Shown here: one piece after another, positions 1 to 64,000 of the stretch
Position numbering within the stretch: the stretch's first letter is position 1
Layout of the letters: each line of letters starts with the position of its first letter
Assembly (NCBI GenBank): GCA_014905825.1
Contig: JACGCN010000007.1
Coordinates: forward strand, 186,001-250,000
Direction of reading: 5' to 3'
Source: Lyophyllum atratum
Lineage: Eukaryota; Basidiomycota; Agaricomycetes; Agaricales; Lyophyllaceae
DNA: 64,000 nucleotides
The notes under the pieces: model-generated
What the model was told of the DNA's origin: nothing
The model's database searches: none
The model's input: only the letters and a program-made list of their open reading frames with translations
Translations under genes and position numbers: made by a program

Positions 1-295
1 CATAGCAATTGCTGATTCTCGTCAAGAGAACGGCCACGTGCTATTGCATGATCCTGCAACGTTCTTAACAAAACAACGTCATCAAAAGGACATAACGCAA
101 AACCTGGCGAACCCCGTTCCAGCAGCATCGAGGTCACAAGCGAAATGCGAGGATCGGTGTATGCGGATGCCAATGTAGTGCTCACATCAGGATGGGACAC
201 TGAACGGTGCTCAGGAACAATTACGTGGTTATCCACAGCAACATTCACAGACGAATTACGAGTGTCATTGTCATTGAAAGACGAAGTTCCTGCAC

Positions 296-718
296 TCACT
301 GTTCGGACGAGAGGAGATCAGCAATGATCGCTGCATAGAGGCAAAAAACTGACGCACGTGAAGACGGCGCGAAGGTGGCGAGATCAAAACCCGACGGATC
401 CGGTGGTTCAATGTCAGAGTTGAGCAAATGCTCCCGAAACAAGGCGAACCAGTCCATGCCGAATATCAACTCTTCGGTGACCACGATTGATAGGGGAAGA
501 AAGCATGTAAACGTCGAGGAGGTTGAATACAACGCCGTGACCGGCAACGAAAGTGACCCGGTCAGAGCCGTGGTCGCCACGCCCAAAACTCTGGACAGCA
601 TAACGAAAGGCAAACGAGAAGCAGAAACGGTAGGATCGAATCGGGCATCCACCGTTACACGTCCGATTTTGAAGCTCATGTCGGTGGGAAGTGGACAAGT
701 TGCGAAAAGGGGTAGCAA
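296..718 (-). pseudogene. Retropepsin-like ORF remnant
   Basis: A 140-residue open frame has the look of the short aspartic-protease-like proteins common in Agaricomycete repeats. An N-terminal strand (GRVTVDARFD) is followed by an SRLPF stretch, and near residue 88 comes LIFGMDWFALFREHLL, which resembles the second loop of retropepsins (hydrophobic-LGxDW). No clear DTG/DSG catalytic triad is visible, so activity is doubtful. It lies next to the repeated and LINE-derived sequence of the left edge. The overlapping plus-strand frame (375-815) has no recognisable feature. Assignment rests on pattern memory of the family and is weak. Confidence 0.3.
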
Positions 719-866
719 TCGTTTATTGGCGTTAACAGGGGTGGTAGGAGTTCAAGCCCGTGATATTTCATTTTTTGAAGAAACGCGAACAGGTAATACG
801 GTACGAACAGCCTGATATACACGCATATACAATGGACGGCGAGCAAAAGACGTGCGATGATAAATA

Positions 867-1154
867 CAATGTTTGTTGTCCCAACATTTCCAAGAACCTG
901 TAGGATTAGCAAAAGACGTTGTCAATGTCGAGAAAAAAATTCCGTTTTTCTTGAATTGTCACTTACAGGAAAACGATGTTCACTCCGGTTTATCGGACGA
1001 CCTTATCCCACAATGTTTGTTGTCCCAACATTTCCAAGAACCTGTAGGATTAGCAAAAGACGTTGTCAATGTCGAGAAAAAAATTCCGTTTTTCTTGAAT
1101 TGTCACTTACAGGAAAACGATGTTCACTCCGGTTTATCGGACGACCTTATCCCA
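867..1154. repeat. Perfect 144-bp tandem duplication (2 copies)
   Basis: Positions 867-1010 and 1011-1154 appear identical base for base. The unit is 144 bp, a multiple of three. The second copy contains the last codons and stop of the minus-strand homeodomain gene, so the first copy is a duplicated 3' end lying downstream of that stop. The apparent identity points to a recent event. Confidence 0.9.
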
Positions 1155-1740
1155 CCAGATGTCGTCGTCCTTCTCTTCGCTCGTTTCGTTTTTTACCGCG
1201 GGCTGTTTCGGTCGTTTCGCAGGTACGCTTTTTTTTGAGGAAGATCCGACGGTCGAAGGTTGACGGTACCTTTTATTTTGGAACCTAAAAGTCTCAAGGC
1301 TTAACGGTGCGTGTGGTAGACCAAAAAAAAAAAATGCACCAGATCTGAACACTTTGAGGAGACATGTCTAATTGTTTCGCAAGAGCCACTCGTTCTTCCG
1401 TAGATGGGTAAGCGACTCTGTTGTAGGTTTCATTGAGCATTTTTAACTGGCGGGCGTCTGCGCGCTCGTGCTTCTTTTTGATTGTAGATTTTCCTCGCGA
1501 TGTCGTCTTCGTGAAAGCGCCTGATTGGGTCAGGACATTGATCAAAATCGCGCTTGCTTGGTTCGTTCCGAGTAGCTCAGGCAACATCTCGGGAAATTTG
1601 TCGGTCAAAATTTGGCGATACTCATCGTACCGTGGGCATTCCGTGATGAGATGCTTGCCGAAGTGAAAGTGTTCGCGACAAGGACATTCAGTAGGTGCAG
1701 AGAGCTCAGTGGCTCCAGCATTTTCGGTCACGCGCCCCAA
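1134..1740 (-). CDS. Homeodomain protein fused in frame to LINE tail
   Basis: Two exons (1740-1340 and 1284-1134) join across a 55-bp GT-AG intron (1285-1339) that interrupts the W-F pair of homeodomain helix 3. The spliced product is 183 residues. Residues ~90-150 form a homeodomain: a basic arm (KKKHERADARQ), helix 1 (LKMLNETYNRVAYPS), helix 2 (EERVALAKQLDMS) and the recognition helix VQIWFQNKRYR, with invariant W48, F49, N51 and R53 present. The C-terminal tail is basic then acidic and ends DDDIWWDKVVR. Upstream in the same frame is a Cys/His motif and the SGAFTK end typical of fungal LINE reverse transcriptases. The native start is uncertain; the listed Met lies inside the LINE-derived part. 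Canonical residues argue against a mating-type TALE protein. Probably a DNA-binding regulator. Confidence 0.6.
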
Positions 1741-1797
1741 GGCGGCGTTAATTGCTGCATCAACAGGCGGCTCGGGTAGTCTGTTACAACAAAGGGC
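1505..1797 (-). mobile_element. LINE (Tad1-like) reverse transcriptase 3' tail
   Basis: The minus strand reads a CPCREHFHFGKHLITECPRYDEYR segment (fragments quoted short: CPC...H....C) followed by LPELLGT and LTQSGAFTK. This Cys-His knuckle, LLGT and SGAFTK order is the usual C-terminus of Tad1-like LINE reverse transcriptases in Agaricomycetes. An in-frame TAA precedes it at about 1798, so the rest of the element is missing. It runs without a stop into the homeodomain coding sequence. Confidence 0.55.
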
Positions 1798-1822
1798 GTA
1801 AATTCGTTATGACTTTTATAAA

Positions 1823-2540
1823 TCAATCACTAGTAGCGCACCCCATGTGAGCGCGCAGCTTTTTTTGGTTTTCGCGAGCGTCTGTCTCACGTCTCAGCCC
1901 TACTACACATCCGGGTTCCAGAAATGCTATGCCCCCGTTAATCTTCACGTCTTTTAGAAGCATCTACGAGTAGCCAACATGAGAACAATCAATTATTGAG
2001 CCGTATATGAGTACAACCTTGTAACCCGACCGCGTGTTTTCCAACGACAGCTCAGGCAGCGGACGGCGTGCAAGCGCCAAAAGCGTTATCGCTCCATCCG
2101 ATAGGTAAAGCTGCAACACTCCTCTTTGGCTTGATGGCCCCCCCCCTTTGCCGGCATTTCCATTCTCTAAACGTTCACTTTTCCTCGTGTCGTTTAAGTT
2201 CACTACCGCCGTGACTTCAACTAGAATGGAGTCGACCGTCGTTTTGGTCGTGACATGCGCGACGTCGGTCGGAAAGCCTGTGCCTGCTTGCATGGAATCG
2301 CTAAAATCGGAGGCTAATACTTGGTGTACTACAGCCGCTATAAGGCCTTCAAAGTCTTTGTGTACATCTTTTTCTCCCTCCGTCGTCAGCCAGTGGTAGC
2401 AGTCGTGCAACCACTCCTGCCCAAAACAAAAACGCGTCGGTCAGTACGGTTGCGTGATGACGCTAAAAACATACCGGGTCTACGCGTGGTCTTTTGAAGT
2501 GCTCTTCTACGCATTGAATTACGCGCGGGGGCACAACCAT
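1823..2540 (-). CDS. RMI1: RecQ-mediated genome instability protein RMI1
   Basis: RMI1 is the OB-fold partner of the BLM/Sgs1 helicase and topoisomerase III and promotes dissolution of double Holliday junctions in the nucleus. Three exons (2540-2475, 2416-2015, 1963-1823), joined by GT-AG introns of 58 and 51 bp, give 202 residues with no frame breaks. The short N-terminal helical region (MVVPPRVIQCVEEHF, then RPRVDPEWLHDCYHWL) and the OB-fold match the family: LQLYLSDGAITLLALARRPLP parallels the human LQLTDG...YxPIP strand pair, followed by GYKVMLLKDVKINGGIAFL and a final glycine strand. The length is that of a minimal fungal RMI1, without the vertebrate C-terminal OB2. The start was chosen because MVVPP begins the conserved segment. 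A possible plus-strand gene starts about 75 bp upstream. Confidence 0.85.
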
Positions 2541-2614
2541 AGGAGCCTTAGAAATTAGAAAAACAAACTCTGGCGTTCGACGGATTGGGCTAAGGGGCGC
2601 AACACAGTATCTCA

Positions 2615-2781
2615 ATGGTCTTCCAATCCCTGCGGGCTGCCAAAAGAGACGTGGAGTGTTCACTCAGGCAACAAGTGGAGTATATTACTGTCGTGCTACG
2701 TGCGCTCGACAAGCAAGTGGTGGTACGTGGTAGAAAACGAAACAACACAACTTTGCCGCACGTGCTCAACATCCCCCCGAG
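2615..2781 (+). CDS. Possible first exon of a small divergent gene
   Basis: An ATG frame codes MVFQSLRAAKRDVECSLRQQ and continues about 35 residues to a GTAAGT donor at 2782. It is rich in charged residues and helix-like. The nearest acceptor would give a 32-bp intron, too short; using a later AG (about 58 bp) gives a ~90-residue basic protein ending near 2930. It would share a ~75-bp promoter with RMI1. No family was recognised, and the opposite strand is also open, so this is tentative. Confidence 0.25.
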
Positions 2782-2912
2782 GTAAGTTTATGGCAGGCGT
2801 TTAACTCCGGCAGATGGTTACGCCGGTTCAACCTGAAAGAAACAAGGCACACGCGCAAGAGGACCCGGCGCGGGCCGAATCAACGCCCGGCATAAAGTAT
2901 TGTCCGGGACGA

Positions 2913-2982
2913 AGATGTACGGCGAGCCGATAGCAACGTTCTCTGATAGATGTACGGCGAGTCGATAGCAACGTTCGCTGAT
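2913..2982. repeat. 35-bp tandem repeat, two units
   Basis: The unit AGATGTACGGCGAG(C/T)CGATAG... occurs at 2913-2947 and 2948-2982 with two substitutions. Nearby, GGCGAAGTTTGTTCAATTGGA occurs at 3037-3057 and again at 3123-3143. The stretch looks like decayed repeat sequence. Confidence 0.8.
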
Positions 2983-3087
2983 ACTTACGCTAGCAGAAAA
3001 TGTTTAGTCAATGGTAAAAGACCGTTTTTGTTTACAGGCGAAGTTTGTTCAATTGGAGAACAAGAGTGAGGGGCCTGCAGTCGGCAG

Positions 3088-3357
3088 TTGTTGAAAAGCG
3101 GGACGTCGAAGATTACCTTGCCGGCGAAGTTTGTTCAATTGGAAAAAATTGGAAGAGAGTTATTGTTTCGAATGTGCATAACCAAAAAACGACTGGAAAC
3201 ACTCCAGGAAAGATTGTTTGAAATGCTAAAAACGAGTGAAGACGCTGCGGAAATACCGTGGGCCGGGCTTTTGAACTCAAAACGACGCGACGCGACTGGT
3301 CATGTGTCGATAAAAAAAGGCTCACGGTCACCTGGTACGATGTTCGATCACGATTAG
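3088..3357 (+). CDS. Unrecognised 89-residue ORF
   Basis: The frame encodes a lysine- and glutamate-rich, probably helical segment (LEKIGRELLFRMCITKKRLE, then LQERLFEMLKTSEDAAEIPW). The helical character gives it slight coding potential, but no domain, signal peptide or conserved partner is visible, and it starts within repeated sequence. It could be a chance frame or a fragment of a degraded gene. Confidence 0.2.
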   Translation: MLKSGTSKITLPAKFVQLEKIGRELLFRMCITKKRLETLQERLFEMLKTSEDAAEIPWAGLLNSKRRDATGHVSIKKGSRSPGTMFDHD

Positions 3358-3769
3358 AGGATTTTGCGGGGCATGTCGGACAGAAACCCACTACGTAAAG
3401 TAGCGGGTACTTTACAAGAACTCATGTCTGCTCGAGCCATTCCTACGATACCGTGAATCGTTTTGCAAATGCAAAATTTTGGCCGATCCTAGCCGTCTGG
3501 AGGCACAAGCTGTACACGAGCATCTTCTCCATGACACTGTTTAGGGATTAATTGGTGGACCCACAGGAAAAGCCAGCATCGTGTTTCGAATTCCCGGGCC
3601 CCCTTGATTAGTCTCATCTAGATTTGCTCGAGTCATGTTACAGTCGTGTCCTTACTTTCACAGCCTCAAACCTATCAGACCCTACACAAATCACACGTAC
3701 CACCAGCACATCAATGGACACACTGTCGCTAGAGGGTCCCGGGCTTCTCAGGGAAAGAATCACTCCATT

Positions 3770-4660
3770 CTATCTTGTTTCTTCTTCTGATTTTTATTTT
3801 TTATCCCCCAGTTTTTCAGGGCAGTGCTCCTCGTGGCCTTCGGGACGTCACCACGCGCTCCACTTAGTGCCCAAAGACCGTTCATTTAGACTAAAATCTA
3901 GAATACGAGCCGAGATCTTCAACGTATACAATCCAAGGATTATTGATGCTTCACCGAGCCAGACAGCGGTCAAAAGCTGACTTTTTCTAGATGAAATTGT
4001 GGCCAAGTACCTTCATGCCGCCACATCGCGAAACATTGACAGCCACCTCTTCTCCAGCTTCGCCACCGTGTACGTGAGAAGCTGCGCAATTGTGCTTAGA
4101 AGGAAGGTAAATTTTCTAACAGAACCCATATCAAGCGCCATTGTTTGTGTCAAGCGTGGACGTCGAGGCGATGCTGCTGTCTGTCTCGATGGACCCTGAT
4201 CGCTCTTATTCTTCTGGTTTCGCGGATTTTCGGCAGTTGACCACCGCCTGTCATTTAGTGTACTTCGGCGGATAGGTCATCTGGTTCAAGGCCTTCCACC
4301 AAGCGGGGGCGAAATTTATTCCCCATCAAGGTCATGACTCAACGTAACCTGCCCTTCCTCGAACTAGCTCCTATGGGAACGTTCTGGTATCATATTCTGT
4401 CTCTTATTTCGTCTGGCGCATGTTCGACGTAGAAAATCGTCGGAGTAACAATAAGAACCTTGAACGATGATCGTTCGACGAGAAAACTTAGAAAGAAAAA
4501 TGTGTCACGACACAGCGCCACCTCTCTGCACATGGTCGGGATAAAGGGCTATTATAGTCGTGTCCAAGATTGTGGGGACTATTAATGGTTGCAAACTAAA
4601 CCGTTGGCCAAGTCAGTTCGCCGATAAGGTTCGCGAGAGGAAGGGGAGCTCAGGCAGGAG
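3770..4660. repeat. Diverged direct repeat, copy A
   Basis: This segment is recognisably similar (roughly 60-70 percent by eye) to 4865-5700. Shared landmarks in the same order include GCAGTGCTCCTCGT, CGCCACGCGCT, CACCTCTTCTC(C/T)AGCTTCGCCAC, TTATTCCCCAT and CTAGCTCCT(A/G)TG. No intact frame is conserved between copies, so it is an old duplication of non-coding or dead sequence. Confidence 0.65.
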
Positions 4661-4864
4661 GTACTAAGGTGTATCGTACGATGGCCTTCTTGAGCAACTA
4701 CGAGGTCGAAGTCATTGAGAATTTCCTTTATGTCAAGTTTTCTCTATAAGTATAGCTACCTATTCGACTCATCATGACCTGAAAGTCATGCATAATTTTG
4801 AGCTTACATGCACAGATTTTTGACCCATCCCGGCCGTCCTATGACACGAGCTTCACATGGGCGT

Positions 4865-5700
4865 TCGTTTCATGACAGCGAAACCGTTTCTTCTGGTCTC
4901 TCCTTTTTCATCCGCTACTTTTTGAGCAGTGCTCCTCGTCGGTCTCTGGATGTCGCCACGCGCTTCGCCCAGTATCCCAAGCAGAGTTTCTACAAACTAA
5001 GACCTAGGACAGGAGTTGTAGAGTGAGTCCTCGGGGCAGACAATCCGACAGTCACTGTTCATTCACATAGCCAGCGCAGTGTTCCTAGATGATGGTAGCC
5101 GAGTACTTTCACGATGCCACATTGGTGAACATGCACCTCTTCTCTAGCTTCGCCACGGTAGACATGGAAAGTTGCGAGATCGTAGCTAGATGGATAATGA
5201 TTTTGCCGAGGGGACCGACATGAGCGGCAGTTGTTTCTGTTAAGCGTGGGCTGTTCCATTCCTATGGCTGCTTGAAGCATCGTGATCATTCTTGTTCTTC
5301 TGGATCTCCGAACTTCAGCCACTTGATCACCACCTGGCGGAGCATGGATTCCGTTCCGAAGGTAGCTGCCAGTCGGGAAAAGAAGTGTCCCTTATTCCCC
5401 ATGGAGGTCGTTGGTTGGCGAAGCTTTTTGTTCCTCGAATCTAGCTCCTGTGCAAACACTCTGGTATCGCATTTTATCTCTTCTTTTTTTCAATCAGTTT
5501 GACGGATTAGAATATCATTCGGCAAATAAGTTGATCTCGTTCAGTATTGTCCGACTGAGACGAAGCCATACTCCCGGGTTAGCGCAATATGTACATCCTT
5601 GCACGTAGCGGGGATAAGGGCCCACTGGGCTCAGCTTTTGGGCATGGTAATGCGATTTGCAAATTCAGTCAAACAGGAGTTGAGGCAGAAGGTAACGTGC
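4865..5700. repeat. Diverged direct repeat, copy B
   Basis: Partner of 3770-4660. The best blocks are 5110-5340 against 4010-4250 and 5390-5480 against 4320-4420. The longest minus frame here (5059-5322) is not preserved in copy A, so I do not call a gene. Confidence 0.65.
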
Positions 5701-6609
5701 GCAAGAGTGTTTTGTCTAGATGTGGCGGTATCTTCTTGGTTAACCTATGACCTGTCCTAAGCGAAGAGTCAGAGGAGAAGGGGTAAAGACAGTGGCTTAC
5801 CGTAACATACACCATTTTTAATGGTGCATCTTATTAACGAGGGGCTGGAGGCCTCTCGTACACGTAACACGGTCATGAGGCTCAGACATGGGCGAAATTG
5901 TACATGCAAAGAAGTGGGGCTCCTGCCATTACCGAGAAGGATACCACAGCAACCATGGGCGACAATTTCTCGAGCCATGGCAATCCAGTATTAACTATAG
6001 AGAAGACTTGTGAGAGGACGTAGGTCAGAAAGGTTTGAGAAAACATACTCGAGAATTGGTGAGACTCTGAGGAACCGTCCGGCACAGTATATGAGGACTG
6101 CCTTGGTAATTGGGCGTTGGCATCTTGCCAGACGGCCCGGACCTGGTGGTGGGGTCTCTACCCGGGTGCGCAGCAGGGGCAGGTTCAGCAGGCATGGCAG
6201 AGGACGGCAGAGTACAATGGAGATTCGAAACGTCGGATTTCCACGAATACCTAAGCAGATAAAAGCATTTATCAGTAACCGGACACACTTTCAAAGGTTC
6301 TAGCGCAGACTCCGGATAGATGATAACGGAGGACACTGGGAACAAAAGATAGCAGGCAAAGAGATGCACTGGGAGACGTGAGGCGCGTATGAGGCAAGAA
6401 ATTTTATCATGGTATGAACCCTAAGGTCAAATATGTCATTGTTACTAACCCGGCAGTGGTAAGGCATGTACGAGCGTCGAGACCAGGAGGTCAGAACTTG
6501 AAGGGGTCAGAAGATGCGGCTCAGCGTCACACCTCGGTCACAACTCCTCATGATACTCACATGACCGTGTTCACTGTTTTGAGTACACGACCAGGACCTT
6601 GAAGTTGCG
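5701..6609. other. No gene seen
   Basis: Short overlapping frames occur on both strands, including a proline-rich one on minus (6025-6369), but none has a recognisable motif or consistent splice signals. The right end is the upstream region of the CE16-like gene. Confidence 0.5.
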
Positions 6610-7845
6610 TTGACCACTGACTCGGAACGCGATATCGAGACCACAGTCCAGCAGCCTATAAAAGGCGTGAGCATCCACTCGATGAGCTCCATGAAGCGTA
6701 AATTAAGCGATCCGCCGGAAACCGACCGTTTCCTGAAGCTGCCTAAACCGGACATTTCGACTTCGGCTTCTTTGACTGCCTTTAAACATGATCCTGCCCT
6801 GCTCTTGTCATACGATCGTCCTCATACTTCACCAGTGCATTGGAATACCTTCCGAAAAATCGTGATATTGTGAGCTTTCCCGTTTCGTTATGCTATCATA
6901 TGCATAGTCACGACACTCCGTGTATGTCAGTGGTGACTCCTACAGTTCCAACGCGGAGACAAACTGGGTTCGTCAGTAGCGACATGTCGATGAGACTTGA
7001 CATTCTAAATTCGTGTACAGGTCGGCCATCTTTGTAAACGCATGCCATCGGGTCCATGTCCGGCGGTACTTAACTTCGCAAGAGGCGGCGATACTGTCGA
7101 AGATGATCTCGCGTCGCAGTTAGAGCTTTTCTTGAGGAACTCTCCAATAGCCTGTTCAGTCGAAGAGAGCAATCAAGCTTTATTTGGTATGTAATATGTG
7201 TGCATATCCGCCGTCAGAATTCAAGTGACCAATTTACATAGTATTCTGGATGGGAATCAACGATTGCGGGTATGAAACGCCTTTATCTCAGTTACGAACC
7301 CGACTTCATGACCTCTGTCTTTCTCTTTTTTTCTCTAGTCGCACTGATGCTGACGAGCTGGAGACAATTGTCGAGCGGATCTTCGATACAATGCATGACC
7401 TCTATGTCAAGTGGAAAGCTCGATCTTTTCTTCTCATCAACGTTCCGCCGATGCAGAGGTCACCAGGAGGTAAGTAGCATCTTCTTTCGTCATTTATTAT
7501 ATTCAGACTCACTTTTTTGCAGGGAAAGACATGTGTATCGATGCCGAACGCTACGATACATGGAACTTCGAACTCCTCCGGCAGGCAGAGGATTTCGCCA
7601 AAACTGCATCGAATGCATCAGTGTTTGTTGTTTCCTCGCACAGTATCATTTCGGAAATCCTCGACCATCCCGCAAGATATGGTCTATTAGACTGCATAGA
7701 TCAGGAAGAAGACGCAGATGAAGCGGTGTCAGACGACAGTGACGATGCTGTTGAAGGGGCCATATGGGAGGACGATATTCATCTCTCGGAAGCTGCTCAT
7801 CAAGTATTTGCAGATAGGTTATGGGGGATTTTTGGAGAACCTTAG
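6610..7845 (+). CDS. SGNH/GDSL esterase, CE16-like, intracellular
   Basis: SGNH hydrolases of this type deacetylate carbohydrates or cleave short-chain esters. Six exons (6610-6869, 6931-6967, 7021-7186, 7242-7269, 7339-7469, 7523-7845) give 314 residues in one frame. Block I is KIVIFGDSYSS with the nucleophilic Ser (~residue 90), followed by TNWVGHL. Block II is NFARGGDTV; block III is FWMGINDCG with the oxyanion Asn; then comes LLINVPPMQRSPG; block V is WEDDIHLSEAAHQ with the Asp-x-x-His pair. The ~65-residue N-terminus carries a basic KRKLSDPPE stretch and no signal peptide, so the protein is probably cytosolic or nuclear, unlike the secreted paralogue at 15.1-16.3 kb. Intron 2 uses a GTTCGT donor. 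A FKHDPALLLSYDRPHTS segment precedes the catalytic core. Substrate unknown. Confidence 0.8.
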
Positions 7846-8090
7846 CTGCGCGGGATCGTTGATAGTTCATGGGAACCCATTAATATTGCTTGCAGGAAGG
7901 TTGTGGGGGATGTTCCTCAGGTAGTACTGATGTTTCGTCTTCATCATGAATTCTTCTTCTCAACGGGGCAGGCGCTGTAAGCGACTTCATAACACGAAAC
8001 CTAGAACCAAGCGTATTTTATTTTCCCTGCACTTCATGCCCCGCAAAATTATATACGATGTTACAACCATAAGTAGTACAAAATTATCCA

Positions 8091-10656
8091 TCACAGGGTA
8101 TACCTGAAGTCGGGTGCCCTGTCGCCCAATCGTCGGATGTCCTCTGCTGTATACTTGCTGGGCTCTCCGCTTTCCAAAGCCGCCTTCTGAAGTGCGTCGC
8201 GCTTGTTGTTGATGCGGATGTACGACAGAACAGCAATTGGCACGCAGATGAACCCTATTCCGACGAACATGAGCTCGAGTCCGTCTGAAGTTATGGTCAG
8301 TTGCAGGAATCGATGGCGGTAGGAGAGAGCCGTTATAACCACTCACGTCCGAGGATATAGCGAGGCGAGTCCTTAGAGCGATATATGTTGGCAGCGACAG
8401 CGCCACTAAAGTTCCCGATACCGATGTGGATCGCCATTCCGATGCCACGTTTGTACTGTCCAGCGAGATTGTTTCCCAGCCTGTGCGACTGCGATGTAGT
8501 AGATGGAGGAGGGAGAATAAGTCAATGCGTACCATGCCACGACACCAGGGAAGGCAGAGTAGGCTCCTCCAACGACGAAGAAGGTACCGAAATACTTGAC
8601 GCCCGGAGGAGCTTGAGATATGTTGATCGTGAAGCCGATGAGACACATCGTGAGACCCGCTAAAATGAAGGGCGAGCGCATCTGGAGCTTGTCGGAGTAG
8701 TGGGCGAAGGCGTAGAGCACCATGGCTGTAAGAAGATTAAGACTGATAGAGAGACGCCAGAGATCATGTGCACTCACTGGCAAATACATAAGGAGGAACT
8801 GTCAGCAGCTGGCTGATCGCCGGAGTATAGCCAAATCTACGTTGCAGGGAAGTCAGGGACATTGAGGGAGAAGTGGAATTGTTGAGATTGTTGGACGAAC
8901 GTGTTGATGATGCTCCTGCATGAATGGACATGGTTGTCAGTACTGGTCGTATCCAGACATCAGAATGACTCACGGCAAGAATAGTGTAATGCCGTAGACT
9001 GGAGAAGACACCTGAATGAGCATCGAGAACGGCTATACAATGACATGATGACTTACGTGGAGCGATGATCGACATGTAGATTAATACATGGAGCCAGACC
9101 TGCCAATCGCTCACCGCAGACCAGAAGTGCCGCATCTCGAAATGCTCCTCTTCACCCACTGAAGAGTTGTCGTATTCTGTGGCGCCCTGTCAGGTGACTG
9201 ACACTATAGGGATAAGCTTCGAGAAGCTTACTTTTCTTCCAGATAACATATGCGCGCTCCTCGGGCGTCAGGAAGCTCGCAGTCGCAGGGAAATCCACCA
9301 TTACTGATGCAAGCGTCACGCGCTGGACGTGGCATGCGGAGGATATGGGATAGCTCACCTATCAGCGCCAGGATTCCCGCCAGAACGGTTAAGATGCCCT
9401 CTAGGATCTGTCCAAGAGCTTCAGACATGAGTCGTCAAGAGGACTTGATCGGCGACATACGAAAATCCACGACCAGCCTTGGAGTCCTCCTTTACCGTTC
9501 AAAAAGCTGATAGCGTAAGCCAGGAGGCCGGAGAACGCGCCCGCGACGGAGGCAGCACCAAAGAACAGCCCGATGCGATACTGTAGCTTGTATCGCGGGT
9601 ACCAGATGCTGAGGCTGTCCACGCGAGATTGAGCGATCGCATTGCAGGTGTCAGGTTTTTGCGACGTACTAGTAGACCACGCCCGGGAATAAGCCTGCTT
9701 CGGCGACACCAAGGCAAATACGAACGCCAACAAGCTGGGGGAAGCTGTGGCAGAGTTTCAGTAAAAAGAGACCGGAAAGCTATCGAGAGTATTTCTCACT
9801 TCTTCACTATTCCCATCATTACTCTGAGGTGAAATTAGGGATTTTGATATTAGAATGATCATGATAACGTACACGACAACTCCCCAGATAATCTATCATT
9901 CATATTGAGAGTCAGCAGGGTTGATGGGAAGGTCAACGAAGAGTAGCACATACTGTGATTCCTGGCAGCCATCTATTCAGGGATTGATAAGTACTAGGAT
10001 TCGATGAGAGATCCAAATTATATGTACCTCGACGGTCGGAATTTTTTGAGGACGAGACTGGGATGGTCATTAGCACCTGAAGCGAAACGTATAACTTGAT
10101 ACATACTTTGCTGGGCATTCAAAAATACAGTATGGCTAGACCTAAATGAGCCAATGTGTGCTCGAAGGTACCTTATTCAACTCACGATGAAATACATAGT
10201 CTGGAGTACGAGTCGTTAGTTGCGGCGAAGAACATCTTCAAAGTACACCTGACACACCAAAGCGATATTATACTGGTTTCCTGTCAGGCCAAGCTGAGTC
10301 GTCAAGCCTTGCAATTTGGCATTTCCTTTCGGGAGGAGTTCAGTCCAATTCACAATACCGGGTCTAAGAATAACACTCACCGATGTTTCCTGTGAGTGTC
10401 GTAGTCCAATGATAAGCTCTGTGGTGGAAAAACGCTAAAGATAACACCGACCTCTGTCAATGAACGACAATAGATATAACAACGCTAAGATTGGCATAAG
10501 TCGTGCATCTATCTTCCGATACAGCTTCTTTTCTTCTGCTTCGTTGAGCGTCGGGGGTGGAGGAAGTGATGCCTCGCCGCCAAAATCGTAGACGGCAGAG
10601 CGGATTTCGACATCGCCCTTTTCGTCGTGACTGTCCCTTTCCTTCTCTTGCGACAT
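8091..10656 (-). CDS. MFS anion:cation symporter, Dal5/allantoate permease type
   Basis: This is a twelve-helix plasma-membrane carrier of the anion:cation symporter family, whose members take up allantoate, nicotinate, tartrate and similar organic anions. The sequence splices cleanly into about 20 small exons, an extreme count, giving roughly 490 residues. The cytosolic N-terminus (MSQEKERDSHDEKGDVEIRS) leads to KLYRKIDARLMPILALLYLL, then FIDRGNIGNAKLQGL, GNQYNIALTMYFIPYCIFE, the loop PANLVLKKFRPSRWLPG, the signature FPQLVGVRICLGVAEAGLFP, LQGWSWIFILEGILTVL, ATASFLTPEERAYVIW, and C-terminal helices ending RAPDFRYTL. All joins keep frame. One intron uses a GTTCGT donor and one exon (NIG) is under 10 bp. 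The substrate cannot be told from sequence. It stands alone, with no cluster partner. Confidence 0.85.
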
Positions 10657-12180
10657 GATGACGGGTTAGAGGAGAGGGGATTGAAAGCACAAGAGGCGCT
10701 CGAGTATTTAAGCGTGGGTGATTAAGGGGTAAATGCGGGTGCCCGACGTATTGCACGTCGAGTACGCCTCTTGTCAATCAGCTGGGTATCCCACGGCAAT
10801 GACGACACGCGGGAGGAGAGCACATGAAGTGGGGTCTTCTGCCAAAATGTTCTTTCCCCATGGGGATCGGGACCTGAAAATAATGATCGCCTTGATCAGG
10901 TGTCGAGGATGGAATGCGAAATCCTGGTCAGCAGGTTGGATTGCAATTTTGGAGAGATCTAGAGGTGTGTAGTCCTGCATCGGCAAAGCGAAATTGCTGC
11001 CGTTCCACAGCGTTCCACGTACACGAGAGACACAAGGGACCTTGTTAGATAGAGATACGCTTGGCGAATGGCAATTTACAAAGCAATTATGTCCGTGGAG
11101 TACCTGACTGCGAACCATTGAAGGAAAAAACAAAAATCGGGCCTGGGCATTCCAACCATGCAGGACCCTATTCGAAGTATTTCCAAAAGTCGCATATAGG
11201 CGCAACGCAGGATCTGACATTTGACACCGTGACTACCCGCTTCAAAATCTTGGACTCTGTGGAAATGATCCTGGATTGCCGGGATAAGCGTTGGGTTCTC
11301 AAGGCGGATTCGGACTTACGCTGTCAACGTTCGTGGGTGCAAGAGAAACACGACATGATGGTCTCTCTCATGTTTGCGATTATCGTATGACGGACTGGAC
11401 GTTCACAGGAGGGAGTAACCTGAAGTAACGCCGTAACCGTGCCCCGGGATCGAAGGAAGATCCGCTAGATAAGATATGAGGTACAGGCACGCCTGAGTTG
11501 TGGATTAACTCCAGGTTTCCTGAGTCAATAAACTCATCATCAAACGAACTCACAAGGCCAATCAAGGCCGTGTAGGAGTCCTAGTGAGCGGTGGGATTCG
11601 CGACAAGGCTACAAGCTCAAAATGTCAACTATGTTAAAAGTAATCCATCATTGACAAGGTCGTTATAGCCAGACCGAGATCCGCGGGATGCGTCAATCTG
11701 GAGGTAGAATGGTTTTCAGCATAGAATCAAGGCGCGAATGCCGCACTCAATATATTATTAGTCGTTCGTGACGCGTACCGAGTCCCGAATTTCTGTGCAC
11801 TGCCATGGACGCGTTCTTCGACGACGATATAATAGAACTTCGACCCTGCTACTCTGCGTCATTCTTATCGATGGTCACTTGCGGAACAGCATTCCCAACA
11901 TCCAGATCTAGAAGAGTCCTGCGAGCTTGAGTGGTAATTGGAGAACCACGTCGCAAACGGCCTACAAAGGTACTAGGCTGTCCAAGTGCGTTTCTCCAGG
12001 AATCCAATAAAAGTACCTCCATTTACGGGGCAAATGTTGTGTAACGCACGTTGAAGCGGAGGACAAGGACAATAGCAGCTAGGGTTAGGGTCAAAATTTT
12101 GAGTCACAGCTTTTGATCGAGACAAACCCTGATCCATCTACTTCCACACCTTACCACTATCTCCCTCCCCACCGCCCACC
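10657..12180. other. Long intergenic region
   Basis: About 1.5 kb separates the start of the transporter from the start of eIF2-alpha. The longest frame (minus, 10774-11220) has no motif. The region must hold both promoters. The only motif I can name is a telomere-like TTAGGG element close to eIF2-alpha. Confidence 0.6.
12079..12092 (+). promoter_or_regulatory. TTAGGG-type promoter element
   Basis: CTAGGGTTAGGGTC lies about 90 bp upstream of the eIF2-alpha ATG. In yeasts, Tbf1/Rap1-class factors bind TTAGGG-like sites in promoters of ribosome-biogenesis and translation genes. Such a role here is inference from motif and position alone. Confidence 0.35.
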
Positions 12181-13506
12181 ATGCGCTACTATGAGCAGAA
12201 ATATCCAGAAGTCGATGAGCTGGTCATGGTCCAGGTCCGCCAGATCGCAGAGATGGGTGCCTACGTCAAACTTGTAAGGCCAGACAATCTTTGTGCTTGA
12301 TCGAAAGACACCACTTACGGTTTTGTAGCTCGAGTACGACAATACCGAGGGCATGATCCTACTATCTGAACTGTCGAGGAGACGTATTCGATCGGTGCAG
12401 AAGCTGATCCGTGTGGGCAGGAACGAGGTCGTGGTTGTCCTACGTGTAGATAAAGAGAAGGGTACGTGGGCCGATATGTAAAAGGCTTACGTCCCGCTCA
12501 TGATCACCCAGGGTACATCGATCTATCAAAAAGGCGAGTATCGCCTGAAGATATTGTCAAGTGCGAGGAGCGCTACATGAAGTCAAAAACCGTCGCCTCC
12601 ATCCTCCGGCACGTCGCCTCAAAACTGCCATCGCACGAAGTCGAGGCGGAGATCGCCGCTAGTGGCGGCGCCGCGCCTGCGGAGCCTGTGGAAAAGGAGA
12701 GCAAGAAGGCACGGCGTGCGCGGCAGGCGGCAGGTGAAGAGGATGTCCCTGAGGCAGAGATCCCCACAGGCGGACCGAACGAGGAGGAGCGCCTGGAGAT
12801 GCTGTACGAGACGATCGGGTGGCCGCTAGGGAAGAAGTACGGGCACCCGTACGACGCATTCAAGCTCGCGTTGACGTACGTCCTTTTGCATCTTTTACGA
12901 GTAGAAAGTAAACCATTGTTCTTAGGGAGCCTGATTCGGTGTTTTCGTCGCTGACGGCACCCATCCCGGCATCGACGCACTCGCTGCTCATGGCGACGAT
13001 CGCGAGGCGTCTGACGCCGCAGCCCATCAAACTGCGTGCAGATATCGAGCTGACGTGTTACACGCCTGCTGGGATCGACGCGATCAAAAAGGCGCTCAGG
13101 GCAGGTGAGAAGGCGAGCAGCGAAGCTGTCCCGATCAAGGCCAAGCTCGTTGCGCCGCCTTTGTACGTGTTGAGCACGAACGCTACCGACAAGGTGTGTT
13201 GTCTTTGCTTCGCACCCCTTATATCTTGAGGTTTGACGGACGTTTGCAGTATGCTGCTGTCGAACGGTTAGAACGTGCCATTGAGTCGATCCAAAGCACC
13301 ATCGAAGACCAGGGCGGCAGTCTCGTTGTGAAGATGAAGGTGTGTAGATCCTGCGTTACCCATGATGTCGGGGTGCTTATATTTCTGCATAGCCCAAAGC
13401 GGTCTCGGAGACGGAAGAGCAGGATCTCGCGCAGCTCATGGCAAAGGCGGGCCAGGAGAACACCGAGGTCTCAGGCGACGAGGACGAGGAAGAAGCAGCA
13501 GCATGA
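12181..13506 (+). CDS. SUI2: Translation initiation factor eIF2 alpha
   Basis: This subunit of the eIF2-GTP-Met-tRNAi ternary complex is phosphorylated by Gcn2-type kinases under stress. Six exons (12181-12273, 12329-12461, 12512-12875, 12926-13193, 13250-13339, 13393-13506) give 353 residues. The N-terminal S1 domain (residues ~10-80) contains the invariant loop [14 protein letters not shown]; the regulatory serine, Ser51 of human nomenclature, is Ser47 here. [13 protein letters not shown] follows. The helical domain is interrupted by a long Ala/Glu/Lys-rich insert (about residues 125-165), which makes the protein ~40-50 residues longer than usual. The alpha-beta domain ([20 protein letters not shown]) and an acidic tail ([11 protein letters not shown]) complete it. 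Introns are 50-56 bp. Confidence 0.95.
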
Positions 13507-13906
13507 TGTTTTCATATACATACGATGGTAACGTACTATCGACTTGGGGCCTCTTGTACCTACTGTATTACCCGCTCCATCCAATACAGAGAGCAAAAAT
13601 GTTGTAAATGGATATTTGTGGGCCATGAGCGCGGAAGCACTGGGGGACATGTCGGGATAATCTCCGTGCCCATGTACGAGGATCCTTCCCAGTGGGTCGT
13701 AGTACTACAGACTCTGGATTTGTTGCAGAATGGCTCAAGGTAGAAGGTCACTCCGGCGACCGCCGCCTGTACTGCAAGGATAGGTCGGAATCGTAAATTT
13801 CCAGCGGACGTGAAACTAAAGACCCACCCAAGGACGCGGGGGTCAGTTCCGGCGTGAAGATATTTCTTCGCCGCCTAGGACTCCAAGACCACATCATGTA
13901 GTAGCT
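13507..13906. other. 3' intergenic region
   Basis: This stretch lies between the convergent 3' ends of eIF2-alpha and the NOPCHAP1-type gene. No frame with recognisable content was seen; it presumably holds both 3' UTRs. Confidence 0.6.
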
Positions 13907-14549
13907 CTAAGCTTCCTCAGCGCGCGAATCGTCAGCGCGAGGACTGCCACTTGCAGAATTCTCGCTACCACCGGAGGGCTCATCTCCCGAATCTGAGTCT
14001 GAGTCAGAGTCAGAGTCAGAGGACGAACTCGACATAGAGTCGTCTTCGCTGCCAACATCGGGATGCGAGCCTCGCTGCTCAAAGACGCCGAGCCCGAGAT
14101 TCTATTTCAGATGATTTATTTCATGAACAAGGATAATTCAATTATCTGTCAATATGAAGGTAGCGGTGGACGAACCATCTCGATATATTGCTCTGTCTCT
14201 TCGATGTGCTCGATGTCGACGCTGCTGGGATCGTTCTGGAACTGCTGCTGTAGTACAGCGTTTGATGCCTCAAGCGTAGGTAGGAACGCCTGGACACGCG
14301 ATAACAGGTCGCTAGGGGGCATGGCCTGCGGTTTTGAGCGCTCGGTGGGCAGAGTGAACGAAGGGGATGGTGCGGCCGGAGGGGATGACGGCGCGTTGAG
14401 CTTCTCGAGGGTAGACTCTAGCAGAATCTGTGTATCAGAGGATTGTATATCACGTTTAGAAGGCGATTTAACGACTCACGAATCCTCTGGATTCGCGCCT
14501 CTTCGTCCTCAACTTCGAGTTTTTCTATGGTTTGATTTTTGTCGCTCAT
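13907..14549 (-). CDS. NOPCHAP1/DUF4598-type snoRNP assembly protein
   Basis: Human NOPCHAP1 (C12orf45) bridges box C/D snoRNP protein NOP58 to the R2TP chaperone. Three exons (14549-14480, 14417-14176, 14101-13907) give 168 residues. The N-terminus MSDKNQTIEKLEVEDEEARI is followed by STLEKLNAPSSP, a proline-rich stretch, DLLSRVQAFLPTLEASNAVL, and the diagnostic DUF4598 segment SVDIEHIEETEQYIEMNLGL followed by GVFEQR. The C-terminus is an acidic serine tract of SD dipeptides, a likely casein-kinase-2 target. The first intron's acceptor was chosen to keep frame; the second uses a GTTCGT donor. A role in fungal snoRNP assembly is inferred from the family. Confidence 0.8.
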
Positions 14550-15053
14550 TAGGAGAGATGTGGGCAAATAATTACTAGGGCCTTCGTCAGGCTTTGGAGT
14601 TGGAAGACAGAAGATTGGTGAATCGAAGATGGGCGTGGAGGCCTGTTTGGATTGGAGGACTTTGCCAAGCCTTGCTCGTTTTGGCCTCGTCGATCGTTGC
14701 TAGCTCAAGTTGTTCGTTCCATCATCACCACATTTGCAGGAGCAACAAGACGTGCTACGTAGCCCATATCTTTGGGCTTCGTTTGAAGAACACAGAAGCA
14801 ATTATTGTGGTAGTACCTGATCCCTACGGATGTGAAAATTCCACTATAGGCGACGCAAACGCATGACTGACATTTCCTCAGCGCCTCTGCACATTCCCGT
14901 TCGCCTTCATTGTCTTGATTTATAGGCATAGCGGCATTGTCACCGAAAGGCTATTCTAATTAGAGATAAGGTCACCTCTAAATACGAACATTCGTCGACA
15001 ATGTCCAATCTTTCTTCAAAGAAACGTCATAAAAGTCCTGCACTAGTACTTTG
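14550..15053. other. No gene seen
   Basis: This is 0.5 kb between the NOPCHAP1-type start and the 3' end of the secreted esterase. Short frames only. CGCATGACTGACATTTCC(C/T) here recurs near 30.84 kb, possibly a trace of a dispersed repeat. Confidence 0.5.
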
Positions 15054-16298
15054 CTAGTACTTTGACTTCCCTTCGAACTTGAGAACCATCTCCGCTGCGA
15101 GATTGCGACCTGTCTGCTCGCTGGGGTGTAGCTCGTCCCACCACATGAAGGAATCGCGTTGATCCTCAGTGCAGTCACCGCTGGACGAAGTTCAGAAAGA
15201 AATGTGATGAAAGCATGGAAACAGCGTACATGTCGCAATAATGCCAATCAAACGGGTTTGGACACTGGTGGCAATGTCTGCGCAAGCAATTAGCCTATGT
15301 CAAAGGGTGATTTCGTACTAGCTATACCCAGTCACATTGGCTGGCAACGACCCATTGTAGTACTTGTCGGGGTTGTTATAGTACTCCTTGAACAAGGTAT
15401 ACGTATCAAAATACTGCAGCGTGGTCAGCGTGTTGAGATGGCTCATGTTCTCTGATCACTAACCTCGACAATTCCGTCCCCCTTGAATTCTGCGTTGAGA
15501 GCGCTGACACCATCTTTGACGAGTCTATTGAGAGTGTTGGGATAATTATACGCGGATTTGTGCCATTGTGTACTATTCCTGTCCGTCACATCCGGCCAAT
15601 AGATAGTGCCTTGGGGATTATCGGCATAGAGGCGGGTCAGCTGCAGCGGGATCATGCTCATTAGAACGAACTGCCTCGCGCCAATGGAGTGCATAGAGCG
15701 AACAAAGTTCAGCTGGCAGTCGGCGAGATCTGCCAATGAACTGTTGTCTGGTTGGTCATTCGAAATGAACGAGTGGATGCCTGTGAACAACTGTCAGCTG
15801 CGAGCAGAGGCCGCCAAGCAGAAGACATGCCAACGTCGTTTGTTCCAATCCAGACGACGACCTTGAATTCTTCGGGGTTCAGCTGCAAACGACCATGCAC
15901 TACGTGGTCTTGTATGAACCACGCCTTTTGTCCATTGGAGACATCAGGATATGTCGTGACTGGAGTGATGTTGTTTGAGCAGACTGTTCCGCCTACGGCG
16001 TAGTTCCAGATTTTGTAGTTTCCGTAGGTTCCAAGATAGAATGGCCATTGGATGCCTCCATTGGCGGCTAGAAATTCTGATGTTCAACGAGATTTCCGTC
16101 AACCTCATTCGAACACTCGCCGTGGTCGGCAGGCGGATATACCGCTTGATAGTCCTTGCCAGGGTAAGACCCATTGCCGATGCTGTGAGCACGCGATTGG
16201 TCACTGAAACTATCACCAAAGACGCAAACGTGTTTCAGGCTTTTGCTAGCGGCAACAGCGAGCGAGGTCAACCATAGCACTGGCACCAAGGACAACAT
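15054..16298 (-). CDS. Secreted SGNH acetylesterase, CE16 family
   Basis: CE16 enzymes remove acetyl groups from the ends of xylo-oligosaccharides and other hemicellulose fragments outside the cell. Six exons (16298-16115, 16067-15831, 15780-15464, 15413-15328, 15277-15230, 15180-15054) give 332 residues. A signal peptide (MLSLVPVLWLTSLAVAASKS) precedes block I HVCVFGDSFSD with the catalytic Ser at about residue 31. Next come WPFYLGTYGNYKIWNYAVGG, block III VVWIGTNDVG with the oxyanion Asn, SIGARQFVLMSMIPLQ, and block V MWWDELHPSEQ with the Asp-His pair. Several NxS/T glycosylation sites are present. Intron 2 appears to be a GC-AG intron (15830 down to 15781), and intron 1 uses a GTTCGA donor. 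The first exon overlaps no other gene. Confidence 0.85.
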
Positions 16299-17402
16299 CG
16301 AAGCTGCTGTAGACTGTAGTGCAGGTAGAGTTCAAGAGCGAAGAGTTCTTGCACTGTCTGGCGTTGTTGAATCCGGGGGATCAAAACGGGGAGAAGCCAT
16401 GCGCTGTAGACTCCGTCTCGGTGTGTCTTCGCAAGAATTCTTGCCTGAATGATTGACATATACTCAGCGGTCTCTCGGGCCGTCACAGGGATCGTCCTTC
16501 AGACAGGTCACAAGCGTATTTGCCGTAATTGGGTCGTAGCACCGCATTTTGAGGATTTGGTGCGAGTCTGGGCCGCTAGTGATCTGACGGCTCCGGAGTC
16601 CGCTCAGCTTTGGACTCGGAGGGCTCAAGCTTGTAGAAATACAGTACATGCCCGAGTCCTAGAGCCTAATCCAAAAAGAACAGCCTTCGGCGCACTAGGC
16701 AGTGAAGCGGGTGGTGACGTCCGGAAGCCCAAGAGGAGCACTGCTCTGGAAAACCGAATCATGAAAAATGAAGGTAAGAAGAAAAGACAAGCAAGAACAG
16801 AGGTCGAAGAAAGGACGCAATTGTAGCATGATTGATCTAGTGAGGCCGACTGAGAAACACGACGCTGGCTTCGATATTCTGTGGCTTCCGCAATGAATCT
16901 CCAACAATGTCATAAAGTAGACGCTCTCTCCAGACCTCATGCCTCCGGAGCGCCAGGAGTTCTTGTACGTGGAAGGACCGCCTTGATCATGGGTGACTCT
17001 GTCAAAACACGGTCATGTGAGTATATTAGTAGAGGGTGTGACGCCGACACGGAGGCTGCATCTTTCAATTTTACCACGATCTCCTTGCCTCGTTGTAAGT
17101 ACGAACACGCCTCACCTCTCTTCTGTTTTGCCTGTGTCTTTCTCGACCCGTTGTCATTTATCCGTGGTATGTGCTAGAGCGTTCGTAAGTGTGATCTGGT
17201 CACTAATGGGCGTATTTTTAGAAATTTGTGCAGTCACAGCCCCGAAGGCTACAAAGTAAGTACTAGGTGTCGACAAGATGGTTTCCGCAACAACCATTGT
17301 AATTTTATCGCACCTAGACGTCTTGGCATATAGCCCTCGCGAATCCCTGTTGGAACTGCTCCTCCCGCGACCTAAGCAACTGGACTTCGGCCCCTAGGTG
17401 AT
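16299..17402. other. Long divergent intergenic region
   Basis: This 1.1 kb lies between the divergently transcribed esterase and the FunK1 kinase. Frames at 16449-16826 and 16881-17177 have no motifs or convincing splice signals. Confidence 0.5.
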
Positions 17403-20030
17403 ATGACCTCAACGCCGGCTCACGTAGGTAGCTCCTCGCATGCTGTATGGGATAGCCAAGAATCGTAAGTATGTTATATAAATGTGTTGGATGTTCCTCC
17501 CACCCTGAAAATTCGGTTTAGAGTTGACACGGTATCACCTCGGATCCGGAAGGACATTGTGGACCACGATCGGTGTGACATGAAATCTATGCTCGGGTTC
17601 TTCTTAAAACGCTGCCTCGAGAAACGGCACGACGAAGTTGACCCCGCGGAACTTCTGGCGAAATGTCTCGAGACCGTCCTTCCCATCTGCAACGATCCAG
17701 AAGTCCGCCAGCTCATAACGCAATAGTGAGTTTTGTGAGCTGAACACGCAGTAAAGTTAGTTAAATTCTCCCATCAGCTGCGGTTTCGCCGATGAAAAAC
17801 AAACCCGGTACCCAAAATTCGTATTCTTGTTCAATCTGATCCTTGGAAAAATTGATAAGCTGCAGACCAAGACTGCGGGTTCTGGCACATTGAAGTCATT
17901 GGGCCTTAGAGGTCCCGATGAAAACGAAATCATGTTTCACTGCAATGACCCTACGGAAATTTCAGCGACGCATAGCAATCTGAGGCGTAAACCTGACATT
18001 GGCATCGTGCCTTTGGAGCATGCTATGACCTGTTTCCCGGACGCCCATGAATACGACGAATGGGATGTGGCCGCGCAGATATCTTCAAGTTGTCTTGAAC
18101 CGAAGTCTGCATTCCAATGGGATCACTTCTTCTCCATACTAGAGTTCAACCTGACCGAGAACAATCTGGCCCAGCCACCGCCGCAGTATACGACAGCTCT
18201 TCAGTCTGTCATACCTGCCATCTGGGACATAAACCATCTATCCCCGAAGAACGAGGCTCTTAATCAGAAAAGGGGAAAACCTAGCCCTACCAGCGCTCCA
18301 CACCCCAAACGGACCGCAGCGGAGAAGTCTTCAGATAGGTGGGACAAATGGTTTGACAAGCTGAAGGCGAGCACTGGTTGGTTTTTTTGTTTCGAATGTG
18401 AACCTTCTTATTGACTTTCGATTGCACTGGCTCCGGAAGCAGCTGCCCAAACATCCAGAGAGCCAAGGATGGAAAAGAGGCTTGCCTCTCAGGACGATGC
18501 TCATGAGCCCACGAAGCGTCTGAAACTTTCTCCAGCATCCTCGAGTACTTCATATACAGATCACGATGACGATGACCTTGGGAAATCTCCTGTGCTCCAA
18601 TGTGCGATGTACGCAGCGGAGATGCTGTGCCGCGGTATTTACGCAACTCATGCCATCACCATCTTAGTTGCTGGTACGTCTACCTTTAGTCTACTTATTA
18701 TCACCCGTTAAGCTTGTCATCAGATGAGATGGCTTGGATATGGTGGTTTGACCGACAAGGAGCCATTCAGACGACTGGCATCGATTTCATTCAGGACTTA
18801 CCATATTTCGTCGTCCTCCTTGTTGCATTCCAACGATTCAACAAGGCAGACTGGGGAATCATTGAGAAGCTCTACAAACCCCCCGGCCATAAAGATGACA
18901 AGCCAAAGATCGCGGTGGAGATCGAACTTGGAGATAAGGTCGTACTTGCTAGACATCGGAGTCCAATGTCAAGCCATTTTAGCCTGGTTGGCCGTGGTAC
19001 GCGTGTCCTTACGGGCGCTGGCTGTGGACGTATCAACAAAAAGAAGGAGTCCTACCATGACGGAAAACCCCTTTCTAACATGGACCTTGTACTCAAATTG
19101 TATTGGCCTGAAGCCACACGTCCAAACGAAGCAGAAATTATTCAGAAGGCCCTCAACATAGACAGCGATATCACGAGAGGCCATCTCCCGAATCTAATCG
19201 CGTCCAACGACTTAGGTTACTTCACCGCGAATATTCGACGTGAACTTGGCATCTTGCCAACTCCAGGTAGCCCCCATAGCGAACCACGATTGTTGCGTGT
19301 CCTGCTTTTAGAAGGCCTCGTCCCAAATGACGAATGGAGAGCGCCGGCTACTTTCATGCGCCTATGGGTTGAATGGTATCAATGTACGTCCGGCGCATAT
19401 ACCATATTATATTCGCCTTATCATGACCCTCCTTCTCTAGGCCACCGTGTGCTATGGGTCAACGGCATCAGACACGGCGACATCAGCCTTGATAACTTGA
19501 TGGTCAACCCGCAAACGAAGATGGGTGTCCTCAATGATTTCGATCTTGCTATTCTGGAAGGCCACCGTATCATCGATGGAGAGTGGACCGGGACTGTGCC
19601 CTTCACGGCGATCGATCTGCTGAGACACCGATTCTTTGGCAGAAAGGTCGAGCGCCTTTATCGTCATGATCTCGAATCTTTCATCTGGGTCTTAGTTATG
19701 GTGACCTTGGAGCATAGCACGACTTACAAGGAACGTCTCAAGAGGTGGCAAACGGGAGATTACAACACTTGCAGGGCTTTCATGGTGGATTTTGCATGGT
19801 CCTCCTTCGAGGACTTGCGGCAGGAAGAAGGGGTCGATCAGCCGCAATGGGAGTTAACTAAAGCCCTTGTAAAGTGGCTGGACGGCAGAATATATTGCCG
19901 AAAGCCATCATATCCACCACGTCCGGAGCAATCAGAGGAGGAAGACCTGCGCGAATTTGAAGATGTTCTGGCGGAATTCTGGTCCCCCGACTGGCCTGCG
20001 TTCAAACGCCTCACCACTGTTATGCCTTGA
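17403..20030 (+). CDS. FunK1-type fungal protein kinase
   Basis: FunK1 kinases are a large Agaricomycete-specific branch of the protein kinase superfamily, without known substrates. Six exons (17403-17464, 17522-17725, 17778-18376, ~18443-18673, 18724-19383, 19441-20030) give about 781 residues. The N-terminal half is unique to the family (GFFLKRCLEKRHDE; YPKFVFLFNLILGKIDKL) and carries a basic KRLKLSP stretch that may act as a nuclear signal. Kinase motifs lie in the C-terminal half: HFSLVGRGTRVL as the glycine-loop region, VLKLYW with the ATP-binding Lys, the catalytic loop IRHGDISLDNLMV (HGDIS in place of HRDLK) and the metal-binding DFDLA. The substrate-binding lobe YRHDLESFIWVL follows. 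The last intron is 57 bp, a multiple of three, and is open if retained. Confidence 0.85.
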
Positions 20031-20796
20031 ATTCATTGGTGATGCGTTTCCGGAGATCCCCCAAGCAACACGCAATTACGGCCCCCGGGTGTTTTTCCTT
20101 CGTAAACAAATTTTGTAGGAACCACACCCCTAATGTTCAATTGACGCCTGCAACGCGCGATGTATGAATCTCTGTCGAAAATGGAATGAGCAAGAACCAA
20201 GGATGGACTAGGTTCACGAGGACTTACTGCAGACTAGATTCTCAATAACGGTATCATTAAGCATCAACTATTCAGCGCTCGTTTGGGGCAATGCTGAAGA
20301 GGGTTTGGTTCACGAAAAGGAGTTTCATGACCTGGTGTCGCGGAAGATAGTGCGTAATGTGATGCTACACATGGTAAGGCACGTCGGTCATACCGTGACA
20401 GACTCTAAATAGCAGTTGGGTGCAAGTTATATGGAAAACGCATATCGGCAGAAGACGACCTGGGCGTTTATATAGAATCGTAATCAGGGAACTGCCGCAC
20501 ACAATTTGCGTACCTAACGGTAACTACAGTGCTCGAATGTCCATCAGCTGTGTCTCAACATGAGCAACGGGGACGGTTGACAGCGGGCCTGTGCTAGCCT
20601 GGCCAGTTGGTATTCCGCAAACAGAGGGATGGGGTCATTACGCAGCGGGGGCCTGGCAGAGTGGGAGGCTCGGTGCGCCGACTATAATGCCGGAGGATTG
20701 AGAAGGCTGCGATGCTGCGATGAGTTAATGCAGGGAGACTATCAATGCGTAAGGGCCACATACCTGTATCGCGGCCATCAAAGACGAAAGCCATCG
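20031..20796. other. No gene seen
   Basis: Between the convergent ends of the FunK1 kinase and PSF1 there are no frames above 70 residues with recognisable features. Confidence 0.5.
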
Positions 20797-21390
20797 TCAA
20801 ACCTCCTCCAAATATCCCTGCACAATCAAATGCTCGATATCCGCCCTCCTAACCATGAACCTCTCCCCCTTTTTGAAATTGATGTTCCCAAGCTCTGTCT
20901 GGATCTCCCCGCAGTCCCGGACCACCTTTACAAGGACATGCAGATCCTTCGGCGGCTGCGTAATGCTCGCCATAATATCGAGCTCGTCCGAGAAATCGGA
21001 CCTGAAGTCCATGATCGAGCTATGATACTCGCGCAGGAAATCGACCTCGTGTGGAGAGAGCTTGCCGCGGATATCCTGATTCGAAAGAATGTGGGGCAAG
21101 GCACCGCCGACGTTCCAGTACATGTCCCGCAGGCGATCGGTGCGGTGAGTGTGGTAGGCGAGGAGGCAGCGTTTGTTGCGGTGGATCGCGGTTAGGATAA
21201 CGTATAGGCCTGGAGGGTGGCCGTCGAGGAGAGCGAAAGGCTCGGCAGCCTTCTCGAGGTCGCGTTGTTCGCGGATGATGGATCGGACGAGGGCATCGTT
21301 GTACTTGAGTAGAGTGTCTGTCTGTGTGGACCTTCGCGACTCCATCACGAGTTGCGTGGCGAGCTCGCCGTATTGACGCGCTTCGCTCAT
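20797..21390 (-). CDS. PSF1: GINS complex subunit PSF1
   Basis: PSF1 is one of four GINS subunits; with Cdc45 and Mcm2-7 it forms the CMG replicative helicase. A single uninterrupted exon of 197 residues starts MSEARQYGELATQLV. The family pattern is clear: YGELATQLV at the N-terminus, AIHRNKRCLLAYHTHRTDRL (the RNKRC(L)xAY hallmark) at about residues 85-104, LSPHEVDFLREYHSSIMDF in the second helix bundle, and the B-domain tail GEIQTELGNINFKKGERFMV then RRADIEHLIVQGYLEEV. The frame is open nine codons further upstream, but MSEARQYG fits the usual PSF1 N-terminus. A truncated copy of its 5' half lies at 27.6-27.8 kb. The lack of introns is unusual among neighbouring genes. Confidence 0.95.
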   Translation of the reverse strand: MSEARQYGELATQLVMESRRSTQTDTLLKYNDALVRSIIREQRDLEKAAEPFALLDGHPPGLYVILTAIHRNKRCLLAYHTHRTDRLRDMYWNVGGALPHILSNQDIRGKLSPHEVDFLREYHSSIMDFRSDFSDELDIMASITQPPKDLHVLVKVVRDCGEIQTELGNINFKKGERFMVRRADIEHLIVQGYLEEV

Positions 21391-21577
21391 CGTGGTATAC
21401 AGTAAAGAGCGTGTCACATGTGTGACATTTCGCGATCGAGTAATTTCTTGTGTTCTTGTCCGTCATGTTCACAGCAAATTGACGCGTGTCTGCGCCATGG
21501 CCACGACTTCCTTCGAGTAGGGCGCCGTTCCCTAGAGAGTATGACCGCGAAGAGGACATAATGCCGACTACACGAAC

Positions 21578-21816
21578 CTTGGGCAACTCAACACCACCGT
21601 GATCGTACAGCACCTTCCCCTTGACCTCTGCATATTCGCCCACCTGATCGCCCTTCCCACCGCGCTCGATGACTTGTTGGCACGACGTGCACAGGTCCTG
21701 AGGCGGGACGAGAGTCTCGGATGAGGTTCCGGCCTTAAGAGTGTTGAACGAAGCATCGAGACCGCTGGTCGGTCCGGGGCGGGCGTCTTTAGGGTGGACG
21801 GGTGTTGAGACAGCAC
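21578..21816 (-). pseudogene. Orphan exon of an unrecognised gene
   Basis: A coding-like exon lies between an AG acceptor (21817-21818) and a GTTCGT donor (21577-21572). It reads GAVSTPVHPKDARPG, then SETLVPPQDLCTSCQQVIE and KVLYDHGGVELPK. Upstream sequence is replaced by the fungalysin duplication, so the 5' part of the gene is missing. A diverged piece of the same sequence occurs beside the intact fungalysin at about 63.19-63.29 kb. I do not recognise the family. Confidence 0.35.
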
Positions 21817-23159
21817 CTATGGAAGTCAGATGCATCTTTCGGGACACCTTATCCTAACCTCCAGCCTTACCCCCCTTGCCCAAGAGAACCTGCCGCCCGG
21901 CCTAGAACCAACGCCCACCCGACTCTTCATCGCATCATCAGCCTTGTCAGTTACAACCAAAATTGTTTCCATGTAGAACTCTTTCATCGGCTTATCAATT
22001 ATCATGAAAGGAACTGCCAAGCAGACCATTGGTCTGCAGGTCAGCCACACGCTCCAGATGGTTATAAGACCGGGCGACGCCTTCTCCACTCCACTTCTCA
22101 CCCTCCTTTAGCTATTGCACCCCTCTTTCACGCATCTGGTTATCGCGTTTTCTTTTGCTATTCTGGAAATGGCATCTTTCTCATTCCCTCATGTCCTTCT
22201 CCTCGCTGTTTACGCATCGCTCGTTCAGGCGGCACCGTGGCCGCTCCATGCAAGGCACTCCACACACCACGTCAGCCACATCGGTCGTGCACCTCAGGTC
22301 AAGGCTTTCCATCCAAAGTCTACATTCAAGGTTAGTCCACTATTGCATTCCATGTCCTTGGTCCTTGATTAATATCGGCCTGTGAGTAGACCTTCGGAAA
22401 TGGGATTCGAGCAACCCATTCCTGAAGGGCTCAAACATTCATTAATACCTCCGGCTTTAGAAGATTCCGCCATCGCATTGTGCAATCGCAGCTCGGCGTC
22501 GATGCTTCACTATGGCTCTGGCTTCACAGAGGGCAGCAGCAAGTTTGCCTATGTGAAGCAGACCCATGTGAGTCAGCCGCGTTTCGATGACGGGCGGCAC
22601 CTGATCCCCATTGCAGGAGAGTGTCTCCTTCGCCAATGCCGTTGCCAACATAGCGTGGAAGGATAACAAGGTGGTCGCGTTCGGCTCGTCATTCGTCAAC
22701 ATCAGTACGTTCCAATGCACGTTCTATGGCCACCGTCGATCTCACGTATATTAGGCAAAATTGCGGACTCGAAACCGACTCTTGCCATCGATACCCTTAT
22801 CCCTAAGGTCGAAGAAGCCCTTGACGGCAAGGTCAACGGTCAGCCTCCGAGTGTCGAGTTTCTCGTGACCGAGAACGGGTCCGTTGCTCTCACTCATGTC
22901 GTTCAAATCCAGAATGAGAAGGCGGGAACGTGGCTCCAGGCCTATGTTTGCGCGCACACTGGCCAGATTCTTTGTTGACAGATTTTGTCGCACATGCTTC
23001 GGTGAGGGAGTTTGATACACTGTTGCTTCGCTAAGCTAACACCGACCTCTTAGTACACTGTTCTCCCAATCCGAAAAGAAACACTCCCCGAAGGTCAAGA
23101 GACTTTGGTCAACCCTCAAGATCTTCGGGCTTCTCCCTTCGGCTGGCACAGTGACGGTA
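21770..23159 (+). repeat. Inverted duplication arm, fungalysin 5' region
   Basis: About 1.4 kb here matches the reverse complement of 61.835-63.215 kb with high identity by eye. It covers the promoter, signal peptide, propeptide exons and introns. The match ends abruptly just after CACAGTGACGGTA. Confidence 0.85.
22169..23159 (+). pseudogene. Truncated M36 fungalysin, propeptide only
   Basis: This is the 5' part of an elastinolytic metallopeptidase gene. A signal peptide (MASFSFPHVLLLAVYASLVQ) is followed by the start of the prodomain (KAFHPKSTFK), [38 protein letters not shown], the FTP-type segment [36 protein letters not shown] and [11 protein letters not shown]. Compared with the intact copy at 60.4-62.8 kb, homology stops at SPFGWHSDG, before the catalytic domain, so the HExxH zinc site is absent. 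Several junctions also differ from the intact copy (for example ILC followed by a stop in place of [12 protein letters not shown]). It cannot encode a protease; a secreted prodomain-like product is conceivable but unsupported. Confidence 0.85.
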
Positions 23160-23411
23160 TGTATCGTACAAGTTTTATGTACATCTGGGTACTCGTCCGC
23201 CATGGAACCCGAGTCGTCAACCTGGGGTCAGGATATATCAAGTATGTGCCACGTATCTCGACCAGCGGGCAGACAGCGCCCTACCAAATTGCCCAATCGG
23301 CGCAGGATTTTCCTAGACGTGCGAGCGGGTTGTGTGGATTGTGATTTATAAATTATGAGCAAGGAAAACACGGTAAGTATTGGTACAAGAGCGTCCCTCC
23401 ATAAACAACTA

Positions 23412-25763
23412 TCATTGCTGAACATGCAGATGCGCAAGTTCAAGCTGGTACCGGTCTCCCACTAGTGAGTCCACCCAGTGTGGAAACAGGAGTTTGAGCG
23501 GGACGTCAGGCGGTGTGACGGCAATATATGTCATCTTTTCCACCCCCAGGTTCGTCAGATGCTTGATGCCCTTGTACTTCACATCATGCTCCAATGCAGC
23601 AGTCGCCTGCATGATCACCGCATGCTTTTTGTCCGTCTCTTCGTACAGGAAGGAGTCGAAGGTTGGCTGGTTGCACGTAGAGGGGTAATAGTACCCAGGG
23701 GTGAGGGTTTCCTTCCGCGGAATGGTAAAGGTATGATTGACGATGGCCGTGGGCGAAGCGTCAGCGGGCTTGTTTGTCGTGATTGAAAACCCATCGACAC
23801 TGATGGAAAGATAGCGTATCTCCTCATTCTCCACCTTCGCCGCACTCCAAATCTTGTTTTTTTTACCCTGGCCAGTCTCCACCATCTTCTTCAGAGCCCA
23901 AACACCCCCGGTGATAAACACCTGGTGGATCCCTCCATCCAAAAGGCAGCCTGCAAGAGTTTTAGTCTGGTGATGCTGGGAAAAGCGCCGGTAGAGTCGA
24001 TCCCGGGCATCAGCATTCCTTTGTTCAAAGGCATGAACAAGAAGCTCCATGATGTGATGTGATGCGGGGTATACCAGAGGGAACTGGCGAGAACCAGACG
24101 CGGCCGGACGTATGAGAAGGATCGAATGGGACGCAGTATGCTCGTAGTTCATGAACTTGACCTCACTGAGCAGAACTTCTAACTGATCCTCTTTCAGATC
24201 CTGGACTAGATTTTGCACCCCACTCTCATAGTCGTTTAAGAGTTTCCGTGATTTTGACTTGCTATAGGCAAGACGTGCGCACGGACCATATCGATGAAAA
24301 AAATCGGCGAGGAGGGCCACTGGACAACGTATACGTTGTAATTGCCGGCTAGATCAAGTCAGTTTTCCATTCCTCGTGAGATGATGTTGATATACCCAGC
24401 AATCAGCTCTGCCAATGTGAATGGCTGGAGGATGAACACGGGAACTGTGATACTTTGTTTCTTTATCCATTCCAGGTGGTTTGCTCGAGGGGATGGCGTC
24501 TGGACAACAAATATCTTGTATGTCAGGTAAAGAGGGTCCACACCTGTTAGGTCTAGGTTCGAGTCAATCAGAGCCCAGATAGGGAGTGGACCGTCCGGAC
24601 CCGCCTCGGCCTCGCACGCATCCTTGAAGCCTTCAATGATGTCTGCATTTAGATCGGTGATGATTCTTTCGACGCCGGAGCTGTCGAACAGGTACGTCAA
24701 ACGAGGCCCAACCTGGTAGATAGTGGGTAATTTTGCGTGGAGACGCAGGACAAGGACCAGCTGGAGCCATGCCGTTTTACCTGGGCAAAACAAAATTAGA
24801 TACAAACGCGATCGAAGCAGGAATGTTTGCGTACCAATCCCCGGATGACCCGTGAGGATGAAACCTACAGACGTAACCGTGTGGCTACGTTGGTTGAGAA
24901 ATGGGTTTTCGGGCGTGGACTGATCATCAGGGTTGTGGATTGTAGACTCTGGCCATCCCACGGCTTGGAATAGAGCTCGGAATGCCTCAAAGTAGTCGTC
25001 GCGGAGAAGACTATATTGCAAAGGGAGAGAGAGAGTGGACACCATGTCGGGCGGAATTTGTAAAGTCCAGAATTTTGCCGGGACTGGAACATCTGGGTCA
25101 TCGAGGGTTTCATCTGTCACCAGCTCCCGCAGCACAAAAAAGGGGACCGGTTCTGTATAAGCATTCCAAAGTGTCTGCCAGAATGCATCTACTACGTGGA
25201 GTCAGCAATGCAAAAAGAAGATGTACTGGACTCAGACGGTAAAAGAAGGCTCACATCTGACATCCTTGTACTCTCCGACGATGCGGCGGCGCTTGAGCTC
25301 AGGCCCTCCTGCGTGCACTTTATTTAGCATCCGCACCAAAACGCATCATGGTGAACAACGAGAGCTTACCATCACCGCTGTCTGGGTAGCACGCAAGAAG
25401 GTGGATATACCCCATCCCAGTGAGATCCTTTGCGTCGAAATAATAGGACACCGGGTTCCCAGGGTTGAGAGATACAGCCTTGCCATCTTGCTCCTTGCCC
25501 GTATCCATATCAAGACGAAACGCTGACAATGCATTGCGAAGATCCCGGCGATTGGAAGTGGGAATAGGAGGCTTCAGCTTCCAGAGGGTGATATCTGCAG
25601 CGCGTACGCTGGCTGTACAACTAGGCCCACGGTCTACAATTTTTTGGGCGAGGTCGTATACGGGAGCATCTGAAGCGATGTCGACGTAAACCTCTAGGCC
25701 GAGGGGTTCATATGCGCCTTCGATACCTGCGACGCCCAAGACAAAGATGCGTAGGTTGCTCAT
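23412..25763 (-). pseudogene. Crinkler/RHS-like P-loop NTPase gene, broken
   Basis: Exons read MSNLRIFVLGVAGIEGAYEP, a ubiquitin-like Crinkler-type N-terminus ending LWKLKPPIPTS, then TGMGYIHLLACYPDSGDG, a linker GPELKRRRIVGEYKDV, DAFWQTLWNAYTEPV and a P-loop NTPase. The Walker A motif GHPGIG|KT is split by an intron at about 24.78 kb and followed by AWLQLVLVLRLHAKLP. The C-terminal part continues as FHRYGPCARLAYSKSKSRKL to a stop at 23412. Between them, an in-frame TGA (24361-24359) follows SRGMEN, and a frame change is needed near a T-run (about 24.31 kb) to connect WPSSPI with FFHRYGPC. No intron bridges these. Such genes are often host-targeted or defence-like; function in this fungus is unknown. 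I call it disabled at two sites, unless the assembly is wrong. Confidence 0.6.
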
Positions 25764-26109
25764 CAGGGAACAGACATCGAAGGGCGTAGGAACTTGTATT
25801 CGGGACCCGCTCCTGATCTGTGCTGTATAGACGCCCGAAATGCGCCTTTCCGTACCAAGTCGTACTTGAACGCCTTGACAGGGTGTTGCATACAAGCCTG
25901 CGGCTGCCACCTGCTGTCATCGCCCCTGCTTGTCGTTGTTTGCTCCAAATTACCGCATTCTCCGTCCGCCGGCCCGGAGACATAAACCTCCCCCCGCAGA
26001 CCAAGCTGTCGTAGCTTTACTTCACGTTGATTCTCACCGCCCTACACATGTCAGAACGCACTCACAAGCGCAAGCGCAGCTGCAGGACTCAACTGTCGAT
26101 CTTTCGAAC

Positions 26110-27282
26110 ATGAGGATGGCGCTAAAATGTCTCGAAGCCCTCAAGGGAGAGTTGAATGGGATTGAAGAAACGGAGGAGGAATTGCACAACATCTCGGAGC
26201 ATGTCCTCGCGCTGGAGAACATACTAAAGGGTACCAAGAAACCAGTATGTTACTTATCACTTGCATTATGTGCTATCATGGTTATTGATGCTTCAGAGAG
26301 TGACTTTCTCGACCGTTGCATCAGAAGACCTCCAGAAGGCTGGCGTCAAGCGGAAACGTCTCATTTTTGAGCCCGCGAAGGTAAACGAGTTAACGAGTGG
26401 GCTGACAAGGAATGCTGAGGCTGAGAATACATTCCCGAATGAAGAAGATCTATGCTTGCGTTAACATGGATGTGCGTCTTACGCCAATCACCTCTGCTTT
26501 CGGTCGTCTAACTGAATATTTGCTGCAGTACGAAGCAGGTTCCCGCATGATTCTTGACGCTATCCTGCTCGCGTTGGCGGAGATTGCCTCAACTCAGAAG
26601 AGCGGCGTTGCCATTCTTCCAGAGATGAGGACTGCGCAAGGAGATGGGGTCCAAATTTATCATCCCGTCTCGGGGTATATATTATGGTTGAGTGGCAATG
26701 TTGACTATGCCGTTATTGAGTACGATGATGTGAGGGACTACAAAGGTGGGTCTGATTATTATACACTGTTGCACCACGAATTGCTTCACAGCCTTCTCAG
26801 ACCGCTTGCTCACCCCTGGTGGATCCAGAGAGGATGCATTTGAGATTGCGAAAGGCCGTCTGTTCCTAGTCCAGTCCAAACGACAGAGGCTCCAACAGAG
26901 CTTCGTTGCCTATATCCCGAACGCCGTTAGTCAGGCGATTGCAATACTGAAGTCCGCAAAGTACGTCAGCGCTGCCTGCTTTACTTCTTCATCTGAGCAT
27001 TGCCTTCCAGCCTTCCAGAGGTCCGTTTCTGTCTATCTGATGGGCAAACATGGATTTTCTTTATCTTGAAGTCGGAAAACGGGACACTGACCTACTATGA
27101 ATCTGCAGCACGCCGTCTGAGCAGAGACGTTGTCGAGAACTCTGACTTGCCGTTACGTGAGATTGTGCAGCTCGTTTGTGAATGGGTAAGCTCCTCTACC
27201 GTTGCGCATAGCTCTTGCTCATGGGCAATGTCGATTTCTTTAGCTGAGTCCCACGGCGACTGAGCTGTTTGTGTTAGAGTAG
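26110..27282 (+). CDS. Uncharacterised fungal protein, PD-(D/E)XK-like core
   Basis: Spliced exons give MRMALKCLEALKGELNGIEE (helical N-terminus), KRKRLIFEPAKVNELTSGLT, YEAGSRMILDAILLALAEIA, SGYILWLSGNVDYAVIEYDD, REDAFEIAKGRLFLVQSKRQ, NAVSQAIAILKSANLPEVRF, then CLSDGQTWIFFILKSENGTL, EIVQLVCEWLSPTATELFVLE and a stop. The order D-Y-A-V-I-E, then GRLFLVQSK, then a helix with AVSQAIALL resembles PD-(D/E)XK nuclease folds, but the expected E-x-K is Q-S-K, so catalysis is doubtful. Introns at the 26.24, 26.75, 26.96 and 27.19 kb region are clear; the one after DLCLR (26.46-26.53 kb) is not resolved and may hide a frame defect. Agaricomycete genomes carry many copies of this family without assigned function. 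Confidence 0.55.
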
Positions 27283-27552
27283 AATGCAGGAGTTGCTTCT
27301 AGCGATGGAAAGCTGTGAGATGACGCAGCGTCCGGGAAACGGGTCGAAATCTGCAGGCCAAAAGCGGCTGCAAGACTTGATTTGATCACATTCTTAGTCT
27401 AGCGCTCATTACGCCGGCAGCCTGCGACCGGCCACGTTGCCCTAGCTATACGGCCACATCCTTACTAAGTACGTTTGACAGAAAGTGATAGTTGTGCACC
27501 TTTTGCTGGCCGCGCAGAAGCGAAGGAATTTCGGGGGAGCAGGTGACCTGCT

Positions 27553-27790
27553 CCCCTCCCGTTCCTTCCTCCCCCCCCCCAAGCTCAGACCCATACGGCT
27601 GGAAGCGGTCGCATTGTTCGCAGATGATGGAGATGATGGATCAGACGATGGCATCGTTGTACTTGAGTAGAGTGTCTGTCTGTGTGGACCTTCGCGACTC
27701 CATCACGAGTTGCGTGGCGAGCTCGCCGTATTGACGCGCTTCGCTCATCGTGGTTGACGGTCAAGAGCGTGTCACATATGCGACATACGC
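27553..27790 (-). pseudogene. PSF1-HCNGP chimeric gene fragment
   Basis: Reading minus from 27790, the sequence copies about 40 bp of PSF1 upstream region and then its first ~45 codons (start codon at ~27748, MSEARQYGELATQLVMESRR). At about 27605 it switches, in the same orientation and frame, to the last ~20 codons of the HCNGP gene of 56.9 kb ([10 protein letters not shown], then GRKEREGSR). One TGA interrupts it where PSF1 has CGA. Other differences are also CG-to-TG or CA, the signature of cytosine deamination at CpG. A C-run replaces part of the HCNGP segment. It is a joined pair of fragments from two genes 35 kb apart. Confidence 0.8.
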
Positions 27791-28034
27791 GAATGTCAGA
27801 CTTCAATTCTTCAAAGTCTTAGTTAGCAGCTCAGTCTATCGCGCGCATTCCAGGCTCTTTCAGAGATACATTGGACGGGCTGCGAAAAGCCGTCCCCTTG
27901 CTATCGTCGCGATACTACCATGTTGTAATGGTGCAAATACAAATGAACATTGTTCGTCAAAGACTGAAGTCTTCCTCTCGCCGAGCCGCCCGGTATCAGA
28001 TTCCGCCCAAATCAAGGTCGGCATCTTGAGCTGC

Positions 28035-28861
28035 CTAGCAACACGACTGGCCCCTCGCCTCTGGTGTCGTCAGCTCACCGAGTGTATCCCACTAGAAAGA
28101 ACATGAACCTTCCCCGTCGCATGGCACAACAAAGATGAGAAACATACACTCGACACAAAGAACCCGGCATACGACCCAGCCTGCCACCCAGACACTTTCA
28201 GCAAGCCAATTCGATGCCCCCTGAAGATCAATAAAAGACATACGAAGATGGCCAGAATAACCCCTCCGTTATAATACATCGCCAGCAGCATGAGCATGTA
28301 CCCCGCGCTGAACTGCACACAATAAAATGCACTGCGGATTGCCTGCTGGGCGAAGGACGGGCTACGACCATCTCCGTGTCAAAGCCGTAGGCCATCGTAC
28401 GAGGAGACCATGTAAACATACCGGGATGGGCCAGCAGTCGAACGACAAGGTACCTCACTGTCCGCGAGCTTGCTGAGACTCGCGTCGTCAGGGGTGATAC
28501 CTGTGCCGCCACTACTGCGCCCATGGTCGCGGACGATCTTGCGGTCATATTCCCGCGCGAGGCGGCGGAATATCTCTAGGATAACGACCTGTAGGAATAC
28601 ACATATGATCATTCCTGCATAGGCGCCTGTGTGCTGCGAGATAGGTGTGATGGGCTATGAAGGTGGGTAAGGTACGCACCGACTGAGCGGATGTGCCATT
28701 GCTTGGAGATGAAACATGCGTCGACGGTGTACCTGTTGCGCAACGGATGAGACGAGACGTGCGGACATCTGGGACTCCAGAAAGCATCACCAATTCCAGA
28801 GCATGCTGATCTTGCATGCGGCCCCAGCGCGCGCATCTGAATTTCCGTGGGTCATGTCCAT
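28035..28861 (-). CDS. Ctr-family copper transporter
   Basis: Ctr proteins form trimers in the plasma or vacuolar membrane and import Cu(I). Spliced exons read [40 protein letters not shown], then helix 1 VGAYAGMIICVFLQVVILEI, a long Ser/Thr cytosolic loop (RKIVRDHGRSSGGTGITPDD), helix 2 AIRSAFYCVQFSAGYMLMLL with the family M-x3-M motif, AMYYNGGVILAIF, helix 3 AGSYAGFFVSSWDTLGEL, and a C-terminal tail ending SCC, a copper-binding pair typical of the family. Introns of about 50-60 bp keep frame; the third acceptor (GGTGGCAG) was chosen because it restores helix 3. The N-terminal Met pair and Cys17 may bind copper. It is a candidate for copper-starvation control. Confidence 0.85.
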
Positions 28862-29230
28862 GTTCGAGGAATGAGGTATGAAGGAACGGTGAAATCGCCT
28901 GAAGGCGCTGGATAGAATGAAGGGGAGAATAAATATATTTTTATACTCGTACATGCGAACTGGCTCGACTGGAGCAATCCAGCCTCGGAATGAGATCATT
29001 ACACAAAATCTTTTTCCACCACTCCTTATGCGTGCCAGGGACCTTCCGACCATGCGGAAACGGCCCTAGATTTCATCGCGGGCGATATGCCATGCCCCGT
29101 TCGTGCCTTCCAACTGGTCGAGATGTGCGGTTGAGGCTGCCCAAACGGAGAGTCGCCCGAGCATAACCACACATCACACGGTCGTCCCCGGGTTCCCGAG
29201 TCAAAGTGGGTTCGTCACACTGTGTGCCGT
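28862..29230. other. Upstream region of the copper transporter
   Basis: No gene is seen. An open minus frame (28787-29053) is mostly the transporter's own leader in another frame. I did not find a copper-responsive site I could defend. Confidence 0.4.
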
Positions 29231-29600
29231 TCAACGGAAGATCAAATATTCCGCACTGGGCGCAGGCAAATCAACAGGCTGGGCAGCGAATGCGGGTACG
29301 ATAAGGATGACGGGTAGAACCGGAGCTTGGGGGGAGTGCCAAGACATCGTGATAAGAGATGGGCCGGCGATAGGCTCCTCAGCGGGTTGTACAGCGGGTA
29401 ACAGTGACTTGATGGGTAGTGAGGCTTAGGCAATGAGATGAGATGAGACAGAGACCAGACATACGGTTACTATGCGGAGCTCCTCGTCGTTGTTGAAAAT
29501 GGGTGAAGCTAGGTTGCCTGCAAGAAAGATAGAGGAAGGCTGGCCAGCACGGCGACGTTTCTGCTTCGCCAGGACAGCTTGAGGTTGGGTTCAGGACACA
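29231..29600 (-). CDS. Possible two-exon gene of unknown function
   Basis: Minus-strand frames read KQKRRRAGQPSSIFLAGNLA and then SPIFNNDEELRIVT up to a GTATGT donor near 29.46 kb. After an AG acceptor near 29.41 kb, they read SLLPAVQPAEEPIAGPSLIT, MSWHSPQAPVLPVILIVPAF and AAQPVDLPAPSAEYLIFR before a TGA at 29233-29231. Clean splice sites and uninterrupted frames suggest coding. The start was not found; a short ATG frame near 29.66 kb may be the first exon. The family is unknown. Confidence 0.3.
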
Positions 29601-29986
29601 AGATATATCCAAGTGAGGGTGAACGGGTCAGTGAAGAGCTCTTTGAATGAGACGTCGTGCCATTAAGACTTTGAACAGAGAATACACGGTGAAGACGCGA
29701 CTGGAGCAGGGAAAGAGGGAGCGATCAGGAAGGAGAGGGATTTCTGCCGTTAAGGTGCTTTATATACGCCGGCTTTATGCGATGAGCTAATTTTGCACGC
29801 CGGCTTTATGCGATTGGCTGGCCGACTCACGTGCAGTCACGTTGCTATCGAACATGTGCCTCGGCAAACCCCATCCCGTTCAAACTCCGCCCCTCATCTC
29901 TGCTCACCGTCAACGACGACGACGAGGCCCCCACACTCCCCTAAAACCGATCCGTTTCCTCGCCAGGCGAGAGACTATCACTGATC

Positions 29987-30564
29987 ATGAAGCTCGTAAG
30001 GTAAATACTCCTTATTCGTTTGCATTGTGGCCGTTATCTTCCTGTTCAGACATCGGGCAGCCCGCATTATTTTCACAGTGCTCCCGTCCGTTCGCCAGCG
30101 CTGATTCATTGCGTAATGGTACAGATTTTTGATGAAGCTGAACAACGAGAGCGTGACGGTGCAGCTCAAGAACGGGTCGATCGTCCATGGGACAATCACT
30201 GGTGCGTCTTCTTCTCTTTCCCGATGCAACACGCGTCTCACCCAAAAAAATCTTCTGCTTATCGCATACAGGCGTCGATATGCAGATGAACACACATCTT
30301 AAGACGGTGAAACTCACGATGAGGAATAAGGAGACGACCCCGCTCGACTCTCTCTCCATCCGGGGAAACAACATCCGCTACTTCATTCTTCCTGACGCCC
30401 TACCATTGGACACGCTTCTGGTTGACGATGCACCGAAGCCGAAAGGACGGAAGAAGGAGGATGCGCGAGGCAGAGGCCGTGGCGGCAGAGGTGGACCTGG
30501 TGATCGTGCGCGTGGAGGAAGGGGTCGTGGTGGCGGAGGACGCGGCAGGGGGCGAGGGTTCTGA
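29987..30564 (+). CDS. SMD1: Small nuclear ribonucleoprotein SmD1
   Basis: SmD1 is a core Sm-ring protein of the U1, U2, U4 and U5 snRNPs. Three exons (29987-30000, 30125-30201, 30272-30564) give 127 residues; the first exon is only 14 bp. The start [20 protein letters not shown], Sm1 [20 protein letters not shown], the linker [20 protein letters not shown] and Sm2 [20 protein letters not shown] match the family almost residue for residue. The C-terminus is an RG/GRG-rich tail, the usual target of symmetric arginine dimethylation needed for SMN-dependent assembly. It is slightly longer than human SmD1 (119). Confidence 0.97.
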
Positions 30565-30942
30565 TTAAAAAAAATTGGTTGTGAGCTCCCAATTGAGCAT
30601 CTTGTTGTAGCTCTGTTGTATTCACTAGTTCATGTCGTCCGCCGACCTATCGGACTGACACTTTCTTTGATATCATGATATCCTTTTATTGCGTCAACAT
30701 GACCTGAACACATTCTCTTCCTGACTTCGCCATCGGATCCTGCGTCTAGACGCGACCGATGGTTTGATTTGCTGCCGCTTCGCTCTCGATACTTTACTTA
30801 CTCCTGATGCTGCAGATCCTATTTGGAGGACCATGCATTTGCATGACTGACATTTCCCCCTAAAAGCACGACACAAACAATTGTTCATATATCATACATT
30901 GATCAGTAAAGCGTCCGAATCTCGAGAGACCACAGGAACATG
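30565..30942. other. 3' intergenic region
   Basis: This lies between the convergent 3' ends of SmD1 and the first SDR gene. No frame has recognisable content. Confidence 0.5.
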
Positions 30943-32044
30943 TCACCAAGCCCGGTGGCCTCCATCTACGATGATGCTAGATCACGGATGATAAAGTCAG
31001 CTCCGCAGAGTGACATCGAGATCTCACTCACTCGCTTCCCGTACAGAAGGTAGAAGCTTCGCTCGCCAGCCAAAGAACGACCCCACGTAGCTCATCAGGT
31101 CTGCCCAGACGGCCCAATGGATTCTGCGCGGACCACTCCTCCATGAGATGCGGTTTCGTGTCGAGGAAATCGCGCGTCATCCTAAACGCCATTTCGGTCA
31201 GTTGGCCTGTATCATCCCCCATGCCGGATCGACTTACTGCGTATAGATATACCCCGGACTGATCGAATTGACACGAATACCTTTCGCGCCCAGCTCACAC
31301 GCCATCGACCTCGCCATCTGAAGAACGGCCGACTTGCTGGTGTTGTACGCAACCCAGTGTTGTTTCTACCCTCAGCGATGAGCCACGAGCGAGATTCTCC
31401 CCCCAACATTAGCAAGTAGGTACGGACGCACCTGATTGGCAATGCTACCGCTCATACTAGCGATCAGGATGAGGCTTCCCTTCGTCCCCAGGCGCTCCAT
31501 CTGCCGTCCAGCAGCCTGTGCCGAAAATAGGACTCCATTCACGTTGACGTCAATGAGCTGCGCTTCCCATCAACCAACAACATATCTCCCATGTCCTCCT
31601 TCTTCTTACCTTCTTGAACTCTTCACCAGGGTATTCCAGGCATTCAGCGCCGGCCAGCATACCCGCATTCGCGACGCACATATCGAGTCGGCCCTCTTTG
31701 GTTGCTATATCCTCCGCGATCTTCCACATGCCTTTTTGGTCCGTGACGTCCCCCTGGACGTACTCTAGTCGCCCTTTGGTGCCGTCAGGCAAGGATGGGA
31801 GACCTGCTGCGAAGGCTTGGACTTTCACCCAGTCGTCATCAGGCTGCTTCGCGAGATCGAGGCAGTAGACGGTGGCGCCCGCCTCTGCGAGCGCCAACGA
31901 CATCTCGAGGCCTATGCCGCGGTGGCCACCCGTCACGAGGGCCACATGGTCTGGGAGAGCGAATTGGGAAAGGGCAGTGCGTGTTGGTGTCGCGGTTGCG
32001 AGCGCCGCTGCCACACCGACAAGTGGGATTTTGGTTGAGGTCAT
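30943..32044 (-). CDS. Short-chain dehydrogenase/reductase, copy 1
   Basis: This is an NAD(P)(H)-dependent classical SDR of unknown substrate, possibly a sorbose/mannitol-type reductase by general resemblance. The N-terminus MTSTKIPLVGVAAALATATP, then TRTALSQFALPDHVALVTGG, precedes the cofactor motif TGGHRGIG, the CVANAG strand, NVNGVLFSAQAAGRQM, SMSGSI and the catalytic YNTSK (Tyr-x-x-x-Lys). GIRVNSISPGYIYT, NPLGRLGRPDELRGVVLWLA and DIIVDGGHRAW complete the fold. Introns near 31.56, 31.40, 31.18 and 31.00 kb keep frame; the third is 60 bp ending GCGTTTAG. About 330 residues. It heads a three-copy array on the same strand. Confidence 0.85.
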
Positions 32045-32339
32045 GGGGAAGATGAGACTTCCTGAGATATGGCATGGCCGCTATTATGAGGGGCCATCGT
32101 GAGAGACGAAGCTGAGCGAACCACAATCCTTGGGGCTTGCAGAGGCAGCTGATTCGTTTCCAGATAAGATTAGATTCGCTGAGTCATCGAGTTCTGGACC
32201 TGGCTATGGGGGGTTATCAGGACGACTCAACCTAGAGCAAGGGCGACGAAGACCTCGATCGGACGAGTTCTTGGAGGAAGGACCTAAAGAGCAGCCTCTA
32301 TATTTTCTAGCCCATGTACGAGTACAAGCGTCCATCGCT

Positions 32340-32757
32340 GGCTCCATTCATGTTGACTTCAAGCACCAACACTCCTGTCGGCGAATTTCTAGTTTATCTT
32401 GAAGGCTAATGACGAACATCTCTGAAGTCTTCAGCAGAGTACTCCAAGCACGCGCCTAAGTGCCCTATATCAGTCCGCTCACTTGATCTATTACGTCGCC
32501 GCCGCATACGTACTTCAATCGTCACAAGCTGCCCTCTCCACAACAGCTTGGACCTTCAACCACTCCTCGTCAGGCGCTCCGGGAGATCGAGGCAAGACAC
32601 CGGAGCGCCTGCCTCTGCGAGAGCCAACGAGATTCATGGCCTATCCTCCGGTGTCCTCGTCACGAGGGCGACATGGTGAGGAAAAGGAACTGAGGGCAGT
32701 TCTCGCTAGTCTTACGGATACGAGAGCCGCTTCAGCTGAGGTCATCGAAAAGGAATG
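32340..32757 (-). pseudogene. SDR pseudogene, middle copy
   Basis: The minus strand resembles the N-terminal region of the flanking SDR genes. Matching landmarks include the start region (fragment TSAEAALVS), a degraded cofactor segment, and the stretch equivalent to CLDLPQQPDEGWLKVQAYAE, with deletions and frame changes throughout. The C-terminal two thirds are absent. It lies between two intact copies and is a dead member of the array. Confidence 0.7.
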
Positions 32758-33235
32758 ATAATGCAGGGGTCTGGTTTCGCCGTAGCTGGGGGACCTCCCC
32801 TTGAGAGACGAAGCCTATGGATTGCGATGATGGATACAAGGTGATGTGTGCATCTGCTACACGTTAGATCAGATGTTGCCGCGTTTGGAAAGCTCGCGCA
32901 ATCCGAGTCGATGATCAGCTACTAAGTCGGACTGATGTCCCAGCAAGGTACGACCACCTTTGGTGATAGTGGGGATCTTAGAGTGATGTAACTTTGGCAG
33001 AACATCAGAACACTCATGTATTTATGGCCTAAGACATCAATGATGATTTCTCTAACAATGACTGGAGACTTGGAAGAAGGAATGTCTGTCATATTCATTA
33101 TCATCGCGCCGTCGACTCGGAATCTTCTCACATTTTTTCAAGACCAAGGAATCACGACCTGCGCGAAAGCTGTTTTCGATCATTCGAGATACAATCACAG
33201 GCTACTTCTCAAATAGAAAGTTGAGCATCCAACGA
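32758..33235. other. No gene seen
   Basis: Upstream remnant of the dead SDR copy and 3' flank of the next SDR gene. No supportable frame. Confidence 0.5.
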
Positions 33236-34343
33236 TCACCAAGCACGATGTCCACCATCTACGATGATACTAGATCCAACGTTTGCGGTTAGTTCTGCGA
33301 TGTGTCATTCAAGCCATGTTTGCTTACTCGCTTCCTGTACAGAACGTGGACGCATCGCTCGCTAGCCAAAGGACGACTCCGCGGAGTTCATCTGACGTTG
33401 CGATGCGACCAAGAGGGTTCTGGGATGACCACTCCTCCCTTAGGCCGGGTTGCGCGTCAAGGAAAGTACGCGTCAACCTGCATATTTCTGGTCAGCTTGC
33501 GGACCTGTTCTTGTAGATGCGTAAACCTACTGGGTATCAACATATCCCGGGCTGATGGTATTCACGCGAATGCCTTTCATGCCGAGCTCGCATGCCATCG
33601 ATCGCGCCATCTGCAAGACTGCCGACTTGCTTGTGTTGTATGAGACGCCTGCTTGCCCCTACCGTCGAGGATCTGTGAGTGAACACCTAGCAAGGATGTG
33701 TGGAACATTACCTTATTAGTGATGCTCCCGCTCATGCTGGCAGTTAAAATAATGCTTCCTTTCGTCCCCAGGCGCTCCATTTGTCTTCCCGCAGCCTGTG
33801 CGGAAAATAGCACACCATTCACATTAACGGCCATGACCTAGCTCTTCGCTATGAGTATCCACTTCCTTCGGAGAGCCGTAGACGGACCTTGTTAAATTCC
33901 ACAGCAGGGTACTCCAGGCACTCAAATAGGTGCGCTACACCTACGTTCGCAACACAGATATCAAGCCTGCCTTCTTTAGCTGCTATTTCCTCCGCGATCT
34001 TCCACATTCCCGCCTGGTTCGTAACATTGCCGCATACGTACTCTAGTCGGCCTTTGCTGCCTTCGTCTAAGGGAGGTAGATTTTCTGCATACGCTTGGAC
34101 TTTTAACCAGCCTTCATCGGGCTGTTGTGGGAGATCGAGACAGTAGACGGTAGCGCCAGCCTCAGCGAGGGCCAGAGCCATCTCGAGGCCGATTCCACGG
34201 TGAGAACCCGTCACGAGGGCGACACGGCGAGGGAGGAGAAACTGAGAAAGTGCAGTTCTCGTAGGTACTGCGGATGCGAGCGCCGCTGCCACGCCAACAA
34301 GAGGCTCTTGAGCAGAGATCATCATAGATGTGGAACATACCAA
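33236..34343 (-). CDS. Short-chain dehydrogenase/reductase, copy 2
   Basis: A paralogue of 30943-32044 with the same exon pattern. It reads QEPLVGVAAALASAVPTRTA, cofactor motif TGSHRGIG, CVANVG (the usual NAG is NVG), VNVNGVLFSAQAAGRQMERL, SMSGSITNK, then after an intron GQAGVSYNTSKSAVLQMARS with the catalytic Tyr and Lys, GIRVNTISPGYVDT, LTRTFLDAQPGLREEW and DIIVDGGHRAW. The intron before LTRTFLD must end at ATATGCAG; with that choice no frameshift is present. The start may be the first Met or MMISAQ a few residues later. The Ala-to-Val change in NAG could alter the active site. Confidence 0.8.
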
Positions 34344-35539
34344 GCTCTCGTGCGGCCAGAGTTAAAAGGGTCTGCGTGAGAGAGGAAGCTGGATAAATCT
34401 CATCGGCTTCGGGAATGAGAAGGCCAGCTGATCACAGACGTCCCCTGCAGATGTCATCATTGGCAATATATATCCTGCTGAGTCAGCGAATCTGGATAAC
34501 CTCTAGGGCACGGCATGAACTGGAAGACGTTCCTTGGACGTTCCCAGATGTGTTAGATTGATATCGTTAATCGCAGTTAATGCAAATGACGTTATCAGGG
34601 CAGGATTGGTCTTGAGTTGAGGTTCCTACTTCCAATTTGTTGCAATTGAATGTTGTTTTCGGCCGGTGGCAATGTTCTTGCTCCCCTTGACGAGATATCT
34701 GATGACGCCTACGATCATGGAGGAAAATTCGGGGTACTTACTAAAATATTCATTCCTCAACAAGGACGGTAGCAAGCGCATACTCTGCCCCTTCGGTGTT
34801 TATCTACTTACCGATGCCCTAGGGTTTAAACACCGGGGGTAGATCCATATCCTAAGAGGTTGAAATTTCGACTCCCCGAGGCGGGAGGACGCGAATGTAC
34901 AAACAGCCAAGACCGTTCAACGTTTCGGAGTGGCGTTGGCGTTAGTCATGAACACTTCCATGGATATGATATTTGATACTGTCGCGACTTCTCTCAGCCT
35001 AGATTTGTGAAAGGGCCCAGGGTGGAGCTATCAGATGACTGCTGAACGTGAACGTTGGTAGGCAGCAAGCAGGGGGCAGCTACTTAAGTACAGAACCTGC
35101 AAAGAACCGAATTGGGATCTGTTTGGATAGTTTAAACTTGGCGCTTTAGGCAAACACGCGCATGCAAAGCTCGAAGGTCGAGATAATCCGGCTTGGAGCC
35201 TTGGATTATAATTTATTCGCCTTCCTCACCGTCGTGACGCTCAGGATGTTTATTCAAGGCTTTCCCGGACACATCTCACTCCGCATACCTGAACTGATGA
35301 AGTTAAGTAGGTATATGTTCACTCGAACGGGCCTCCTTCTCATGCTGATAACGTCTTGGCTTCTCGTACCCCATGGAGAGAGGTGTTTAGAACCCAAGCG
35401 AGCGGGCAGACATAAAAAAGCTTCGAGCCTCGAGGCCCGCTGTACCCCAGGTACAACTGCAAGCTTCTCGATAACTTAGACCTTATTTCGCTTTGTATAA
35501 GCGACGCGATAATGTATTGTTGACTCTATGACCAGCGTA
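34344..35539. other. Intergenic, 1.2 kb
   Basis: Flanks the inverted-repeat element on its left. The longest plus frame (35162-35479) has no motif. AT-rich patches increase toward the element. Confidence 0.5.
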
Positions 35540-36018
35540 CACTGCGGGCATGGGCTTATATATCCCCCGCTCTTAGTTAGAATATATTTTGATGGTATTT
35601 AAAATAAGTGCACCCATTAATCTGCAGAGAAAATCTGGAATATATTTTCGATATCTTCAGACACACGTCCAAGGTAAAATCGACGTCTTTATCAGGAATA
35701 TATTTATGATAACATCAGCTTTTAGCCCTTGGTGAAATTCTGATTAAATTCCTAATTTTATTCCATGAAAGCGACAGATGATACATTGAACGCATTGTGA
35801 TCTGAAGATCGAAGAATCTATCTCTAATATTAGTGATCTTGAAGCATCGGATGTATGGTGACCTTATTCAAAATACAATCCAACGTGTTGTTGAACGTTG
35901 CGCAGGGTCCGGTCTGTTTTTGGTAATTGACTGCTGAGCGCTGGGCATTGTGGCCGGGGTCCCTGGCGCCCCGTGTAAGATCTGTGACCGTGACCCCTGC
36001 CCATCGACTGCTCTGTAC
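35540..36018 (+). repeat. Left terminal inverted repeat
   Basis: 479 bp, outer end CACTGCGGGC. Matches the reverse complement of 40762-41243. Similarity fades at CTGCT(C/T)(T/C)GTAC on the inner side. Confidence 0.9.
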
Positions 36019-36823
36019 GTTGACATTACTCGAAGTATTGAGGAGATGCATACAGATCGCTGGGTCTAAACGCTCGAGTTCCACTCATCGGTTGAATTTC
36101 GATACATAATAGATTAGAGAAATACACCGGTTGATGTACAAGACCTAGAGAGAAATAATAAAAACATCCCCGCTCTCGACAAGCAAAGATCCAAAACCGT
36201 TCATCCAACGTTCATCAGCCGATGGAAAGGATAAGGAATCATGATCATATAACTCACCCCGAAGAGGGGCAGCAGACAATACTCTGCGAGTGTAGGCTCG
36301 AAGGCTATGGCCGAGGATTGTCGCGTGCCAGGCTGTACTCGATCCGCACTACCATCCGACAAGCCAGGCCTGAGCGAGGTCGTCGAAGATTAAATATTGA
36401 CACAGGTCCTGCAGACCTACACGAGCTGAATAGATTGCGTAAATGCCAATAAAATAGTACGGGATATGGAGCTGAGTCAATATACACGCTACTAGACCAG
36501 CGCCTCGAAACTCGGTAGATAACGATGTACAACATGTTTTACAAACTCGTTCTAAGTATAGGTATTGCGGGATAGCAGTCCATTGTACCGGCAAGGCACA
36601 TACAGAACCATGGGTATAGGTGTTCAGGCGATATATGGTTGACTCGATATATGGTTGACTTGACTTTTTGCAAAGGTTATTGGCGCCAGGCTCAAGAGCG
36701 AGCAACTCAGCATGCATCACGGACTATCACCCAAGGTAAGAAACCAAAGCATACATCTAACGAAAGAGCTTACCAGCAATAACGCACCCGAGCACGTTCC
36801 CATACGAAAGCGGAAAACAGCAT
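36019..36823. other. Element interior without recognised gene
   Basis: This lies between the left arm and the coiled-coil fragment. A short tandem repeat, CGATATATGGTTGACT, occurs near 36.63-36.66 kb. Frames on both strands lack motifs, and no transposase signature was seen. Confidence 0.5.
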
Positions 36824-38730
36824 CTAAGACGGGTTCTCATAAGCCGGTGGTGGAATCGACGGATCCTCCACAGCCTGCGCCGGTGCCCGACTCCGCAGCT
36901 CAGTCTGCAACTTCCGAATCTCCGTCTTCAACCCAAATATCTCCCTCTGCAGCGGCTCGCCCGAAGCCTGCAGGTGCGTAATCGGCTGCCTCACCTGCCT
37001 CAAACTACTCTTCAACGCCTCATTCTCATGCGTCACATCCCTTAGCACCCTCTGCAGCTCAGTATCCTCACTCGACGTCTGCAACTGCTTCGTCAGCCCC
37101 TCCAGCTCCTGCACCTGCGTCCTTAGCCTCTGATTCTCATGCCTCAGCCCATCCTGCGCCACATGCACATTTCCCGTCCCCGACGACAGCAGCAAACTCG
37201 CCGTAGACCTCTCCATATCCCTCAACCGCGCCTTCAGCGCCTCGTTCTCCCTTGTCACATCCCCCATCAGGATCTGCATCTCCCCCGCATTAGTCCCCGC
37301 GTCCAACGGCTGACTCCGACTAATCGTCCGCTCCATCTCCCCCGCGCGCTTCCTCAACTCCTCATTCCCCTCCTCCAACACCCCGACCATCCTCTTGAGC
37401 CCAACAACCTCCTCCAGGAACCGCACAGCCGCCGCCTCTGCTTCCTCCCGCACCTCCCTTAGCCGCGCGACGATGTCCCTGTTCTCCTGCGCCGCACCGT
37501 CTAACGTCTTTGAGGCTTCGTCAAGCCTTGACTGCAGCGGTTCGAGCTCGGCGACCCGACGTGCGAGCTCCGTGTTCTCCCGCATGAGGTCCGCTGCCAT
37601 GGGGTGGACGGCTTCGTTCGCCTGGAGCAGCTGCGAGGTGATCTGCTCCATCTCCTGGATCTTTGAGAGGAGGGCCTTGTTCTCTTTAGTGAGAGTGGCG
37701 TTGGCGGCTTGCATATCGCGTCGATCGCCGAGTTAGGCTGCGAGTTCTTCGAGCTGTGACGTGAGGGATAGGCTTTGATGTTGAAGGCTCTGGTATTCGC
37801 CGGGATCGATGGTAGGCCGTCCGTACATGGATTGGACACGGCGGGCCGGCTTACTGACATTCCCCAGGGGACCTTGGTGGTAGAAGTCAGAAATGATAGA
37901 CATTCGCTGGAGGAGGGACGTACTAGTAGGTGTTGTGGGATCAGTCTGATGGCGTCAAGCATAGGTGCGGAAGAAGGTTTGGGGGGTAATGGCGGAACTT
38001 CGTCGAACGGGTTTTCCGTGGTGGTAGCTGATGTTCCATGGTCCGAGACTGTGTATGCAGATTTAGGTCGTAACAAAGGCTTGGTGCTCAATCGTGGTAG
38101 AGGGGATGTGAGGGGTATCGGTGCACCGCTGAGGCTACGTCGAAGTTCGCTCCGAGGCTGTTTCGGAGCGCTGATAGTGGACGCACATTGTCGTGGAGTC
38201 GCTGAAGACTTGCTCCGCAGGGACGGGGGGACTAACGAAGGGGGTAATTTGCGGTGTAGCTCGGCCCCGTTCCGCCTTGGCTCAATCAGGTGAATGGCTA
38301 TCGCAAATCCATCCCGGGTGGGGCGATTGTCCTTGTTGAAGTCCGCGAGATCCCTGGCAGGCAAATGATAAGCTAAGTCTTGAAGGGGAGGTCATACGCG
38401 AGGTACCATATATGGGCCAGATCCCCGGGCGATAATTGAAATCCCATCAAGAACCGTGCAGCGACGTCTTCATCCACGAACCCTGCCCCCTGAGAATCTA
38501 GAGAATCGAAATGCTGATCGGCGGACGCCTTTTCCTCACGCGTGACGGCTTATTCGTCCCCTTGGCCAGCTGAAAGCGGCGGTGTCGCTGGCGGGGCCGT
38601 AGGATTGCCGGATGCAGAGGGAAGCTTGCGGGCGGGTTTCTGGGGCCTGGACGGTTTCCTCTGCACTGGCGAAGAAGGGGTAGAGCAGGTCGGACCATAC
38701 GTCTTGAACGAAGTTACGATATCTCCGTAG
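36824..38730 (-). pseudogene. EH-domain (Ede1/Eps15-like) endocytic adaptor fragment
   Basis: EH-domain adaptors organise clathrin-coated pits. Minus-strand exons encode an EH domain: HFDSLDSQGAGFVDEDVAAR, LMGFQLSPGDLAHIW, then after a short intron DLADFNKDNRPTRDGFAIAI and HLI, with the EF-hand-like loop. A Pro/Ser-rich linker (NPFDEVPPLPPKPSS) and a ~300-residue coiled coil (MQAANATLTKENKALLSKIQ and following) end at AYENPS before a stop at 36824. Two in-frame ochre codons break it: at 38552-38550 before AVTREEK and at 37735-37733 between EELAA and LGDRRD. Both are consistent with CAA-to-TAA, i.e. C-to-T change. The usual additional N-terminal EH domains and a C-terminal UBA are missing. It is a captured and decayed piece. 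Confidence 0.7.
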
Positions 38731-39130
38731 ATCTGCTCGACGCTCCGAGCTCGTGGAGGGCAGGGAGCTCAGCTGGCCTGACGGTAAGCCTTGTATAAGT
38801 TACATCGCCAATGCAAAACTGTGCCTGTCGATGGCGCCTCTTTTGTGGGTATCAGCGATTTCCCTGGTTCAGATGTAGGTGTGGGTATGTAGGCGCGTGC
38901 TGGCTGAAGCAAATCCAGATGCGCTTACCGTAATGATATTCATGGTGTTTGGATTTCTCGTGATGAGATTGCTGACTTCTTCGAGTAAGAGGCGAGCTCT
39001 AAGCGGCAGGACTCGATATGTGAGCGAACATGCAACCACCTGTCCGACACGAGATACTCACTGGATGCTTCCGTGGCGATGCGCTCAAGATATCGTTGAC
39101 GAAGCTGTTTAAACTTTAAAATAGCCATGG
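38731..39130 (-). pseudogene. Unrecognised coding-like exons inside the element
   Basis: Minus-strand frames read FKQLRQRYLERIATEAS, then after a likely intron TRLLLEEVSNLITRNPNTMN. Further downstream, overlapping the EH fragment's upstream side, they read RRADLRRYRNFVQDVWSDLL and YPFFAS. The composition is convincingly coding, but I do not recognise the family, and the pieces do not join into a complete gene. Confidence 0.35.
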
Positions 39131-39265
39131 CCTTACTAGTTTTGTTTCTTAGGAACCTGATCGATGTTCGATCACCGCTGCTGGAGACTATATTGGTATG
39201 TGTTCACAAGGTCGATGTGCGTGACGATGCGTGCAGGATCCCTACATGCCTACAGTTCAAAGTTA

Positions 39266-40720
39266 TTAGAGAAGGTGGTCGTAGAGAGATGGACGTACCA
39301 GAGCAGTATTCCACGCACCGAGATACACCGAGCAGTCGCCCTTCTCATCAACGGCGCGCTCGGGGGCTCCGTCACTCGCATTCGCATGCGCGTGCTCCTC
39401 GACGTTCAACAGCCTCATCGGGCGTGCATGGTGCGGCATCGGCGGGTGCGGAGGCATCCGACTCCCACTCCCACTCCCCCCCTCACCCGCACCCCAGATA
39501 GACGACTGCGACCCACTCGCAGACCGTTTCGGCATCAATGGCCGCCCAGGCAACGAAGGCAGCGACGGCGCATACGCATCTTGGAGGTATGGTGATTGCC
39601 CCAGTCTCGTGCCCTTGCCCCGCACAGTCGCAGACGCATAATGTCCCGACGCACCTCCGCTGCACTCGCAATCCCAAGCTTCCGCGCAGCCGTGTCCATG
39701 GACTCCGCGTCGTCCATGCGATCCCAATCCTCCTCCTCGCCCGTGCTACTACTCGACCGTCCCGAGGCAGTGCGCACCTGTATATGAGAGTGGTGTGTTG
39801 GGTGGTAGTGGTTGTGTTCCCATAACTCTGGCAGGAGATAGGGTGAGGCAGGTTTAGCCTGACGGAAGATGGAAGCGAGGGAGGGACAGCGTGGGGATGG
39901 CTTGCTGGCGCTCGAAAGCGAAGAAGGACTGTAAGGCGATGTTGGCCGATCGAGACGTACTGAATCCGGGCCCGAGCTGGTCTTGGCGCATCTGCGGCCT
40001 TGGATGGGTGGCACCCGTGGATGGGGGTCCCGATGGCTATCCATCAAAGAGTTATCCGTCGTGCTGAGCGACGTCGTCGACATCAGCGCCGGGTTTGGTA
40101 GCGGGGGTGGCGGCGCTCCCCACTCTTGAGAATGCTTGAGATCCCGAAGCATATCCCTCAACCCCGTCATCACCAACCGACTTGCCCTTCTCTATACGTC
40201 CGACTTCGAGTGTAAAGGATGTGAATTAGTATACGGAACAAGGATGGAAGAAAAGACGTACACTTCGAGATGTCCAAGATGTCCTCAATGATAAGGAGCA
40301 GTGACCTCGCCAAACTGTGGACAAGCAGCGAACTCTCCCGCAGCGATCGATTGAGGTCCGAGTCCAGCGTCAACTCGGTCATGCCGATGACACCATTCAT
40401 GGGTGTCCTGAGGGAAGTACTCAACGTCAGTCAATGCAGGTTTCGAAAGAACGCACGGACATACCTATTGGACATGCTCGCCAAAAACTCGGACTTACTC
40501 CTGTCTAACCTCCCTCCAACCTGTTTGAAAAGCCGCTTGCGATCCCCTCAGTATGTGTGATTCGGCGTTGGCAGTGTATAGTCTTGATGAATGGCTTGGC
40601 AAGTTGAGAAGAACTCGTTCTGTCATCAGAACTCAAAAGCCGAGGGAGAAGGTAGGGATAATATGCGTGGACCGCAGTCCGCCAGATCAGGCCGAGGATA
40701 CGGGGCTCGGGGCCGTCTGC
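39266..40720 (-). pseudogene. Histidine kinase fragment with lost phospho-acceptor box
   Basis: The minus strand encodes a HisKA dimerisation domain: SKSEFLASMSN, then RTPMNGVIGMTELTLDSDLN and SLLVHSLARSLLLIIEDILD followed by ISK. In working kinases the H-box reads MSHEIRTPMNG; here an intron separates MSN from (L)RTPMNG and the histidine is absent under every splice choice I tried. The catalytic HATPase domain and a receiver are missing. What follows is a Pro/Ser/His-rich region (SQEWGAPPPPLPNPALMSTT and beyond) to the end near 39266. Upstream frames (40.5-40.72 kb) hold stops. It is a captured fragment of a hybrid kinase. Confidence 0.65.
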
Positions 40721-40761
40721 AATGTTGGACAAACCCATGGTTCAAGTTGACGACTGCCAGT

Positions 40762-41243
40762 GTACGGAGCAGTCGATGGGCAGGGGTCACGGTCACAGAT
40801 CTTACACGGGGCGCCAGGGACCCCGGCCACAATGCCCAGCGCTCAGCAGTCAATTACCAAAAACAGACCGGACCCTGCGCAACGTTCAACAACACGTTGG
40901 ATTGTATTTTGAATACTTAAGGTCACCATACATCCGATGCTTCAAGATCACTAATATTAGAGATAGATTCTTCGATCTTCGATCACAATGCGTTCAATGT
41001 ATCATCTGTCGCTTTCATGGAATAAAATTAGGAATTTAATCAGAATTTCACCAAGGGCTAAAAGCTGATGTTATCATAAATATATTCCTGATAAAGACGT
41101 CGATTTTACCTTGGACGTGTGTCTGAAGATATCGAAAATATATTCCAGATTTTCTCTGCAGATTAATGGGTGCACTTATTTTAAATACCATCAAAATATA
41201 TTCTAACTAAGAGCGGGGGATATATAAGCCCATGCCCGCAGTG
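40762..41243 (-). repeat. Right terminal inverted repeat
   Basis: 482 bp; its reverse complement matches 35540-36018. Differences seen are one extra AAGT-like insertion near 40.92 kb and a 1-2 bp change near 40.98 kb. Outer end GCAGTG, followed by the GTA duplication. Confidence 0.9.
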
Positions 41244-41246
41244 GTA

Positions 41247-41718
41247 TTGCTACACCGATGCTCATGGTCGCCGAAAGGACCCTCAAGCAAGCGAAATACG
41301 ATCGCTTGATGTCCAATCGTGGAGTGAATCAAAACACCTACTTAGATTGACAGGTGTCCCAAGTAGGTGGCCATTGGCAGTGTGTGCATGACAAAACATA
41401 TCTCACTTCCCCAATTATACGACAGGGAGGCTGTCTGTTGGGAACGCCATCAGGAACCGGCGGCAAACAAAGAGACCAGGGACAAGTCCGGTGACACAGC
41501 CCACGCAACCATTCTAGATCAAGTTCAACTCCGCGAATCTATCCCGAACTTGGCTCTGGGACAATTTGCAAATCGGTCAATCATTCTTGCCATGTATAAA
41601 GGAAGCGCATCAGCCCCCCTTGAACCCCTTTTAAAGCCCCACACTTCCAAGTGCTTACTGGCTCTGGTCGTCGACCCTAGGCGAAAATCAGCATTCTAGG
41701 TGACCTTCTCTCTCCGTG
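41247..41718. other. Region between the element and TUP1
   Basis: About 470 bp upstream of the TUP1 start. The plus frame 41367-41699 has no motif. The element's insertion places its right arm close to the TUP1 promoter. Confidence 0.5.
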
Positions 41719-44119
41719 ATGACTTCCAACGGCGCTTACAGCGTAAGTCCTATATAATGTGACAAATTCCCCTCCACGTGGCAATGTCCGTTCTGCTGAT
41801 CACATTCGACTGCATTTGCAAATCCTTTTCTGACATTCTTTCGCGCGTATTCTAGCACAGGACCCATCAAACGGGTGTGCGCCCCACAATCCAAGCATCA
41901 ACACGAGTCGCCGATGCCCTGGATTCGATAAAACAAGAAATTGAGCTTTTGCAGACGGATCGGGATGCGTTGCGGGTGCAAAGAGATGAATTTGAGGCTC
42001 AAGGTAGGCATTGAATTCCTCAAGCTCCGGCCCAACCTTCGCCTACCAGTTTGCTACAGTGACTTCACAAGTCAACGAGGTGAATGGGATACGACGGTCG
42101 CTGTATGACCTCGAAATACAACAAGCTAAAGTTCGGCAACATTACGAGGACGAACTGCGTCGCCTACGCGCCGAGGTAGCAGTATTGCGTCAAGGAGGTC
42201 CTCCCTCGGGTATTCCGGGCTTCCAGCCACTTGCGCTCACAGGTCCATCACGGCCTGGTCCTCTACCGTCATCACTTGCGGACTCATTAGCACGGGATCG
42301 CGAGCATGACAGGTTGAAAGAGAAAGCACGGGTGCCAGCGTCACCAACGGCGGACGGTGACTGGGTGCTCCGTCAGAAGGCCCGAGATATCAGAGAAAAC
42401 GAGCGTATGGCCGACATTCGTGAGCCTAAGCGTCTCAAGCCCGAACCAGTCCCATCAGGTACTTCTCTAGTTTGACTCAACGTTCTTGCTTCTTATATAT
42501 GCTTCCCTTCCCAGCAGATACGTCTTCCATCGATGATCATGATATCTCGGCAAACCTGCCGCCCCCTCATACTCTCTACTCTCCCGCCGGCGGTCCGAGC
42601 TCTCTCCGCACGCAGGGCCGGGATTCTGCTGATTATCCCGTCACTCTTCCACCGATCAACACGAGCCCACAAACCACCTTCCCAGAAGAACTCACTCTGA
42701 ACAGTGTTCCGCCCGAATTTAGGAAGGAAGGAACCGACTGGTTTGCAGTTTTCAACCCTAGAGTTAAGAGATCCCTGGACATTACCCTCGTACACAACTT
42801 CATTCATGCGAGGTGGGTATCCAACATCATAAATTCACGCCATATCTATTCTCGTGCTGATATAATGCACAGTGTGGTATGCTGTGTTCAGTTTTCTATG
42901 GACGGGAAATACTTGGCGACGGGGTGTAACCGTACAGCACAGATTTACGATGTTAAGACTGGTGCCAAAATATGGTATGTCGCGTTCAGTCTCTGTTAAC
43001 ATCTATGCTGAGCCACTCTATCCTCAGTGTCCTTGCTGATGATTCCGCTGGGCAAACGGGGGACCTCTACATTCGCAGCGTACGCTTCAGTCCTGACGGA
43101 AAGCTTCTTGCCACTGGGGCAGAGGACAGGCAGATTAGGGTCCGTCCTCCTTGGGATGTGATTTGGTTGTTGATATTGATTGTGGTCTAGATATGGGATA
43201 TCGCGAAAAAGCAGATAAGACGTGTCTTCGACGGTCACCAACAGGAAATTTACTCGCTGGACTTCTCAAGGGACGGGCGACTCATTGTCTCCGGCTCCGG
43301 CGATAAGACTGCTCGAATATGGGATATGAATGGCGGCTCCTCCAAAGTCCTCACCATCAACGATCAGGACTCCCTCAACAGCGACGCTGGCGTCACTTCC
43401 GTTGCAATCTCACCAAACGGCCAGCTGGTGGCTGCGGGAAGCCTCGACACTATCGTTCGAATATGGGATGTGTCAACTGGGACTCTCCTTGAACGCCTCC
43501 GCGGCCACCGAGATAGTGTGTATAGTGTTTCCTTCACACCGGACGGAAAGGGCCTTGTTAGCGGAAGCCTGGACAAGACCTTGAAATACTGGGACGTGAG
43601 CGCTCTGATGAGCGCTGCGACTATCAAGGGGAGAAAAGAGAGTGCCAATGAGCCGCCTCCGAAGAGGCCTGGAGATAAGCCGAGCGTCTCTCCGTGCACC
43701 ATGGACTTTGTTGGTCACAAGGTTCGATCATCTATCTATCACTTGCGAATCTTCTAAACGCTGATTTGCTGTTTGTACAGGATTACGTTCTATCTGTCTC
43801 TGTCTCCCACGATGGTCAATGGGTGGTATCAGGTTCTAAAGATCGTTGCGTTCAGTTCTGGGATTCTCGCAACGCAACGTTACAATTCATGCTGCAGGGT
43901 CACAAAAACTCTGGTCCGTCTCTGACTTCTCATGATTGCATCACACGTCTAACGAGGACCCTTCACCGCTGCTAGTCATTTCCTTGGACGTCAACCCTGC
44001 GGGAGGCATGCTGGCAACCGGAAGCGGGGACAGTTTGGCACGAATTTGTAAGGGCTTTCCCCCGTCCTGATCGTCGCTCGTCTAATTGCACGTCACCAGG
44101 GCGCTATTCTAATATCTAG
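41719..44119 (+). CDS. TUP1: Transcriptional corepressor Tup1
   Basis: Tup1 with Ssn6/Cyc8 forms a general corepressor recruited by sequence-specific factors. The first exon is 24 bp (MTSNGAYS). The N-terminal tetramerisation coiled coil follows ([60 protein letters not shown]). After a Pro-rich linker comes the conserved pre-WD segment [20 protein letters not shown] and seven WD40 blades, for example [80 protein letters not shown] and [20 protein letters not shown]. The last exon supplies the closing ARIWRYSNI after an intron ending CACCAG, avoiding the premature stop of the unspliced frame. An insert in blade 5 ([20 protein letters not shown]) is family-typical. Confidence 0.95.
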
Positions 44120-44503
44120 TAATTTATCCCTGTTATGACCTTACTACCTCAACCTGTATCTGTTACCTTGCCTTGTTACTTGTATACCCGCTATTGCTAC
44201 TGTCTTGTACTTATTCACGACCTTCTGAGGCTAAAGACCGCCGCTTCACGAAGCCACTAAGGCACCTTCCCCTTGCAGCAATGTATTATTTCGATGCTAT
44301 ATACTCACCGAATGTATTTTTTTTGGGGACCGTAGCTTCTGGGACCCTTCGGTTCAAGATCGGATCTGTCGGTGATCTGTCGCATCTCAGGTTTTGCGAG
44401 ATTCAGCCTAAGCCATAGGTGCGCGCTTTATTGAGATAAGCCTATGATCGAAACGCAATAAAATTAGTGTATGTGTACAACTAAGTGATTCATGTACTTT
44501 GTC
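44120..44503. other. Convergent 3' intergenic region
   Basis: Holds the 3' ends of TUP1 and the first GH27 gene. An AATAAA at about 44457 on the plus strand could serve TUP1. No gene seen. Confidence 0.5.
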
Positions 44504-47175
44504 TAAGGAGTAGGGAGTAGTCCCCGTCGTCGCGAATCATCTCCGGACCCGAAGCCAATGTTATCAATCCTCGTGCCATTTTGATCCACACACCACTCTG
44601 GACGGGAGCAGGGAGGTTGTGTCCCAGCAGGCTCGTCTCCAACGTCTTTCAGAAGTAATGCCACAACTCCGTGCGCAGGGACCTGGTGAGCCGTGAAGTT
44701 CCGGACGACCGTTCCGTTATCGGTATGGGTCCAAAGATCCTATAGGAAATGACTGAGGCTCGGCAACGAACGCGGGGACTTGTGGTTCAACTAACCCGAA
44801 CAGAGTATTGACGCCCAGCACGAATCCAGGGTGACTCGGTCAAGTTGAAAAACATGTCAGCAGGCTGGTCTAGGACGTTCAACTGTGAAGAACTCAAGGG
44901 TCAGGAAGGCACAATTGATTTCTAGTGATGGCGGATGGCTCACGAGCATGAATACAGTGCCATTCTGGCTTTCGCCACTCCAGTACTGGGCTGGATGGGA
45001 AGCATTGTTCGTCCAGTAGCGCTGCAGTATGTCAAGGTATGAGTTGTGCACTCAACTTACGTGCAGATACGTACATTGACACCCCACCTGAAGGGCGTGA
45101 TGGCTGTCCCGACAACAGGGTCTTGATTTATAGCAATGATTTCTTTGTTCTTGAGAATTTCGAGCGTTTCCTTGGAGGCCCTCCCAAGCTACGGTGGATT
45201 AACGGTGAACGGGAAGAGGTGGTGGTACGAAACTTACATCAGTGGACTGTGCACAGCGTGTAGGTCAGTGATTACCAGATAGAGAGCGAGCGCAGTACGA
45301 ACGATGAGAAGAGGCGACTTGAGCAGCGCCCAAGCAGTGAAATGTGATTTAGCCTCATCATAGGTAAGGTCACCGTTGCCGCTGTGCCAGGTATGTAGTA
45401 TCAATAACGACAGCATGGTACAAGGAGTTCGACTTACACTTCGAGCTGCCAGTTGTGATATACTATTAGCTCGTGCAACTGAGACAGGAAACAAGTACTC
45501 ACAATGTCCATGTCGTTATGACCATAGAAATCAGACGCCCAAGCGATGAAAGAGTTTCTGCAAGATGAGGAGTAAGAAGAGGCAAGATCAAAGAAGAGGC
45601 AACATACCGGTTTATTATACTGCTCAGGACACGCCAGTCTGGTCCTACAAGACGCGGCGTCGATAAATGCTCCTTGATCAGAAATGCTGAGAGAGTTACC
45701 GATATCTTCGGTGGTCTAGAATACGGTGAGCAGATATTTTTGGTGATGCGGATAGACACGTACTCTCCAACTTTGTCCAAGTCGTCGAGCCCAGATCCAC
45801 GGTTGTTCCTGTGATGCAATGATGAGGTCACTTTCGAGTCGTTGAGTTGACTCGGAAAAAACATACCCTTCCCCATTGGCATATAGAGAACAGAATCGGA
45901 GGCTTCCCCGATGACTTGGCCAAATCAGTAATCGCGTTCGCCATACGCGTGTATTCTGTTGTTAAAACGTGAGAACGAATGAAAAAGCAGACCCGATAGA
46001 GCACCTACTGCCAATCATCCCTTCCCTGATAACTTCATCGAATGGGACTGCCAAGGGACTCAATAAAGTTGGAAAGCATGCGTGCTGGGACATTACCTGC
46101 ACAATTGTCATATCTAAGGGGAGAGAGTTATCGGTCAAACAGAAGATCCCAGGAAAGAGGGCATAACGGACTTGAGAAGATCGAATCCCCAATCTTGGAA
46201 AAGTTTAGCGTCTCTGTGGAACCGTCAGTTGCGAGTCGACGGCCGAGTATATGTGTGACGGACCTAGCTTCATTCTGGAACGACCCTGGGTAGCGTTGAC
46301 AGGTGAACCAACCAGAATCGCTATACTGGAGCGCCGAGATAAGCCGATAATTTATACGACATGGAAGTCACTCACAATTCCAGCTTTCCTACATTCAAGA
46401 CCAGTCAGGCAGGGTGTAAGGAATAGCACTAGGAGTTGACTCACAGGCCAAGCTTGTGAAGCTCGTCGGTCAAGTGGTTCATCCCTGAAGGGAAGCGTTC
46501 CTTGTCTATACGAGGACCGTCAATGACTTAGCGGGGACGATAATCGTGAGTTGACGAACTGGCAACTATGTCACCGGAATCATTCCGGACCTTTTCTGAG
46601 TAGCAATCGTCGAGGTTCATATGATCATAGCCGACATCCTGTCCGGGGTTGTTAGATACAATCATACTAGCAAGAGCGGCACTAACAATGAGGCCATGGG
46701 ACTTCATCAGCTTAGCTGTATCAAGAACTTTGTTCTCGTTTATGTCGCACTAGTAACGGAGGTCAAATAAGGGCAAAGCGGTAACGATTTGCTTGGGACG
46801 GACATAGTACGCGTTCCAAGCTATGTCATGATTAGCAAAAGTAGATTATCAGAGGAATAGGAGGACGCACTGTTATAGCCCATGACTGATAGGTATCCAA
46901 GGTGAGTTTATCGTCTTTTACTGGAAGCACTGTCACGCACATGGGAGGCGTCCGACGCCATGGGTGAGGGGGAGGGTAGTCTCAGGTATTGTGATTTTGG
47001 AAGGATATATCAAAGTTCCAATGATGACTGCGGACGCCAGAAGTGCCAGCGCAATTAAGAGAGTCCGAAATGTGAGGGTAAGGGTAACTTGGAACTTGGA
47101 TATCTTCTTCAGTGCACTGTCGGCTGGCGATGCGAGCGTCAGCTTAGACAAGTAGCATAAGAGTATGGGACACAC
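44504..47175 (-). CDS. GH27 alpha-galactosidase, membrane-anchored, copy 1
   Basis: GH27 enzymes release terminal alpha-galactose. Many short exons give, in order: an N-terminal hydrophobic helix TLLIALALLASAVIIGTLIY (type II anchor), NGVGRLP-type junction and MGYNSWNAY, CDINENKVLDTAKLMKSHGL, DVGYDHMNLDDCYSEK, ERFPSGMNHLTDELHKLGL, YSDSGWFTC, LFQDWGFDLLKYDNCA with the nucleophile Asp, MANAITDLAKSSGKPPILFS, SWRTTEDIG with the acid/base Asp, NSFIAWASDFYGHNDMD, NGDLTYDEAKSHFTAWALLK and the C-terminal beta domain DLWTHTDNGTVVRNFTAHQV. The listed start is the Met of the anchor exon; one or two upstream exons reaching 47.33 kb (MVHGTGHGESEE) are possible but unresolved. Few GH27 enzymes carry a membrane anchor, so it may act at the cell surface. 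Confidence 0.75.
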
Positions 47176-47901
47176 CCTGTTCCCGATTACTAGGATTCGA
47201 GATGTGGGAATCTGATCCTGTGTGCGGCAGAAGTGCTATGAAAAGGTAAAAGGTCAGAAGACACGCCAAGGCTTCCGAAGATCTAAATTGCGTACGTTCT
47301 TCTGATTCTCCGTGTCCAGTTCCATGAACCATGTTAGGAACCTCTTAGGTATACGCTGACCGCTAATTCAGAGCCATTAGGTCAGTATTGCATATGCAGA
47401 CATTCTAGTATAACACACCGTGGTGGTCAATGGTCATAAATTTGATAGCACAGCACCAGAGTGACACCGACGGCGGTAGCCGCTCGTCACAGGCACCATT
47501 ATGGGCACGTGTAAATCACGGGATCACGACGCGTCTTGAAATTCTCGATTCTCATGCACCGAAAGAACGCGAACACGGTCTGGGAACGGTAGCTCATACA
47601 AAAAAAGTAATAAAGACAGTACCGCATTTATAAAATGAGTTATCTGCCTTTATTCCCAGGCGTGAAACGCGTCGCTCTCTTATGCTGTGCCTCCTTTCCC
47701 TCTCGTGCACCGAAATAACGCTAACAAGGTCTGGCAGATTTCGAAGTCATGTAATAAGTGACCAACGTAGTCTCCCGCCAGATTGGATAAAATGTCCCCT
47801 CATTTGTACGTTACGAAGAAAAAAACATCACACAGCAAACGATACCACCGATATCATCAAGCTTCCCACCAAAACTCGCCAAAGCCACTCCGCCTTAGCT
47901 G
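47176..47901. other. Spacer between the GH27 copies
   Basis: Contains the upstream region, possibly first exons, of copy 1 and the 3' flank of copy 2. Frames at 47430-47633 and 47682-48050 on plus have no motif; the latter overlaps the end of copy 2. Confidence 0.4.
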
Positions 47902-50562
47902 CTAAAATCCAATATTATCAATCCTCGTCCCATTCTGATCCATACACCATTCCAAGCGAGCACACGGAGGATCCAACCCCGCCGGTTCGTCTCCCGCATC
48001 TCTCAGCAACAAAGCCACGACGCCATGTGCCGGAACTCGGCTTGCCGTGAAGTTGCGGAAAATGGTCCCGTTGTCGGTATGAGCCCAGAGGTCCTATTAG
48101 TATCAAGTAGTATTGAGTCTCGGGGGCCGGGGCGTGGTATCATATCGAACGTACCCGAACGGAGTATTGACGGCCGGCCCGAATCCAAGGGGACTCCGTC
48201 AGATTGAAGAACATGTCCGCGGGTTCATTGAGGACATTGAGCTACCGTCGGGCAACAGTATTCGTAAGTATGGCTCTAACACTGTCGTAATGGGACAAGT
48301 CGCACCAGCATGAACACTGTTCCATTCTGACTCTCTCCGCTCCAGTACTGTGCTGGACGATCAGAATCACTGGTCCAGTCCGGCTATGCATGCCACGATA
48401 CTAAGAAACATCCCAATGAGGACAAGTTGCGGGAACCCCTCACATTGACTCCCCATCGGAATGGGCTGATAGAAGTCCCGACTATGGGATCCTGGTTTAT
48501 CGCAATAATCTCGGTGTTCTTGAGGATCTCGAGCGTCTCCTTGGTCGCGATTGACAGCTAAGTCCCTATATCGTGAGTGGCGCCTAGTGCTCCATGATCG
48601 GCGAAACTCACGTCCGTGGACTGTGATTGAAGCTTTTGATCAGGAACGCGTAGTAGACAAGAGAAGAAGCACGCACGATCAAAAGTGGTGACTTCATGAG
48701 TGCCCAAGCAGTAAAGTGCGCCTTGGCCTCGTCGAACGTCAAGTCACCATTTCCACTACTAAGGTGTCAGCTACACCAAACGGCCATTGACGAGACTCAC
48801 ACTTCGAGCTACATGTGGAGGGATGAATCTGAGCATGATAGTTAAAGTTGGAAAGAAGGTGGACTAACGATGTCCATGTCGTTGCGGCCGTAGAAGTCAG
48901 TCGCCGAAGTGATAAAAGAGTTCCTGGAACGGTCAATCAGACTATGGCCAAAACACGCAGCAATTTAACACACTGGTTTATGATACTGCTCAGGATCCAC
49001 CATTCAGGGCCTGAAAAAGCAACAAAAACAAACGATCAACCCAGTCTGTATAAAGGTAAAGATGCAAGACTTGCCAATATCTTCCGTCGTCTAGCGGTAA
49101 CATAAGCACCAACTCTCCCAAGCTACAAACAAAAACATCCACTCACCCTCCAGCTCTGTCCAAACCGCCTAGCCCACAACCAAGGCTGCTCCTATCACAC
49201 GCACATCAGTACCCCAAGAACCAGTCAATCTCCTGATAGAAAACCCATACCCTTCCCCACTGGCACAACGAGAAGATGATCGGAGGCTTTCCCGACGACT
49301 TTGCCAGATCCGCGATAGCGTTTGACATCCTTGAGTACTCTAAATAAGTCTCATCAGCCACGCCGTCACCCCTCCGGGGGTCGAACCATCCGCTCACTGC
49401 CAACCATGCCTTCTTTGATGACGTGGTCAAAAGGGACTTCACGTCCAAAAACCTGTTAACACCGTTCCTCTGATCATCTAGAACGGGATGTATCACCTGC
49501 ACAGTTGTCGTATCTGTCCAGGCGGGGCGTTAGCTAGGGGAAGATGGACATGCGACGGAAGCGCTGACTTCAGGAGATCGAATCCCCAATCCTGGAAGAG
49601 CTTCGCATCTCTGGTCGATTACTTAGTTCAGATTCTGCTCAACATGTACCGCGGGAGGGCTGACCTCGCTTCGTTCTGGAACGATCCGGGGAAGAGCTGG
49701 CACGTGAACCACCCAGAATCGCTGTACTGTAGAGCAGTGGGTAAGACTAAAAAAACTCCCACTTTGGTTGGTACAGCTCACTATGCCTGCTTTGCTGGGA
49801 TCGTCGTGATGAGATAGTGTTGTGTTGCAAGCAATTACGGAAACTCACAGCCCAAGCTCATGAATCTGGCCCGTCAAATTATTCATTCCGGACGGGAACC
49901 GCTCCTTGTCTACAACAACCCCCCATTTAGCAAGCCTAAACAATACGAAAAACGGGTCTCGACGCACTCGCGACGATATCGCCGGCAGCAGTCCTGTTCT
50001 TCTCAGAGTAGCAGTCGTCGAGGTTCATATGATCATAGCCGACATCCTGTCACACACCATGATCATGACAGTCAGTGCCGACCAACCTTTCATGATACGA
50101 CGTACCAGAAGTCCCAGAGACTTCATCAGGTGTGCGGTTTCGAGAACTACAGTTTCGTTTATGTCGCACTGATGCGATTTTTAGTTAGGGTCATCAAGAA
50201 AGGTTTGCTTTACAAACATGGTATGCATTCCAAGCTACAGCAAATACGTGAGCGACTTGATCAACGAGGTTTCTATTGACTCAACTATTGTAGCCCATGA
50301 CTTGACGATGATGTAGCGTATCAGCCGTATCTGATCATGCAGAGCCAGCGTAGAACTCACAAGGAAGGCGACCCACACCATTGTCGAGCGCAACAGCAGG
50401 CGGAGCCTTGAGTAGCATCGTACCCGCAAACACCGCTGCGAGCGTCAAGAGCACCATCACGTAGTATACTCTGTACCGATATGACCTGGAGTTGGGTCCT
50501 CCAAGTTCGTCATGGTACTGCCTCCCCGGACTCGGTTTATATTGGTCCTGGAGGAATCCCAT
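47902..50562 (-). CDS. GH27 alpha-galactosidase, membrane-anchored, copy 2
   Basis: A tandem paralogue of copy 1. The first exon encodes a cytosolic tail MGFLQDQYKPSPGRQYHDEL, a helix VYYVMVLLTLAAVFAGTMLL and DNGVGRLP. After splicing it continues MGYNTWNAYH, CDINETVVLETAHLMKSLGL, DVGYDHMNLDDCYSEKNRTA, ERFPSGMNNLTGQIHELGL, KAGIYSDSGWFTCQLFPGSF, DAKLFQDWGFDLLKYDNCA (nucleophile Asp), SWRTTEDIGK (acid/base Asp) and DLWAHTDNGTIFRNFTASRV, ending DQNGTRIDNIGF. I could follow every junction through the catalytic domain without a frame break. Introns are 45-60 bp. The short spacing and shared anchor show a local duplication of a surface-type enzyme. Confidence 0.75.
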
Positions 50563-51474
50563 CGTTCATGTGGACACGGTGATCACGATGACCGAAGTGG
50601 ACACTCAGGCTGGGTTCAAGGGAACCGACTATGTGCACGGCAGAAGCTCCGTCGATGCGCAACAGGGTTGGAGAACACTGCGAAGGGAGGAAAACGTACA
50701 CACGCTTTTTAGCTAATGCTCCACTGAAGTATGCAGGACCTGCTGCCTGAGCGGCGCGTCCGGGTCAGCTGGCTCTAAATCATGTGAGCGCATGATCGAA
50801 TTAGTGGGACTCTGCCTAGGAGCTATTCTCCACTCGAACGAAGCCGAGGCTCTCTCTCTGGTAGAGACAATAGATGAGTCGTAAAAATGGAAGATCAGCA
50901 CCCAAACGAGATATCTCGCGGGTTGTTCCCAACCCCGCATGGGGCAGACGTAGACCCTCGAAGCAATCCGCTTCTTACAGAAGTTCGCTCGGTCTGGCGG
51001 ATGGGGTGAAAGAGGCCATTTGATCTTGATGTTTGACAGGCTGTGGGTTTCGAAGGGTGTATGTATTGATATAGTTGGCTGTGGACAAGTTGGCGAAGGT
51101 GATGCTGGGAGAAGGATGGTCCGACTGCTTCTATTATTATGATGTAAGGTGTACCAGCGTTTCATAACACCAGCTGCAGCTCATTCGTGGAGTCAGACGC
51201 AGTACAGTAGATACAGATCTTCACCTCCTGGCCGGTTTTTTGAAAAAGGTTAGCATGTTTATCATGGATTCATTGGTGGTAGAGTCCAAACTTACTTCCT
51301 ATTACTCCGTGAAACCAAAGCTAAGACGCACGAAATAGTACCCAGGCTCAACTCGCGCAATACAAAGGGGTATGGACCGGTGCAGGTCTGCGGAGGCTTG
51401 TGACTCGACGATTTGGCGACACGCGACAGTCACGATCATGTGACAAGTCGCGTCGTTTACTCCAACCACCACCC
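50563..51474. other. Divergent intergenic region
   Basis: 0.9 kb between the GH27 copy 2 start and the Sos7-like gene start. The minus frame 50713-51165 has no motif. Confidence 0.5.
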
Positions 51475-52751
51475 ATGCAGAACCAGCGGCGCTCCTCCTC
51501 ATCCTTCGGCACGCCTCAGCAGGAGCAACGGCTCAAAGCCGCCGAGTCACTCAAATCCCGCATCGAACAGGCCAACCTCCAGCTCCTCCGAAACGTCACC
51601 GACTTCAAATCCTGGAAGCTCGACTTAGACGAGGCATCCGACGCCGAGGATGTCGAACTGAAGGACCCCGCCATCGTCGCCGCAGACGTCTCCGCCCAAA
51701 TCGTCCGTATCTTACTCTTCAAATTTGAAGACGACACTGACCGCCGTTCACAACTGTACAGTCGTTTCTCCGGAAACTCAAATTCCAGTATCTAGAGCAA
51801 AACGCCAAAGACCGCTACGTCAAGTCCATCGTCAGCGACATCGACGACGCCCCAATCGTCACAACCGAGGACAACAAAGACCTCCTCGCACGCAACGCCG
51901 CCAAAAAGGAAGAACTCAAAATCGCCAAATCAAGCCTCGCCGAAACCCAACGCGACATCCGCACCCTAGCTCCCCTCGTCGAAACAGGTCCGTCCCACAT
52001 CCATCCCCCCCACCCCCCCCTCTTACTCTTACCCACCCCAACACAGACTACCTCAAAGTCCGCCAATCCACCTCCCACGCCGTCACCCTCGCCCAACAAA
52101 TCATCGACGCCCGCCTCTCCCTCACCCGCCTCCTTAAAACGCACCCCCACCCGCGCCTCACCATCCCCCTCGCCGACCAAAAACTCATCGACCAGGTAAC
52201 GCAGATGCAACTCCTCTCCGACGAGCTTTCCTCCGTCCAAGACCGTGTCCAATCCCTTAAAGACGAGCTGAAGCGCGGTGCGCTGGAGGTGGAGAGTCTG
52301 CGCGTGGAGCGCGCGGAGGTGGAGAAGAAGGTGAAGATGTCGCGCGTGGAGGAGGACGATGGGCGGTTGGTGCCTCTGTACGACTGGTGCGTGATGCTGC
52401 TCCTGTGTTCACGCTCAGGCCTCACACTCGATTCATAACAGGTACACAGCCTCCATGCACCTCCACCGCTCCATGAACGACCTCCACGAATCATACACCG
52501 CCTCCGAGAACGAGCTCCGCCTCACCTACAACGTCGATGCCCATGCCGGGGGGGGAGCAAAACCGCAGCGCATAACCATCACCTTGATATTCGCCCCGGA
52601 CACGCGGGAGCTCGCGGCTGTTCAGGCTGTGGGGCTTGAGGAATTGGGCGTGGAGGTGGGCGATTTGATTGATGCGCATGTGCAGGTTAATGATGTGCAT
52701 GGGGTGGTTGCGGCGATTCTTGGGAGGGCTAGGACACGGCATATCACGTAG
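51475..52751 (+). CDS. Kinetochore protein Sos7-like coiled-coil
   Basis: Sos7 (fission yeast) binds Spc7/KNL1 at the kinetochore, in the Zwint/Kre28 position. The first exon (51475-51702) encodes MQNQRRSSSSFGTPQQEQRL and AESLKSRIEQANLQLLRNVT. A 59-bp intron (51703-51761) is followed by SFLRKLKFQYLEQNAKDRYV, KSIVSDIDDAPIVTTEDNKD, a long coiled coil with ARLSLTRLLKTHPHPRLTIP and DELKRGALEVESLRVERAEV, then DDGRLVPLYDWYTASMHLHR, ENELRLTYNV and a C-terminal globular part (DTRELAAVQAVGLEELGVEV) ending RARTRHIT. The SFLRKLKFQYLEQNAKDRYV block is what I recognise as Sos7-type. The family call is from memory; coiled-coil assignments carry some risk. Confidence 0.65.
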
Positions 52752-53147
52752 GGGCGTTGGGGGACCCTTGTATTTTGTGAATGGTTTCGTGGGTGTATAT
52801 TGTATTTCTTTTGTATAGGTGACGAGCGCAACATTGTTTTTCTAATGACTCCCTGCCGATGCGCTATTCGTAAGTCGTCATAGATGACTATGTCAGCGCA
52901 TGGGTAAGCACAACGGGATAGCGTAATCTCTCAAGGAGGCCTAATGACGTAACCGACGAACATGGTGGAAGGCGCATTCGTCCGAGCCCGACACACTCCC
53001 CACCACCATGTCCTTGACACAGACATATAGGAGAGAAACTCATAAAACACGCTCTCGAGACAACTAACACAAGAAAACGTCCATAGCATAATACAATTAC
53101 AACAAGTATATTACAAAATTATCACACACAAGTTCTCAACGACACAT
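52752..53147. other. Convergent 3' region
   Basis: Between the Sos7-like stop and the metallothionein stop. No gene seen; AT-rich near 53.08-53.13 kb, likely the metallothionein 3' UTR. Confidence 0.5.
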
Positions 53148-53514
53148 CTAGCAAGTGCACGGCTTGTCCGAGCCCATGCAGCCGCACTTGTCGCCTACGC
53201 CCGAGCCGGCGCAGTTGCACTACACATCCACATCCCCAAAAAACTGCATCAGCGGGGGTGTTACACTCAAGGAGGGGTGAAGAGGGGACTGACGCTAGCG
53301 GTGTGTTTCTTGTTCTGGCAGTTATTGCAGTTGCACTGGTTCTTGGGGCATTTACATCCCGTGCCTTGGGTGCCGCACGACCTTCAACGGGGGGGGGTGG
53401 GGGGGGGGGGGGGGTATGAGCTCCTACACTCCTACACTCCGAAGAGAGGGTGAATGGGCAGACGACTCACCCGCAGTTCTGGCTCTGCTCGGGGCAAGTA
53501 CAATCATTAGCCAT
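53148..53514 (-). CDS. Metallothionein, 67 residues, 15 cysteines
   Basis: This is a small cytosolic protein that buffers copper, zinc or cadmium through thiolates. No single open frame covers it, but three exons (53514-53471, 53381-53294, 53219-53148) splice to 67 residues with 15 Cys and no aromatic residue. Segments are MANDCTCPEQSQNCGSCGTQ, then GTGCKCPKNQCNCNNCQNKK, HTASCNCAGSGVGD and KCGCMGSDKPCTC. Cys-x-Cys pairs (CTC, CKC, CNC twice, CGC, CTC) are the expected metal-binding pattern. Intron 1 (89 bp) contains a C-run on the coding strand (poly-G on plus) of over 20 bases. A TATA element lies about 117 bp upstream. With the Ctr gene at 28 kb it forms the window's copper-handling set, though unlinked. 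Confidence 0.9.
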
Positions 53515-53630
53515 GACGTCCGGAAAATAAGCTGGTGGGTTGTGGGTTGTGATTGTATTCGTATTGGCTGATAGTAATGGTGGTGGTTGCGTTCTTGGGT
53601 TTCAGAGTCTGAGACGGGGGCGTGAGGGGG

Positions 53631-53639
53631 TTTATATAC
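53631..53639 (-). promoter_or_regulatory. TATA element of the metallothionein gene
   Basis: GTATATAAA on the minus strand, about 117 bp upstream of the metallothionein ATG. A strong TATA suits an inducible gene. No metal-response core (TGCRCNC) was found convincingly. Confidence 0.45.
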
Positions 53640-54024
53640 GTGCGGGGGGTGGGTTGACGAGGGGATGACGTAGGGGGTGAAGGAATGTGCGCGGTGGTCT
53701 TGGATCTTTGTGGAAGGAAGTGGCGCGGGTCTCGGGTCTCGGGCCTCGGCGCGGAGGCAAAATTAGATTGGAGATCGGAATTGCTCATTCCACTGGATTG
53801 CTACTGAACTGCTGGGGCTTGCTGGGGGGACGAGGATGGGGTCATGGCTCGCCCTTCACAAGGCCACAATACTCGCCGACTAGTTAAAATCCGCTCCCAA
53901 CGGCGCTCCTATTCCAAGCCAAACCCGATGACGACACTCATGAATAAGGAGTGTGCCAGGGAGCCGTATAATTTAATTCAGCCTGCATTAATCAATCGGT
54001 ATACGAGTACAACAGCACAATTCA
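53640..54024. other. No gene seen
   Basis: Upstream of the metallothionein and downstream of GPI8. Only short frames. Confidence 0.5.
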
Positions 54025-55543
54025 TCACTTCTTCAGCCCCACCCACCCCACCAAACACCCCACAATCACCGCCCCACCCCACGACCTCACCTTTCTCCCC
54101 ACCCCCCCCTCCCCCTCCCCCTTGCTCACCACCTCCCCCGGCCTCGAGGCGTGCACCCGTTGCGGGTGGTTATGCACCCGATGCTGGTGCCACGGCTCCG
54201 TGCGCGCAGCAGCCGCGGGCTTGTTGGGCTGTGTTGGTGGTGGTGGTGGTGGTGGGGGGCTGACCTCCACTTGCGCGACGCCGCCGAAGAAGTCCGTGAT
54301 AAGCGCGTCCGTGAGGGGCCGCTTGTACAGGTCACTCCGGACGCCGGGGTGGGAGTTGATCTTGTTCACGTCGTACGTGCCGAACTGTCGGAAGGAAGGA
54401 GGTCAAGGTAAGTGAGAGGGCGTTCATAAGGGGAGAGTGGGAGGGGAGGGGAGGGGGACTTGCGAGGTCGGCCATGGTCATGTGGCTGGTCTTGTTGATG
54501 CCTTCCATGTATTCGAGGACGTAGTGGGTGTAGGCGTCGATTACGGCCACGCCGATGTCGTTGTCGTTTTCGTACTGCGGAAATATGAGTGTCAGTGCAC
54601 GGAGGAGGGTGGACGAGGAGGGGAGACGCACGGAGTAGGAGTTCTCGCCGAGCTCTGAGGAGCCCGTCGCGAGGATATTGGGGGAGTAGAATTTGGAATA
54701 CATGGTGTTCGCCTGGCACGTATCGATCATGAAGAATATTTCGTTGTATCTTCACAAAAGCGCTGGTGAGACGACACAAGCCTTTCATGGGAACGACTGG
54801 GCATACCGCTTCTTTTGGTACATCTGCTCAAACGCATCGGCGATGTCAAAGGCGCTGATCTCCTCGTTGTCCTGGAACTTGAGGAACTCGTTGCCCCCGT
54901 GGCCGGTCATGTACACGAAGACGTTGGACCGGTCGTCCGTCAGCAGGCGTTTGGAGCGCGGGACTGAGGGTTCCATTCGGCCTGCGGACGGGGAATGAGA
55001 AGAAAGAATAGAATAGACAGAGGCGATAACGACGTACCTGTCAAGACACGGATGAAGTTCTCGACTGTGACCTCGTAGCCCCGATAATCGACCTCGATGT
55101 TGTCTCCGTAGAGGTCAAGATGCCGTCCGCGGTTGGCATAGACGCTCCCGGGGAATTTGTTGCGTGCGTTGCAGGAGGCGTCGTCCGCCAGCATAAGGAT
55201 GATATTTGAGTCCGGGATTCCTAGGCGCTTCACCGTCCGATACCTACGAGATACATGTTAGAATCAGATAATAGAGATAGTATCTAAGATCTCACATCCC
55301 AAGGGCATTGGCCATATGCTGTAGAACAGTCAGCGACAGCGACGCCCAATGAAGCGATGAACATACCCGATAATTGAACCAGTACCTCGAAGCACAGACC
55401 AACACAGCCCAGTTATTGGTATGAGCCGAGCCCCCAGTCGTAGAATTCCTGAAAAAGTCACGAACGGCATCCTCCTGGGATGCATCCGTGGCGAGGACAC
55501 CCAGAGCCCAGAGCAGGACGTGGAAGACGGCGAGGAACAGCAT
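54025..55543 (-). CDS. GPI8: GPI transamidase catalytic subunit Gpi8/PIG-K
   Basis: Gpi8 is the C13-family cysteine protease of the ER transamidase that swaps a C-terminal signal for a GPI anchor. A signal peptide ([20 protein letters not shown]) is followed by [60 protein letters not shown], the strand [20 protein letters not shown] with the catalytic His, [20 protein letters not shown] with the catalytic Cys, and SEL(G)ENSYSY. After the conserved catalytic region a polyproline run and a His/Arg-rich linker lead to a C-terminal membrane segment [15 protein letters not shown]. The start was chosen at the Met that opens the signal peptide; an upstream in-frame Met (55588) would add 15 residues. 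Only about 46 bp separate it from the divergent HCNGP gene. Confidence 0.93.
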
Positions 55544-55589
55544 GAGCTGAGTTTGAATTCCAACTCGATCACCAACCATCATCCACAAA

Positions 55590-56942
55590 ATGCACGGTGA
55601 GCTCTTATCCCTGCCCCCCGTCCTCCTCCTCCGAGCTCACGACCCCGCAGGCCTCGTCGAATACGACGGCGACTCGCAAAGTGACTCGGAGAACCACGCC
55701 TCCTCCTCCAAGGTCCTCCCGCCCCGGGATACCACGCATGTGAGAAACCTCATTTCTCTCCCCCTCATGGCCATTTCCCTCTTTGTTGGCTGTCCTTTCT
55801 GGTTCGGATAGGATAAACCACTGAAGTCCGGCCCCAATGCCTCCTCAGAACGTGCGTCCCCCTCATAACCCATGTCTCTCTGATTCAGGCCTGACAATAC
55901 AATACAATACAACAGCACGACGACCTCAAATCCAAAAATCGCACGTTATCATTCGCCGGCCCCCAGCTGCCGCCAAGACCTACACCCGCGCTCATCTCTC
56001 GGAAGAAGCCCTGCAAGACGTGAAAGCACAGAGTACAACCCAAAGGCACTTGTCGGAGTCTCCCATGGATCTCGACACGCCACGTCCCAGCGCCGAGCCC
56101 GCCGAGCAACCCCAGGACGAGCTGGCGCGCATACGGGCGCTCATCCATCCACCGCCCATACCAGGCGTAGAGGACTGGGGCATCCCCCCTGCCTCGACCG
56201 AGCCTCCCGACCCCGCGATCGCAGTACGCCCCCTCCCCTCCCCCATGCACAAAAACCATTTCTCACTAAAAACCTCCTCCTTCAACAGACCAAACTCGCG
56301 CAATTCCACGCCCTAAAGCGCGCCCCCACCACCCCCAAACACTTCAACGACTCCCTCATGTCCAACCGCTCCTTCCGCAACCCGCACCTCTACACCAAAC
56401 TCGTCGAATTCGTCGACGTCGACGAGCGCACCACGAACTTCCCGAGGGACATCTGGAACCCGGACGACGTGGAACCGGAGTGGTACGCGGAGCGAATCGG
56501 TACGTCGTTGTTTAAGAAGAAAGCGGGGCCTCTGTTCATGCCGTCCGCCGTTCCATCCCACAAATGACCTACTTATCCATTCACACACGCTACCCTCTAC
56601 CCTCACGCGACACACCCCGCTGGCGCCTCTTAAATCGTATCTTGCATCGTCCTTGTGTCTTGTGTCGTGCATCTCATAACGGGGCCCCGCACCCGTTGGG
56701 CCTGTGAAGCCGAACACCAGAAGACGCGCTCGGAGCAGCAGGCGGCGGCGCAGTCTGCGGGGAAGAGGGGGCAGATCAGTTTCACGTCGTCCGCGGCGGG
56801 GAAGGCTAAAGGGAAGGAGAAGGAGACAGGGACGAAAGCGGGGATGGGGACGGCGGTGGGGAGGAAGAGTCGCTTTCAGCCGTATGGGTCTGAGCTTGGG
56901 AGTGGAGGGAGGAAGGAGCGGGAGGGGAGTCGATGGGGTTAG
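55590..56942 (+). CDS. HCNGP-like protein (SAP30BP family)
   Basis: HCNGP/SAP30BP proteins act in pre-mRNA splicing and transcriptional repression in the nucleus. The first exon seems to be only 7 bp (ATGCACG), spliced to give [20 protein letters not shown], the family-typical acidic start. Later exons encode [40 protein letters not shown] and PP, then after an intron [40 protein letters not shown] and [20 protein letters not shown], the HCNGP signature. A ~205-bp intron precedes the last exon [20 protein letters not shown] to [20 protein letters not shown]. The acceptor of that intron ends GTGAAG, so its exact position is uncertain. The last ~20 codons recur in the chimera at 27.55-27.61 kb. 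Confidence 0.85.
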
Positions 56943-57289
56943 AGGCTATTTAATTGCTTTTTCCTTGTATGCCTGGGGAATGGATTTATTGGACATATGA
57001 GTCTCGTGAGGTCAAGGGTACATTGAATCTGGACGTTATGCGCGGGTCTACGATAATGGGTGGAATGAAAGGATCGTGCAACGATGTCGGGTGTGGGAGG
57101 GGTTTCACCGTTGCAGCGACTAGTGTGCGAGGCTGCAGATAGCGTTGATGATTAGGGCATAGGCCACTCAACCCATCAACTGAATGACGTCAGGTCGAAT
57201 TTGGCCGAGTCACGAATGCGCAGATGCAATTAAGGTAAGTTGCAATATCTCAACTATAGCAAAAAGTTCAATATCTCAACGTCTGCCTG
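56943..57289. other. Convergent 3' region
   Basis: Between the stops of the HCNGP gene and the APH kinase. No gene seen; a near-repeat of GC(A)ATATCTCAAC occurs near 57.24-57.28 kb. Confidence 0.5.
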
Positions 57290-58141
57290 TTACTTGGCGA
57301 AAGGCATCGATTCTAGCACCCATCTGATCCCATCCAAGGACTTGTACTCTTCGTTGTACTCGCCCAACAGCGGCAGAATCCGGTCAATAAAGCTGTCAGG
57401 ATGGCAGTGATGCTCGAAAGCGACGTTCGCATACTCAAAGTACGCAGGATACCAGCCCGCACGTTCCCAATCTATGATCCACAGCTGCTTCCCCTCGTCC
57501 AGGATAAAATTCCGCGGGGCCAGGTCCTGATGTGAGAACACAAGCTCATGTTCCGTGCTGCTGAAAAGCGTCAGTGCTGGGTCCCGCGCGAGCTCGATCC
57601 TGCGGTTGAGCCAGCCCACGAGCTCGCTGTGCGTCTTGAATGGCCCCGCATCGTAGAAGCCAAACCACCGGCCGCGGCATCTGTCCCCGTCCAGAGGACC
57701 CGGGGAAGCCGGGTGCCCGACGTCAATGGTGCGCAGCTGACGGATGTAGTCGTGAAGTTGCGCGAGGACAAGTTCGCGCGTGGCATCGTCGAATGAATCC
57801 CAGGTCTTGTCCAAAGAGTCACCGCGTACGTAGTCCATCACGATATATACCTCAAACCTCCTCCGGAAGACCAGGTGCACATGTGGAACGGGTATAGTTG
57901 TATGCTTCTCGATAAATTCCATGGCCTTTGCTTCCGAGATGTGGCCTGCCTTCACGACGAGCTCGTCTGTGATCTTAAGCACACTCTGAGCCAGAGGATC
58001 ATCGTGAAACTTCAAGCCTAACGGCATCAGTTCGAGGACCTCGGTAGGAGTGATGCGCGTATCTGGAGAGCTTGATATGATCTCGATCTCGATCGTATGC
58101 TTGATCGCTGGGGGAGAGGGCGGGCAGCTGAGGAGAAGCAA
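57290..58141 (-). CDS. APH-family phosphotransferase (kinase-like)
   Basis: This family shares the aminoglycoside-phosphotransferase/choline-kinase fold and phosphorylates small molecules; fungal members mostly lack assigned substrates. A single 283-residue exon includes KAGHISEAKAMEFIEKHTTI and PVPHVH, the hinge YIVMDYVR, the catalytic loop LVFSHQDLAPRNFIL (HxDxxxxN) and the metal-binding IIDWERAGWYPAYFEYAN. The glycine-rich N-lobe strand carrying the ATP-binding Lys is short or missing, as in many fungal paralogues. No signal peptide. The first ~50 codons and about 60 bp upstream are duplicated at 63.32-63.50 kb. Resistance to a drug should not be inferred. Confidence 0.85.
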   Translation of the reverse strand: MLLLSCPPSPPAIKHTIEIEIISSSPDTRITPTEVLELMPLGLKFHDDPLAQSVLKITDELVVKAGHISEAKAMEFIEKHTTIPVPHVHLVFRRRFEVYIVMDYVRGDSLDKTWDSFDDATRELVLAQLHDYIRQLRTIDVGHPASPGPLDGDRCRGRWFGFYDAGPFKTHSELVGWLNRRIELARDPALTLFSSTEHELVFSHQDLAPRNFILDEGKQLWIIDWERAGWYPAYFEYANVAFEHHCHPDSFIDRILPLLGEYNEEYKSLDGIRWVLESMPFAK

Positions 58142-58211
58142 GCTTCGTCAGTAGGTAGAACATGGACGGACTTAAATTCACGAACTACCCCGGCGTGCAG
58201 CAGTCTGCACA

Positions 58212-60000
58212 CTAAACGAAGGGATCTTCAGTCTCGTTGCAGCGAGTAACTTGCACACCGCTTACCTCCACCAACTCGACTCCTTCTGGGAACGACTTCA
58301 CCTCTTGAGTGCTGAGCACGGTCTCGGGCAAAATAATCTTCAAGTTGAGTGTCGCGGTGCAAGATGCGGAACATGTAGAATGACCCTTTGGACAGGACAG
58401 AGCCTCAGCCAACGAGATATGGTTCGGCTCATTACCAGACCAGATTAGATGCGTACACACGGAATCGAAGATGTGCTCTGACAACGTCGTTGACGATTGA
58501 ACACGTAAATCGCAACATAAAGTTGTTCCTTCCTGAATAACAATCTCAGTCGTATGGAATCCATGGGACCCGAAAGGCACATACCTTGAACATATTCCAA
58601 ATGATTTGATGGAGCAACCAAGGAGGGTTTCCGGGCGTGATAAAGATTTTGGCCCCAGAAGAAATAACGTTTTTCTTAAAGAAACAAATTAGTGACCGTC
58701 GTGCTTCGGCATTTGAGAATGAAGTCATAGTCAAGAAGTGCCCTTGTGGTGAAAAAAGTGAGGTGTAGAAGGCAACAGCATCGGGGTCGATCTCGCCAGG
58801 AAGGAAAGAGAGGTCGATGTCATCCAGGAAATTCCCATCTTTCAATGTATTCAACAATATCTGTATCTCATCCCGAGGATTCCAAGTGGAGCCGCGTCTC
58901 ACTTCTAGTTCGTCCTGATATGGATGTTCCACCAAGGCAATCGGTGAGAGGTGTACCCCTGGTATTGTGCTTTCCAGAGTTGCCATATGGTCGTGACCAT
59001 TGAATGTGTCCATAATGACGTAGGCAGCTCCGAGTTGCATCACAGCAAGCATGGAAACAATGATATCGGCCGGATGCTGGAGAGCGATGGGTACGAGGCT
59101 GCCAGCTTGGACTCCTTTCAAATGGAGGGCATAGGCAACATGAAGGGAGATAGCATGCAGATCTAGGTATGTGATCTCTATAATGCGCTGATGATAATCA
59201 AAAAATCGGAGGGCAACCAATAGAGGGTCTGTTTCTGACCGTCGGAGGAAGAAGGTATGCAGAGGCGCTGCAATTTCGTCATCCTGCCGGTAACGGTCGG
59301 GAGGAGGGGCTGTCCCTCCATTGGACAACCTATTTTCTGCACGCGTGAGGAATTGGACGCTCTGCAGAGTAATGCACTGTCGATAGTTGTCGGTGAGCAA
59401 AACCCGACGATACAGTGGACTAATGAGGGACGACGGATGCAGGTGGGCGGATTGGCAGCTCTGTGTGTGGAGGCTGCGTAAAGCATTCCGTATGTTGACA
59501 AGGAACCAGCTAGCTTTGGAATGTCTTATGAACGTTTTGTCGTAGACAACTTGAATAATGGACACATCCGAGTCGATACGTCGAGATATCATGATGGGTA
59601 CGCATGACGCTATGGCAAGTGAGATGACTGCATCTGATGGGACGTCCTGATGCAATGCTATCCCAACTCGAGACAAAGGAAACGCATCGGCTTGGACTGG
59701 AGCCCATGCCATTTCGGAGGTTGGATCAAGCTTTGGAAATGCAACTTCAAGGGAGCCGGAAGGTAGAACGACGGAGAACGTGACCCTTCCTGGACCACCT
59801 TGGTTACGCTGAGCTAGGGCAGTAGCTTGAAGCAGATCATTTTCGTCAATAATTTCCCTGTAACAGATATTGCGAACTGTCCACATTGTCGTTAATGGGG
59901 GTCGCCAGCCAGGTAGAACGAAAGGAAAAGAGCAAGCGTTGACAAAGTCGTAGGGGCAGTTCATGTCGTTGTGATGATGGTCTATACACGAGTTGATCAA
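58212..60000 (-). pseudogene. Truncated adenylation-domain (NRPS-like) gene
   Basis: A long exon of 484 residues ends near 58.55 kb and may splice to a second frame (58580-58212, VCSGFGSHG-like start, ending NETEDPFV). Around residues 270-330, EITYLDLHAISLHVAYALHL, KGVQAGSLVPIALQHPADII and VSMLAVMQLGAAYVIMD match core motifs A1-A2 of AMP-forming adenylation domains. Later, DAVAFYTSLFSPQGHFLTMT sits where A3 (YTSGSTGxPKG) should be, but the Ser/Gly/Lys core is lost. Motifs A5-A10 and a carrier domain are absent. The N-terminal 200 residues are unfamiliar. Either a degenerate gene or a repurposed protein; adenylation activity is unlikely. Confidence 0.5.
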
Positions 60001-60407
60001 TTTGCTGTGAACATGACGAACACAAGAAATTACTCAACTGCAGCCGATTCGTGAGATTTGTCAAAATTTCTGTAACGTGTAAGTTTCAGGCTAAGCTCTT
60101 GGTTGGGTTCGCTATACTAATCGTGGCGCTTGAAGCTTGAAGCTGAAGCAAAGCTGAAGTTCAAGTTGAAGTCATTGCTAAACGAAGCAACGTGCACGTG
60201 ATCGCTGCCAACGACGCGAAGGACCAGGTCTATAGACCGGTGACCGTTCCCTCTACTGAGAGACAAGCCTCAAGTAGAGGGGTGACAAAAAACCAATAAG
60301 CGATACAACTAAGTAAATCCAATCATAACAGCCCCGTGAAAACATTAAGAGCAGCTATAAACCCTTGCACAAATCTGATTTACATAGTAACGATACTTCA
60401 AAAGAGT
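60001..60407. other. Intergenic with PSF1-promoter-like patch
   Basis: CAATTTGCTGTGAACATGAC and AACACAAGAAATTACTC at 59.999-60.037 kb also occur, separated by a few more bases, in the PSF1 upstream region on the minus strand (21.44-21.48 kb). A run of GAAGCTTGAAGCTGAAGC-type repeats lies near 60.13 kb. No gene seen. Confidence 0.55.
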
Positions 60408-62831
60408 CTAACAGCCTTCAGGAACATCGGTGTTGTCGACAAAGCCGGGACCGGCGTTCAGCCCGAGGCCACGGCTGGCGAAGGCCTTAAAAAGTGCGCA
60501 CTTGTTGGCGCCATTGAACCGATTCTTGTCAGCTTGTATCCATGCATCACGGGCAGAAACGACTGTTGGAACCATGTCATGATGAGGTACGCCAAGAACA
60601 CTGAATGTGATGTTACTCACATGTGGGATTGCAAGGCTGCAAAAGCAGCGCATCGAGGAAGAGGTGCATGAAGACCACATTGCCCTCGTTCGTATCGGGG
60701 TTGGTCAGGGCAGTATTGGAGAAACCGCGCTCGGCCACGAGGGCGGCAAGGACGTTGTGAAGCATGTTGGCCCAGACTTCGCCGATGGCTGGTGGAAATG
60801 ATCGTGATGAGGATCACAAACATGGTCTCGACACGAAGGAGTACTAAGCGTACCGTGAACTTCGTTGAGTTTCGCAACGCTGGAGTAACGCAGCGGGTTG
60901 ACCTTCCTGTAGAGCAAATGGGCAGTAAGTTAGTGATTCTGCGGAACCTAATCAACAGATGGTAACGCACGCGTCCGTTGAGTAGGGGGCAGTGCGGACG
61001 CCGCCTGTGTTGTTCTTAACATATTGGCCCAATACGAAGTCCTTGACAATATCAGATTTCAGGTTGACCCAGCTATGAGTTGACGATGCAGTTCATCAGT
61101 AAAGAAGGCAAACTGGTGGAAATCTAAAACGTACTCAGCCATCGCATCGGACCAGCCCTCTCCCATTCCACGGGCCTCGGTTGTCTGCAGGCATCGCCCA
61201 GTGCCGCCGCCAGTCATGCGGTTCGTGACTCCGTGGGTCATCTCGTGGACGACGATATCAGTCTCGAGGGATCCGTCGCGTCTGGGCTGGATCAGAAAGA
61301 AGGTATCAGTCTCTACTCCTCCTAATAAATAGATCGTTACCCACATTTGTCAGATTGAAGATATACATGCGGCAGGTTCCCGGTTGACCGCTGCGCAGCA
61401 TAAGAAATCAGATGGGTACCAGCTAGTCAAGCGAGGAAAAGGCGACGTACTCAGGTGGGGTAGCGAAGTTGGCATTGTTCAGCCCAGACGCATCTTGCAC
61501 AGAGATTGAGACCCTGTCTCCGCCTTTCCCGCCTTTGCCAAAGTTTTTATTTTGGAAGTTGAAGGCCTTCTCGGTAAAGCCGTAGCGGTAGGTGAAGTCA
61601 TGCACAGTGTTGATGATGTAGAACGCGTTGTTCGTCGCGGCTCGCATGTTGGAAGCGTCGGTGGGATCCTTCGTATCATCATACTTGACGTTGAAGTTAA
61701 GACCTGCAGTGCTCTCGGCAGAGACCCGTTTGCCCACAGCCGCTGCGACGTTGTTACCTCTAGAAACAAGTTGGGACACTGTTTTTTAGAAGGAGGAGGA
61801 TCACTTACGCCGTGTTCGTGGTCTTGGTACTACCGTCACTGTGCCAGCCGAAGGGAGAAGCCAGAAGATCTTGAGGGTTGACCAAAGTCCCTTGACCTTC
61901 GGGGAGCGTTTCTTTTCGGATTGGGAGAACAGTGTACTAAGAGATCGGAGTTAGCTTATCGAAGCAACAGGGTATCGAACTCCTTCACCGAAGCATGTGC
62001 GACGAAATCCGTCACCGAAAGAATCTGGCCAGTGTGTGCGCAAACATAGGCCTCGAACCACGTCCCCGTCATCTCATTTTGGATTTGAACGACAAAAGTG
62101 AGAGCAACGGACCCGTCCTCGGTCACGAGGAACTCGACGCTCGGAGGCTGACCGTTAACCTTGCCGTCAAGGGCTTCTTCGACCTTAGGGATAAGGGTTT
62201 CGATGGCAAGGGTCGGTTTCGAGTCCGCAATTTTGCCTAATATATGTGAGATCGACGGTGGCCATAGAACATGCAACGGAACGTACTGCTGTTGACGAAT
62301 GACGAGCCGAACGCAACCACCTTGTTATCCTGCCACGCTATGTTGGCAACGGCATTAGCGAAGGAGACACCCTCCTGCAATGGGGATCAGGTGCCGCCCG
62401 TCATCAAAACACGGGGGACTCACATGGCTCTGCTCTACATAGGCAAACTTGCTCATGCCCTCCGTAAAGCCTGAGCGGTAGCTGACGTGTGAAGCATCGA
62501 CGCCGAGCTGTGATTGCATAAATGCGATGGCGGACTCTTCTAAAGCCGGAGGTATTGATGAATCCTTGAGCCCTTCAGGAATGGGCTGTTCGATCCCCTT
62601 TCCGAAGGTCTACTCACAGGCCGATATTAGTCCAAGGATCAAGGACACGGAATGTAATGGTGGACGAACCTTGAATGTAGACTCTGGGTGGAAGGCCTTG
62701 ACCTGAAGTGCACGATCAAAGTGGCTGACACGGTGTGTGGAGTGCCTTGCATGGCGCGGCCACGGTGACGCCTGTACGAGCGATGTGTAGATAGCGAGGA
62801 GAATGAAGGAAGGGAATAAGAAAGATGCCAT
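60408..62831 (-). CDS. M36 fungalysin, extracellular metalloprotease
   Basis: Fungalysins are secreted zinc endopeptidases made as proenzymes. A signal peptide ([20 protein letters not shown]) and the prodomain ([60 protein letters not shown]) precede [20 protein letters not shown]. Mature-domain exons follow: [69 protein letters not shown], the zinc site [18 protein letters not shown] (HExxH) and [14 protein letters not shown], which supplies the third ligand Glu. [20 protein letters not shown] and [20 protein letters not shown] end at EGC. About ten introns of ~50-60 bp keep frame as far as I traced. Its 5' 1.0 kb plus promoter is the inverted partner of 21.77-23.16 kb. Confidence 0.85.
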
Positions 62832-63215
62832 TTCCAGAACAGCAAAAGAAAACGCGATAACTAGATGCGTGAAAGAGGGGCGTGATAGCTAAAGGAGAGA
62901 CGAGAAGGGGAGTGGAGAAGGCGTCGCCCGGTCTTATAACCATCTGGAGCGTGTGGCTGACCTGCAGACACTGGTCTGCTTGGCAGTTCCTTTCATGATT
63001 GATAAGCTTATAGAAGAGTTCTTCATGGAAACAATTGGTTGTAAATGACAAGGCTGATGACGCGATGAAGAGTCCCGTGGGTGTTGGTTCTAGGCCTGGC
63101 GGCAGGTTCTCTTGGGCAAGGGAGGTGAAGCTGGGGGTTAGGATAAGGTATCCCAAAGATTCATATGAGTTCCATAAGTGCTGTCTCAACACCCATCCAC
63201 CTCAAGACGGGGGCC
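61835..63215 (-). repeat. Inverted duplication arm, intact fungalysin side
   Basis: Reverse complement of 21770-23159, including the 5' exons, promoter and a short piece of the orphan exon of 21.6-21.8 kb (STP(V/I)H(P/L)K). The arms are about 40 kb apart. Confidence 0.85.
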
Positions 63216-63497
63216 GGGGAGACTCTGGTCGACTCGGCCCCGGCGCAAGTCCAGGAGAAGAAGGACGCTGGGGGAGAGTCGTCGGTGCTTTCCATCGAGT
63301 CGTTTCCTTTGGAGGTGGGGGATCATCGTGCAACTCCAAGCCTAACAGCATCACTTCGAGGACAGTGATGCGCGTATCTGGAGAGCTTGATATGATCTCG
63401 ATCGCTGGGGGAGAGGGCGGGCAGCTGAGGAGAGGCAAGCTTCGTCAGTAGGTAGAATATGGACGGACTTAAATTCACGAACTACCCCGGCGTGCAC
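63200..63497 (-). pseudogene. Chimeric fragment: APH kinase 5' end plus orphan exon
   Basis: 63320-63497 copies the APH-kinase upstream region and first ~45 codons (58002-58199), with a 20-bp-scale deletion inside (AIEIISSS where the parent has AIKHTIEIEIISSS). At about 63320 it changes to sequence related to the orphan exon of 21.6-21.8 kb. The resulting minus frame is open for 78 residues: it begins MPLLSCPPSPPAIEI, passes LLGLELHDDPPPPKETTRW and stops at 63202. It lacks all kinase motifs. Confidence 0.75.
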
Positions 63498-64000
63498 GCG
63501 TGGACGTTCTTGGTATGAGACTAGAGTCTTTGCCTAAGTCTTCCTTATCTTCCCACTACCAACGCGTCAGTAATGGCGGTTAGTACTGATGGTAAGAAAG
63601 ATCATAGACGAAATTGGGGAACAACGAGCTCGGGAATAGTACGCGCTAGCGCAATACCCTGAGATGCCTCTCTCAATTCGCGACCCCTCCGAACAAATAC
63701 CAAACACTGGCTCCCAAAGCCATAGCCCTTTGAGGCTTCAGATATAACAACGGAAATCACAAGAAGCCGATAAGAGCCGAAGTATGATCATGATATGCGG
63801 AAATTCGGGACAAAAAATAGATTCGGATGCGTCCGCCCATCACCGCTGAGTGGCGTTTAACAACTTGACAGAGACGGACAGTTGAGAGTCGACGCTCTGA
63901 AAACTAGATTCGCTGCCAGCCCGCCTCGCAGTATGTTCGGAGAAACTTCTGGGAGAGAATGAGCTGATTCTGAGATTGACATGGGGTCGGGTCCGCAAGG
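63498..64000. other. Right edge, no gene seen
   Basis: Only short frames without motifs; a gene beyond the window may begin here. Confidence 0.5.

What the first reader, a model, noticed from the sequence alone, without database searches (positions are those of the whole stretch)
35540..41243. A 5.7-kb CACTG-ended inverted-repeat element carrying pieces of two host genes
Two near-identical ~480-bp inverted arms with CACTG ends and a GTA/GTA flank bound a segment made of dead fragments of an EH-domain gene and a histidine kinase plus unidentified exons, all on one strand. That is the layout of a gene-capturing (Pack-type) transposon. Ends and 3-bp duplication suit the CACTA/EnSpm superfamily, yet the arms are far longer than usual for it and no transposase is seen. 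Near-identity of the arms implies recent mobility or arm conversion, while the cargo is decayed.
Basis: partly seen in the sequence, partly recalled or inferred. Interest (0 to 1): 0.9.

Follow-up and report, generated by a model that had tools for sequence, protein, structure and literature searches.

The report
Gene-capturing CACTA transposon in a mushroom
In the genome of a mushroom, most likely Lyophyllum atratum, a 5.7-kb mobile DNA element holds copies of pieces of at least three of the fungus's own genes between two long mirror-image ends, and it is likely moved by the enzyme encoded in 40-kb relatives in the same genome.

Summary
The finding is real and mostly read correctly. The window element (35540-41243) has 479/482-bp inverted arms, a GTA duplication, and an empty site with a single GTA on contig C2. 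The same arms bound 16 resolved elements (4.1-54 kb) in the 64.8-Mb genome; 16 of 16 have perfect 3-bp duplications. Four giants (40-54 kb) carry a Tnp2/Transposase_21-type ORF, intact and identical in three; one of these three also has an empty site. So this is a fungal Pack-CACTA family with its likely transposase source. The window cargo is a mosaic: an EH/coiled-coil gene segment (2.67 kb), an unidentified gene (0.82 kb) and a histidine-kinase segment (0.31 kb), each 80-87% identical to a pair of loci elsewhere, plus a 44-bp fragment. A sister element shares the kinase/unidentified-gene fusion, annotated in public data as a 232-aa protein. Arms of older elements evolve in concert (15:0:0 informative sites for window and sister), so arm identity does not date the insertion. 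The cargo compared between the sisters evolves neutrally. Capture by template-switching gap repair and trans-mobilisation are inferred. The kind is known from plants; long arms, giant relatives and a mushroom host make it a variant.

The parts
35537..35539 (.). left copy of the 3-bp target-site duplication (GTA)
   Evidence: equals the right copy; single GTA at C2:255836-255838
35540..36018 (+). left terminal inverted arm (479 bp), begins CACTGCGGGC
   Evidence: 39 matches to the arm in the genome
36063..36261 (-). outer part of older internal module D, parts of which are shared with other elements; ends at a splice-donor-like GGTGAGT on the minus strand; origin unresolved
36260..38929 (-). 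cargo A: EH-domain/coiled-coil gene segment
   Evidence: 86% to C119:533077-535745 (2.67 kb), 85% to C2:551811-554413; EH 19.7 bits, below cut-off; coiled-coil families
36824..37732 (-). 302-codon open frame within cargo A (coiled coil)
   Evidence: 90% and 92% aa identity to the C119 and C2 donor loci; dN 0.046, dS 0.33 (NG86) against the C2 locus
38928..39111 (-). inner part of module D; parts of it also in elements C107, C130, C77b, C77c, C62, C64
39332..39375 (.). cargo E: 44-bp fragment of a fourth locus pair
   Evidence: 91% to C13:1089162-1089205, 89% to C46:334071-334114
39373..40193 (-). cargo B: segment of an unidentified Agaricomycete gene
   Evidence: 87% to C79:193158-194003 and 86% to C75:2476334-2477176; protein relatives P0122-P0127
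40194..40502 (-). cargo C: histidine-kinase (HisKA) segment, abutting B at 40193|40194
   Evidence: 81% to C35:7338-7657 and 80% to C116:13870-14189; HisKA 34.1 bits; junction read
40503..40754 (.). right subterminal region, parts shared with elements C107, C35, C77a, C77b, C62, C64, C114
40762..41243 (-). right terminal inverted arm (482 bp), ends GCCCGCAGTG
41244..41246 (.). right copy of the 3-bp target-site duplication (GTA)

Best explanation
The segment is a non-autonomous CACTA-type (Pack-type) DNA transposon that is missing from a second copy of its site on contig C2, holds segments 80-87% identical to at least three host loci, and is likely mobilised in trans by the Tnp2 transposase of 40-kb members of the same family. 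Shown: bounded element, 3-bp duplication, empty site, family of 16 resolved elements with the same termini, parent loci still present as contig pairs, sister element with the same B-C fusion at another site, transposase ORFs inside giants with the same ends, concerted evolution of the two arms in older elements. Inferred: after a double-strand break in an element, gap repair switches template to unrelated host DNA and stitches it in (blunt or very short-homology joints, layered cargo); the same repair, using the other arm as template, keeps the two arms alike; the Tnp2 protein of the giants then cuts and pastes the product.
For: 16 of 16 resolved elements with perfect 3-bp duplications. Terminal 23-mer: 44 sites at up to 3 mismatches, 35 exact, 0 in the reversed control. 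Empty site of the window element on C2: left-flank match ends at 255838, right-flank match begins at 255836, one GTA. Empty site of the 40-kb C60 element on C89: the 600-base joined flanks align 1-600 at 98%. Parent loci. Layering: C107 has B, C and the right end (90%) but not A. Intact, identical 559-aa ORF in C60, C63 and C67, a 72% relative with one stop in C119b; 119 of the 120 relatives listed (of 268) carry PF02992; the C119b copy itself scores 42.4 bits on Transposase_21. No Transposase_21 or Tnp2 match lies inside the window element. B|C joint blunt or at most 1 bp. C35 element: a 3.5-kb insert, mostly C77a-like, sits exactly between adjacent C46 positions 21595|21596. Arms, within:side:cross, 15:0:0 for window/C107 and 6:0:0 for C114/C82, C130/C77c and C62/C77b. 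Another element's interior (C62) also matches locus pairs elsewhere, two pieces in inverted relation.
Against: Arms of 385-582 bp are far longer than the short ends usual for CACTA (usual length recalled). A direct Pfam scan of the 559-aa C67 ORF gave no family at E<=0.05, and the whole-genome DUF4218 search listed only C100, not the giants; the assignment rests on relatives and on the C119b copy. No movement, expression or protein-DNA binding was seen. Only two empty sites were tested, both in the same assembly. Recent copies do not show arm conversion: C60/C63/C67 0 within against 13 side or crossed, C35/C46 0 within against 3 crossed; C77a has mismatched arms (80%). The window arm is only 83-84% identical to the arms of C60, C63 and C67 over 349-350 bp, so cross-mobilisation is an inference. 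Joints were read by eye at A, B and C only, without a chance test. A 5.2-kb stretch of the C67 giant outside the family matched only old or short host pieces (e.g. 71% over 1.45 kb, 94-96% over 114 bp), so recent capture by the giants is not shown. C62's matches include many at 67-79%, so that cargo may derive from a repeated family.
Confidence: 0.9

Rival explanations
1. Capture by macrotransposition: two family members landed near each other and their outer ends were used together, taking the DNA between them along (the model for plant Pack-CACTA).
For: Described for plant Pack-TYPE elements (PMC8903248, section 9). Two family members lie 3.8 kb apart on C77 and several arms cluster on C1.
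Against: Segments A, B and C come from three different contig pairs and abut each other or module D without an arm remnant at the joints read; B and C join at consecutive bases. A 3.5-kb piece sits between adjacent positions in C35.
Confidence: 0.12
2. The cargo is not captured: an ancestral EH-kinase locus stood here and unrelated inverted repeats flank it.
For: Cargo segments A, B and C all read on one strand.
Against: C2 has an uninterrupted site with one GTA; the parents lie at other loci; the sister element at another site shares B and C.
Confidence: 0.01
3. The element belongs to another DNA-transposon group found in mushrooms (Plavaka or KDZ) and only resembles CACTA.
For: Plavaka and Kyakuja occur in Agaricomycetes and Plavaka transposases resemble EnSpm ones (PMC12730594, abstract and sections 15 and 20).
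Against: Plavaka termini are TGT..ACA or CATCA..TGATG, here CACTG..CAGTG with 3 bp; fungal EnSpm is described as CAC..GTG with 3 bp; the associated protein family is Transposase_21.
Confidence: 0.05
4. The near-identical arms mean a very young insertion rather than arm conversion.
For: 1 mismatch in 478 aligned arm positions; the insertion is missing from the C2 copy of the site.
Against: Arms are inherited through transposition, so they should keep older left/right differences; instead 15 of 15 two-against-two sites group the two arms of each element in the window/C107 pair, while the shared right-hand 1.8 kb (B, C and the right arm) differs by 83 mismatches and 93 gap positions in 1,827 columns.
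Confidence: 0.1

Closest known systems
Pack-CACTA / Pack-TYPE elements of plants (PMC8903248: passages and section 9 read)
   Same: Non-autonomous, CACTA-like ends, coding DNA from several host loci, related autonomous elements in the same genome.
   Different: Mushroom host; arms of several hundred bp (the Arabidopsis search there used CACTACAA ends); arms of older elements evolve in concert; transposase-bearing relatives of 40 kb or more; capture joints look like template switching rather than fused neighbours.
EnSpm/CACTA of fungi (PMC12730594: abstract, sections 15 and 20 read)
   Same: CAC..GTG termini and 3-bp duplications; can carry a captured gene (TET/JBP dioxygenase).
   Different: That paper's subject is one dioxygenase gene; here fragments of several host genes form a mosaic in non-autonomous copies.
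Enlarged EnSpm of the red alga Chondrus crispus, 16-20 kb (one passage of the review PMC6431247)
   Same: CACTA elements larger than usual.
   Different: Here 40-54 kb.
Gene-capturing Helitrons of Pleurotus ostreatus (PMC4289320: search listing and start of abstract only)
   Same: Mushroom transposons that capture and carry gene fragments.
   Different: Helitrons move by rolling circle; this element has inverted arms and a 3-bp duplication.
Pack-TIRs of animals (PMC8277862: passages read)
   Same: Gap filling with template switching proposed, with microhomology of median 2 bp in part of the cases.
   Different: Single-copy cases there are mostly close to their parents; here a multicopy family with parents on other contigs or 306 kb away.

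Membership tests
CACTA/EnSpm superfamily | termini CAC(T)..(A)GTG | tested here: met
   CACTGCGGGC..GCCCGCAGTG; exact 23-mer at both ends in 15 of 16 elements; C119b has CACCGGGGAC
CACTA/EnSpm superfamily | 3-bp target-site duplication | tested here: met
   16 of 16
CACTA/EnSpm superfamily | Tnp2/Transposase_21 transposase in autonomous members | tested here: met
   559-aa ORF in C60/C63/C67; 119 of 120 listed relatives PF02992; C119b 42.4 bits. The ORF itself gave no direct Pfam match; DUF4218 next to it is weak (20.5 bits, cut-off 27) and absent from the genome listing
CACTA/EnSpm superfamily | conserved acidic residues, C(2)C and H(3-4)H motifs in the transposase | tested here: inconclusive
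   D253, D348 and C368-x2-C371 invariant in 12 of 12 aligned; the last catalytic E and the H(3-4)H motif were not identified
CACTA/EnSpm superfamily | short terminal inverted repeats (usual, not strictly defining; recalled) | tested here: not met
   arms of 385-582 bp in the 12 fully read elements
Pack-TYPE element | non-autonomous, no transposase | tested here: met
   no Transposase_21 or Tnp2 match inside it among 20 and 45 genome places. Of its six ORFs of 150 aa or more, four were scanned singly without a transposase family, a fifth in a pooled scan (where one RVT_2 match was not traced to its ORF), one was not scanned
Pack-TYPE element | contains coding DNA from host genes elsewhere | tested here: met
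   A, B, C with parent loci as contig pairs; HisKA
Pack-TYPE element | mobilised with its cargo | tested here: met
   B-C fusion at two sites, each with its own duplication; empty site. Movement itself was not observed
Plavaka | TGT..ACA or CATCA..TGATG termini | tested here: not met
   CACTG..CAGTG; criterion from PMC12730594
Pack-MULE | about 9-bp duplication (recalled) | tested here: not met
   duplication is 3 bp and not 4 in 12 of 12 tested
Starship | tyrosine-recombinase gene (PMC12134995, start of abstract in search listing) | not tested
   no dedicated search; none appeared in the Pfam scan of 69 C67 ORFs

The most novel reading that the evidence does not exclude
A mushroom genome runs a complete gene-shuffling system: 40-kb Tnp2-bearing CACTA giants that move intact, plus small partners that stitch exons from several chromosomes into new spliced genes, with a break-repair process that both captures the cargo and keeps the long arms identical; the kinase-fusion gene annotated in the sister element would be one of its products.
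Probability: 0.35. Interest if true: 0.8.

Novelty: new variant of a known kind. Interest (0 to 1): 0.62.

Why it matters
Pack-type capture of host exons by inverted-repeat transposons is described for plants and animals in the papers read here. In this genome the small capturing elements, the giant transposase carriers, the parent loci and the empty sites sit in one assembly that appears to hold two haplotypes, so the order of captures, the joints and the likely source of mobility can be read directly. The concerted evolution of the arms also warns against dating such elements by arm identity.

Tried and rejected
An ancestral EH-kinase locus at this place was rejected by the empty site. Dating the insertion by arm identity was rejected by the quartet test. 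Selection to keep the cargo: cargo A's 302-codon frame is constrained against the C2 locus (dN 0.046, dS 0.33 by NG86; 0.041 and 0.55 by YN00), but the two parent loci are themselves only 93% identical there, A being 91% identical to C2, so most of that divergence probably predates capture; cargo B between the two sister elements fits neutrality (24 nonsynonymous, 10 synonymous, p=0.55). Capture from another species was considered for A and dropped for the same reason. A rule that captures happen at splice donors (seen on both sides of A, read) was not pursued: one case only, and the B|C joint does not show it. Whether module D is a captured host gene or an old element relic stayed open. Whether A entered before or after the window/C107 split stayed open: C107 breaks off at the same place where A begins. 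Solved structures: no relative of the transposase ORF (best E 0.45). A published fungal Pack-CACTA was not seen in the listings of ten paper searches (several listings were cut, e.g. 20 of 69, 15 of 193, 12 of 59, 8 of 17). The CACTA hits of PMC10021994 were a telomere repeat. Script one search failed before its alignment.
Full report
Observation. The window element spans 35540-41243 (5,704 bp). Its arms align over 479 and 482 bp with 477 identities, 1 mismatch and 5 gap positions, begin CACTGCGGGC, and are flanked by GTA on both sides.

Host. The window is contig C119:186001-250000 of an unnamed 64.76-Mb genome. A protein read from the window matches FPV67DRAFT_1096837 of Lyophyllum atratum on a contig of 2,139,371 bases, the length of C119; a second L. 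atratum protein (P0122) lies on a contig of 230,646 bases, the length of C107. The species name is inferred from these coincidences. The parent loci of A, B, C and E each come as a pair on two contigs, and the flanks of the window element are 90% and 94% identical to a stretch of C2, so the assembly appears to hold two diverged haplotypes.

Family. The left arm has 39 matches: 32 form 16 inverted pairs, 4 lie in a C1 cluster that was not resolved, 3 are fragments. Of the 16 elements, 12 were fully read (4.1-22.7 kb) and 4 are giants with both ends read: C67, C63 and C60 (about 40 kb) and C119b (about 54 kb); of these only C67 was read through most of its interior. All 16 have a perfect 3-bp duplication; in the 12 tested for it none extends to 4 bp. 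The terminal 23-mer occurs 44 times with up to 3 mismatches, 35 times exactly, and never in the reversed control.

Empty sites. On C2 the left-flank match ends at 255838 and the right-flank match begins at 255836, so one GTA stands where the window has two; the letters agree (left flank aligned, right flank compared by eye). For the 40-kb C60 element, the joined flanks match C89 continuously over 600 bases at 98%. Two of two sites tested thus exist without the element.

Transposase. C60, C63 and C67 hold an identical 559-aa open frame without stops; C119b holds a 72% relative with one stop. The frame itself gave no direct Pfam match at E<=0.05, but 119 of the 120 listed relatives (of 268) carry PF02992, Transposase_21, and two of them are named 'Transposase family tnp2'; the C119b copy scores 42.4 bits on that family. 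D253, D348, C368 and C371 are invariant in 12 of 12 aligned sequences. A weak DUF4218 match (20.5 bits, cut-off 27) lies next to it in C67, but the whole-genome search for that family listed only C100. That this protein moves the window element is inferred from the shared ends.

Cargo. By DNA search: A (36260-38929) is 86% and 85% identical to C119:533077-535745 and C2:551811-554413; B (39373-40193) 87% and 86% to C79 and C75; C (40194-40502) 81% and 80% to C35 and C116; a 44-bp piece E (39332-39375) 91% and 89% to C13 and C46. A contains an EH-like stretch (19.7 bits, below cut-off) and a coiled coil, C a HisKA stretch (34.1 bits). A, B and C read on the minus strand. The parents remain in place, so the segments are copies. 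A lies inside an older module D shared in part with other elements; whether D is host-derived is open. Other elements have cargo-like stretches too: C62 matches locus pairs on C104 and C77 at 86-90%, two pieces in inverted relation, beside many matches at 67-79%; a peptidase C54 stretch in C46, MIOS-like and APH-like ones in C35, Spt5-like and GH30-like ones in C67. For a 5.2-kb stretch of C67 with the Spt5 piece, matches outside the family were old or short. C46 and C114 contain a long coding stretch between 99.7%-identical 321-323-bp direct repeats, like a nested retrotransposon.

Layers and joints. C107 shares the right end, C and B (90%) but lacks A. The B|C joint is blunt or at most 1 bp. 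A's ends coincide with splice-donor-like GGTAAGC (donor side) and GGTGAGT (module D) (read); this is one case and may be coincidence. The C35 element has a 3.5-kb insert, mostly C77a-like, between positions that are adjacent in C46. These features suit template switching during gap repair, the model discussed for animals (PMC8277862, passages), better than fusion of neighbouring insertions (PMC8903248, section 9).

Arms. In 11 of 16 elements the two arms are at least 98% identical over the first 360 bp; C107 has 97.4%, the three 40-kb giants 95.6-95.8%, and C77a 80.2%, its two arms being nearest to different subfamilies. Two-against-two sites, as within-element: same-side: crossed, are 15:0:0 for window/C107; 6:0:0 for C114/C82, C130/C77c and C62/C77b; 4:0:0 for C64/C77b; 2:1:0 for C62/C64; 25:0:0 for C60/C119b; but 0:0:3 for C35/C46, and 0:13:0, 0:0:13 and 0:0:13 among C60, C63 and C67 (11 comparisons, those that share an element are not independent). 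So arms appear homogenised over time but not at each copying.

A possible product. The sister element C107 encodes P0122 (FPV67DRAFT_1789929, 232 aa), which begins with a HisKA stretch and continues with B. It is a gene model; expression is unknown. The window copy differs at the histidine of the H-box region (reading). B fits neutrality between the two elements (174 codons, dN 0.064, dS 0.081; 24 nonsynonymous, 10 synonymous, p=0.55).

Place among known systems. CACTA-like ends, 3-bp duplication and Tnp2 relatives make it EnSpm/CACTA; absence of a transposase and host-gene cargo make it Pack-type. Fungal EnSpm elements with CAC..GTG ends and 3-bp duplications are described (PMC12730594, section 15). 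In the listings of ten paper searches no fungal Pack-CACTA was seen. The long arms with concerted evolution and the 40-54-kb relatives are the unusual points.

Noticed in passing
G000:C24:1076814-1077076 and C71:768835-768983: Two inverted pairs of diverged CACTGCGGGCAT-like ends spanning only 263 and 149 bp, like miniature elements of a related family.
   Followed up: no
G000:C77:212059-219609 (L040, L041): Element with arms only about 80% identical to each other, each nearest to a different subfamily: a chimeric element with a perfect CGT duplication.
   Followed up: partly
G000:C1:1653874-1726232: Cluster of four arms, three with the same junction sequence in opposite orientations, one truncated; partial transposase fragments nearby.
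   Followed up: partly
L035 (C46 element) and L033-L034 (C114 element): Nested sequences with 99.7%-identical 321-323-bp direct repeats around coding stretches of 998 and 1,417 aa, like young LTR retrotransposons inserted into the elements. A pooled Pfam scan gave one RVT_2 match that was not traced to its ORF.
   Followed up: partly
L036:6441-8845 (C46 element): Tc5/pogo-like transposase pieces (HTH_Tnp_Tc5, DDE_1) inside the 22.7-kb element.
   Followed up: no
G000:C35:24362, C67:20044, C1:4652354, C2:1741789: Other Transposase_21 matches lie within about 20-45 kb of contig ends, possibly subtelomeric.
   Followed up: no
window 866-1155: Perfect tandem duplication of a 144-bp unit.
   Followed up: no
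window 18690-20030: Fungal-type protein kinase (Pkinase_fungal) ORF.
   Followed up: no
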